This document shows, piece after piece, positions 1 through 34,989 of a DNA stretch of 34,989 nucleotides (its first letter is position 1; the number at the start of each line of letters is the position of its first letter). The stretch lies in IMG/VR virus record IMGVR_UViG_3300009151_000206, positions 1 through 34,989 of that record; one strand, 5' to 3'. The translations under genes were made by a program, and so were the position numbers. Origin of the DNA: a virus. The notes under the pieces are model-generated. The model searched no databases. It was given only the letters and a program-made list of their open reading frames with translations, and was not told the DNA's origin.

Positions 1-710
1 GAACTCATATTTTTAGGATTATATGTGTATCTATTATAAATTGGATTTTTTTTAGTGTCCAATAATGTTTGCAATGATTTAAAATTAAAACCATACTTGT
101 TTTCATACAACAACATGTCAGCTCCAGGTTTACTTTCTGAAGGTCTGGCATATGTGGACATCCAATTGATGGCATCAAATGGTTTGATGTTTGGTATTAC
201 AAATTGATATTGGCCGTAAGTTGTTTCAAAGTTTTTAACATTCAATTTGTTATCAGGTACACCTAAATCGGTCTTTAGAATATCAATAATATTATCAGTA
301 ATGATTTTGTTTGGATAAGCTCTGCATACTTTTGTTTGTTCATTCAGTATTGTTTCTTCTGAAGTAAAATACAAACAGTAAGATTCGGTGTTCATATTGT
401 TTACAACTTCACGCTTAGCCACTTTATATACTCTAAATATCTTATCTATTGAAAAGTTATCATTAGATGTTTTAGAAAATTTCATTCTCAAAAATTCATT
501 ACCTGTGAGCTCCATCAATTCAATGTAACCCATTGCATCAGTCATCATTAAATAACCTGAAGTAACATTATTAAACAGGTCCTCATTATATGATAATTCT
601 ATAAGGCCAATTTTCATGTCCAAAGTAAATGTTGCTGACAACAATGTCAACGTTTCTAGAGCATAGTCTTTGGAATAACGTAAGCCTTGAGGCACAGGAG
701 TACTAGACAC
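1..710 (-). CDS. 27: Baseplate hub protein, gp27-like (partial, runs off left edge)
   Basis: An open minus-strand frame runs from a GTG at 710 off the left end of the window, about 236 codons. No ATG fits; GTG lies 1 nt after the gp53 stop, so translational coupling is likely. The layout matches T4 gp27, the trimeric hub adaptor above the gp5 spike: an early tube-like segment containing MELTGNEFLRMKF, a following strand region (IFRVYKVAKREV), then FTSEETILNEQTKVCRAYPN and a segment IKPFDAINWMSTYA that parallels the gp27 mid region. Its position beside gp53 and gp48 supports a baseplate role. The assignment rests on architecture rather than strong identity, so another tube-fold hub protein is possible. 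Confidence 0.6.
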   Translation of the reverse strand, partial: MSSTPVPQGLRYSKDYALETLTLLSATFTLDMKIGLIELSYNEDLFNNVTSGYLMMTDAMGYIELMELTGNEFLRMKFSKTSNDNFSIDKIFRVYKVAKREVVNNMNTESYCLYFTSEETILNEQTKVCRAYPNKIITDNIIDILKTDLGVPDNKLNVKNFETTYGQYQFVIPNIKPFDAINWMSTYARPSESKPGADMLLYENKYGFNFKSLQTLLDTKKNPIYNRYTYNPKNMS

Positions 711-711
711 T

Positions 712-1347
712 TCAAGTTCCCATCAATGATTTAAATTGTGATTCTAACTGTGACACATGAATTGAATCAATAATGTAAATTGATCTCTTCTCTTCATTTT
801 TTTCTAATTCATAATCATAGATACTTACAGCATGACCTGTTACTGTTTGAGACACGGTTGCACCACTCGGAAGAATTTTAGTAGTCAATCCTGTGGCCAA
901 AGTATTATAAGTATCCTCATCAATTAAAATAGTTATTGTGTTTGTTTGTAATGTACTACCATCAACTGTCGATATAGTTTTTCTATATTCTTGAATGGTT
1001 CCAGTTGTATAGGCAATAACACTTGATATATTGGCTGCAGCAGCTGCGGCCGAATATTTGTCTTTCATATATGAATCAAATTGGCCAGAAGAAAGTGGCC
1101 AATCCCAACTTGGATTCATAATATTGTTGGCATACAGTACCAACCAATACCTATATGCATCACCATAATATTTGGCTGCCACGATTTCTGGTGTGTCACC
1201 TTCTTGTAAGTCGTATGAGTAAAATAAATTTGGATTATTCAATAAATCTTGTTTTATACTAACTCTGCTTAACAAGTTGGTTAATATAATTCCGTTTCCG
1301 TTGTTATCGGATGTTATAATTTTTGGTATAGAATTGAAGTATTGCAT
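712..1347 (-). CDS. 53: Baseplate wedge protein gp53
   Basis: 211 aa. The conserved N-terminal core of the gp53 family is visible: YSYDLQEGDTPEIVAAKYYG followed by YRYWLVLYANNIMNPSWDWP, equivalent to the T4 stretch in which a small-residue loop leads into YWVLLMCN and the YGW motif. In T4, gp53 joins neighbouring wedges to the hub. The protein is about twice the usual T4 length; the extra C-terminal half (from about residue 105) is Thr/Ser-rich and presumably decorates the wedge. Its ATG shares one base with the gp48 stop codon (TAATG), so the genes are coupled. Confidence 0.85.
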   Translation of the reverse strand: MQYFNSIPKIITSDNNGNGIILTNLLSRVSIKQDLLNNPNLFYSYDLQEGDTPEIVAAKYYGDAYRYWLVLYANNIMNPSWDWPLSSGQFDSYMKDKYSAAAAAANISSVIAYTTGTIQEYRKTISTVDGSTLQTNTITILIDEDTYNTLATGLTTKILPSGATVSQTVTGHAVSIYDYELEKNEEKRSIYIIDSIHVSQLESQFKSLMGT

Positions 1348-2438
1348 TATCTTAAAGTTCCTTTACCAATTCTATCTTTATCAACAATTTCCATTTCTTT
1401 GAACTGTAATGAAAGTGTTGTTTGTACAGGTGCACCATCTTCAAAAGAGGCCCATCCATTTGGTGCATAATTAACCTCAATGTTCGTTAAGGCACAATCA
1501 CCATATTTTGGTAAATATTTGTTTTCACTACCTTTAACATTAAAACTAATATTGAAAACAGAAGGAGCTTCCAAAAACATACTGTTTGAAGAAGTGTCTC
1601 TACCTTTTTGTAATGCTGGTGAGAAATGATATTTGAACATCTTAATGATTCTATCTATTTCTTTTGATTCATCTCTTGATTTTGGTGTAAAAGTAAAAGA
1701 TAAACCAAAATCTCTTAAAGAAATTTGATTGAACATCAATTGAACTTGAGGATTAACTGAGTAACCCTGTGCATTTAAGAGTAATGTGCCTAATTTACCA
1801 GCATCGACACCAATAGCACCACCAAAGGCTTTAGCATATTTATTATCTGTTATAATTTTTGTGACAGCTGGATCAGAACTGAGCAAACTTGCTAATCCAC
1901 CAACACCTTTATCTTTAAAGGCAGCAACTGCTGATCCAGCAAGTTGGTCAATATTTCTAATAGTTGATCCTAAATCACCCAATTCAAATTCATTCCAAGA
2001 AGCACTATACTGTGCATTTAGTGTATCTGGCATGTATAATGAAATAACACCTCTTGGTGAAAACCTTTTTGGAGTTATAGACACACCATCTTTTAGGCTT
2101 TCGGCTATATTATTTCCAAGTTGTGCAATTTTTGGAAATTCTTCACTGGTAAATTTACCTAAGTTTTCTTGTAATGCACCAGTTATGTTTCCAACGACAT
2201 TAACTCTCTGTTGTGCTACAACACCAACGGTGCTTGTGTAACTAGCCGGCACAATTTCTTTGACTGAAAATGTCACATAATGTGATTTAGTCGGATCAGT
2301 CGCCAAATCAGCTGGATATTTAAGTGTTTGAACATCATTATTTTGGAACAAAGCTGCAAGTGGTCCTTTTATACCTTGACCTATTTGTCCAGGTATCGAC
2401 ACTCCACCAATTGATGTTGGTATTGAAATAATGGCCAT
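1347..2438 (-). CDS. 48: Baseplate tail-tube cap protein gp48
   Basis: 363 aa from the ATG at 2438 (MAIISIPTS), preferred over an upstream start at 2468 because AGAAGAAA precedes it and T4 gp48 is about the same length (364 aa). The middle and C-terminal part looks like the tail-tube fold shared by gp19, gp48 and gp54: GVISLYMPDTLNAQYSASW, then DFGLSFTFTPKSRDESKEID, MFLEAPSVFNISF and NIEVNYAPNGWASFEDGAPV. gp48 sits on the hub and, with gp54, nucleates tube polymerisation. A CATAAATA late-promoter-like box lies 32 nt upstream. gp48 rather than gp54 is inferred from length and the short plus-strand tube-like gene nearby. Confidence 0.72.
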   Translation of the reverse strand: MAIISIPTSIGGVSIPGQIGQGIKGPLAALFQNNDVQTLKYPADLATDPTKSHYVTFSVKEIVPASYTSTVGVVAQQRVNVVGNITGALQENLGKFTSEEFPKIAQLGNNIAESLKDGVSITPKRFSPRGVISLYMPDTLNAQYSASWNEFELGDLGSTIRNIDQLAGSAVAAFKDKGVGGLASLLSSDPAVTKIITDNKYAKAFGGAIGVDAGKLGTLLLNAQGYSVNPQVQLMFNQISLRDFGLSFTFTPKSRDESKEIDRIIKMFKYHFSPALQKGRDTSSNSMFLEAPSVFNISFNVKGSENKYLPKYGDCALTNIEVNYAPNGWASFEDGAPVQTTLSLQFKEMEIVDKDRIGKGTLR

Positions 2439-2469
2439 TAATTTCTTCTGTAAAAAATGAATATACATA

Positions 2470-2477
2470 TATTTATG
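2470..2477 (-). promoter_or_regulatory. T4-type late promoter (CATAAATA)
   Basis: On the minus strand the octamer is CATAAATA, one base from the T4 late consensus TATAAATA, 32 nt upstream of the gp48 ATG. The placement suits a late structural operon (gp48, gp53, gp27-like). It overlaps the start of the divergent gp4 gene. Confidence 0.5.
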
Positions 2478-2909
2478 GCATATTCAGGACGATTCACACC
2501 AACTAATCCTCAAAAGTATATTGGGGACTACCGAAACATCATTTATCGCTCATCATGGGAATGTAGAGTGATGGATTGGCTCGACCGTAATGACTCTGTG
2601 GTATCTTGGGCTTCAGAAGAATTGATTGTACCTTACATGTCACCAGTTGACAATAGATGGCACCGATATTTTCCAGATTTTCTGGTCAAAATCAAAGGTA
2701 AAGACGGTAAACAGAGAACTTTGATGCTTGAGGTGAAGCCAAAGTATCAGACACAACCACCAAAACCACAGAAAAGAGTAACAAAAAAGTTCATCAATGA
2801 AGTTGCCACATGGGGTGTCAATGAAGCCAAATGGAAGGCTGCTAATGAATTCTGTATAGACCGTGGTTGGGAATTCAGAGTGATTACTGAAGACCATCTT
2901 GGTCTCTAA
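2475..2909 (+). CDS. 4: Head completion protein gp4 (endonuclease-fold)
   Basis: 144 aa from the ATG at 2475 (MAYSGRFTP); an in-frame ATG at 2457 is less likely because family members start near the YSG motif. The signature of T4 gp4/gp50 is clear: NPQKYIGDYRNIIYRSSWE, then a nuclease-like core RYFPDFLVK, LEVKPK and a helical C-terminus with KWKAANEFCIDRGW. The family has a TnsA/PD-(D/E)XK-like fold with D of PDF and E-x-K of LEVKP. gp4 acts on filled heads before tail joining. No good Shine-Dalgarno precedes either start. It is the first gene of the plus-strand structural block. Confidence 0.92.
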   Translation: MAYSGRFTPTNPQKYIGDYRNIIYRSSWECRVMDWLDRNDSVVSWASEELIVPYMSPVDNRWHRYFPDFLVKIKGKDGKQRTLMLEVKPKYQTQPPKPQKRVTKKFINEVATWGVNEAKWKAANEFCIDRGWEFRVITEDHLGL

Positions 2910-2921
2910 CTAAATACTCTA

Positions 2922-3518
2922 ATGGAATCAATCTTAACCACACTTACCGAACAACATTCCGCATCTAATTTGCAGAGATTATCTCGTCAGTCTATGTCTT
3001 GGTTCACCAAGAAGATTACTGAGTTGAAAAATCCAGTCAGTATGGTCAAGGGTATTGCTAGAGAGAAATCTAGATATGTGAGAAGTTTCATTAAAGGCCG
3101 ATTGTATTTCTTTTTGTATGATCCAAAGATGAAAAATGAATTACCATACTATGATAGATTTCCTTTGGTTTTGATATTGGAAAAGTATGATGATGGTTTC
3201 CTTGGATTAAACCTACATTACTTACCAGTTAAGTATAGGATTTTATTCCTTAGGAAATTGATGCAGTTTGCAATCCTGGACGATCAGGATGAAATCAAGC
3301 GTATGAGAGTCACATACGACATATTAAATGCGTCCAAGAGATTCCGAGAGTTCAAGCCGTGTATTAAAAAGTACTTGTTCCCTCACATTAAGTCTAGAAT
3401 TCTGGCGGTTCAACCTGATGAGTGGGAAACAGCCATGTATTTACCGGTTCACCAGTTCAAAGGTGAAAAACCACAGCAGATATGGAAAGAATCCATGGAA
3501 GAAGTTAGGAATTCATAA
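2922..3518 (+). CDS. Conserved T4-like phage protein next to gp4 (possible DNA end protector gp2 analogue)
   Basis: 198 aa, basic N-terminus (residues 20-60), then the strongly patterned block FFLYDPKMKNELPYYDRFPL and GFLGLNLHYLPVKYR. This block is common in aquatic T4-like phages directly after gene 4. In T4 genes 2 and 4 are adjacent, so a head-tail joining or DNA-end role is a reasonable guess, but no similarity to T4 gp2 is visible. The gene starts 12 nt after gp4 and is followed by the tube-like gene after 2 nt, so the three are co-transcribed. Confidence 0.6.
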   Translation: MESILTTLTEQHSASNLQRLSRQSMSWFTKKITELKNPVSMVKGIAREKSRYVRSFIKGRLYFFLYDPKMKNELPYYDRFPLVLILEKYDDGFLGLNLHYLPVKYRILFLRKLMQFAILDDQDEIKRMRVTYDILNASKRFREFKPCIKKYLFPHIKSRILAVQPDEWETAMYLPVHQFKGEKPQQIWKESMEEVRNS

Positions 3519-3520
3519 AA

Positions 3521-4258
3521 ATGTCAGGTTCAATAACAGATTTTGCATCCAGTTTTAAAACGGACATAGCTCGACCAAGTCGATTTGATGTTTTAATTCC
3601 TGTTCCGCTCACACTTTATCCATTTAGAAACACATCCAGAAATTTAACTTTCAGGTGTGAAACTGCTCAATTACCAAGCAGAACATTGGCCACGGCTGAA
3701 CAAAGGTTTGGTGCCAATCCAACAGAAAAGTTTCCATATCACTCACAATACAATGAGGCCGAATTAACTTTTATCGTGTCGGATGATATGTCTGAAAAAT
3801 TATTCTTTGATTTTTGGTTAGAATATATCAATCCATCATACAAATTCAATTTTAGATATAAAAATGATTATGCCACATCTATTACTATCAATCAGTATGA
3901 TGTAACAAATTCAAAATCATATTCTATCAACTTGATTGATGCTTATCCTATTTCAGTTAATCAATTAGATTTAGATTGGTCATCAACTGAACACCACAAA
4001 TTAGCCGTATCATTTGCTTATACATACTGGCAGAACAATTCAATACAGGCTCTTGGTACGAGTTTGGTACAATCTGTATTGTCCGATATTACTGATAGTT
4101 TTAATGGATTGGGACCAGATGGATTCTCCACAAATATACCAATGGATAATCCTTTGATTGCTACAGAAACAATAAATGCCTTAAATCGTGAAGAAGTTGA
4201 TTCTATACAAATGGAAAGAAGTTTAAATTATGATGAATATGGCGAAGAAAGACTGTAA
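3521..4258 (+). CDS. 54: Tail-tube-fold baseplate protein, gp54-like
   Basis: 245 aa. The N-terminal 180 residues look like the T4 tube fold: RPSRFDVLIP, LTFRCETAQLPSRTL (the strand and loop seen in tube proteins), ELTFIVSDDMSEKLFFDFW, then DAYPISVNQLDLDW and LAVSFAYTYW near the end of the fold. That is the shape of gp19, gp48 and gp54. With a gp48 candidate already present, tail-tube initiator gp54 is the best fit. A C-terminal tail of about 65 acidic/Asn-rich residues lies outside the fold. Main alternative: the major tube protein gp19. Confidence 0.6.
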   Translation: MSGSITDFASSFKTDIARPSRFDVLIPVPLTLYPFRNTSRNLTFRCETAQLPSRTLATAEQRFGANPTEKFPYHSQYNEAELTFIVSDDMSEKLFFDFWLEYINPSYKFNFRYKNDYATSITINQYDVTNSKSYSINLIDAYPISVNQLDLDWSSTEHHKLAVSFAYTYWQNNSIQALGTSLVQSVLSDITDSFNGLGPDGFSTNIPMDNPLIATETINALNREEVDSIQMERSLNYDEYGEERL

Positions 4259-4282
4259 ATTATTTTTTAATATGGAGTGAAT

Positions 4283-5008
4283 ATGGCTTTACCAAAAATT
4301 GATGCGCCAGTATATGAACTGGAATTACCGTTATCGAAAAAACAAATAAGATTTAGACCGTTTTTGGTCAAAGAACAACGTAATCTGATGATGGCTATGG
4401 AGTCTGATGATAAAGACACCATTGAAAAGAACATTCGACAAGTATTACATAATTGTATCTTAACTGAAAATGTTGATGTTGACAAGTTACCTATCTTAGA
4501 TGTTGAGTACCTATTCTTACAACTACGAGCTCGTTCTGTTGGTGAGGTGGTAGAAAACAAATACCGTTGTGAAAACTTGGTTGAAGATAAAACATGTGGC
4601 CATTTGATGGAATCCAAATTGAATATATTGGATATCAAAGTAGAGATGCCAGAAAACCAAACCGATATAATTGTTTTGAGTCCCAAGTTAAGCATCAAAA
4701 TGAATTATCCAGAGTTTTCTATTCTGTCTAATTCAACAGGATTATCATCAGCCACCGACTTGGCCTTTGAGATGATTATTAACTCTATAGAATACATTTT
4801 TGATGGTGAACAATACTATTATGCAAAAGAATCTTCTAAGGAAGAATTGACTGAGTTTGTTGAGTCATTGAACCAACAACAATTTGTTAAGATAGAGAAT
4901 TTCTTTAATAACCTACCAAAACTCAACAAGACAATTGAGTTAGACTGTGGTAAATGTGGTTTCCATCATAAGTTAGAAGTGGAGGGTCTAGACAGTTTTT
5001 TCGGCTAA
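4283..5008 (+). CDS. 26: Baseplate hub assembly protein gp26 (T4_baseplate family)
   Basis: 241 aa from the ATG at 4283, preceded by GGAG at 5 nt; a GTG two codons upstream is less likely. ELPLSKKQIRFRPFLVKEQR at the N-terminus is the hallmark of the T4 gp26 family, which assists hub assembly without entering the virion. Two Cys pairs, KYRCEN...KTCGH and ELDCGKCGFHH, look like a zinc-ribbon insert. The last codons AGT TTT TTC GGC TAA form a slippery site (see the frameshift signal). The position just upstream of tape-measure-like genes is where tail chaperones sit in many long-tailed phages. Confidence 0.87.
   Translation: MALPKIDAPVYELELPLSKKQIRFRPFLVKEQRNLMMAMESDDKDTIEKNIRQVLHNCILTENVDVDKLPILDVEYLFLQLRARSVGEVVENKYRCENLVEDKTCGHLMESKLNILDIKVEMPENQTDIIVLSPKLSIKMNYPEFSILSNSTGLSSATDLAFEMIINSIEYIFDGEQYYYAKESSKEELTEFVESLNQQQFVKIENFFNNLPKLNKTIELDCGKCGFHHKLEVEGLDSFFG
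4981..5002 (+). promoter_or_regulatory. Probable programmed -1 ribosomal frameshift signal
   Basis: A canonical X-XXY-YYZ heptamer, T TTT TTC, occupies 4996-5002 in the gp26 reading frame, two codons before its stop. A Shine-Dalgarno-like GGAGGG lies at 4981-4986, 9 nt upstream; this internal-SD arrangement is known to stimulate -1 frameshifting in bacterial dnaX. The -1 frame is open from here to 5193 and has no ATG before 5059. No strong downstream hairpin is obvious. Confidence 0.65.
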
Positions 5009-5193
5009 CATTTCGTCATGATAATTTGAGGAATCACTATCAAACTAATTTTGCTTTGATGCAACATCACAAATACAGTTTGACAGAACTTGACAATATG
5101 ATTCCTTGGGAGAGAGACATCTATGTGTCTATGCTTATACAATATATTGAACAAGAAAACGAAAAAATAAAGCAAAGACAAGCAAGTAGATGA
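5002..5193 (+). CDS. Frameshift extension of gp26 (tail/hub assembly chaperone domain, possibly gp51-like)
   Basis: In the -1 frame relative to gp26 there is a coding-looking stretch of 63 codons ending at TGA 5191-5193. It reads through HYQTNFALMQHHKYSLTELD and MIPWERDIYVSMLIQYIEQE, a compact helical domain. The first ATG (5059) would remove the leading residues, including NHYQTNFAL, and has no SD, so a fusion of about 303 aa with gp26 is the better model. The stop overlaps the ATG of the next gene (ATGA). Independent initiation at TTG 5026 or ATG 5059 cannot be excluded. T4 gp51 is much longer, so that name is tentative. Confidence 0.6.
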   Translation, partial: RLTFRHDNLRNHYQTNFALMQHHKYSLTELDNMIPWERDIYVSMLIQYIEQENEKIKQRQASR

Positions 5194-6737
5194 CAGAGAA
5201 CCTACAAAACACAGCTGAACGATTTAGAAGTCGGATGGATCCTAGAATGATTGCATCCGACTTTACTAAAGACTCTCGTAATGCTACTCAGGAGATGGTT
5301 CAAACAAAAACTAAACCTGCTTCGGTTAAGCCTGTTGCACCTAAAAAACCCAAAGTAAACAAAGTGGGTAATGTTGAAACAGCATTCTTCACAAATCAAT
5401 CTTCAGGTCAACAAAATAGTTTACGCAAAAAAGACTCTATTTCAGATGTGGCTGGTAAACTCTTTAACTTCATGAAGTATGCTGAAGATGAAAGAAAAAT
5501 TCATTTTGAGTTATACAGAAATTTTGAACAAGAGCATCGTGATGAAGATAAAAAACGACACAATGAATTGATTGAAGCTTTAAAGAAACAAAGAGAAAAA
5601 AAACCAAAGCTTGAAGAGAAAAAGAAAGAAGAAGAAAAGAAACCAGAAGAAAAGAAAAAAGAAGAGCCTGCTAAAAAAGAACCTGGTAAAGAGCCAGCTA
5701 AAGAGCCAGTCAAAGAACCCGTTAAAGAGCCAGCTAAAACTCCACAGAAAACTGCTGAACCGGTTAAACCTGCAACTGAAGCAAAACCACCAGTAACAGC
5801 AAAACCCGTCGAACCTGTACCAACGCCTACTGTTACAGTACCTAAACCTTCTATACCATCAGGTGTATCAAAAGCTGTTAAGATAACTACAGGTGCAATT
5901 GCTGTTACTGGCGCATTAGCTGGCAAAGAAGCTTTGGCCGAAAACATTTCAAAATATGAAAGTAAAGCTGCTGGTGGTTATAATGCATATAACAAAGGAA
6001 CTGTTAATGACAAAATTATTGGTGCAGATAAACCAATAGATTTTAGTAAAATGAGTATTTCTCAATATTTAAAACGAGCAGCAAAAACAAAAGGATTTCC
6101 GCAAGGCAATCCAGATATGAAACCAGGTGGTCCCGATACTTTGTTTGCAGTAGGTAGATACCAAATCATTCCTTCAACAATGTTAAGTTTGGTAAAAAAA
6201 TTAACATTGGATCCTGATAAAACCTTTTTGGATCCAGACACTCAAGATTCATTATTTTCTAATGGTTTAGTTGGTGTAGTTCGCAAAAAAGTGGACGAAT
6301 ATATCAAAGGTTTAAGTGATGACAAAAATGCAGCCATTCTAGAACTAGCAATGGAATTTGCTTCGGTTGGTGTGCCTTATGACATGAAAAAAGGTGAAAA
6401 GAATTTAAAAAAAGGGGAATCTTATTATTCTGGGGTAGGTGGTAATAAAGCAGAAAATTCACCAGAAGAAGTTGGTAGAGCTCTTGATGCTGATAGAATG
6501 AAAAAATTAGGCACAACAAAACCTGCTTTGTCAGAAAATGTATCAAAATATGAAAGTGGTGAAAAAGTAGCTTCAGAATCCATAAAAAACCAAAGCCTCA
6601 AAGAACAAGGCACATCAGGCACTACAGTTATTATGGATAATACACAAACCAATGTTGCCATAAATGGTAATAAAGGTACTCCTCCTGTGTTCTCTTCTCC
6701 TCGTAGGCCTGATTTACCAATACAACAACAGGGATAA
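5190..6737 (+). CDS. Tape-measure/hub-associated protein with muramidase-like domain
   Basis: 515 aa. Order: N-terminal region; module at about 60-135 (SLRKKDSISDVAGKLFNFMK then a charged coiled coil) that is also present in the next protein; a long Lys/Glu/Pro linker (about 135-225); a short hydrophobic stretch (TTGAIAVTGALAGKEAL); then a lysozyme/transglycosylase-like domain. The latter has a candidate catalytic Glu257 in ISKYES, a GGYNAYN loop and GRYQIIPSTM (GRYQ at 322-325), as in lambda-type muramidases. A second KYES copy occurs near residue 452 without the rest of the domain. It probably sits in the tail lumen and opens peptidoglycan at injection. Confidence 0.65.
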   Translation: MTENLQNTAERFRSRMDPRMIASDFTKDSRNATQEMVQTKTKPASVKPVAPKKPKVNKVGNVETAFFTNQSSGQQNSLRKKDSISDVAGKLFNFMKYAEDERKIHFELYRNFEQEHRDEDKKRHNELIEALKKQREKKPKLEEKKKEEEKKPEEKKKEEPAKKEPGKEPAKEPVKEPVKEPAKTPQKTAEPVKPATEAKPPVTAKPVEPVPTPTVTVPKPSIPSGVSKAVKITTGAIAVTGALAGKEALAENISKYESKAAGGYNAYNKGTVNDKIIGADKPIDFSKMSISQYLKRAAKTKGFPQGNPDMKPGGPDTLFAVGRYQIIPSTMLSLVKKLTLDPDKTFLDPDTQDSLFSNGLVGVVRKKVDEYIKGLSDDKNAAILELAMEFASVGVPYDMKKGEKNLKKGESYYSGVGGNKAENSPEEVGRALDADRMKKLGTTKPALSENVSKYESGEKVASESIKNQSLKEQGTSGTTVIMDNTQTNVAINGNKGTPPVFSSPRRPDLPIQQQG

Positions 6738-6740
6738 AAA

Positions 6741-8450
6741 ATGGCAATGTCATATCAAGAAGCCCGTAGAATTAAAAATACGGGACTAAAAGACCTAATA
6801 GCACAAAACATCGTGTCTGGCCAAGGTGTCGGTTCAGCTATTGGTTCTTCTATATCACAATCATTTAGAGCAAAGATGAAAGGCATCAAAGAAAGATTTG
6901 ATCCTTTAAACATTGCTAAGAAATTAACTGGTAATCTTGGTGCTGCAATTCTTGGTCGTATGACAGGTAGAAGTCAAAAAGATATTAGTTATTTTGCTGG
7001 TGGTAGAAGAGGCAATTCTTCTGCTGGTATCACACAAGATACTGATATGGAAAATATGGGTCGTGCATTATACACGAATGTATCTGAAGGCCAAAGGCAG
7101 AGAATGAGAAAGGGTGATTCAGTTACCAATGTATTGGCTAAACTTTATAATTTGATGAAGAAAGGTTATGAAGCGGAAGAAAAAAGAAGAGAACGCACCA
7201 TCAAAGATAAAATCAATGAAGAAGATGAAAAAATATTAAGACATAAAGAATTGTTAGAAGCAATTACTGGTATGAAATACACTGGTAAAGCATCTAATCC
7301 TGCCAAAAAAGAAGAAGGTGGAATTTTTGATTTTTTAAAGAGTATGATTGATAAGTTATTGGAACCATTTAAATGGTTGACTGAGTTAAACTGGTTGAAA
7401 GGCTTTAATTCTTTAGAATCTTTAGCTCTGAGGTTATTAACTCCACTTGGCGCAGGGTTATTGGGTCCTGCTATCTTAGCTGCCGTTGCAGCTGCAGTTG
7501 CAGTTGCATTAGCGGCTTATCTATCTGGAAAAGCAAAAGAGTTTATCAAACAAAATGTTCCGAATATGTCTGCTGTTGGACCAGAAGAAGCTGCAAACGC
7601 TTTGGCGGGTAATGATAGAGGTCTGATTGAAAAATTGGGTGGTCGTGAGAAATTAGAAGAGATTGTTAAAAATGGTAAAGCAGGAGCTCAAGAACTTTTA
7701 AAAGATCCGGAAAAAAATAAACAAGCTATTATTGATGCTGGTGGTTTAGATAAACTGAAAAAGATTGCTGATGGTCCTGATGTTGCAATGCCTTTGGTAA
7801 CCAATACAGAATTGCCTCATTTACCAAAAGGAAAAGAAAGACCTGAGGCTGGTGATGCATTACACCGAAATGTAACACAAAAAGATATATCTTCCGGAAG
7901 TTTAGCTTCCAAAAAATTGCTATCCGACCAAGTTAAATGGGATAATCAGTATGGTGCAGATTACAATGCTGATGGTTCACCAAAAGTAAAACAAACAGCA
8001 AAGCCATTACCTTCTGGAGTCGAAGCTTCAACAGCAGAAGCGGGACAAGGTTCAGCAACAGCAGCAAGAATGGATCCAAGAAGAACTGATTTCGTAACGG
8101 CTGATGCTGGTGTTACGACAGAAGGTGGTGCCTATGTTGGTGGTATGCATGGTGTTAAAAAACAAAGAAGGCCAATAGATGAAGCAAATGAGTCAACACA
8201 ACTAACAGCATCAATGGCACCACCAATGCCAAATCCAATTGGTGAGCAAGTTCAAAAGTCCATATCGCAAAATAATAATTTGTTGATACAAGAACCTGCA
8301 CCAAAACTAATAACAATAGACAATTCAAAGAGTGTGAAAATGTCTGGTGGTGGCCAAGGTAGTGGCATCATTAAAGACGGCACAGTAGATGTTCGTATTG
8401 ATGATCCTACATTACAGAAACTACAAAAACAAAACTATCGGCCAATATAA
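6741..8450 (+). CDS. Tape-measure-like tail protein (gp29-position)
   Basis: 569 aa. N-terminal basic helical region; module at about 115-175 (MRKGDSVTNVLAKLYNLMKK then charged coiled coil) homologous to one in the preceding protein; amphipathic segment FKWLTELNWLKGF; a strongly hydrophobic stretch LLGPAILAAVAAAVAVALAA (about residues 240-260), typical of tape-measure proteins that insert in the host membrane; a Ser/Thr/Gly-rich C-terminus. T4 gp29 is 590 aa, close to this length, and the gene follows the gp26 chaperone unit. Function is inferred from context and composition rather than a recognisable motif. Confidence 0.55.
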   Translation: MAMSYQEARRIKNTGLKDLIAQNIVSGQGVGSAIGSSISQSFRAKMKGIKERFDPLNIAKKLTGNLGAAILGRMTGRSQKDISYFAGGRRGNSSAGITQDTDMENMGRALYTNVSEGQRQRMRKGDSVTNVLAKLYNLMKKGYEAEEKRRERTIKDKINEEDEKILRHKELLEAITGMKYTGKASNPAKKEEGGIFDFLKSMIDKLLEPFKWLTELNWLKGFNSLESLALRLLTPLGAGLLGPAILAAVAAAVAVALAAYLSGKAKEFIKQNVPNMSAVGPEEAANALAGNDRGLIEKLGGREKLEEIVKNGKAGAQELLKDPEKNKQAIIDAGGLDKLKKIADGPDVAMPLVTNTELPHLPKGKERPEAGDALHRNVTQKDISSGSLASKKLLSDQVKWDNQYGADYNADGSPKVKQTAKPLPSGVEASTAEAGQGSATAARMDPRRTDFVTADAGVTTEGGAYVGGMHGVKKQRRPIDEANESTQLTASMAPPMPNPIGEQVQKSISQNNNLLIQEPAPKLITIDNSKSVKMSGGGQGSGIIKDGTVDVRIDDPTLQKLQKQNYRPI

Positions 8451-8453
8451 AAA

Positions 8454-8472
8454 ACCCCGCACTAGGCGGGGT
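8454..8472. terminator. Bidirectional intrinsic terminator between tape-measure gene and gp32
   Basis: Perfect 7-bp stem ACCCCGC/GCGGGGT with a 5-nt loop ACTAG. On the minus strand it is followed by six T residues (A run 8449-8454 on plus), so it ends gp32 transcription well; on the plus strand it lacks a U tract but still lies right after the last structural gene. Confidence 0.85.
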
Positions 8473-8507
8473 ATCAAATCAAAACATCATAACAAATTCA
8501 GGAGATA

Positions 8508-9371
8508 TTAAGACTCTGCTAGTTTAGCAAAGTAAGCCAAGTCATCATCTTCTTCGGCCATCAATTCTTCATCAACAGGTTTCTTAGGCATCGCCTTAGC
8601 TGCTTCAACTGTAGTCTTTGCTACAGGTGCTTCACCAAGAACTTTATCTAATCTACCTTTCAAGTCATCATAAGACTTGAACTCTTTTGGATCCAATAGA
8701 ACCTTGAGAGAGTGTTCTGATTTCCAAATCTTTTCCAATTCAGCGTCATCATCAAGCAATGCTGATTGAGATGCAAATTCTGAACTATCATAGTTTTGAT
8801 AACCAGCAACTTTACGGATACGGAGTTTGAAGTCAGCACCTTTCCACAAATCAAATGGATTGATTGGTGTTTCATCTGCAAAAGCAGGATTCATTGCCTC
8901 TGTAATCTTGTCAAAGATTTTCTTACCAAATCTGAATAGAAAGACTTTGCCTTCATTCTCAGGATGTTTTGGATCAGATACAATGTAGATGTTTGCTGTG
9001 TAATTGAGCTTACGCTTTTGATTACGAGCAACATTCTTGTTTGCTTCAACGCCAGAGTTCCACAATTTGTTGTTGTGTTCACATACTGGACATTGTTGAT
9101 TGTTGGTAGTTAAACAGTTATCGATTAACCAACCACCAGGACCCTGAAATCCATGAGAGAACACTTTAACCCAAGGGAGTCCGTCTTCACCATCAGTTGG
9201 AGATGCTGGTAGAAAACGAATCGTAGCCATGCCGTTGCCAGCTTTATCTACTTCTGGTTTCCAGTAGTTGTCTTTGTTGGAGGGTCCTTCTGAAGAAGCA
9301 CTTAGTTCTTCAACTTTGGCTTTTAGTTTGGCGAGGTTGCCTGAGCCAGTTTTCAATTTAGAAAAATCCAT
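8508..9371 (-). CDS. 32: Single-stranded DNA-binding protein gp32
   Basis: 287 aa. Clear gp32: an N-terminal basic region (LAKLKAKVEEL) for cooperative self-association; an OB core with MATIRFLPASP and WVKVFSHGF; a zinc site formed by His73, Cys86, Cys94 and Cys97 in the same pattern as T4; and an acidic C-terminal tail (EEDDDLAYFAKLAES) that contacts replication and recombination partners. It coats ssDNA during replication, recombination and repair. It has its own near-consensus early promoter and a leader with a repeated decamer, suggesting separate control as in T4, where gp32 represses its own translation. Confidence 0.97.
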   Translation of the reverse strand: MDFSKLKTGSGNLAKLKAKVEELSASSEGPSNKDNYWKPEVDKAGNGMATIRFLPASPTDGEDGLPWVKVFSHGFQGPGGWLIDNCLTTNNQQCPVCEHNNKLWNSGVEANKNVARNQKRKLNYTANIYIVSDPKHPENEGKVFLFRFGKKIFDKITEAMNPAFADETPINPFDLWKGADFKLRIRKVAGYQNYDSSEFASQSALLDDDAELEKIWKSEHSLKVLLDPKEFKSYDDLKGRLDKVLGEAPVAKTTVEAAKAMPKKPVDEELMAEEDDDLAYFAKLAES

Positions 9372-9389
9372 AATTTACCTTTCTAGTAT

Positions 9390-9410
9390 AACGGAGTATG
9401 AACGGAGTAT
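9390..9410 (-). repeat. Tandem decamer in gp32 leader
   Basis: On the minus strand ATACTCCGTT occurs twice (9401-9410 and 9390-9399), 11 bp apart, followed by a further ATACT. It lies in the untranslated leader between the promoter and the gp32 ATG. T4 gp32 binds its own leader, so this may be a control site; that role is inferred. Confidence 0.5.
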
Positions 9411-9424
9411 TGTCACGAAATATC

Positions 9425-9453
9425 ATTATATATTATATTTAGGCTTCTGTCAA
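9425..9453 (-). promoter_or_regulatory. Sigma70-type promoter for gp32
   Basis: Minus strand: -35 TTGACA (9448-9453), 17-bp spacer, -10 TATAAT (9425-9430), both perfect matches. The -35 lies in the context GGCTTGACA shared with other promoters here. An inverted repeat (TTTAGGCTT/AAGCCTAAA) overlaps it. Confidence 0.85.
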
Positions 9454-9485
9454 GCCTAAAATTCGGAATATTCTTAAAATTACCA

Positions 9486-10202
9486 TTAGATAAATCCATC
9501 GGATAATATAATATCTTTTGGCCAATAAGAATGAATATGAAATTGTGGTGTATGATTATACCCACCATTTTGTCTGTTACCTTTCATCTGTAAATGAAAA
9601 ATAGGTTTGTTGTTTTGATTTACACATCTTAACACCGTACCATTTGGTTGTGTAATCCAAACACATTCATTATCAATAAACTCAATCAACTTTGAAACAT
9701 CTATAACTTCAAATTTTTTGGTCTTTTTATTTGACCATATCAAATATTTTGTTTTATCTATTTTGTCACCTTCTATTAACAGACGAGAAATATTTGTTTT
9801 GTTGGCATTGAACCAGTTTTCTACAGTTGACCATTCTTCAATATTATGGCTTGATATCCTTTTATGATTTTTTTCATAAGAAGATAAACCTTCTTTTAGC
9901 CAAGAATCAAATTCATCTTCATCACCAAGCCAATATTTTAATTTAGTGGCCACAGTTTCAGGTATACTCAAAGCTTTGCTTAATTTTTTGAGTGTAGTTA
10001 AATGCACTTGTGTGTTTGGACCAGATACATTCTTAACTGACACAGAAAACTTTTCATTACCTTTAACACCATAGATGTCGGTTTTGGTTGAATTAGATCC
10101 ATCCGAAAAAACATCATCAAATAAAAAGATATTCTTCAATTGGTCTTGTAATGAAAGGTTATTTTCCATATCACGACCTTCATAATATTCTTTGCTTGGC
10201 AT
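9486..10202 (-). CDS. Putative PD-(D/E)XK-type restriction-like endonuclease
   Basis: 238 aa, not a T4 core protein. Residues about 40-70 read TKTDIYGVKGNEKFSVSVKN, the D...SxK spacing of type II restriction-enzyme active sites, followed by a Gly/His-containing loop (SGPNTQVHL). The C-terminus has HLQMKGNRQNGG and QFHIH, a pattern I associate with some restriction endonucleases. It follows the DUF4338/Mom-like gene by 8 nt and lies between gp33 and gp32, where T4 carries gene 59; no gp59 similarity is visible. Start may be the ATG at 10202 or the internal MENNLS. Target and activity are unknown. Confidence 0.5.
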   Translation of the reverse strand: MPSKEYYEGRDMENNLSLQDQLKNIFLFDDVFSDGSNSTKTDIYGVKGNEKFSVSVKNVSGPNTQVHLTTLKKLSKALSIPETVATKLKYWLGDEDEFDSWLKEGLSSYEKNHKRISSHNIEEWSTVENWFNANKTNISRLLIEGDKIDKTKYLIWSNKKTKKFEVIDVSKLIEFIDNECVWITQPNGTVLRCVNQNNKPIFHLQMKGNRQNGGYNHTPQFHIHSYWPKDIILSDGFI

Positions 10203-10210
10203 AAATGATC

Positions 10211-10786
10211 CTATAAAGATTTGATTAAGATAATTTTCTTATTTTCACCCGTAGGTTTTACAAACAATTCTTTTAATTCTTCTTTATTATTCCATTTCAT
10301 GGAGGATGATTTGTGTGCCGGTAAACCTGAGGTTTCACCAATCCTAGACCAATTATCCGCCAAATAAACTGCACCATTTTTACCTGCACCAACAAAAGTA
10401 ATGATGTGTTTCAAGTCATCACCATATTTTTGTTTCCAGGCTGATGGTGCTTTTTGTCTTAATTGTTTAAGAGTTTGAGTGCCAGCATTTTTAACTGACT
10501 TACTAAAACAGAAACGCCAATTGTTGGATATTTGATTGAATATCAATTTGTATTCTTGTTTGGTCACTTTCAAATAATTCAAAATATCTTTTGGTGGAGG
10601 ATATACGGATGAACCAAGGCCAATCATACCAATACATTCAGGTAAAGTATCCGTATCTTGGTATATCAACCAATCAATCCTACGACCAACAGATGAATTT
10701 GTAGGTACATAAGAGTGGTGTGTTTCAATAATACTTTTTACCAAACTTTTTTGTTCTTGTGTGATAACTTGAACCAATTCAATCAT
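10211..10786 (-). CDS. DUF4338 (DruA-like)/Mom-like GNAT-fold protein
   Basis: 191 aa. The motif order resembles DUF4338/DruA and, more distantly, phage Mom acyl-group DNA modifiers: HHSYVPTNSSVGRRIDWLIY, ECIGMIGLGSSVYPPPKDIL, NNWRFCF, then ITFVGAGKNGAVYLADNW and RIGETSG. These correspond to the VGR, NN-RF, TFV and NW-x-x-(L/I)GET blocks of that superfamily. Mom modifies adenine; DruA is a component of Druantia defence. The ATG overlaps the gp33 stop (ATGA). Pairing with the nuclease-like gene suggests a modification/restriction-like couple. Family assignment is by eye. Confidence 0.5.
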   Translation of the reverse strand: MIELVQVITQEQKSLVKSIIETHHSYVPTNSSVGRRIDWLIYQDTDTLPECIGMIGLGSSVYPPPKDILNYLKVTKQEYKLIFNQISNNWRFCFSKSVKNAGTQTLKQLRQKAPSAWKQKYGDDLKHIITFVGAGKNGAVYLADNWSRIGETSGLPAHKSSSMKWNNKEELKELFVKPTGENKKIILIKSL

Positions 10787-11010
10787 ATAGGCAGCTTAGA
10801 TGTTTTCTTTAATAGATTAACTTCTTCTGCCTCTTCACGAATCTTGGCCTTTAAAACCGAGGTTAGTAGTGTTGATGCTACTTCAATTTCCATACCAGTT
10901 TGTTCACAATGGTGTAGTATGGCATCCATATAAGGAAGATTCTCCTCATAGGATAAGTTTTCAATCAGAAGACTGAATTCATTTATTTCTGTTTTCGTTG
11001 GCATATTCAT
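10783..11010 (-). CDS. 33: Late transcription co-activator gp33
   Basis: 75 aa (73 if the second ATG at 11004 is used). The order EINEFSLLIENL, YMDAILHHCEQTGMEIEVAS, then KAKIREEAEEVNLL and a hydrophobic C-terminus LPI fits the short gp33 proteins of aquatic T4-like phages. gp33 bridges RNA polymerase flap, the sliding clamp and gp55 at late promoters; late promoters of the T4 type are present in this window. Its location upstream of gp32 matches T4 order 33-59-32, with the gene 59 position occupied by other genes here. No clear SD; it overlaps the preceding gene. Confidence 0.75.
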   Translation of the reverse strand: MNMPTKTEINEFSLLIENLSYEENLPYMDAILHHCEQTGMEIEVASTLLTSVLKAKIREEAEEVNLLKKTSKLPI

Positions 11011-11167
11011 TTAATAGTTTAGTCACTTCTTTAATTTCATCAATAGATAGTATTATACTATGAGTTTCTTCATGAGGCAAGCCAGTTTCAGGCAAAAGTT
11101 GGTAAACATGCTTAATCAGAAAAAATTCATTACCATCTGGATATTCTATTGTGAATTTAGATGTCAT
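10979..11167 (-). CDS. Small conserved-looking protein, unknown function
   Basis: 62 aa, acidic, predicted mixed alpha/beta (KFTIEYPDGNEFFLIKHVYQ then helix SIDEIKEVTKLLNEYAN). Overlaps gp33 by 32 nt and the SleB-type gene upstream by 4 nt (ATGA), so it is translated as part of that operon. No recognisable motif. Confidence 0.6.
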   Translation of the reverse strand: MTSKFTIEYPDGNEFFLIKHVYQLLPETGLPHEETHSIILSIDEIKEVTKLLNEYANENRNK

Positions 11168-11658
11168 TTGGATGCGTAGAAGATGTGGTTACCAATCTTA
11201 GTCACACGCTTAAGGTTCCAATCAGGTGAAACCGAAACCGCATGAAAATACATGGCTTTAGTTTTAGATAAGAGTTCGTGTATGTTACTATTGGTCATAG
11301 ACTTCTTAGCAACCATCAAAGATTCTTCCCATACATACTTGTTCATTTGGGTGGATACATTTTCTCCAACCCATGAGAATTGATATGTATTGTTTATCTT
11401 TTGATATACGACCTCACATATAGTCTTGGGAAACTTAGAACTGTTTACCCTATTGTTGACAACCTGTGCTACTGCCAGTTTACCTTCGTAAGGTTCTCTA
11501 CCGGCTTCATAGTAGATGTTTCTAGCCATGCATAGTAATTGTTTATTGAATTCGTGACTTATTTCGTATAGTGGATTGTTTGTTAATGGATTTGCGAGTA
11601 ATGGTAAAAAACTTAAAGAAAGCAATACCACAAAAGTTCTTATTAAAAGAAACTTCAT
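11164..11658 (-). CDS. Exported SleB-type cell-wall hydrolase (Hydrolase_2 family), probable endolysin
   Basis: 164 aa. Sec signal peptide (residues 1-22, LLANPL cleavage region) followed by a complete SleB/Hydrolase_2 domain: CMARNIYYEAGREPYEGKLA with likely catalytic Glu51, VAQVVNNRVNSSKFPKTICE, QFSWV, YFHA and a C-terminal IGNHIFY. Such enzymes cleave glycan strands; an exported form would act as a signal-peptide endolysin or in late wall degradation. SD AAGGAGAAC lies before the ATG. A second member of the family is at 33065-33694. Confidence 0.88.
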   Translation of the reverse strand: MKFLLIRTFVVLLSLSFLPLLANPLTNNPLYEISHEFNKQLLCMARNIYYEAGREPYEGKLAVAQVVNNRVNSSKFPKTICEVVYQKINNTYQFSWVGENVSTQMNKYVWEESLMVAKKSMTNSNIHELLSKTKAMYFHAVSVSPDWNLKRVTKIGNHIFYASK

Positions 11659-11676
11659 TAGTTCTCCTTTGAATCG

Positions 11677-11706
11677 GGGTTTTAATGGGTTCCCCTAACC
11701 CAATCA
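11677..11706 (-). terminator. Weak hairpin between outer-membrane protein gene and SleB gene
   Basis: Minus strand TGGGTT-AGGGG-AACCCA, a 6-bp stem, followed by ATTAAAACCCC. No U tract, so at most partial termination. Confidence 0.3.
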
Positions 11707-11716
11707 TCCACAACTG

Positions 11717-12259
11717 TTAGAAGTTGAAGGATACTCCGAGACCGTAGGCGTTCTCAGTAATTGTCTGATAGCTTTTGCTCAGATTCAAATTAACTGCTAC
11801 ACCTTTTGTAACTGGAACGCTGTATGTGCCGAAAGCAACTGTCTGCTTTGGATTAGCACTATCCCAATTTACACGGGTCTTAACACCAGCCAAGGCAAAA
11901 CCTGGACCTGCTTTTACACCAACATTAGCACCAATAAGACCGTAGTCATACTTTGATGCTGGCTTACCTGATACTCCATTGTCATAACCATAACCAATGT
12001 ATGGTGTGATTGGACCAATTGTCTTGCCTACTGTACCTTCAAGACTTGTAAATGTACCTGCACCATTGTGATAGATACCTGTACGTTCTTGTAGACCTAG
12101 TTGTAGACCGGCAATTTCTTTACCAGCACGAACATATTCGGCAGTACTGATTTGTTTAGATTTGCTATCTCTTACATGGTCTACATCAACTGATACGAAA
12201 TCAGCTGCTGATGCGCCCAAAGATAATGCGATTAAACTTGCTAGTACGATTTTTTTCAT
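11717..12259 (-). CDS. Outer-membrane beta-barrel protein with signal peptide
   Basis: 180 aa. Signal peptide MKKIVLASLIALSLGASA with cleavage before ADF, then alternating hydrophobic/polar strands with aromatic girdles (ITPYIGYGYDNG, YDYGLIGANVGV, GFALAGVKTRVNW) and a terminal Phe (YGLGVSFNF), the recognition signal of the BAM complex. This is a small (about 8-strand) host-type barrel. Phage-encoded barrels can replace receptors and block superinfection; that role is inferred. It lies 24 nt downstream of the structural repeat protein and is probably co-expressed. Confidence 0.8.
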   Translation of the reverse strand: MKKIVLASLIALSLGASAADFVSVDVDHVRDSKSKQISTAEYVRAGKEIAGLQLGLQERTGIYHNGAGTFTSLEGTVGKTIGPITPYIGYGYDNGVSGKPASKYDYGLIGANVGVKAGPGFALAGVKTRVNWDSANPKQTVAFGTYSVPVTKGVAVNLNLSKSYQTITENAYGLGVSFNF

Positions 12260-12282
12260 TTTTTGATTTCCTTTGAAATGAA

Positions 12283-13194
12283 TTAAACTGAAGGTATATA
12301 ATCAATACCAGCAGTCGAAAGAACACCAGTTGTTGCTGGCGCTACTCCAATCAAACCAAGAGTTTGTTGAAAAGTAGAGAGATGTGCAGCTGTGTTTAAC
12401 AGTTGCGCTTGTGTTGATGTACCTGCAGCCAAAGCATTGATGAATGGTAATGCTTGTGCAATTGTTGGTGCAGTACCCATAACATTTGTATATACAAGAT
12501 TAACAAAATTTGTATTGTCGGTTGCCAATGCTTTGAATGGTGCTGAGTTGACGATAAGGTCAGAAATACCCAAACTTGTTGTGCCTGCATCTTCTAAAGC
12601 AATACCAAGGCCTTGATATGTTTTGTTGACTGTACCACCAAAAGAGGCTTTCAACAAAGCATATACTTCACCAGCATTACCAGTAATATCAAATGCTGTT
12701 GCTTTATCAGAGAACACTACACGCTCATGGTTATCCAATTTAAAAGAAGCCGTAATATCTAACAAAGAAACAACTGTAATATTCTTATTTGTCAAATCAT
12801 TAGTAACTGTAAAGTCTGTGCTCTTGCCAAGAATTGGATATGTATCAACACCAGTTGTACCATCTACTTTAATAACGGTATAGTTTGTACCGTTACCAAC
12901 TTGACCAGTTCCTACTGTTCCAAATGTGGAGATTTTACCACCAGTTGCAATACTAGAAACTGTAACGATATCAAAGTTAGCAGCAGAACCACCTAGTGAA
13001 GCACCTGGAATTGTTACGATATCACCAACAGCATAACCAGTTCCCAAATTATTAGGATCAATTACTGTCGTATAAACACCATTTGTTTTTGTTACATTAA
13101 ATTTAGCTCCTGTACCTACACCACTTGTAGTGCCTGTAACTAAGCTATATGTTGTATTAATTGGTACTTGTCCAATTGTTACTGTCGTTGCCAT
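12283..13194 (-). CDS. Repeat-rich structural/adhesin-like protein with DUF4214-like C-terminus
   Basis: 303 aa, no signal peptide. The N-terminal half is Gly/Thr/Val-rich beta structure with a motif common in virion proteins (NNLGTGYAVGDIVTIPGASL, GNGTNYTV). Residues about 210-285 (NFVNLVYTNVMGTAPTIAQA then LPFINALAAGTSTQAQLL) resemble the DUF4214 helical repeat of secreted adhesins and S-layer-like proteins. Good SD AAGGAG. Its leader holds copy 1 of a conserved hairpin shared with the next gene upstream. Likely a virion decoration or fibre-linked protein; unproven. Confidence 0.6.
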   Translation of the reverse strand: MATTVTIGQVPINTTYSLVTGTTSGVGTGAKFNVTKTNGVYTTVIDPNNLGTGYAVGDIVTIPGASLGGSAANFDIVTVSSIATGGKISTFGTVGTGQVGNGTNYTVIKVDGTTGVDTYPILGKSTDFTVTNDLTNKNITVVSLLDITASFKLDNHERVVFSDKATAFDITGNAGEVYALLKASFGGTVNKTYQGLGIALEDAGTTSLGISDLIVNSAPFKALATDNTNFVNLVYTNVMGTAPTIAQALPFINALAAGTSTQAQLLNTAAHLSTFQQTLGLIGVAPATTGVLSTAGIDYIPSV

Positions 13195-13221
13195 TCAAAC
13201 TCCTTGTTATTTAAAATTAAT

Positions 13222-13269
13222 GGTGGATATTCTGTTACGAGGAATCCACCGAACCCTAGTCTGCGTTTA
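13222..13269 (-). repeat. Leader hairpin element, copy 1
   Basis: Inverted repeat GGTGGAT/ATCCACC (13222-13228, 13244-13250) around a 15-nt loop, followed on the plus strand by GAACCCTAGTCTGCGTTTA. Loop and flank are nearly identical to copy 2 while the stem differs with pairing kept. It lies 28 nt upstream of the 13194 start codon. Confidence 0.8.
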
Positions 13270-13491
13270 TATTTCGTTAGAGATAAAACTATTTAACAAT
13301 TTTGCTTTTGCAATAATGTCACTTTCATTTGGAAAACTTGGAATTTCAGGTAAAGGAGTTGATTTATCAACTTCCAATTTCATATGCCATTCTTGCATAA
13401 CCGATTCCTTTTTACTAAAAAAGTCTTGCATAAGCAAGTCTTTAGCCATTTCCAATAATTGAAAACGAATTTCATAAGGTGTTTTACTCAT
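13267..13491 (-). CDS. Small conserved T4-like phage protein, unknown function
   Basis: 74 aa, helical; starts MSKTPYEIRFQLLEMAKDLL, a beginning I recognise from uncharacterised aquatic T4-like phage proteins. SD AAGGAGAAA at proper distance. Its leader carries copy 2 of the conserved hairpin. Its end lies at the edge of copy 1. Confidence 0.7.
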   Translation of the reverse strand: MSKTPYEIRFQLLEMAKDLLMQDFFSKKESVMQEWHMKLEVDKSTPLPEIPSFPNESDIIAKAKLLNSFISNEI

Positions 13492-13531
13492 AGATTTCTC
13501 CTTGTGTGTGAGTGTGTGTTTATTAAAATGA

Positions 13532-13580
13532 TAGGTTATTCTGTTACGAGGAAACCTACCGAAACCCTAAGCAGCGTTTA
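13532..13580 (-). repeat. Leader hairpin element, copy 2
   Basis: Inverted repeat TAGGTT/AACCTA (13532-13537, 13553-13558) around the same 15-nt loop as copy 1 (ATTCTGTTACGAGGA on plus), then GAAACCCTAAGCAGCGTTTA. A further small hairpin AGCAGC/GCTGCT follows at 13570-13587. It lies 41 nt upstream of the 13491 start codon. Confidence 0.8.
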
Positions 13581-13581
13581 G

Positions 13582-13788
13582 GCTGCTAATGCGAACTTTT
13601 CATCGTTTGCGTTTAGTTTAATTTACTTTTTACATCTCTCTGTGATGAGTTGTCCATGCATCTACTTGTTACCCAATCGATCCTGTGTATGGCCCATCAA
13701 TTATCTTCTATTATCTGGAAAAAATAATTGGTGGACCATTCGGGCACTGCCCCCGAGTCTTGAGTGCTTTTTGATTTACTTCATACAA
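13582..13788 (-). other. Non-coding stretch with long hairpin; candidate structured RNA
   Basis: No gene is visible on either strand. Arms 13691-13704 and 13724-13737 pair over 14 positions (12 Watson-Crick, one wobble, one mismatch) around a 19-nt loop. A second hairpin TCGGG/CCCGA lies at 13740-13756. With the leader hairpin below it, this could be a long structured 5' leader or a small RNA. Confidence 0.45.
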
Positions 13789-13881
13789 CTATAACCGATC
13801 ATTGTAATATGCCCATATCCATAATCCACTAACTATAACGATAGCAATTATGGATAAGAATAATACAATATCAGATATCAT
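13789..13881 (-). CDS. Tiny single-pass membrane protein
   Basis: 30 aa, essentially one transmembrane helix (IVLFLSIIAIVIVSGLWIWA) with a short charged end. Its ATG overlaps the stop of the upstream tiny gene (ATGA), indicating coupling. No family recognised. Confidence 0.5.
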   Translation of the reverse strand: MISDIVLFLSIIAIVIVSGLWIWAYYNDRL

Positions 13882-14009
13882 CTAACTGATTCTGTATGTT
13901 TATGTCTTATAGATTTCTTTAGAATTTTAAACCATAATTCTTTTACCTTGTTGAGTTTATGTTCAAACTCAGCACGATTTAATTTCATTATTAGTTTCTT
14001 AATCTTCAT
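13878..14009 (-). CDS. Tiny basic protein
   Basis: 43 aa if started at 14009, but that ATG overlaps the -10 box of the promoter just upstream (TATAATG), so initiation more likely occurs at the second ATG (13988), giving 36 aa. Lys/Arg/His-rich amphipathic helix (NRAEFEHKLNKVKELWFKIL). Unknown function. Confidence 0.5.
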   Translation of the reverse strand: MKIKKLIMKLNRAEFEHKLNKVKELWFKILKKSIRHKHTESVR

Positions 14010-14036
14010 TATAACACACCTTTTTTAGAATGTCAA
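14008..14036 (-). promoter_or_regulatory. Sigma70-type promoter upstream of two tiny genes
   Basis: Minus strand: -35 TTGACA (14031-14036), 17-bp spacer, TGT-TATAAT extended -10 (14008-14013). Perfect consensus. It would drive the tiny genes and possibly the 13491 and 13194 genes. Confidence 0.8.
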
Positions 14037-14044
14037 TGGATTAT

Positions 14045-14866
14045 TTAGTCATCCGAAGCATTGTTACCACATTTGGCACGTTTGGCTTTAGTCAAAGCAC
14101 CAAAATCTACAGGCCATTCTTGACCTACTGGTAACTCTTTTGCGTTTGCAGGGAAGGCAAACTGTACACCACCTGCAGCCATAATTTGACCAACACCTTT
14201 ACGGAATTTAGTCAAATCATTGCCAAGGTTTGGATATGGTGCAACATGTGGAAACTCCCAACCAGCAACTTGACCTGTTGCTTGATTAATAACAATCTTA
14301 TAGAATCCATGTGGTACTACAACACCAGAACCAATCTTTTTATCGTTAGCGTCATAGATGCCACCAACATAAATTGTGAATGGCTGATTGAGTTGTACTG
14401 CCCATCCTCTTACAGATGTTTCCAAGAGTTTCCAGATACCACGGTTCAATGAACCTGCCTGTGGTGACATATTGGTCATTAAGAATGATTCATATTCTAC
14501 TTGTTGGTCCCAACTTAAATCACCATCAGGACTCATGTGGCCTTTGTCGTAACCAGTACCAGCATAATCATCTGGTCTTGGTCCGTTTTGTATAGATTGG
14601 TCTGTGGCAAATGCATTTGTTCTGGCCACACAACCAATTGCATTTGGTGGTGTAAGTGTATATGTAACATACTCAGGTAGTTTTGCAGCCGAATCATAAC
14701 CAACGAAATATGCCTGACGGCAGATAGCACCAACAGGTTTAATTGATTGTGGAAATCCGTATGGTGCATGTACAGCACAAGTGTTTGGATCTTGTGGTGC
14801 TCTTTGTGTCCAACCGAACGATGATAACGTCACGGCGGACAGAAGTAGTATAAATAGTTTCTTCAT
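14045..14866 (-). CDS. Exported DNA/RNA non-specific endonuclease (Endonuclease_NS, beta-beta-alpha metal)
   Basis: 273 aa. Signal peptide (residues 1 to about 18) then a full NUC domain: YDKGHMSP (107-113; DRGH in Serratia nuclease) with His110 as general base, MTNMSPQ, and LNRGIWKLLE with Asn141 for Mg2+ binding and Glu149. Four Cys outside the leader (10 further residues apart in places) could form disulfides, fitting a periplasmic or secreted enzyme. It would hydrolyse DNA and RNA without sequence preference outside the cytoplasm. SD AAGGGA. The gene diverges from the plus-strand modification island. Confidence 0.92.
   Translation of the reverse strand: MKKLFILLLSAVTLSSFGWTQRAPQDPNTCAVHAPYGFPQSIKPVGAICRQAYFVGYDSAAKLPEYVTYTLTPPNAIGCVARTNAFATDQSIQNGPRPDDYAGTGYDKGHMSPDGDLSWDQQVEYESFLMTNMSPQAGSLNRGIWKLLETSVRGWAVQLNQPFTIYVGGIYDANDKKIGSGVVVPHGFYKIVINQATGQVAGWEFPHVAPYPNLGNDLTKFRKGVGQIMAAGGVQFAFPANAKELPVGQEWPVDFGALTKAKRAKCGNNASDD
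14849..14856 (+). promoter_or_regulatory. T4-type late promoter (TATAAATA)
   Basis: Perfect TATAAATA on the plus strand, 48 nt before the ATG at 14904, inside the first codons of the divergent nuclease gene. A tandem AGTAT repeat follows. It would make the two-gene plus-strand island a late unit. Confidence 0.55.
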
Positions 14867-14903
14867 AGTGTCCCTTAATTAATAATAGTATAGTATAGTA
14901 TAT

Positions 14904-15392
14904 ATGATGAATGAAATAACTGAATGGCCTGATAAGTCACATTGGCATTGGGAAAACCTTCAAAAAATAAGTCCTAGTTGTATTCCATCAACAAGCGATT
15001 GTGATGTTTATAAAAGTTATTGTAAAGGCCGAATATTACTTCTAGGTTGTACTTGGGCTTTACTGCCTATATGTACAGAAGCATGGGACCTTGATCCAAT
15101 ATATGATGATCCTAAAATAATAAAAAAAGATTGGTTTACAATTGATGAACATTGGGACACAATCATTCTTGATGGTGGTATAGCTTTTGGTGTAGAATTC
15201 ACCAAAAAATTACTATCAGTCATACCCAATCATTGTGACAGATTTATTTCTAGAACATTTATAAATCCTGATTGGAATCCAAAATATGCCTGTTATTATC
15301 CTCGTGCTCATGAGTTGACACCACAACCTAAAGAACATACTATTAATGAAGTATACACATTTTATATATGGAATCAAAACAAACAATCTTAG
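14904..15392 (+). CDS. Methyltransferase-like (Rossmann) protein, uncharacterised
   Basis: 162 aa. GRILLLGCTWALLPICTEAW followed by DLDPIYDD and WDTIILDGGIAF looks like a short class I SAM-methyltransferase core: a glycine loop, an acidic residue after strand 2, and a strand-4 D-x-I-I-x-D-G. The N-terminus (HWHWENLQKISP) is conserved-looking. It overlaps the QueC-like gene by 25 nt. No SD; possible starts at the two adjacent ATGs. Substrate unknown; a nucleic-acid modification role is inferred only from its partner. Confidence 0.5.
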   Translation: MMNEITEWPDKSHWHWENLQKISPSCIPSTSDCDVYKSYCKGRILLLGCTWALLPICTEAWDLDPIYDDPKIIKKDWFTIDEHWDTIILDGGIAFGVEFTKKLLSVIPNHCDRFISRTFINPDWNPKYACYYPRAHELTPQPKEHTINEVYTFYIWNQNKQS

Positions 15393-15976
15393 CCATGTAT
15401 TCAGGTGGTTTGGACAGTCTAGGAATGATTTATAGATTACTGACCGACACCGATTACAACCAATACAATATACACATACACCACGTTCATAATCAAAATG
15501 TGGAGAATAGACAAAGAGCGGAAGCTATTACTGTTAAGGTTGCTCTTGAAGAGTTAAAGAATTTAGGCTTTGAATTTGAATATTCGGATAGTGGAATTAA
15601 TTCACCAGTATTTGATACACCAACTGGTCTTCGGTTTCTATTTGATACAGATACAATGAGTCTATTTGCTGGATTTATTGCTTCTGTTAATCCACAAATT
15701 AAGTTTATTGCTTATGGTATGAATGCTGAAGATAACAATGCAGCACTTGAAGAAAGACGTATTCGTTCTGCTAAAATACGTGAGGCATTTACCAAAGTAC
15801 CAACAATATTTCCGTGTATTGATATGACCAAACGTGAGATATTTGATTCTCTACCAGATTCATTAAAGAATAAATTCTGGAGTTGTAGGCGACCAATCTA
15901 TGAAGAAGCTAGTATTAAAAGATGTCGTAAATGCCACACCTGTTTGAGTTTAAAGGCAAGTGGCATTTACGATTGA
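15368..15976 (+). CDS. QueC-like PP-loop ATPase (7-cyano-7-deazaguanine synthase family)
   Basis: 202 aa. ATP-PPase loop SGGLDS at residues 12-17, a mid-domain AYGMNAEDNN, and a C-terminal four-cysteine zinc site (Cys173, Cys186, Cys189, Cys192; CRRPIY...CRKCHTC), the layout of QueC. QueC makes preQ0 from carboxy-deazaguanine with ATP and ammonia; in phages this feeds 7-deazaguanine DNA modification. The usual partners (FolE, QueD, QueE, DpdA) are not in this window, so it may rely on the host pathway or act on another substrate. The 3' end overlaps the exonuclease gene tail-to-tail. Confidence 0.72.
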   Translation: MESKQTILAMYSGGLDSLGMIYRLLTDTDYNQYNIHIHHVHNQNVENRQRAEAITVKVALEELKNLGFEFEYSDSGINSPVFDTPTGLRFLFDTDTMSLFAGFIASVNPQIKFIAYGMNAEDNNAALEERRIRSAKIREAFTKVPTIFPCIDMTKREIFDSLPDSLKNKFWSCRRPIYEEASIKRCRKCHTCLSLKASGIYD

Positions 15977-16620
15977 TTATTATAGAATTGAATAGCCTTG
16001 AGTAAACCTTCAATATGATCTTCAGTCTTTTCTTTGAATATAATTGGTTTCTCATTGTCAACAGCCATAATAATAACCAAATCATTAACAGGTATTCCAG
16101 TTAGCTCTTCTGTCATCAAAGCATAGGCACAAGTTTGCCAGAAATAGTCTTGAATACTTTCTTTTGTTTTAATTCTTTTAGAAGTTTTAAAATCAATAAC
16201 TGAAAGTTCACCTTCATATTCAGCAATACAATCAACACGACCAGCAAGGCCTAGTTGGTGTGACCATAGTGCTTGTTCTTGATACCAGATGTTATCAATG
16301 TTATTCAAGTATGGAACTAAATCGGTAAACATCTCTTTAGCATCTGGCATGATGTTACCAAGTTTCTCATTATTAAGATAGCGTTCACATAGAGTATGTA
16401 CATTAGTGCCACGACCCGCAGCCTTGCGTGAAATAGCATTAGCAGCATCTTCACCAACACGTTTACGCCATGCCATGATTTCTGCCTTTTTCATGGCACC
16501 AAGCACAGTAGTAACAGAAGGCAATTTCTCGCCTTCTGGTGTTACATAATATCGTTTACCATCTTCAAATGTTTTAGATTCTAAGTCGGGTAATTTTACA
16601 GGCGGACAATAATTAAACAT
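15967..16620 (-). CDS. PD-(D/E)XK exonuclease (RecB/Cas4-like)
   Basis: 217 aa from ATG 16620 (MFNYCPPV), which overlaps the upstream stop; longer starts would run into the previous gene. An N-terminal motif LPSVTTVLGAMKKAEIMAWR leads into RGTNVHTLCERYL, then GRVDCIAEYEGELSVIDFKT with the active-site D...D-F-K, and a helix QTCAYALM (QxxxY). This order is standard for RecB-like nucleases. It probably processes DNA ends in phage recombination or degrades host DNA. Confidence 0.85.
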   Translation of the reverse strand: MFNYCPPVKLPDLESKTFEDGKRYYVTPEGEKLPSVTTVLGAMKKAEIMAWRKRVGEDAANAISRKAAGRGTNVHTLCERYLNNEKLGNIMPDAKEMFTDLVPYLNNIDNIWYQEQALWSHQLGLAGRVDCIAEYEGELSVIDFKTSKRIKTKESIQDYFWQTCAYALMTEELTGIPVNDLVIIMAVDNEKPIIFKEKTEDHIEGLLKAIQFYNNQS

Positions 16621-16873
16621 TCGTTGAAATTGGGTTAATGATAGCTGTGGATGTTTCTTTGTCAAAGCTAATGAAGCCTTCACAAGTAATATTCCAGTCA
16701 TCAGCACCTAATCCATTTCCAGTTGTTTCAGAATAAGATGGTGATACATTAATCTTGAAATTCTTAACAAGATATTCTTTATCACCATTTTCAAAGACAC
16801 GCCAAACGTGATCCATAGAACCACGGTTTGCTTGACCTCTTGATTTATTAAAACGAATATGATACTTATTCAT
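16613..16873 (-). CDS. Conserved small T4-like phage protein, unknown function
   Basis: 86 aa, beta-rich (HVWRVFENGDKEYLVKNFKI, DWNITCEGFISFD). Pattern familiar from uncharacterised proteins of aquatic T4-like phages; overlaps the exonuclease start and abuts the oxygenase gene, so it is in the same operon. Confidence 0.7.
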   Translation of the reverse strand: MNKYHIRFNKSRGQANRGSMDHVWRVFENGDKEYLVKNFKINVSPSYSETTGNGLGADDWNITCEGFISFDKETSTAIINPISTNV

Positions 16874-17601
16874 TAGATAATCTCTGCTGTAGTTTGTGTA
16901 TTTGCATCAGGCATTGGCTGTGGCAACCACCTTGAACTCAAATTGAAGTGAATGAATTTCAATGGCTTCTCAGAACCGTGTCTAGTGAAACCGTGTGGCA
17001 ACCATGAATTCAAAAAGTATAATGTTCCTGGTTCGGGAATATAATTGGCTGCGAATGAAGCATATGTTACCTGTGACATATCACGCTCAGGTAAATTAAT
17101 TTGTTTTTTGCCAGGTCTTGGATCAAATACAGAAATTCTTGATGAATTTTCTGGTGCTTCTAGAATGTAGAAACCAGTCATTTGACATCCAAATCCGTGT
17201 ACGTGTTCTTCGTTAGCGGATCTCATGTGGTGTTCTTGAGCCCAAAACTCTGTAAAGAACACCTCTTGTGTCTGCATATGATGGCCTTGTTCACCTAATA
17301 TATTCCAAGAGGTCTGTGCAATATACATGGCCAAATCACGCACTCTATCATCATGGTAAAAAGAATCGGACATAGTTACTGGAAATAACTTGTCCATTAA
17401 CTTATCTTTTGGTTTATCTTTTTTGGCTTTGTTTAGGTATTCTTTAGATACAAACTTTGCCGTTTCTAAGAATTCTGGTTTTTTAATCCAATAAACTGCT
17501 GATGGGAAATGGAATTCCACATTGAGTCTATTGGCTTGTTGTTCTGGTGTCATTTCTGGTGGTACGGAACACTCACCAATAATCTCTGCTGTTTCTGCCA
17601 T
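16873..17601 (-). CDS. 2OG-Fe(II) oxygenase-like protein
   Basis: 242 aa. The double-stranded beta-helix signature lies in the C-terminal half: EEHVHGFGCQMTGFYILEAP (His133/His135), SRISVFDPRP, then PGTLYFLNSWLPHGFTRHGS with distal His203 and Arg207. A similar protein type is common in aquatic T4-like phages and is annotated as putative 2OG oxygenase. It would hydroxylate an unknown substrate using 2-oxoglutarate and Fe(II). SD TTGGAG, preceded by a perfect sigma70 promoter. Confidence 0.78.
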   Translation of the reverse strand: MAETAEIIGECSVPPEMTPEQQANRLNVEFHFPSAVYWIKKPEFLETAKFVSKEYLNKAKKDKPKDKLMDKLFPVTMSDSFYHDDRVRDLAMYIAQTSWNILGEQGHHMQTQEVFFTEFWAQEHHMRSANEEHVHGFGCQMTGFYILEAPENSSRISVFDPRPGKKQINLPERDMSQVTYASFAANYIPEPGTLYFLNSWLPHGFTRHGSEKPLKFIHFNLSSRWLPQPMPDANTQTTAEII

Positions 17602-17625
17602 AATATCTCCAAGTTTAATTAACGA

Positions 17626-17654
17626 ATTATATCACAATTTTATATAGGTGTCAA
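17626..17654 (-). promoter_or_regulatory. Sigma70-type promoter for the 17601 operon
   Basis: Minus strand: TTGACA (17649-17654), 17-bp spacer, TGA-TATAAT (17626-17631). Context GGCTTGACA matches those before gp32 and at 34786. Confidence 0.85.
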
Positions 17655-17685
17655 GCCAAGCAATGTGACTTGATTAAATATCCTA

Positions 17686-17693
17686 TATTTATC
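17686..17693 (-). promoter_or_regulatory. Possible late promoter (GATAAATA)
   Basis: Minus strand GATAAATA, matching NATAAATA late boxes, 85 nt before the 17601 start and overlapping the end of the upstream oxygenase gene. It could give late expression of the same operon. Confidence 0.35.
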
Positions 17694-18258
17694 TCCATTT
17701 AGGTCCATCAAACCAAGCCGTCAAAGAATACCGTGTGCCTTTTGTAACTGGATTTGCTTGATGTTCCATAAAAGATGGAAAGAATATAGCTGTGCCTTGT
17801 GTTCTTATTTCAGTAGCATCAATCTTACTATCTGAAAATATCTCTAAGTCACCACCATCATATTCATTTGGATTAGTCAACTGAATTACACAAGTCAATT
17901 TACGGTGATACTTTGGATCATTGTTCATCCAAAATACATCATGGTGCCTTTTGTAATTACCACCATATGTTGAATCATATTCAGCAAACTGAATAAAATC
18001 TAATTTAGAGAGATGGAAATCAAAGAAGTCTGCATTGGCTTGTATACCCATGTGCCATAATTCACTAAAGATGGCTTTGAATAATGGATTGCCTTTGTTT
18101 ATAAAAGAGATTTTAGATTTTCTGGTTTCTTCCACTTTCATGGCACCAGCAACACCTATCTTAGCATCTTCTTTAGGTAACTTTAAGCCTTCTTGTATGA
18201 TATAATCACAAACTTCTTTAGATAATCTGTTTTTAAAATAACACCACTCACCATTCAT
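17689..18258 (-). CDS. 2OG-Fe(II) oxygenase, prolyl-4-hydroxylase-like
   Basis: 189 aa. Complete motif set: YKRHHDVFW with His105-x-Asp107, LTCVIQLTNPNEYDGGDLEI, FFPSFMEHQANPVTKGTRYS with His166 and the 2OG-binding Arg177, then LTAWFDGPKWR. This is the P4H/PKHD-type dioxygenase fold. Targets in phages are unknown; the collagen-like Pro-containing GXY fibres encoded directly upstream are an attractive but unproven substrate. Starts 15 nt after the first collagen-like gene with an AAAGGT SD. Confidence 0.92.
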   Translation of the reverse strand: MNGEWCYFKNRLSKEVCDYIIQEGLKLPKEDAKIGVAGAMKVEETRKSKISFINKGNPLFKAIFSELWHMGIQANADFFDFHLSKLDFIQFAEYDSTYGGNYKRHHDVFWMNNDPKYHRKLTCVIQLTNPNEYDGGDLEIFSDSKIDATEIRTQGTAIFFPSFMEHQANPVTKGTRYSLTAWFDGPKWR

Positions 18259-18272
18259 AATAATACCTTTAA

Positions 18273-18749
18273 TTAAGAAACACGAATATAAAAGCTAGCG
18301 ATTGTAGGGCTACAAGAATAACGTTGATATGTATGTGCCATTGCAGACCATGTCCCAGAAAGACCCAATGAACTGGAAGCAGGAAGATCTGATGCTTTCC
18401 AAGTTCTAGTATTATTATATATTACACTATTCAATGCTCCAATACGAGCATAACAACCGGCGCAATCCATTGCGGCATCACTTGCTCTTTTCAGACAAGC
18501 ACCTGCAATAGTAGATGAGGGTCTTGTATATGTTGAAGCTGTACCAGCAGATGCAAAAGCTATAACATAAGTCCCCACAGCACCATATGTTGTAACAACC
18601 GATGCATTAGAACCAGCAGGACCTGTGGGTCCTGTACCTCCTGTAGATCCAGTTGGACCAGTAGAACCAGGTGGACCAGCTACAGCAGCTGTGGTCATGG
18701 TGGTAGAATCACTAAACGTTAGTGTTGATCCGGAAAATGAAATAGACAT
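18273..18749 (-). CDS. Collagen-like tail fibre protein A
   Basis: 158 aa. Shared N-terminus SISFSGSTLTFSDSTTMTTA, GPPGSTGPTGSTGGTGPTGP collagen-type GXY repeats (about 25-48), then a C-terminal head domain with TYGAVGTYV, AGACLKR and LSGTWSAM before a terminal FYIRVS. Six Cys lie in the variable head. One of three paralogues with a fixed framework and variable loops, presumably host-binding tips. Confidence 0.85.
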   Translation of the reverse strand: MSISFSGSTLTFSDSTTMTTAAVAGPPGSTGPTGSTGGTGPTGPAGSNASVVTTYGAVGTYVIAFASAGTASTYTRPSSTIAGACLKRASDAAMDCAGCYARIGALNSVIYNNTRTWKASDLPASSSLGLSGTWSAMAHTYQRYSCSPTIASFYIRVS

Positions 18750-18755
18750 TTTGTT

Positions 18756-19166
18756 TTAATTAGGTTGTGTTGGCCAATCGATATTACTAGGATCAGATTG
18801 AGTAGTAATATCTCTTAATGCTTGGCGATATGCCGATAAAGCGTTTTGTTTTTGTTCTGTATAAGAATTCCAACGGTCTGGCAACACCAAAATATCCGAT
18901 TGTGTAAGAAGTGTATCTCTACGATCACGAACTCTACGCCACAATTGTTCTGTAGTTGGTGGTGGAGGTGGAACATAGTCACCGATTGAACCATATTTAC
19001 CTGACACAATATCATTATAAATGCTTACGCCATGATCTTCTGGATCAGTATCACTAGCTGTAAATGGATGAGGTTCATCAAATTCAGCAAATTTTACTTT
19101 ACAATTGATGTGTTTTTTGTCTTCTGTGCGATAGACAATATTTGTAATTGATTCTACTGTATACAT
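18756..19166 (-). CDS. Tail fibre assembly-like protein
   Basis: 136 aa. C-terminal motif LWRRVRDRRDTLLTQSDILV then ALSAYRQALRDITTQ and a final WPTQPN is typical of phage tail-fibre assembly/DUF4376-like proteins (R-x-x-R-D-x-L-L; YRQALRD; WP-x-P). A proline run (VPPPPPTTEQ) separates it from an N-terminal beta region. Location between fibre genes supports a chaperone or fibre-tip function. Confidence 0.8.
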   Translation of the reverse strand: MYTVESITNIVYRTEDKKHINCKVKFAEFDEPHPFTASDTDPEDHGVSIYNDIVSGKYGSIGDYVPPPPPTTEQLWRRVRDRRDTLLTQSDILVLPDRWNSYTEQKQNALSAYRQALRDITTQSDPSNIDWPTQPN

Positions 19167-19183
19167 TTTTTACTCCAAATTAA

Positions 19184-19630
19184 TTAAGAAACTCGCACCC
19201 AAAGATTAAGCTTTTTAGTGCTGTCACCAGAAGGATGATAATGACTGGTCATAGCTCTCCAAGTTCCAGATAAACTTAAACTTTCGCTTTGTAAAACATA
19301 TCCCTGAAGAAATTGATAAGATGCGATCCGAGTATTTAATGATCCGCCATAAGTTGTTACGCAAGATGTATCAGTTTGTCGGAAAAGGCAAGCTCCAGCT
19401 GCTGTACAGCCAGGTCTTGTCCAACCGGTTGTGGCTGGAGCTCCGGCAATCACATAACTACCAACAGCACCATACGTAGATGATGGTGTGCCTGTAGGAC
19501 CTGGTGGCCCCGCTACACTACTTGGTGAACCAGCTGGACCAGCAGGTCCAGGAGGTCCCGCTAACGAAGCCGTAGTCATTGTAGTGGAATCACTAAATGT
19601 TAATGTTGAACCAGAAAATGAAATAGACAT
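19184..19630 (-). CDS. Collagen-like tail fibre protein B
   Basis: 148 aa, same framework as its neighbours: conserved N-terminus, two short GXY blocks interrupted by SPSSV, STYGAVGSYVIAG, TAAGACLFR, LSLSGTWRAMTSHY and LNLWVRVS at the end. Its leader ATTAGGGTTTAAA resembles that of fibre C. Confidence 0.85.
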   Translation of the reverse strand: MSISFSGSTLTFSDSTTMTTASLAGPPGPAGPAGSPSSVAGPPGPTGTPSSTYGAVGSYVIAGAPATTGWTRPGCTAAGACLFRQTDTSCVTTYGGSLNTRIASYQFLQGYVLQSESLSLSGTWRAMTSHYHPSGDSTKKLNLWVRVS

Positions 19631-19642
19631 TTTAAACCCTAA

Positions 19643-20179
19643 TTAAACAGTTCTAACAAATAAATTCATTTGTCTATAACAAGTACAAACATATTGCCTT
19701 GATGTAGTCATACTTCTCCATGTTCCTGACAAACTTAAAGATGTAAGATTACCTGCGCCTACAAGTGACCTTAGAGCGTTGCTAGAAGGGCTAGACAAGT
19801 TCAAAGAATTAAAACTTCCCCCCCTATAATTTGCACACGCTAAATATGCACAAGATACCCTACCTAAACAAGCGCCTGCTATTGTGCTACCAGAACTAAA
19901 AACTGTACAGACTGTACCTGAATTCATAAATGCAGCCACATAAGATCCTACAGCACCATAAGTAGATGATGGTGTGCCAGCAGGACCAGTTGGTCCGGTT
20001 GGTCCTGTTGGTCCAGTACCACCTGTGGGACCTGTTGGTCCAGGACTTCCTGTTGGACCCGGTACACTACTTGGTGAACCAGCTGGACCAGTAGGACCAG
20101 GTGGACCAGCCACAGATGCTGTGGTCATTGTAGTGGAATCACTAAATGTTAAAGTAGATCCACTAAAAGATATAGACAT
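19643..20179 (-). CDS. Collagen-like tail fibre protein C
   Basis: 178 aa, the longest of the three because of an extended GXY tract (about residues 25-70, mostly GPT triplets). The head keeps YGAVGSYVAAF, TIAGACLGR, LSLSGTWRSMT and LFVRTV; six Cys in the head. First fibre gene behind the TATAAATA late promoter. Confidence 0.87.
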   Translation of the reverse strand: MSISFSGSTLTFSDSTTMTTASVAGPPGPTGPAGSPSSVPGPTGSPGPTGPTGGTGPTGPTGPTGPAGTPSSTYGAVGSYVAAFMNSGTVCTVFSSGSTIAGACLGRVSCAYLACANYRGGSFNSLNLSSPSSNALRSLVGAGNLTSLSLSGTWRSMTTSRQYVCTCYRQMNLFVRTV

Positions 20180-20203
20180 TTTAAACCTTAATTGAGTATA
20201 CTA

Positions 20204-20211
20204 TATTTATA
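20204..20211 (-). promoter_or_regulatory. T4-type late promoter (TATAAATA) for the fibre cluster
   Basis: Perfect TATAAATA on the minus strand, 25 nt upstream of the fibre C ATG and overlapping the stop of the preceding small gene. It is the expected signal for a late structural operon. Confidence 0.8.
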
Positions 20212-20356
20212 TGTCTACACCACGGTAGTAAGCAATCTTACTTTCCAACTCTTTCATTACTCTGGCGTATTCAGCCAATTCTTTTAATATTCGTTCTTTC
20301 TTACATTGTTCGTAGTATATACGCTGAGCTCTGGACATCATTCTTTTTTTGGACAT
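20207..20356 (-). CDS. Small basic helical protein
   Basis: 49 aa, MSKKRMMSRAQRIYYEQCKK at the start then a heptad-like helix (ILKELAEYARVMKELESKIA). AAAGGAGTCCTA precedes the ATG, a strong SD, so the gene is probably real. Coiled-coil-like; function unknown. Confidence 0.7.
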   Translation of the reverse strand: MSKKRMMSRAQRIYYEQCKKERILKELAEYARVMKELESKIAYYRGVDI

Positions 20357-20467
20357 TAGGACTCCTTTTGTTATTATTGATATTAACGGAAGGAGTTGTA
20401 GTCAAGGGGGCTTTTTGGTCATGCACACCTTTCTTGGGTAAAAATAAAGCTGGGATTTGTTTCACGT

Positions 20468-20749
20468 TTACCATTCTCTAGGCATTTTAGTTTTATGTGA
20501 CCGATGTAGATTATTACCAGGAATGGTATCTTTCATACGCTGAATCACACCTTGTTCGAAAGCTTTTACAGGTTGTCCAGTACCTGGAGTAGACATACGA
20601 AGCCCATCACCAAATCCTGGTAGATTATCGGCAGTAAAATACCGTTGTAGTGTGGGATTGTTTTGTTTGAATTCATCTAACACCGTATATGACATACGAT
20701 GTTCTTCAACTTCATTTGTTTCAGTATTTAAGAATTGATAAGTTGGCAT
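20468..20749 (-). CDS. Small conserved phage protein, FmdB-like N-terminus without cysteines
   Basis: 93 aa. MPTYQFLNTETNEVEEHRMS and LDEFKQNNPTLQ resemble the N-terminus of FmdB-type zinc-ribbon proteins, but the metal-binding cysteines are absent. Common in T4-like cyanophages and relatives. The stop abuts the upstream gene's end by one base overlap. Confidence 0.7.
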   Translation of the reverse strand: MPTYQFLNTETNEVEEHRMSYTVLDEFKQNNPTLQRYFTADNLPGFGDGLRMSTPGTGQPVKAFEQGVIQRMKDTIPGNNLHRSHKTKMPREW

Positions 20750-21294
20750 TATTTAAACCAGTTAGGTACATTACGAGAGTTAACACGACCTTGCCATGAG
20801 GCAAAGGACTTTTTATTATTTATGTAGTAATTATGGTATGAAGCCATAGAATTATTTGGTATTTTTACATCATCAGGCATTGCTGGGATTGGGTCTGTAA
20901 ACGGACCTTCAGGTATATTATTAGGTGTAAAACAAAGGTCTTCTAACAATGACTCACATTTATGGACTTTACCATATCGGTATGTATATTCATTACACAA
21001 TTCTACGGTCAATTGATAGAGCCAATTGTAGTTACTATCGGACATACGACACCAAATTGCTGAAGGATGGTTTATATGTGTAGCTTTGTACAGAATACGT
21101 TCACGTTCATCTTCTAGTCTGTATCGTGTGATATTACGGTTATTGGCAGTTTTATCTGTGAACTGTGAACCATCAATGACACGATGAGCTGTTGATAATA
21201 GTTGACAGCTTTCCAGTATCATCTTTATTACGTGCTTGGAGATGTGTTCTTGAGCACAGATTTTAGGATCGGGATTTAGGTAAAAAATATTCAT
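20749..21294 (-). CDS. Conserved phage protein, unknown function
   Basis: 181 aa. Starts MNIFYLNPDPKICAQEHISK then HVIKMILESCQLLSTAHR, with later THINHPSAIWCRMSDSNYNW and RYGKVHKCE; many conserved His, Cys and Trp suggest an enzyme or metal protein. I recognise the pattern from uncharacterised proteins of aquatic phages but know no function. Overlaps the FkbM gene by 32 nt. Confidence 0.75.
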   Translation of the reverse strand: MNIFYLNPDPKICAQEHISKHVIKMILESCQLLSTAHRVIDGSQFTDKTANNRNITRYRLEDERERILYKATHINHPSAIWCRMSDSNYNWLYQLTVELCNEYTYRYGKVHKCESLLEDLCFTPNNIPEGPFTDPIPAMPDDVKIPNNSMASYHNYYINNKKSFASWQGRVNSRNVPNWFK

Positions 21295-21898
21295 TGTAGT
21301 TAATCATTGTTTCGTTATTACATTGTAACATATCAACACGGTTCATGTCAACCAGTTCAGGATAAACATACCAATCCTCAACACTAGAACCATTTATACC
21401 AATATCATTGACGACCATATGGTATCCTAGGTTGGATAGGTATTCACGGCTTTCAGACCTAATACGAAGACCTTCTTCATCAGAATAAGAATCGTGTTCA
21501 AAAGTTAACACACGAAATTTAACCTTATCATGTGGTATTCTTTTTAGAGCATCAAATGTATTTTGTGGTGGTTCAATATCAACACTCAAATAATCAATAA
21601 TATTACCTAGATTATATTCGTCAATCAAGGCTCCATAATCTGTTGTCAGAGCATCAGCAATTAAACATTTGTTTTTTCTCTGATTAAGCCATATTGCATT
21701 ATGTTTAGAAGATATTTCCAATGAAACACCAAGCCAATTCAAACGTTTTTCTAATACGAAAGTGTTGTTATAATGGGAAGGATGATTGGCACCAATTTCC
21801 AAATAAGTGCCGTGTTCTTTATTATTTAATACGGTTATTACAAACATATCTTGTAAAAATTGAGCCCTGAAGTCTTTCAATTCAAGTTTACTGTTCAT
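21263..21898 (-). CDS. FkbM-family methyltransferase
   Basis: 211 aa. GTYLEIGANHPSHYNNTFVL carries motif I (E-I-G-A), followed by LEKRLNWLGVSLEIS and IDYLSVDIEPPQNTFDALKR, the D-x-E after strand 4 typical of FkbM methyltransferases. These O-methylate sugars or small molecules; with the epimerase downstream it may modify glycans. Its start overlaps the membrane gene by 4 nt (ATGA). Confidence 0.85.
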   Translation of the reverse strand: MNSKLELKDFRAQFLQDMFVITVLNNKEHGTYLEIGANHPSHYNNTFVLEKRLNWLGVSLEISSKHNAIWLNQRKNKCLIADALTTDYGALIDEYNLGNIIDYLSVDIEPPQNTFDALKRIPHDKVKFRVLTFEHDSYSDEEGLRIRSESREYLSNLGYHMVVNDIGINGSSVEDWYVYPELVDMNRVDMLQCNNETMINYNEYFLPKSRS

Positions 21899-22182
21899 AA
21901 TACCATCCTTAAAAGGCCAATTGTATCAATCGTGGTTAACAAGATGTAGTTAGCCAACATTCCAAAAGATTTCCTAGTATAAGCAGCCCAAGCGTACATG
22001 CAGCAACCAGTAATCCATATGGGATACATAGCCATAAAGGGAGGATTAGGCACGGTAATCGCCATTGTAAGCGAACACCCGATACTAATAGCCCAAGCGA
22101 ACAACTCAATAACAAAACGAAACTTATTACTATTCCAGTCATCTTTAATCCACGCAGAAGTGGCTCTCATTAAATCATTCAT
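21895..22182 (-). CDS. Small membrane protein with about three transmembrane helices
   Basis: 95 aa. N-terminal cytoplasmic-like DDWNSNKFR, then helices ELFAWAISIGCSLTMAITVP, MYPIWITGCCMYAWAAYT and MLANYILLTTIDTIGLLRMV. A Trp/Asn distribution somewhat like PnuC fragments, but too short to call. Confidence 0.7.
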   Translation of the reverse strand: MNDLMRATSAWIKDDWNSNKFRFVIELFAWAISIGCSLTMAITVPNPPFMAMYPIWITGCCMYAWAAYTRKSFGMLANYILLTTIDTIGLLRMVL

Positions 22183-22188
22183 TCAATC

Positions 22189-22515
22189 TCACAGTTTTGG
22201 AATATCAAAACCTTCCATGTCACCTTTACCTTTAATAACTTTGGTTGGTTGAACAGGTTCTTGTTTCACTTCAGGTTTGGCTTTTGTAAATCTTTTAGCA
22301 ATATCTTCTGGTGTAACCATTTGCATTGCCAATTGTTTGAATAGAGCGTATGAATCTGTTACTTTCATAGCATTCTTACCATTCACGGCAGCTGCATCAG
22401 CAAAGAACAAAGCACATCCACCCTCCATCAATGGTGCAATCTCTAAAACTTCATCCAAGTTAATCATAACTGGACAACCTTTTTCAATAGAATTAACTTC
22501 AATAAACAAACTCAT
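22189..22515 (-). CDS. Small conserved protein, unknown function
   Basis: 108 aa. Beta-rich N-terminus (LFIEVNSIEKGCPVMINLDE, GGCALFFADAAAVNGK) then a helix and a Lys/Pro-rich tail. No motif recognised. Confidence 0.65.
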   Translation of the reverse strand: MSLFIEVNSIEKGCPVMINLDEVLEIAPLMEGGCALFFADAAAVNGKNAMKVTDSYALFKQLAMQMVTPEDIAKRFTKAKPEVKQEPVQPTKVIKGKGDMEGFDIPKL

Positions 22516-22526
22516 CTTAACACTCC

Positions 22527-22775
22527 TTATTTTCTATCACAATCACTAACACGAATTAAATATGTAGTCACATCGGTATGAGGTCTAACAAAGAAGCAAG
22601 CTCCTTTAATATCCCACACCAAATGATTCTGTATACCATCTTTATACTCTTTTAACTTTAACACATCTTTTTGTTGTTCGCCATATATAAAAAATATACC
22701 TAAACACAAAACAATCCAACTCAAAATAGTTAACACAGTTTTGCTCCATGACTTAACACTATCATTTAATACCAT
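22527..22775 (-). CDS. Small membrane-anchored protein
   Basis: 82 aa; one N-terminal transmembrane helix (TVLTILSWIVLCLGIFFIYG) followed by a soluble domain ending with paired Cys (ACFFVR, SDCDRK). Unknown function; overlaps the upstream gene by 10 nt. Confidence 0.6.
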   Translation of the reverse strand: MVLNDSVKSWSKTVLTILSWIVLCLGIFFIYGEQQKDVLKLKEYKDGIQNHLVWDIKGACFFVRPHTDVTTYLIRVSDCDRK

Positions 22776-23005
22776 AAAAACATCCTAAAGAAATTTGAAA
22801 ACAAACAAATGGTTACAGTAACCATTGCCACAACAAAAAGGAATTTAACAGATTGGTCTTTGTGATAGTCTTTTTCAAGTCGTATCATCTCATGTTGAGC
22901 AAGAACCATTTCGTTACATTCTCTCTGACCACCCATCATCTCAATAGTCTCAGCCGATTGTTTTAATCGGCGTTTGGCCTCCACATAATTTAAAATAGAA
23001 AACAT
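22766..23005 (-). CDS. Small membrane protein with N-terminal helix
   Basis: 79 aa; amphipathic/coiled region (KRRLKQSAETIEMMGGQREC) and a C-terminal transmembrane helix (VKFLFVVAMVTVTICLF). Tail-anchored topology likely. Unknown function. Confidence 0.6.
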   Translation of the reverse strand: MFSILNYVEAKRRLKQSAETIEMMGGQRECNEMVLAQHEMIRLEKDYHKDQSVKFLFVVAMVTVTICLFSNFFRMFLWY

Positions 23006-23253
23006 TATTCTTCCTGTAATTTTACCTGTTCAAGTCTCTGTTCTTGTATTGTTTTTTCATGGAAAGATTTTCGTGGGTTCATACACATTACACATTTTGG
23101 ATTACCACAATTCATTGAATGTTGTTTAGCAAACTTGTGTGGGTCTTTCACCTCGACACCATAAGTCTCAGCAATTTTAGTCTGTCGTTTGACAGCATTT
23201 TCATCTTTGAGTAACCGTTTAGAATGTTTAAATTTATCTTCTTCATTACTCAT
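23005..23253 (-). CDS. Small zinc-knuckle-like protein
   Basis: 82 aa, highly charged. HSMNCGNPKCVMCMNPRKSF has a C-x4-C-x2-C with a nearby His, a possible zinc-binding site conserved in phage small proteins of this type. Probably nucleic-acid or protein binding; unproven. Confidence 0.65.
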   Translation of the reverse strand: MSNEEDKFKHSKRLLKDENAVKRQTKIAETYGVEVKDPHKFAKQHSMNCGNPKCVMCMNPRKSFHEKTIQEQRLEQVKLQEE

Positions 23254-23268
23254 AAGAATCTCCTTATT

Positions 23269-23940
23269 TTAGTCCCACAATGCTTGATAATAACAACCAA
23301 AAAGTCTAAAACCGTTTTGTATACGGTCTTCAACAACTTTCATTCCTTCATAATCACACTTATATGTATGATTTGGTCCATCTACCATTTTAAACATTTT
23401 GGCTTTGCCGTTCTCGTCCCATTCACAAGCTACACTTTTATGGTCAATTACGCCTGAAGTAAATGCTTCTTGCCATGTATCATCGTTCTTATGCTCAAAG
23501 GCAAAAATCATTTCATCAAGAACCCAATCCCAGCGTTTGAAATGATTATCATCAATATCCCATTCATTTTCTTTTGGTGATGCTGAAGTAGATTTCAATT
23601 CTTCTGGTACATCTTCATCATCAACATTAGGTGCACCGTGTTTGTTGTCTCTTAGTTGCTTCAACATTGGTAAAATAATGTTAGCCAAGGTATGATCCAT
23701 TGACCAGGTATCATATCGATCAATCTTCACATACTCAATTCTTGGATGAATGAAGTCTAACACCTTCTGAATACCCATACAAATAGGATCCAAACACCAA
23801 ATCCATTTTTCATACTTATGGTTTGGTTTGTCTTCAAGGTTATAAAAGACGCCATCATCTTTTTCCCAAAAACAAACAGCCTTTAGTATGGTATATGGTG
23901 ACAACCAATGGTTTCTGTAATTGCTTATGTAAACTTTCAT
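23269..23940 (-). CDS. Conserved aquatic T4-like phage protein, unknown function
   Basis: 223 aa. MKVYISNYRNHWLSPYTILK, DRYDTWSMDHTLANIILPML, HGAPNVDDEDVP and RWDWVLDEMIFAFE are typical of an uncharacterised family common in cyanophages and related phages. Rich in Trp, His and Asp. Ends of this gene and the epimerase overlap by 4 nt. Confidence 0.8.
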   Translation of the reverse strand: MKVYISNYRNHWLSPYTILKAVCFWEKDDGVFYNLEDKPNHKYEKWIWCLDPICMGIQKVLDFIHPRIEYVKIDRYDTWSMDHTLANIILPMLKQLRDNKHGAPNVDDEDVPEELKSTSASPKENEWDIDDNHFKRWDWVLDEMIFAFEHKNDDTWQEAFTSGVIDHKSVACEWDENGKAKMFKMVDGPNHTYKCDYEGMKVVEDRIQNGFRLFGCYYQALWD

Positions 23941-24740
23941 GTAATCTCCAATAGTTCCTCTATTGTATACTGTTTCTCCATATATGGCGAGACATTTTTT
24001 AGGACAGAAACCGGTAAATCTCCTGGTCTCCTGTCACATAGGTTTACCTTGAAATCAATTGAGTTTACTTTCTTAAATGTCTCAACCATATCCAATACGG
24101 AAGTTCCCTCACCATGTCCTAGATTCTCCAGGCCATTGGAAGGTTTACTGATAGCCTTATGTATGGCAGTACAGATTTCATTGACATGGACATAATCCCT
24201 GAGTGCCGTGCCATCTGGTGTGTCATAGTCATGGCCATGTAGATTAAACTCTCCTGTGGTCTTGGATTTGATTAGGTTATGCATCAATCCGTCCATATTG
24301 GTTGGTGGAAATCCATCGGATCCTACTACATTGTAGAATCGGAATGTAGTGTAGTCTTTAACAAACCTTTTACAATGATTAGCAACTACATCTTCAGCGG
24401 CACGCTTGGATATTCCATAGGGACTTACAGGATTTTCGGCTGCACCAGTAGATGCAAATATAAAATTTTTATATCTTACATTAGTAAGAACTTGATGTGT
24501 GCCTTCTATGTTATTATGATAATAAGTGTAAGGCCAATCAACAGAACTGCCAACATTAACAAAAGCAGCCAAGTGAATGACGGTATCATACTCTTCTTCT
24601 CCTGGAAATCTTAAATCAAATATGTTTGCTTTAGGTTCACCTTTGAAGTCAACACCTGTGATTTTGTATTTGCCTTTCAGCATCTTACACAGGTGTTGGC
24701 CAATATAACCTTTATGTCCAGTTATAAGAACTCTCTTCAT
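23937..24740 (-). CDS. NAD-dependent sugar epimerase/dehydratase (GalE-like)
   Basis: 267 aa. Rossmann GHKGYIG (residues 8-14), VIHLAAFVNVGSS, catalytic Ser/Thr in FASTGA and Tyr108-x3-Lys112 in YGISK, then RFYNVVG and DYVHVNEI. About 70 aa shorter than bacterial GalE, the C-terminal substrate domain being reduced. It would interconvert UDP-sugars, possibly to alter host surface glycans or make modified sugars. Neighbours FkbM methyltransferase. Confidence 0.9.
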   Translation of the reverse strand: MKRVLITGHKGYIGQHLCKMLKGKYKITGVDFKGEPKANIFDLRFPGEEEYDTVIHLAAFVNVGSSVDWPYTYYHNNIEGTHQVLTNVRYKNFIFASTGAAENPVSPYGISKRAAEDVVANHCKRFVKDYTTFRFYNVVGSDGFPPTNMDGLMHNLIKSKTTGEFNLHGHDYDTPDGTALRDYVHVNEICTAIHKAISKPSNGLENLGHGEGTSVLDMVETFKKVNSIDFKVNLCDRRPGDLPVSVLKNVSPYMEKQYTIEELLEIT

Positions 24741-25081
24741 TCTTGAACTTCTCTAAAGTATTCACCTTTGAATTTGACCGAATTTTCATCATAATCAATC
24801 TTGTTAATGAATCCTATTTTTTGTTCATCAGTCCATGAGGCAAGGTAACCATTTTCTTTATTAAATAACTTATGATATTTCTTCATATTGATTTTTCTAG
24901 ATGATACAATAATTTCATCCAAATGTTTCTGTGAGAACTCTTCAAGTTGGTTTGATCCGCCTGTAACATAATAAGTCACTTCATCTAAGGCATGGCTTTC
25001 ATCTTTGGCTTCTACCACATACTGGTGTCTAAACATCGATACGGTTTCAACCAAATACAATTTCTTTTCTTCACTCATCAT
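24737..25081 (-). CDS. Conserved phage protein, unknown function
   Basis: 114 aa. LYLVETVSMFRHQYVVEAKD, ALDEV and NGYLASWTDEQK form a pattern seen in uncharacterised phage proteins. Overlaps both neighbours by 4 nt. Confidence 0.7.
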   Translation of the reverse strand: MMSEEKKLYLVETVSMFRHQYVVEAKDESHALDEVTYYVTGGSNQLEEFSQKHLDEIIVSSRKINMKKYHKLFNKENGYLASWTDEQKIGFINKIDYDENSVKFKGEYFREVQE

Positions 25082-25416
25082 TCATTCTCCACAACACAAG
25101 TTAATTTAATTACAACACCATCCATGAATAAGGCCTTATAATTTATCCATGATTTTTTATCTTCACCTTGACGATAGAAAACAATCAAGCCATCAAAGTT
25201 TTCCAAACGAACCCAACGTTGATTAATTTCTTTGAAGTAACCTTTCATAATCAGATCTGGTTCATCAACATATTCTGTATCATACTCTTCAACCCAAAGG
25301 CCTTTATGTCCTGAGGTTTCATCAACCTCAATTTTATATTTGTCCATTAGTTGGTGAGGAGTATCTTTTGATTGATACTGTTTACCTTCATAATGAACAT
25401 AGTCAAACATTCCCAT
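25078..25416 (-). CDS. Conserved phage protein, unknown function
   Basis: 112 aa. MGMFDYVHYEGKQYQSKDTP is a recognisable start found in many phage and some bacterial proteins of unknown function; beta-rich, with WINYKALFMDGVV at the end. Confidence 0.75.
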   Translation of the reverse strand: MGMFDYVHYEGKQYQSKDTPHQLMDKYKIEVDETSGHKGLWVEEYDTEYVDEPDLIMKGYFKEINQRWVRLENFDGLIVFYRQGEDKKSWINYKALFMDGVVIKLTCVVENE

Positions 25417-25417
25417 T

Positions 25418-26233
25418 CTATATCTCCAAATATTTTAAACTAAATGTATCAGCTACATCCTCATAACCACCATAACCACGTGGGTTACAAACAATACGGG
25501 TAGAACCAACTATGTAATCAAAAGGATCATGTGTATGACCATGCGTCCACAATTTGATTTGTGGTCTATCAAGAATAAAAGATTCCAAATCAGAACTATA
25601 ACCACCATTCATATGATAATCACCATGATATCTAGGCTTAATTGATTGTTTTGATGGTGCATGATGGCCAACTACAACTACAGATTTCCATGGCGCCACA
25701 TCTTTTAATGTGGTATCAATATAAGACACCATTGCTTTGTGGTCTTCAACAGCATCTTCAGGCAAAAACCTAGAAGGTCTATCAGATGATCCAACTTTAC
25801 GAGCAGAGTTGCTTACAATACGGAAGTCATTCATACTACGACTAATGTCCCATAGTGTGATAGGATCTTCCTTGTTCATATCAGTCCACAATGTGCCGCC
25901 AATAAAAACAACATCATTAATTTCTTTTGTTTCTTTATCTAAAAAATAAAAATTGGCATATTGTGCCATTTCATCTCTAATGAGTTGAGCAGACTTTTGA
26001 AAATCACCATTGTAATGTTCATGGTTACCCATAATGTAGATTACATGTGGAAATCTTAAAGCACAACGCCTAAAGAAATCTTTAAAGAGTTTGCCTTTAG
26101 ATGACTCTGAAATAGGCAATTCTTTGGCAACACAAATGTCACCTGATAGAATCAATACATCGGCATTATCCTCATTCTTGAGGTCGATATCCTCAAACTC
26201 AAGGTGTAGATCCGAGCACAATGCTATTTTCAT
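25418..26233 (-). CDS. Calcineurin-like metallophosphoesterase
   Basis: 271 aa. All metal motifs are visible in order: CSDLHLE (Asp8, His10), LSGDICV, MGNHEHY, VVGHHAP and THGHTHDP. It would hydrolyse phosphomono- or diesters, such as nucleotides or 2',3'-cyclic ends; in phages a role in nucleic-acid or NAD metabolism is possible. Confidence 0.93.
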   Translation of the reverse strand: MKIALCSDLHLEFEDIDLKNEDNADVLILSGDICVAKELPISESSKGKLFKDFFRRCALRFPHVIYIMGNHEHYNGDFQKSAQLIRDEMAQYANFYFLDKETKEINDVVFIGGTLWTDMNKEDPITLWDISRSMNDFRIVSNSARKVGSSDRPSRFLPEDAVEDHKAMVSYIDTTLKDVAPWKSVVVVGHHAPSKQSIKPRYHGDYHMNGGYSSDLESFILDRPQIKLWTHGHTHDPFDYIVGSTRIVCNPRGYGGYEDVADTFSLKYLEI

Positions 26234-26559
26234 TTTGGTTCTTTCCGAATAGTTTCTTCTGTTACAAATTGGTGTGAATGCATTGAACTAAACATCTTCA
26301 TAAAGGCAGTCTTAACGGCATGTAATGGGAAAAATATAAAAGCCAACACAATAGCTGATACAATACCAATTACAACAAATAGTTTCACAAATAATATAAA
26401 ACAAATTTCTGCCTGTAGATTCCAAAACCCGGCAGAACCATAAGCATTGTCTTCTGGATCATAATCAAATGTTCCACGAATATGACCAGTCATTTTATCT
26501 TCCAATATTCTGGCTTGTCTGGTAAAGATATCTATGATACCTCGATATAAATTAATCAT
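26230..26559 (-). CDS. Small membrane protein
   Basis: 109 aa; long hydrophobic segment (ICFILFVKLFVVIGIVSAIV followed by FIFFPLHA) in the middle, soluble ends. Overlaps the phosphoesterase gene (ATGA). Unknown. Confidence 0.65.
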   Translation of the reverse strand: MINLYRGIIDIFTRQARILEDKMTGHIRGTFDYDPEDNAYGSAGFWNLQAEICFILFVKLFVVIGIVSAIVLAFIFFPLHAVKTAFMKMFSSMHSHQFVTEETIRKEPK

Positions 26560-26963
26560 AATTTATTCCTTTTCATTTTATAAGAAGCGTTACTTAGTTC
26601 AGCATCAGGATTAACCTCAAGGTGAGATTCATCCATCATTCGGTCATTCCAAATATTCTCACATGTTTCTTTTGAATTCTCTGCAATTGTCGTACAGTCT
26701 TCCATGAATTGTCGATACCACCTCTGTTTCTCTGTTTCAATAGTCATAACAGGTTTAACTGCTACAATTGAAGAGTCTGATAAATTTCTTTCAATAACAT
26801 CAGCATTGGCTGTAAACAATATGTATATTGAAAACAAGACAGCACCACCAGCTAGAATATAGTGCCAATAAAATCCAACAATAACTAAAGCAACGCCTGC
26901 TACAATTAGCACTTGTAGAATCGATGGTGTCAAACCATAAACTGTTAGAGAATCCATCAACAT
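26556..26963 (-). CDS. Membrane protein with two N-terminal helices
   Basis: 135 aa. Helices ILQVLIVAGVALVIVGFYW and AGGAVLFSIYILFTANA, then an acidic soluble tail with a Cys pair (MEDCTTIAENSKETC). Unknown function. Confidence 0.65.
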   Translation of the reverse strand: MLMDSLTVYGLTPSILQVLIVAGVALVIVGFYWHYILAGGAVLFSIYILFTANADVIERNLSDSSIVAVKPVMTIETEKQRWYRQFMEDCTTIAENSKETCENIWNDRMMDESHLEVNPDAELSNASYKMKRNKL

Positions 26964-26974
26964 AAAATCACCTA

Positions 26975-27208
26975 TTACTTGTAAACATCACAATGAACTT
27001 CAACTGGTAACATGATTGTACCATTATCCGTCTTCTGTGGCAAGTACTGAACCGTAGGTTTCATTTTGGCGTTGATACAATCCTTGGCACTTTGGATTAC
27101 CTCATTACGAGATATCAATTTAGGTTTATCAAAGCCTTCAATCTTTGGTACACTTGAACATGCCACTAGAGACAATACCAAACCACATAATAAAACATTC
27201 TTCATCAT
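26975..27208 (-). CDS. Small lipoprotein
   Basis: 77 aa. Signal with lipobox LVAC (Cys17) in MKNVLLCGLVLSLVACSSV, then a short periplasmic domain with two more Cys. Rz1-like spanin subunits are lipoproteins of similar size, but no partner is evident, so function stays open. Confidence 0.75.
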   Translation of the reverse strand: MMKNVLLCGLVLSLVACSSVPKIEGFDKPKLISRNEVIQSAKDCINAKMKPTVQYLPQKTDNGTIMLPVEVHCDVYK

Positions 27209-27423
27209 TTAATCCTTTCAATCAATGCCTTTGCATCTTTAAAATCCACAATATCACAATCACTCAAATAAGTAATCTCATCATCCATTTGTTTCTTAGC
27301 TATAGCCAACAAACCAATAGCATACCTGATTTCTTCATCACTTGCTTGTGCCATCCATTCATCAAACTCTTCTTCAGGTGAAGATCGAATCCACTTTAAG
27401 TTATCTCTATCCCATTCATTCAC
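27205..27423 (-). CDS. Small acidic protein, unknown
   Basis: 72 aa, helical and acidic (SPEEEFDEWMAQASDEEIRY). Overlaps lipoprotein gene by 4 nt. No motif. Confidence 0.6.
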   Translation of the reverse strand: MNEWDRDNLKWIRSSPEEEFDEWMAQASDEEIRYAIGLLAIAKKQMDDEITYLSDCDIVDFKDAKALIERIK

Positions 27424-27650
27424 TTCTCATTCCTTTCGAAGGTAATGCCTGTAACAACAGAAGAAGCAAGAATACGAATAGCAAGAGCCTGATACATATC
27501 AATTTCACGGAGACCACTAATTGCATGTATCAAGTATTCATTCCAACACACATTAATAATCCAAGCATTGATTGTAAATGATACAATAATCAACACTATT
27601 TGAATTGCTAGTGCTGTCCAATTATCATTTTTAAACTCAAAGTTAATCAT
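27420..27650 (-). CDS. Small membrane protein, unknown
   Basis: 76 aa with one clear transmembrane helix (ALAIQIVLIIVSFTINAWII) and an amphipathic helix. Overlaps the downstream gene. Confidence 0.6.
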   Translation of the reverse strand: MINFEFKNDNWTALAIQIVLIIVSFTINAWIINVCWNEYLIHAISGLREIDMYQALAIRILASSVVTGITFERNEK

Positions 27651-27651
27651 A

Positions 27652-27984
27652 TTAAACCTCTACTGTTTCCAATACCTCTGAACCGTGCCGTACAGTTACC
27701 TGAACTGGTGTTGCTGGTTTGCCAACATAACGACCACACTTGTCAAACTCTTCCGGATTCATCAGCTGATAGCCACTTACTTTGCGACCTTCTTTATGAA
27801 CTCTAATAACTCCGCCATCTTTACGGATGTTATAGATGTTTGTGGATAGTCTATATAAGACTTTTTCTTGATCGGTGCCTTCAAACACATGGAATATCTC
27901 CCGTGGTGATACTGGCTTTCCTGATAAGAGTAGAATAGTAATTTTTTCATGGCGGTTAATTTTACCTTTGCGTACTGTATTCAT
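27652..27984 (-). CDS. Winged-helix-like putative DNA-binding protein
   Basis: 110 aa from ATG 27984, which has an AAAGGA SD; a TTG further upstream is less likely. KITILLLSGKPVSPREIFHV, LYRLSTNIYNIRKDGGVIRV and HKEGRKVSGYQL look like a winged helix (recognition helix then wing hairpin). Could regulate early phage or host genes. Confidence 0.6.
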   Translation of the reverse strand: MNTVRKGKINRHEKITILLLSGKPVSPREIFHVFEGTDQEKVLYRLSTNIYNIRKDGGVIRVHKEGRKVSGYQLMNPEEFDKCGRYVGKPATPVQVTVRHGSEVLETVEV

Positions 27985-28002
27985 AATATAAATCCTTTTC
28001 AA

Positions 28003-29160
28003 TTAAAATGGTACATCATCACTTGTAGCAACTGTTGGTGTTACAGTATTGGCCACAGGTGCATCTACTTCAGCATCTACTTTAGAATATAAATCTAAGA
28101 ATGCTGTTTTGGTTTCTGTATCAAAACGATTGACACAAAGTTCAATTGCTCTCATACGGTCACCAAATATGTTATAGGCCTTGGCAATATGAACCAAACG
28201 CCTTGTGGATATAATTTCATCTGTAGCGCCTTGGTCAAACGATTGGCGAACTACATCAGCCCATTTAACTAGGCACTTAACAAACTCTTTGTCATCAATC
28301 AATGGCATAAGAATCTTTAATTCTGTTTTAGCATCAGGATATTCCTGTTCTACTGTAATTGGAAATCTTTCCAAGAAAGCATCATCAAGAATTTGTGATA
28401 AGAATCGACCTTCTTCTGAACCACGACCTTTGGTATTGGCAGTAGCAATCACATTGAAGCCTGATTTTGGTTTAACCAATTCACCAGTTTTCTTATTGTA
28501 ATATGGTTTGCCTTCTAGAATACCTTGTAAGCACATAAGCTTATTAGAACCACGGTCAATCTCATCAATCAATAGAATGGCGCCACGCTTCATAGCAATT
28601 AAAACAGGACCATCACGATTGACAACAGAGCCGTTCACCAATGTAGGACCACCCAACAGGTCTGATTCATCGGTTTCAATAGAGATATTAACACGGATAC
28701 ATTCACGCTTTAAATTGGCACAGGTTTGTTCAACCATCAAAGTCTTACCATTACCAGATAAACCAGTAACGAAAACAGGATAGAACATCTTGGATGCCAC
28801 AATACGATTCAAATCGTTGTAGAAACCGAATGGTACATAATCGGGATAGATATCAGGTATGGATGGATCAGATTCATCCATCAGTTTAGGTTGGCGTAGG
28901 ATAGTTTGAGCACTACTCATTAAAGCAACTTCTAATTCAGGTTCAGGTTCAACAACAGCAATTGGTTTTGAACCAATATCAGGCAATTGGTATTGGCCAT
29001 GGCCAACTCTATATTCAGCTTTAGACACTAACCAGTATGGATAGGGTACACCAGATTCATTCACAACTCTGGTGATATTATCTCTGGTCAATGTGGCATT
29101 GATACCAAATCTTTCTTCAGCAGCCAAGATAAAGGCTTTAGCATTCTTATTAAAACTCAT
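28003..29160 (-). CDS. CobS-like AAA+ ATPase (MoxR/AAA_5 type)
   Basis: 385 aa from ATG 29160, chosen because ATGGAG just upstream gives an SD at 6 nt. N-terminal region of about 60 aa typical of CobS-like proteins (ITRVVNESGVPYPYW), Walker A GLSGNGKT (about 133-140), Walker B LLIDEID (about 197), sensor ATANTKG. In cobalamin synthesis CobS loads cobalt with CobT; in aquatic T4-like phages cobS-like genes are common and their role is unsettled. It is the first gene behind a sigma70 promoter. Confidence 0.88.
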   Translation of the reverse strand: MSFNKNAKAFILAAEERFGINATLTRDNITRVVNESGVPYPYWLVSKAEYRVGHGQYQLPDIGSKPIAVVEPEPELEVALMSSAQTILRQPKLMDESDPSIPDIYPDYVPFGFYNDLNRIVASKMFYPVFVTGLSGNGKTLMVEQTCANLKRECIRVNISIETDESDLLGGPTLVNGSVVNRDGPVLIAMKRGAILLIDEIDRGSNKLMCLQGILEGKPYYNKKTGELVKPKSGFNVIATANTKGRGSEEGRFLSQILDDAFLERFPITVEQEYPDAKTELKILMPLIDDKEFVKCLVKWADVVRQSFDQGATDEIISTRRLVHIAKAYNIFGDRMRAIELCVNRFDTETKTAFLDLYSKVDAEVDAPVANTVTPTVATSDDVPF

Positions 29161-29195
29161 AACAAACTCCATTAAACATTAAAGGGGACACCGTG

Positions 29196-29224
29196 ATTAT
29201 ACACCTACCATAAAAATATGGCAA
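29196..29224 (-). promoter_or_regulatory. Sigma70-type promoter for the cobS-like gene
   Basis: Minus strand: TTGCCA (29219-29224), 17-bp spacer, TATAAT (29196-29201). Context GTGCTTGCCATAT is also found at 29848. Confidence 0.8.
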
Positions 29225-29232
29225 GCACTTTT

Positions 29233-29469
29233 TTAGGTAAAGAATGTATCAATAACCATGGATTCAGGTTGACAAGCCAACTCAAAGTATTTGGCTTTCT
29301 CAATAGATTCCAGCATATTGTCATCATATTGGGTGTAATAATCTGTTACCTGCGCTCTTAACAAGGTTGCTACCTCATTCTTATCTGCCGCAATAACAGA
29401 CCATGAACCTCCGTATTCCGAGGATGGGAATGGTACCCAAAACTTACCAATGAACATAAATTTCTTCAT
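29233..29469 (-). CDS. Small protein, unknown function
   Basis: 78 aa. MKKFMFIGKFWVPFPSSEYG and a helical second half. SD AAGGAG. Its stop lies just upstream of the cobS-like promoter. Confidence 0.65.
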   Translation of the reverse strand: MKKFMFIGKFWVPFPSSEYGGSWSVIAADKNEVATLLRAQVTDYYTQYDDNMLESIEKAKYFELACQPESMVIDTFFT

Positions 29470-29478
29470 CTCAACTCC

Positions 29479-29793
29479 TTAAAGACTAATTGTTTTAGCG
29501 GGATAAGTTATTTTACCCATATACTCAAATTGTGACCGCTCAAAATCGGTCATGTAATCATCGGCCACAATTTCCCAAGAGATGATTTGCTCAATGAAAT
29601 AATCGTTGGATTCTTCTATTTGACCACGCATAGCCATTACAGCAGCTGTGGTATTGTTGTAATCAGTAAAATTAGGAACAAAATAATCATTCCCGCCTTT
29701 GCATTTCCAATATTGTGGAACTTCACCTTGACCGTCCCAATCATGGGTGGCATAGTTTTCTTGAATTTGGGTTTGAATCAATAACTTGCTCAT
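29479..29793 (-). CDS. Small conserved phage/bacterial protein, unknown function
   Basis: 104 aa. MSKLLIQTQIQENYATHDWD then GEVPQYWKCKGGNDYFVP is a pattern I recognise from uncharacterised proteins in phages and bacteria. SD AAAGGATTT. Confidence 0.72.
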   Translation of the reverse strand: MSKLLIQTQIQENYATHDWDGQGEVPQYWKCKGGNDYFVPNFTDYNNTTAAVMAMRGQIEESNDYFIEQIISWEIVADDYMTDFERSQFEYMGKITYPAKTISL

Positions 29794-29825
29794 GTTAAAT
29801 CCTTTTATTTACTGAATAAGACTCT

Positions 29826-29853
29826 ATTATACCAGAACCAGAGGATATGGCAA
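29826..29853 (-). promoter_or_regulatory. Sigma70-type promoter for the 29793 gene
   Basis: Minus strand: TTGCCA (29848-29853), 16-bp spacer, TATAAT (29826-29831). Confidence 0.75.
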
Positions 29854-29876
29854 GCACATCCTTGGTCTGTTGTATT

Positions 29877-30698
29877 TTAACTACAGAACGAATATTCTGC
29901 AATTCTTTCCCAATTAGATCCACATTCCTCAACGATTGGGAACAAATTCATAGCGGAACGAATATTCAAATCGTTGGCTTTCTTGGCATGTTTCTTAACA
30001 AAAGCCAATACATCAGCTTTCATCTTGGCAGGTTTCTCAACATGCTTGAAAACTTCAGTAATGATATCAATCTTTTCCTCAACATTCAAAGTCAAGTCAA
30101 CTTTTTGTGAGCGACTGATAATGGCTTGTGGGAATTGTTGAATGGACAGGTTGGAGATAAAGATTATCTTGCCTGTATAAGTGAAACGATTTGGAATGTC
30201 TTCATCCTCTCTGGATGTATTCCAATTGATAACACGGACTTTTTTATCGTCCAATGCAGCCTTCAATAAGTTGGAACCCAAAGGATCACGGAACACTTGG
30301 TCAGCATCATCAAGGATAAGGATCTTATCTTTGAATTCGAATAATGTTTCATACAGAGCTTTTGGTGTAGAAAAGCCACGGATAACCATGAAGTCACCAG
30401 CTGGTTGCTCTGGCAAGTCTTCTTTCAATCCTAATGATTTAAGAGTATTGATAACGGCAGTGGTTTTGCCGATTCCGCCAGATCCTGTCAACACAAAAGA
30501 ATTGATAGAACTCTTAGCGAGCATTCTAACAAATTTTGTAATAAAGTCAAAACGCTCAACAACTGAAAATGCACATGTTGGCGCATCGATCAAAGGTTGA
30601 ATTGTAACTGTTGGCTTCAAATACTTGGTAACTGTAACGGGACCGTTTTTTTGGTTCTTGGTTCTACGGAAACCAGCACTTGGAACTCCTCTTGGCAT
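29877..30698 (-). CDS. AAA+ ATPase, DnaC-like/helicase-loader-type, unknown role
   Basis: 273 aa from ATG 30698, chosen because AGGAG lies 5 nt upstream; a GTG two codons upstream is less likely. Walker A GSGGIGKTT (about 72-80), Walker B ILILDD (about 126), a sensor region IIFISNLS and arginine-finger-like SRSQ. Basic N-terminal 30 residues (FRRTKNQKN). Could remodel DNA or protein complexes together with the nearby CobS-like ATPase. Confidence 0.8.
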   Translation of the reverse strand: MPRGVPSAGFRRTKNQKNGPVTVTKYLKPTVTIQPLIDAPTCAFSVVERFDFITKFVRMLAKSSINSFVLTGSGGIGKTTAVINTLKSLGLKEDLPEQPAGDFMVIRGFSTPKALYETLFEFKDKILILDDADQVFRDPLGSNLLKAALDDKKVRVINWNTSREDEDIPNRFTYTGKIIFISNLSIQQFPQAIISRSQKVDLTLNVEEKIDIITEVFKHVEKPAKMKADVLAFVKKHAKKANDLNIRSAMNLFPIVEECGSNWERIAEYSFCS

Positions 30699-30704
30699 AT
30701 ACAC

Positions 30705-30936
30705 TCCTGTTAAATAAGACTTCTAAAAAGAACAGTAAGAATTACTGAATCAATACAAGTATTATAACAGGATTGGCTTGGTTGTCAACCGTAGTAGAAA
30801 GTATTACTTTTTTCCGGTCAAGTATTATGAGGTCGGGATAGGTTAGGTCCTAGTATCAAAATGGCTCTGGAAAGCGTTCCAAAGCGCTTCCAGACGCTCA
30901 AAACCAGTCACTTTAGACCAAATTCTATCAATATTT
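30705..30936 (-). other. Intergenic region with strong hairpin
   Basis: No gene. It holds the promoter at 30761-30788 and a hairpin at 30866-30894 in which TCTGGAAAGCG pairs with CGCTTCCAGA with one bulge around an 8-nt loop. Neither side has a clear U tract, so it may be an RNA stability or processing element. Confidence 0.5.
30761..30788 (-). promoter_or_regulatory. Sigma70-type promoter for the AAA+ ATPase
   Basis: Minus strand: TTGACA (30783-30788), 16-bp spacer, TGT-TATAAT (30761-30766). Confidence 0.82.
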
Positions 30937-30961
30937 GAATGAGTATAACAAAAGTACTCAT
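30937..30961. terminator. Hairpin after the S53 peptidase gene
   Basis: Perfect 8-bp stem AATGAGTA/TACTCATT with a 9-nt loop, 4 nt beyond the peptidase stop. The minus side is followed by CAAATATT and the plus side by TTGTT, so termination efficiency is uncertain. Confidence 0.5.
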
Positions 30962-30965
30962 TTTG

Positions 30966-32252
30966 TTAATTAGATAAAGCAACCAATAAATTGTTCACAT
31001 TAGGCGAACCAAGACCTGTTACTGTATCATATCCAGCAGAAGCAGTACAAGTCACACATTTGCCATTTGTTCCACTCATTATATCATAAAAATCTGTAGC
31101 ATACAAGCTGTTGGATGTATTGTATACTGAATATATTTTATTATTTGGTACACCAAGTGGTGGTTTATTAGATAGTGCTCTGTTAGCATTGGCAATGGCC
31201 AGAATACCAGCCCATTCAGGCGTACTTGCTGAAGTGCCATACAATGAGAACCAATAACCCATCTTAGCATTTCCTTGTGTCACATATACAAATTGACCTG
31301 ATTGTGGTGAGGCATTGAATGATACATCAGGTACAGACCTCATCTTGGTGTTAATATTACTTTGATAAGATGGCTTCTGTATATAAGAACTCACACCGCC
31401 ACCTGATCCAGTCCATCCTAATTCAATTCTTGTATTATTAGAGTAATTCAACCAAGTGCCACCGATTGCCAATACTTTGGTTGATATGGCAGGCCAATTC
31501 ACCACATTGCCTGAATCGCCTGTAGCCGCCACATAGGTCATATTGCTCTTATTAAAATAAGAATCAAATGTGGATGAAAATGATACTTCTGGAACGCCTA
31601 AACTCATTGATACGATACCATCACCCATTTTATTGGCCAATGTGATATCACCAAATATGGATGCTAGCGTTGAATTAACGCCTGACACTAATACAATTCT
31701 TGCCAATGGTGCTATAGCATGAGCCCATTGAACATCAAGAGCAGCTTCAGATGCCCATGTTGAATTGAATACAGGAACTGTATCAGTTAATCTACCATCG
31801 GTTGTGGCATTGGCAAGAACCAATGTGCAAGTAGAATCTGCTGGTGCCAATGGTAAGGCATCTTTGGATGTTAATGTTTTGGTCTTACAAGTAGGCAAAC
31901 CAAATCGAGCATTGAATGTGGCCAAATCATTTGCTGTATTTGGATTGTAGTATGCACTTATCACATATATGGTTTGACCAGCACCAAGAGATGCTGCCTG
32001 CTCTTTGGTTAGATTGGTTAAATCTGTTGGTACAGGTATCATGTTATATGCTTGCCTGATTTGGTCTGGTGCATATGGTTTAAGATTCACAGCAACCAAG
32101 TTAAACGATTCTACATTTTCAATATGATTACCATGTTGACGGAATGCTGGTGTTACTTGTGAAAAATCCACATTAGATACTTGTTCTATTACACCACCAC
32201 AACCTACTAAGCTGACGGCCAAAGCCAATGCTGATAGTTTAAATAATTTCAT
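30966..32252 (-). CDS. Sedolisin (peptidase S53) lipoprotein
   Basis: 428 aa. Lipoprotein signal with lipobox LVGC (Cys18), then an S53 domain: Glu169 and Asp173 in WASEAALDVQWAHAIAP, oxyanion Asp246 in AATGDSG, and nucleophile Ser341 in YGTSASTPEWAG. The C-terminal calcium site is suggested by DIMSG and YDTVTGLGSPN. The pro-domain of typical sedolisins is mostly missing. Serine-carboxyl endopeptidases of this family are secreted by bacteria and fungi. An envelope-anchored protease in a phage is unusual; it may cut receptors or host surface proteins. Confidence 0.9.
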   Translation of the reverse strand: MKLFKLSALALAVSLVGCGGVIEQVSNVDFSQVTPAFRQHGNHIENVESFNLVAVNLKPYAPDQIRQAYNMIPVPTDLTNLTKEQAASLGAGQTIYVISAYYNPNTANDLATFNARFGLPTCKTKTLTSKDALPLAPADSTCTLVLANATTDGRLTDTVPVFNSTWASEAALDVQWAHAIAPLARIVLVSGVNSTLASIFGDITLANKMGDGIVSMSLGVPEVSFSSTFDSYFNKSNMTYVAATGDSGNVVNWPAISTKVLAIGGTWLNYSNNTRIELGWTGSGGGVSSYIQKPSYQSNINTKMRSVPDVSFNASPQSGQFVYVTQGNAKMGYWFSLYGTSASTPEWAGILAIANANRALSNKPPLGVPNNKIYSVYNTSNSLYATDFYDIMSGTNGKCVTCTASAGYDTVTGLGSPNVNNLLVALSN

Positions 32253-32455
32253 TATGTTATTTCCTCAAATTGTCGACCTTTGAAATCTATGGTCATTGGT
32301 ACGGAAAACCATTTCAATTCAGAACCATCTCCTCTCACAAAACCAACGGCTTTGTTTACACGATTTTTTGGTTTATCTATAAACACATAGAAACCATTGG
32401 ACACATTGTAAGAACCCCAATTGGTTGTTTCTTTCATTAGATAATATGGTTTCAT
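32252..32455 (-). CDS. Small protein, unknown function
   Basis: 67 aa, beta-rich (NVSNGFYVFIDKPKNRVNKA). One-base overlap with the peptidase start (TAATG-like), so coupled. No motif. Confidence 0.65.
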   Translation of the reverse strand: MKPYYLMKETTNWGSYNVSNGFYVFIDKPKNRVNKAVGFVRGDGSELKWFSVPMTIDFKGRQFEEIT

Positions 32456-32646
32456 TCTTTTACTCCTTTAAAGCCTTGTTCATCAAAATCAAACCATTCA
32501 TGTATTTCGTTGAACACTTCATTCACAATTGATTGGTTAATATCCGATTCATTTGGACTATCGTTATATTTGTACGCTCTTTGATGACCAAGAATCACTC
32601 CGTCAAGAATACATTTTTCAAGTAGTTGTAAAAATTTAGGTGTCAT
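32452..32646 (-). CDS. Small protein, unknown function
   Basis: 64 aa, helical (KFLQLLEKCILDGVILGHQR) with an acidic aromatic end. Overlaps the next gene by 4 nt. Confidence 0.62.
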   Translation of the reverse strand: MTPKFLQLLEKCILDGVILGHQRAYKYNDSPNESDINQSIVNEVFNEIHEWFDFDEQGFKGVKE

Positions 32647-32649
32647 TCT

Positions 32650-32883
32650 TCAACTCTGAAATGTTTTAGCAATCTTATCTGCACAGTAATGTCCATCTTT
32701 ACCTTTATCTCCCATATCTTCACATATGTTGAGGCACTCTTGAATAATCAACTCGGCGAAATGATCTAAGCCTTCTTGGTCAGGATTAAAATCTATGCCT
32801 GCTTGTTGTTTGAACAACTTAATTCGTTCGTTCAAAGTCTCAGCCTCTCTGGCCATCATACGCTTAGAATTAAAACCTGTCAT
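32650..32883 (-). CDS. Small protein common in phages, unknown function
   Basis: 77 aa. FAELIIQECLNICEDMGDKG with a preceding helix resembles a frequent phage small-protein motif (FAELIVxECxxIC). Function unknown. Start overlaps the preceding gene (ATGA). Confidence 0.68.
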   Translation of the reverse strand: MTGFNSKRMMAREAETLNERIKLFKQQAGIDFNPDQEGLDHFAELIIQECLNICEDMGDKGKDGHYCADKIAKTFQS

Positions 32884-33053
32884 ACATATTCCTTTGCTAT
32901 TCCAATCAAAGCTAATGCAAATATATCAACAGGCACAGCGTTATGAATGGGATTGGGATCTATAATTTCTCCAAGTGCATGGATACTTAACCACTCAGCA
33001 AATCCATCACGTACCCATACTCCAAATTCATTTTGTACCATAATTTCTTTCAT
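32880..33053 (-). CDS. Small protein, unknown function
   Basis: 57 aa: MKEIMVQNEFGVWVRDGFAE then a hydrophobic C-terminal helix (VPVDIFALALIGIAKEYV). Good SD (AAAAGGAACAAG). The stop overlaps the next ATG (ATGA), as is usual in this operon. Confidence 0.65.
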   Translation of the reverse strand: MKEIMVQNEFGVWVRDGFAEWLSIHALGEIIDPNPIHNAVPVDIFALALIGIAKEYV

Positions 33054-33064
33054 TCTTGTTCCTT

Positions 33065-33694
33065 TTAATGTGGTATATCACGATAGAATATATGTGGACC
33101 AGCCTGTGCCACAATTTTATTCTTGTTTGCCCATTTTGGATTAACATAATCAGCATGGTACCATAGAACTCGGTCATTGTCAAGTGATTTCACTCGGATA
33201 CCATCAATCAAGGATTGTGCCATTGCTGTAAACTTTGCCTTTTGTTTGACTGACCAATTGACCAATTTCTTTTCTAATGTCCAACTGAATTGTGCTTTGG
33301 CATACACCACTTTGCACAAGGTACGACCCCAAGAACCGTCCCGTACTCTATTGATATGGACTTGACCAACAGCATATTGGTCGTGTACTGGTAAATTGCC
33401 AGCTTCACGATAGATGGAGTATGCCAAACAGGCCACATCCTCATTGGTTTGACCTGCAATAGGTCGACCAGTATCTTTAAGTGAGGCCGTTGTTATCTTG
33501 GCCACACCTGTTGGTTTAATAGGTTTAATGGTTTTCTTATCTACAATCTTAATAATACGAAGATCTACCACATTTAACACTTCCTTACGGCTTGGTGCTT
33601 TGATGGTATTGCCATTCTTATCTTCCGTCCACATGGCATGGCCTGCTTGTGTAAGCAAAATGCCACACGTGAGCAATAGATAGTTTTTACGCAT
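33065..33694 (-). CDS. Exported SleB-type cell-wall hydrolase, second copy
   Basis: 209 aa. Signal peptide with AGHA cleavage, a Lys/Thr-rich linker of about 60 residues, then the hydrolase: CLAYSIYREAGNLPVHDQYA with likely catalytic Glu97, VGQVHINRVRDGSWGRTLCK, QFSWT, LWYHADYVNPKW and PHIFYRD. Same family as 11164-11658 but clearly diverged and with a linker. It sits in the early region, which argues for an entry, remodelling or control role rather than final lysis, unless transcribed late. Confidence 0.85.
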   Translation of the reverse strand: MRKNYLLLTCGILLTQAGHAMWTEDKNGNTIKAPSRKEVLNVVDLRIIKIVDKKTIKPIKPTGVAKITTASLKDTGRPIAGQTNEDVACLAYSIYREAGNLPVHDQYAVGQVHINRVRDGSWGRTLCKVVYAKAQFSWTLEKKLVNWSVKQKAKFTAMAQSLIDGIRVKSLDNDRVLWYHADYVNPKWANKNKIVAQAGPHIFYRDIPH

Positions 33695-33696
33695 TA

Positions 33697-33882
33697 TTAA
33701 TCCTTATCAACTGGTAAACATCGTACATCCAAGGCCACGGCATAATCGGTGCGAATTTCATACAATTGATTATCCACACAAATCTTTTGTGGATTACTGT
33801 ATACAATCATGGCCACAAAAAGACCGCCAAGTACCAAGATGGCAATTAAACACAATAACATATCTTTATAACTGTACATCAT
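33697..33882 (-). CDS. Small membrane protein
   Basis: 61 aa; one transmembrane helix (MLLCLIAILVLGGLFVAMIV) then a short domain with two Cys. Position next to the hydrolase suggests, weakly, a holin- or spanin-like partner. Confidence 0.6.
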   Translation of the reverse strand: MMYSYKDMLLCLIAILVLGGLFVAMIVYSNPQKICVDNQLYEIRTDYAVALDVRCLPVDKD

Positions 33883-33888
33883 AACTCC

Positions 33889-34125
33889 TTAACAATCTGG
33901 ATCAAAATCATGCCATTCCTGTGCTTCATCAGGTTGGCCATCAGGTTCATCATCATCATATTCCATGACTGATACAAACACATCCACAATTTCCATATGA
34001 TTGTAGGTGTCATTGAATAGAGCAACCGCCTCGAACCGATCCTCAGCCCAAAAGGTGCAAGAATTGTCCTTGCCATCTTCATCAATATATTGAATAAGAT
34101 AAAAATTGTTTGGTCTATAACTCAT
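33889..34125 (-). CDS. Small acidic protein, unknown function
   Basis: 78 aa. NFYLIQYIDEDGKDNSCTFW at the start and a long Asp/Glu-rich tail (EYDDDEPDGQPDEAQEWHD). Acidic DNA-mimic-like character, unproven. Confidence 0.65.
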   Translation of the reverse strand: MSYRPNNFYLIQYIDEDGKDNSCTFWAEDRFEAVALFNDTYNHMEIVDVFVSVMEYDDDEPDGQPDEAQEWHDFDPDC

Positions 34126-34391
34126 AATAGATCCACCTGAACAGGAATGGTTTTTGATTGTATAGCATTGTCATATATTTTAACAGAGGTGCCAAGACCT
34201 GTTACTTCTGGATTCTTCAGTCTGTCAAGACCAAGGATTTCCAATGCTCTCCATACTGCAACTTGGTGACCGGTCGTGGCAAACAAGTTTTCAACCTGAC
34301 CAACGGTCATGTAGATACCAACTCCGTCTACAATAACACGGACTTTTTGGCTGTTGTTGAAATACGGAATTAGTCTCTTAGTACGCATCAA
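34122..34391 (-). CDS. Small protein, unknown function
   Basis: 89 aa. KVRVIVDGVGIYMTVGQVEN and HQVAVWRALEILGLDRLKNP; mixed alpha/beta. Overlaps the next gene by 4 nt. No family recognised. Confidence 0.65.
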   Translation of the reverse strand: MMRTKRLIPYFNNSQKVRVIVDGVGIYMTVGQVENLFATTGHQVAVWRALEILGLDRLKNPEVTGLGTSVKIYDNAIQSKTIPVQVDLL

Positions 34392-34727
34392 TTACTCCTT
34401 GGGTAAAATGTTGGCTGTCAAGCCAGGATATTTCTTGTTAATGAACTGCACACATTTCTCAGCAGTATCACGAGCCGCTTCTTGTTTGCCGTCAGCCATA
34501 GCAATCCACATATTACGGTCAGCACGGAAGAAAACGGTGCCATCAGGATGTACAATCTTGGATGGTTTGGCAGTCTTAGCAACTACAGGTTTGGCAACTT
34601 TAGGTGTTGCTGGTGTTACTGGTTTGGTAACTTTCTTCAATGATGGTATCACAGGTTTGATGCCATTCATCAAAGAATGAGCAACTGAAGCCATGATATC
34701 ATCAGAATGGTTAGACAAATTAGACAT
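34392..34727 (-). CDS. Basic Lys/Pro/Ala-repeat protein, possible DNA-binding
   Basis: 111 aa. Middle tract VTKPVTPATPKVAKPVVAKT resembles histone H1-like or H-NS-linker repeats, followed by a folded end (FFRADRNMWIAMADGKQEAA, CVQFINKKYPG). It is the first substantial gene behind the promoter at 34764, a place where phages often put strong early regulators. Role inferred. Confidence 0.65.
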   Translation of the reverse strand: MSNLSNHSDDIMASVAHSLMNGIKPVIPSLKKVTKPVTPATPKVAKPVVAKTAKPSKIVHPDGTVFFRADRNMWIAMADGKQEAARDTAEKCVQFINKKYPGLTANILPKE

Positions 34728-34763
34728 AATAAAAAACTCCTTGATTTAAATAAGATAAAGACA

Positions 34764-34791
34764 ATTATACAGGTTTTAAGGGTCCTGTCAA
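34764..34791 (-). promoter_or_regulatory. Sigma70-type promoter for the early operon
   Basis: Minus strand: TTGACA (34786-34791), 16-bp spacer, TATAAT (34764-34769), context GGGCTTGACAGG. Confidence 0.85.
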
Positions 34792-34859
34792 GCCCTACTG
34801 TTGCTTTCTAACAACATATTTTCCACTCTGGATACAAATCCGATTATGAGTTTGCTCAT
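34788..34859 (-). CDS. Very short possible gene
   Basis: 23 aa (MSKLIIGFVSRVENMLLESN...), ATG overlapping the upstream stop (ATGA) and stop within the promoter -35. Start resembles that of its upstream neighbour, so it could be a remnant. Low confidence. Confidence 0.3.
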   Translation of the reverse strand: MSKLIIGFVSRVENMLLESNSRA

Positions 34860-34989
34860 GATAATACCTCTTCTAAAATCACATCATCGTAGTTTTGTGC
34901 AATCCATTCTTTGTAGACCGCTTTGGCTTGATTCAAATCATTGCCTTCATAATCGGCTACACCACCTACCCAAACAATAAATTTGCTCA
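34856..34989 (-). CDS. Small conserved phage protein (partial at right edge)
   Basis: 44 codons visible. Reads SKFIVWVGGVADYEGNDLNQ with AVYKEWIAQNYDDVILEEV, a common small phage protein of unknown function. The window starts with TG, so the ATG most likely lies across the edge and only its first base is missing. Confidence 0.7.
   Translation of the reverse strand, partial: SKFIVWVGGVADYEGNDLNQAKAVYKEWIAQNYDDVILEEVLS

Follow-up and report, generated by a model that had tools for sequence, protein, structure and literature searches.

The 3′ end of gene 26 in a T4-like phage raises the question of whether this tail gene is read as one protein or, by a programmed −1 frameshift, as two. The locus lies in a window of 34,989 nucleotides (the whole stretch of viral DNA that was analysed, positions 1 to 34,989 of the IMG/VR record IMGVR_UViG_3300009151_000206), and its parts are collected in Table 1. 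The sequence-only reading had pointed to an in-frame T TTT TTC near the gp26 stop with GGAGGG 9 nt upstream, and both are present as described. It had also proposed that the −1 frame is open for 63 codons without a usable start, with a stop overlapping the next ATG and a fusion of 303 aa; the sequence and the start energies given below bear this out. The gene begins with the ATG at 4283 and ends GTG GAG GGT CTA GAC AGT TTT TTC GGC TAA, where the heptamer stands in the phase that a −1 slip requires. From CGG at 5002-5004 the −1 frame runs to TGA at 5191-5193, which overlaps the ATG of the next gene at 5190 (ATGA), and the predicted fusion carries the junction peptide LDSFFRLTFRHD.

Table 1. Features of the gene 26 locus, with one segment from related loci (positions in the window unless a locus is named)
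Feature	Positions	Strand	Basis
Tail tube protein gene, directly upstream of gp26	3521..4258	+	phrog_45 6.5e-34, PF06841 3.3e-07
gp26 short form, 241 aa, T4 gp26 / tail assembly chaperone N-domain	4283..5008	+	PF12322 1.7e-62, phrog_150 8.6e-66
Predicted frameshift fusion (long form), 303 aa = 240 aa gp26 + 63 aa	4283..5193	+	T4 gp51 profile-profile alignment 5.8e-23
Internal Shine-Dalgarno-like GGAGGG	4981..4986	+	9 nt 5′ of slippery heptamer
Slippery heptamer T_TTT_TTC	4996..5002	+	sequence phase and conservation among relatives
−1 frame extension, 63 codons + TGA	5002..5193	+	phrog_634 4.7e-29; pN/pS 0.12
gp26 0-frame stop codon TAA	5006..5008	+	read from sequence
Next gene, 515 aa, candidate tape-measure/tail-lysozyme protein	5190..6737	+	position; weak SLT match 0.033; unknown-function PHROGs
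Second downstream gene, 569 aa, possible tape measure	6741..8450	+	phrog_9766 'tail length tape measure', 0.04 only
Ackermannviridae 29-nt identical segment	L088 3233-3261, also L116-L130		around gp26 stop

We analysed the conservation of the heptamer and of the frame that follows it. T_TTT_TTC was kept in all 80 relatives from IMG/VR. In a wider sample, which added to these 80 another 153 loci taken from named phages and from scans based on cyanophages (231 analysable in all), T6(C/T) was found in phase at 229 of 231 loci and in 28 of the 29 clusters formed at 70% identity. The 0-frame stop of Pelagibacter phage Mosig comes 7 codons later, and there too the heptamer is aligned with the homologous part of the −1 frame. 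NNT TTT TTC stands at every one of the 49 distinct 3′ ends from close relatives, where codon usage would predict about 0.13 per locus, and this despite synonymous sites that are near saturation (pS ~0.70). Purifying selection on the extension is strong, more so than on gp26 itself: its pN/pS is 0.12, whereas gp26 has 0.24 and the remaining two frames of the extension DNA give 1.46 and 1.59. Taken together, the retention of the heptamer at such diverged loci and the constraint on the extension make chance conservation untenable. On this sequence evidence the frameshift site in gp26 is real, and ribosomes very probably shift at it onto the extension.

What the extension adds can be seen from profile comparisons. 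It matches phrog_634, 'baseplate hub assembly catalyst', and also the C-terminus of phrog_150 (9e-07), so that the profiles of the T4 gp26/gp51 family (PF12322, phrog_150) are matched by both the N-domain and the C-terminal extension. T4 gp51 has a full-length match to phrog_150 (1e-87) and a match to PF12322 (7.7e-55), whereas T4 gp26 matches only the N-part. When aligned as profiles, the gp51 family extends across the junction, over residues 12-287 of the fusion, while the alignment of T4 gp26 to the fusion ends at the junction (9.6e-23). In genome scans, moreover, the gp26 domain was present in a single gene of the frameshift phages, whereas T4 and phiAS4 each have two such genes. Judged by these profile matches, the extension is what T4 carries as the C-terminal domain of its gp51. 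In T4 the long form, a gp26-like domain with the extension, is gp51 and the short form is gp26, the two being encoded by separate genes. The extension had been read as a second chaperone domain; it is indeed coding, and its identity is to be corrected to this domain of gp51, itself the long form of gp26. The likeness of a small ORF to the gp51 C-terminus is already noted in the record of KVP40. NCBIfam gave no meaningful match for gp26 or the extension, and a profile search of PDB sequences with gp26 gave none. The structure model of the long form (pLDDT 84.6) had no match among solved structures at E <= 0.001 in Foldseek, and a second fold comparison returned a best VIA Z of 4.8, to unrelated proteins, so that these comparisons give no structural confirmation of a tail-chaperone fold.

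Alternatively, the −1 frame could be a small gene in its own right (gp51, about 43-55 aa), with initiation at an internal ATG or TTG or by termination-reinitiation at the gp26 stop. It is so annotated in S-RSM4, Sf-CH8, Mosig and KVP40, and in KVP40, D527, K475, K448 and YB07 an ATG overlaps or touches the gp26 stop, so that separate initiation could contribute in members of this kind (TAATG in KVP40). However, the candidate starts lack a Shine-Dalgarno sequence. In the window the first ATG of the frame is at 5059, past conserved residues, and TTG codons stand at 5026 and 5056; the duplex energies at these three positions are 0.6 to 2.0 kcal/mol, compared with −5.9 for the gp26 ATG. Among the 49 distinct relatives, no locus has a Shine-Dalgarno sequence of −5 kcal/mol or better for a start within the first 32 extension codons, whereas 98% of gp26 starts do. 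The first ATG is codon 20 (5059 in the window) in many loci, and in 13 of 53 distinct loci it comes only at codon 33, once most of the conserved segment has been passed. In Desulfovibrio phage 7757, ATG, GTG and TTG are all absent throughout the −1 frame. Nor would a separate gene account for the conserved residues upstream of the annotated ATG, for the invariant heptamer, or for the fusion of both parts in T4 gp51, and we consider it unlikely. Public records of cyanophages and pelagiphages (for example L083 3265-3399 and L090 2058-2192) list gp51 as a gene of its own, about 44 aa long, and its start is very probably mis-annotated inside the conserved −1 segment.

We compared the GGAGGG element with what the same codons would give by chance. 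In the 49 distinct relatives its duplex with the anti-Shine-Dalgarno sequence has a mean energy of −9.0 kcal/mol, as against −5.1 for synonymous recodings. The internal Shine-Dalgarno sequence thus appears, from these sequence statistics, to be selected in this lineage, since its strength exceeds what synonymous recoding would produce by chance. The sequence-only reading had looked to alignments of related loci for conservation of all its elements; the heptamer and the absence of a start are conserved, and the Shine-Dalgarno sequence reaches −7 or better at 92% of the loci, as against 0.6% for the remaining windows of gp26, and is not universal, being missing in S-RSM4 (ATT TCT GGT). A fold of the downstream RNA that might act as a stimulator was not significant (z = −0.52). 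The apparently selected element 9 nt upstream also bears on transcriptional slippage, in which addition of a U within the T6 run would yield the same fusion. Every heptamer member does have a T6 run, and four have T7; yet the run is six T ending in C in 225 of 229 loci and occupies a single codon phase, whereas slippage would favour longer, phase-free runs and would not need the Shine-Dalgarno sequence, which leaves this origin of the fusion very improbable. That the heptamer is mere codon choice for a Phe-Phe pair, invariant in the aligned proteins, and the −1 frame a decayed remnant is refuted by pN/pS, with selection in that frame stronger than in gp26, and by codon statistics, as none of the 51 other Phe-Phe pairs in the same close-relative genes reads T TTT TTC.

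We are therefore left with a −1 frameshift on T_TTT_TTC, and gene 26 is, with high probability as judged from sequence, a G/GT-type tail assembly chaperone gene that encodes a fusion in this way. We infer the ribosomal shift itself, the ratio of short to long form and the roles of the two forms as follows. Most ribosomes would terminate at 5006 and release the short form. A fraction would pause over the heptamer, aided by the internal Shine-Dalgarno sequence, and two Phe tRNAs would slip back by one base, after which the −1 frame would be read to give the long form with the domain that ends T4 gp51. By analogy with lambda, the tape measure may be coated by many copies of the short form, the rarer long form may recruit tail tube or hub subunits, and both may be absent from the virion. 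In T4 and its close relatives each of these two proteins has its own gene, 26 for the short form and 51 for the long one.

Two groups lack the T6 heptamer, the Ackermannviridae and two Vibrio phages (K475/K448). In the Ackermannviridae the −1 frame is open, unannotated and homologous to the gp51 C-terminus. The 29 nt around the gp26 stop, ATTTTCATTTAATTTTTGAAATTGATTTA, are identical in nine of nine distinct 3′ ends, from gp26 proteins that are ~71% identical. It is possible that this segment (R ATT TTC) is a non-canonical recoding site, and we take it to resemble the T7 gene 10 site. The T7 site is mentioned alongside T4-like frameshift sites in PMC12846349. The two Vibrio phages have N CTT TTY and TAATG. 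A heptamer-less relative with a good Shine-Dalgarno sequence and ATG for the downstream frame, which would have spoken for separate proteins, was not found among close relatives; the nearest case is this Vibrio pair. Scans with the Desulfovibrio and Vibrio K475 gp26 as queries found no relatives. Tentatively, T4-like chaperone genes may use at least three recoding designs, namely T6 with a selected internal Shine-Dalgarno sequence (this lineage), T6 without one, and a T7-gene-10-like site (Ackermannviridae), although we consider this somewhat doubtful. If true, the short:long ratio would be tuned differently between lineages.

In their 2022 work, Vladimirov, Gautam and Davidson are said to report conserved frameshifting in several T4-like groups and the use of genes 26 and 51 in T4. 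By its title and by two papers that cite it, that work (Virology 2022;566:9-15, pmid 34826709) identified the T4-like tail assembly chaperones TAC-N/TAC-NC (gp26/gp51), which are the same gene family with the same two forms as here. According to the two citing papers (PMC10885494, PMC12846349), some T4-like phages have one short gene and one fused long gene, and poly-T stretches are −1 frameshift signals in TAC-N genes. The claim that nothing of this kind had been described for gp26 was therefore wrong, and the proposed link between T4 hub chaperones and the G/GT strategy, which the heptamer and the start-less coding −1 frame support, had already been published. Since the two-gene solution and the poly-T signals were known, a frameshifted T4-like tail chaperone is in itself not new; the window locus is a new metagenomic member, from a lineage with a strong internal Shine-Dalgarno sequence. 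Our analysis adds the quantified internal Shine-Dalgarno sequence in this lineage, a start-less example and the two groups without the T6 heptamer. The window locus also offers a clean, testable example of such a chaperone. In many cyanophage and other records gp51 figures as a very small gene apart from gp26, its start probably wrong, or is left unannotated.

We compared the locus with three known systems. Lambda slips on the heptamer GGGAAAG, unlike T_TTT_TTC here. The lambda gpG/gpGT pair is otherwise similar, with a short chaperone and a rarer −1 fusion, a slip near the 3′ end and a gene near the tail tube gene (PMC5009743); lambda V precedes G/T in the position that the tail tube gene, a clear match, holds before gp26. 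The phage here, in contrast to lambda, has a contractile, T4-like tail, and the likeness rests on gene design, not on sequence similarity. In bacterial dnaX an internal Shine-Dalgarno sequence ~10 nt upstream of the heptamer stimulates the −1 shift. However, dnaX uses A AAA AAG with a stem-loop, which has no significant counterpart in the window, and its frameshift product is the shorter one. T4 gp26 matches the short form of the window and T4 gp51 matches the fusion over its full length; unlike in the window, 26 and 51 are two divergently transcribed genes, and the end of gp26 is without a frameshift site. The identity of gp26 and gp51 explains why T4 was named an exception to G-T frameshifting (Atkins et al. 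2016 review, PMC5009743), and what gp51, essential and of unknown function in a 2010 review (PMC3004832), is.

The two genes downstream had been taken as tape-measure-like. This is weakly supported, the one PHROG tape-measure match (E = 0.04) being to the second gene only; in the HTVC008M record a putative tape measure is annotated 3′ of gp26/gp51. The product of the first has a long linker rich in K, E and P, and may include a segment akin to lytic transglycosylases (PF01464, E 0.033); tape-measure or hub proteins that bear lysozyme domains are similar in this. Elsewhere in the window, at 13530-13864 on the minus strand, the phage encodes a permuted tmRNA of the two-piece alphaproteobacterial type. 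It was not detected by ARAGORN and was found with the Rfam models tmRNA_permuted (102 bits) and alpha_tmRNA (67.6 bits); its tag reads ANDEKFALAA*.

Follow-up and report, generated by a model that had tools for sequence, protein, structure and literature searches.

Probable displacement of a tmRNA 3' end behind a small gene of a T4-like phage

On the minus strand of the 34,989-nt viral DNA analysed here (IMG/VR record IMGVR_UViG_3300009151_000206, in the following termed the window), two hairpins with the same loop flank a short gene, orf74 (Table 1). Judged from its sequence, hairpin 2 is the 3'-terminal hairpin predicted for the coding piece of a permuted two-piece tmRNA (ssrA) of a T4-like phage. 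Hairpin 1 is likely to be an old end of this tmRNA gene, which would have been displaced by an insert bearing orf74 and kept as a putative 3'-end hairpin of the latter. The homology of the hairpins, the junctions of the insert and a relative with an empty site can be read from the sequence comparisons presented below, whereas the order of the recombination events is what we infer from them.

Table 1. Features of the ssrA-orf74 locus in the window
Feature	Position	Strand	Evidence or remark
303-aa gene, directly behind the complete tmRNA in L123, L125, L126 and L127	12283..13194	-	weak, sub-cutoff match to DUF4214
hairpin 1, detached copy of the tmRNA 3' hairpin	13222..13250	-	covariance model R1, 52.1 bits, E 5.7e-14
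TAAACGCAGACTAGGG, fusion of the orf74 stop codon to the 3' half of a tmRNA stop-codon helix (putative fossil)	13254..13269	-	same in L123 tmRNA 3' end and L129 junction
orf74, 74-aa gene between the hairpins	13267..13491	-	homologues in many phages; no Pfam or PHROG match
hairpin 2, 3'-terminal tmRNA hairpin	13530..13560	-	R1, 61.2 bits, E 8.5e-17; beta_tmRNA alignment
tmRNA coding piece, from GGGCCAT (pairs with ATGGTCC, G3-U70) to hairpin 2	13530..13695	-	Rfam, sequence, parse
tag reading frame ANDEKFALAA and stop TAA	13578..13610	-	sequence
predicted intervening sequence between the two tmRNA pieces	13696..13728	-	sequence parse
tmRNA acceptor piece: T-arm TCGGG-GGCAGTG-CCCGA, acceptor 3' strand ATGGTCC, ACCA	13729..13756	-	sequence, parsed; inside RF04321 match

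Both hairpins carry the identical 15-nt loop TCCTCGTAACAGAAT (13229-13243 and 13538-13552), which is closed by 7 pairs in hairpin 1 (GGTGGAT/ATCCACC) and by 8 pairs, one of them G-U, in hairpin 2 (GGTAGGTT/AACCTATC). A covariance model (R1) was derived from 76 tmRNA 3' hairpins of other phages, with the window excluded; these are the 77 unique attached hairpins minus that of L036, whose stem did not fit. R1 recovers both hairpins, and the third-best match in the window reaches only 11.3 bits (E 0.28), so that the two same-loop hairpins reported in a preliminary description of this DNA are real. Folding of the single sequences is unremarkable (z of -1.5 and -1.7), with energies of only about -10 kcal/mol. 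Across the 76 homologous hairpins, 88.7% of the cells are paired, and changes on both sides of a pair amount to 131 cells vs 47.3 in shuffles, a value reached by 0 of 500 shuffles; slid controls fall far below the true alignment in this covariation test. The earlier assignment of a selected RNA structure is borne out by these numbers. It had been made dependent on further copies in related phages, and such copies are present: a scan of viral contigs for the flank and loop pattern returned at least 120 matching stretches. Most of the matches listed form stems of 6-9 pairs, and a tag precedes many of them; the short-stemmed ones appear fortuitous. One pattern scan of bacterial genome contigs gave three matches, two without a fitting stem and one with a G-U-rich stem.

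The tmRNA upstream of orf74 is matched by the Rfam family of permuted tmRNAs (RF04321) with 102.2 bits at 13578-13790, vs a gathering threshold of 47, and by alpha_tmRNA with 67.6 bits at 13530-13864, a match that ends at hairpin 2; in the beta_tmRNA alignment, a stem closing a 15-nt loop appears at the same place. Within 13530-13790 we find all of the features looked for in a permuted two-piece tmRNA, namely a tRNA-like domain matched by the family model, an acceptor piece preceding the coding piece, and a tag frame whose last residues before the stop codon are -AA. Visual inspection and a script gave an acceptor stem of 7 bp, GGGCCAU/AUGGUCC, which includes G3-U70 and is followed by ACCA. 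ARAGORN called no tmRNA in the window. The T-loop of many phage tmRNAs, among them those of L003, L007, L113 and the window, is the unusual GGCAGTA or GGCAGTG and not of the TTCGA type. In L054, the tmRNA hairpin is directly followed by a stretch that we take to resemble a glnA glutamine riboswitch, an arrangement also reported from phage Melnitz. A phage-encoded tmRNA as such is of a known kind, two-piece tmRNAs being described for phages in the available text of PMC9004378 and PMC11915505 and in general in that of PMC3968760. The T4-like character of the window is apparent from gp32 and baseplate genes; among the matches listed, the gp32 relatives of named phages belong to cyanophages (55-62% identity). 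For the locus itself, named isolates gave a weak match only, to Synechococcus phage BUCT-ZZ01, whose permuted tmRNA carries the other loop form. Elsewhere in the window (18273-20179, minus strand), three collagen-like proteins with near-identical N-termini (MSISFSGSTLTFSDSTTMTTA) are encoded.

Hairpin 1 lacks a tmRNA body: it is orf74 that lies in front of it, and no tmRNA match at the Rfam gathering threshold ends there, the alpha_tmRNA match at this position (22.1 bits) being below gathering. Relatives of the adjacent 303-aa gene are encoded in seven loci. Four of them (L123, L125, L126 and L127) have a complete tmRNA with a hairpin-1-like 3' end directly 5' of this gene; L122 has a complete tmRNA with another 3' end, L124 has no tmRNA at this place, and L121 matches the window. 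Upstream of the tmRNA in L122 there is a 189-aa gene (153-722) that appears HNH-like by eye and has no Pfam match. The window shares its upstream flank with L123, and its similarity to L123 resumes at TAAACGCAGACTAGGG and extends into the 303-aa gene. Hairpin 1 and the flanks on either side of it correspond to the L123 tmRNA 3' end, apart from a compensated pair in the stem (G-C to A-T) and a single change in the flank ahead of the 303-aa gene. In L129, the L123 tmRNA is unchanged up to the tag codons; from there on, the tag end and the hairpin differ, and orf74 and the displaced end come next, joined as in the window. Since the hairpin-1 stretch forms the end of a complete tmRNA before the 303-aa gene in L123, it would represent a displaced tmRNA 3' end, and the comparison of L123 with L129 identifies the front part of hairpin 1 as one half of the tmRNA stop-codon helix, the partner of which is missing. 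Both the window and L129 thus contain, relative to L123, a restored target gene and a displaced fragment.

We propose that the tmRNA formerly encoded at this locus ended in hairpin 1, and that recombination brought in a segment whose left part would have provided a functional 3' end of the tmRNA, comprising the tag terminus and hairpin 2, with orf74 as cargo. If the junction with the old gene was formed at the tag stop codon, the tmRNA would have been restored and the old end left behind orf74. The detached hairpin would then have been kept as the 3'-end hairpin of the orf74 transcript, where it is probably terminator-like. The tmRNA body of the window differs from that of L123, so more than one exchange would be needed. 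The insert of the window harbours neither an integrase nor an endonuclease gene; orf74, the sole gene assigned between the hairpins, had no match in a phage collection. The same final arrangement would be reached by tandem duplication and deletion, in which two tmRNAs once stood in a row and hairpin 1 is the remnant of the second, its body being replaced by orf74; the junction at TAA would be a plausible deletion endpoint. However, a tandem of two complete tmRNAs was not recognised at any locus: L052 and L059, the candidates for it, consist of one tmRNA and a displaced end. Insertion, on the other hand, fits L123 and L129 directly. We therefore regard duplication and deletion as improbable.

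Moving outwards from the loop, the first six stem pairs are as listed in the preliminary description, three of them differing on both sides between the hairpins. As the hairpins match two different tmRNA alleles, these double differences do not represent three events since a duplication. A date after detachment can be assigned to just one compensated pair, the G-C to A-T change of the window relative to L129 and to L123.

The hairpins had also been taken for leaders of two genes. Their positions do not agree with this, because hairpin 2 ends the tmRNA gene and hairpin 1 comes after the stop codon of orf74; furthermore, homologous hairpins precede very different genes, which argues against control of the gene behind. 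A translational leader whose loop UCCU pairs with the downstream SD was proposed on the basis of UCCU in the loop and AGGA in both SDs. But the second common loop form (ACTTGGAAACAGAA or ACTTAGCAACAGAA), present in 114 of 226 attached hairpins, is devoid of UCCU and thus unable to pair with the SD in that way. Attached hairpins are part of a tmRNA regardless of the gene behind, and the loop would be conserved because it belongs to the tmRNA. We consider such a leader highly improbable. A riboswitch or SD-sequestering leader was rejected likewise, since the window has no riboswitch match at Rfam gathering thresholds. A processing or 3'-end element is possible.

What hairpin 1 may do at its present site is suggested by the orf74 homologues. 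The 121 unique orf74 loci comprise 94 that lack a tmRNA hairpin upstream. In this group, a GC-rich hairpin lies within 60 nt past the stop codon in 76 loci, and a copy of the tmRNA hairpin in none. By the criteria applied, the 27 tmRNA-linked loci split into 10 with an intact copy, 4 with a decayed copy, 8 with a GC-rich hairpin and 5 with neither. A GC-rich hairpin after the stop codon is found in 0 of the 10 loci with an intact copy, while one of the four decayed-copy loci also scored as GC-rich (Fisher tests on the locus counts, 7e-8 and 0.009, relatedness of the loci being ignored). Since the hairpin behind orf74 takes the usual terminator slot, a 3'-end role is likely for such copies, and hairpin 1 perhaps serves as the 3' end of a transcript. 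Another terminator within 70 nt was seen, by the criterion applied, for just 3 of 170 unique attached hairpins. TTTT follows the stem in 36% of the attached tails (n = 87) and in 38% of the detached ones (n = 13), vs 7% of random positions, although the T-rich tails are weak to modest. A scan for intrinsic terminators that allowed loops of 3-8 nt listed neither hairpin of the window, their loop being too long.

Detached copies were also found behind other genes. Out of 50 further contigs searched as a whole, three (L040, L079 and L081) have a second, weaker copy, a proportion that does not equal a population frequency because the 50 had been selected for an attached copy. The copies sit after a PqqA-family peptide in L040, an outer-membrane-like protein in L079 and a short secreted-looking peptide in L081; their stems are intact and their loops altered or shortened. 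The L040 peptide (PF08042, E 1.2e-8) is encoded between the tmRNA hairpin and the decayed detached copy (about 3210-3285) and hints at a methylotroph host. The contig behind L050 (L515, 711-2771) contains a tmRNA with its hairpin, a MotA/ExbB-like gene, two genes without match, an HD domain gene and then a detached hairpin.

One way in which displacement can happen, as far as the sequences tell, is the insertion of an endonuclease gene. In L052 (minus strand) and L059, the tmRNA gene is interrupted between the tag F codon and its displaced remainder by a gene in antisense orientation. Of the encoded proteins, that of L059 scores just above the cutoff for GIY-YIG (E 1.2e-4), and that of L052 has a NUMOD3 match (E 2.1e-6). 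In these loci, a re-coded end completes the tag (ANDEQF-LMVA, ANDNAF-LMAA) and comes with another hairpin, and the original end is located behind the endonuclease gene. An empty site, L073, is identical to the displaced end of L052 from GCATTAGCAGCC onwards over the stretch compared and differs to the left of GCATTAGCAGCC. Antisense genes of the GIY-YIG/NUMOD3 type within tmRNAs with re-coded tags (-LMAA, -LMVA, -LAAA) were also noted in L330, L350, L373 (with a sub-threshold NUMOD3 match only), L391, L347, L438, L349 and L439.

Relatives of one such endonuclease are encoded in 67 loci. By hand count, a tmRNA end, a displaced end or both adjoin the endonuclease gene in 40 of the 67 (tmRNA end in 27, displaced end in 34), considering only stems of at least 6 pairs and leaving out two chance matches (L491 and L506). 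Some of the remaining loci carry a third type of replacement end outside the search pattern (e.g. L459). This third type of tmRNA 3' end, with the loop core TTCCTTATTAACCAA, was seen next to an endonuclease gene in L448, L478, L480, L490 and L459. All 12 loci run through Rfam had a permuted tmRNA above threshold. Complete parsing was possible for 32 of the 38 unique tmRNA bodies whose tag ends are re-coded, and G3-U70 is kept in each of the 32. When the flanks were re-scanned without a stem filter, 35 of the 67 loci provided 34 distinct flanks; the loop is kept in 21 of them, 17 with a stem of at least 6 pairs and 4 with the stem lost. Just behind the four stem-less copies, a GC-rich, terminator-like hairpin is located.

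The loss of the stem with retention of the loop in these four copies is what would be expected if hairpin 1 were a neutral fossil devoid of function, intact through youth or through recombination with hairpin 2, and the half-helix preceding hairpin 1 is plainly a fossil. On the other hand, the detached copies of L130, L131, L079, L081, L040 and L459 have retained the full stem although the loop has decayed or become shorter, which is the opposite of the pattern expected from copying of the tmRNA; in several lineages the loop shrinks and the stem stays. Moreover, the compensated pair of the window copy is absent from all attached class-1 stems tallied, and the 10 intact copies behind orf74 stand in place of the GC-rich hairpin. 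A functionless fossil thus appears unlikely to us, if less so than duplication and deletion. Under the preferred reading, the detached hairpin would be a transcript-end hairpin that is dispensable where a terminator is present.

More tentatively, and with somewhat greater doubt than belief, the ssrA 3' end may be regarded as a site of cargo capture. GIY-YIG elements would enter the tag codons with a re-coded terminus (-LMAA, -LMVA or -LAAA for -ALAA). As this terminus would keep the degron and the 3' hairpin and at the same time destroy the target, the rescue RNA would survive. Displaced hairpins would serve as portable gene ends, giving rise to rows of genes plus hairpins behind the tmRNA (orf74, PqqA, outer-membrane-like genes and the MotA/HD block).

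The arrangement shares features with several known systems. Marine-phage permuted two-piece tmRNAs (Melnitz, Mosig; RF04321), as far as described in the available text of PMC9004378, are alike in gene order, tRNA-like domain, tag, 3' hairpin and T4-like carrier; they have a glutamine riboswitch in the 3' domain, for which Rfam gave no match in the window, and that part of the source does not mention a detached second 3' end as seen here. Islander islands in tRNA and tmRNA genes, according to the accessible part of PMC4383910, likewise split their target, which is restored by incoming DNA, with the displaced fragment at the far end; in contrast, the insert described here is about 0.3 kb long, with one 74-aa gene and no integrase, and lies within a phage genome. 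The group I intron form of tmRNA (PMC11915505, available portion) is also mobile DNA in a tmRNA gene, but restoration in our case would proceed via a duplicated gene end and not via splicing. No intron match at the gathering threshold was obtained in the loci run through Rfam. The GIY-YIG and NUMOD3 matches are reminiscent of the Seg-like and I-TevI-like homing endonucleases of T4-type phages, whereas the genes of the sister phages are antisense in the ssrA tag and come with a replacement RNA gene end; the window insert has none. Gene cassettes of integrons consist of a gene and a trailing hairpin. The same holds for the units described here, sometimes several in a row (L338, L052), although the hairpin would be tmRNA-derived. 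At the level of titles and abstract beginnings, with subscription journals mostly outside coverage, we found no report on endonucleases in ssrA tags, nor, at the same level, on detached tmRNA ends or endonuclease-borne replacement ends.

Two previously unexplained hairpins can thus be read as traces of recombination at a phage gene for ribosome rescue. For annotation, this means that a tmRNA-type hairpin in a phage genome does not necessarily indicate a tmRNA, and that gene-end hairpins can apparently be borrowed from an RNA gene. The findings point to selfish endonucleases that reside inside ssrA without visible breakage, and predict that the re-coded tags would still mark proteins for degradation and would resist cleavage.
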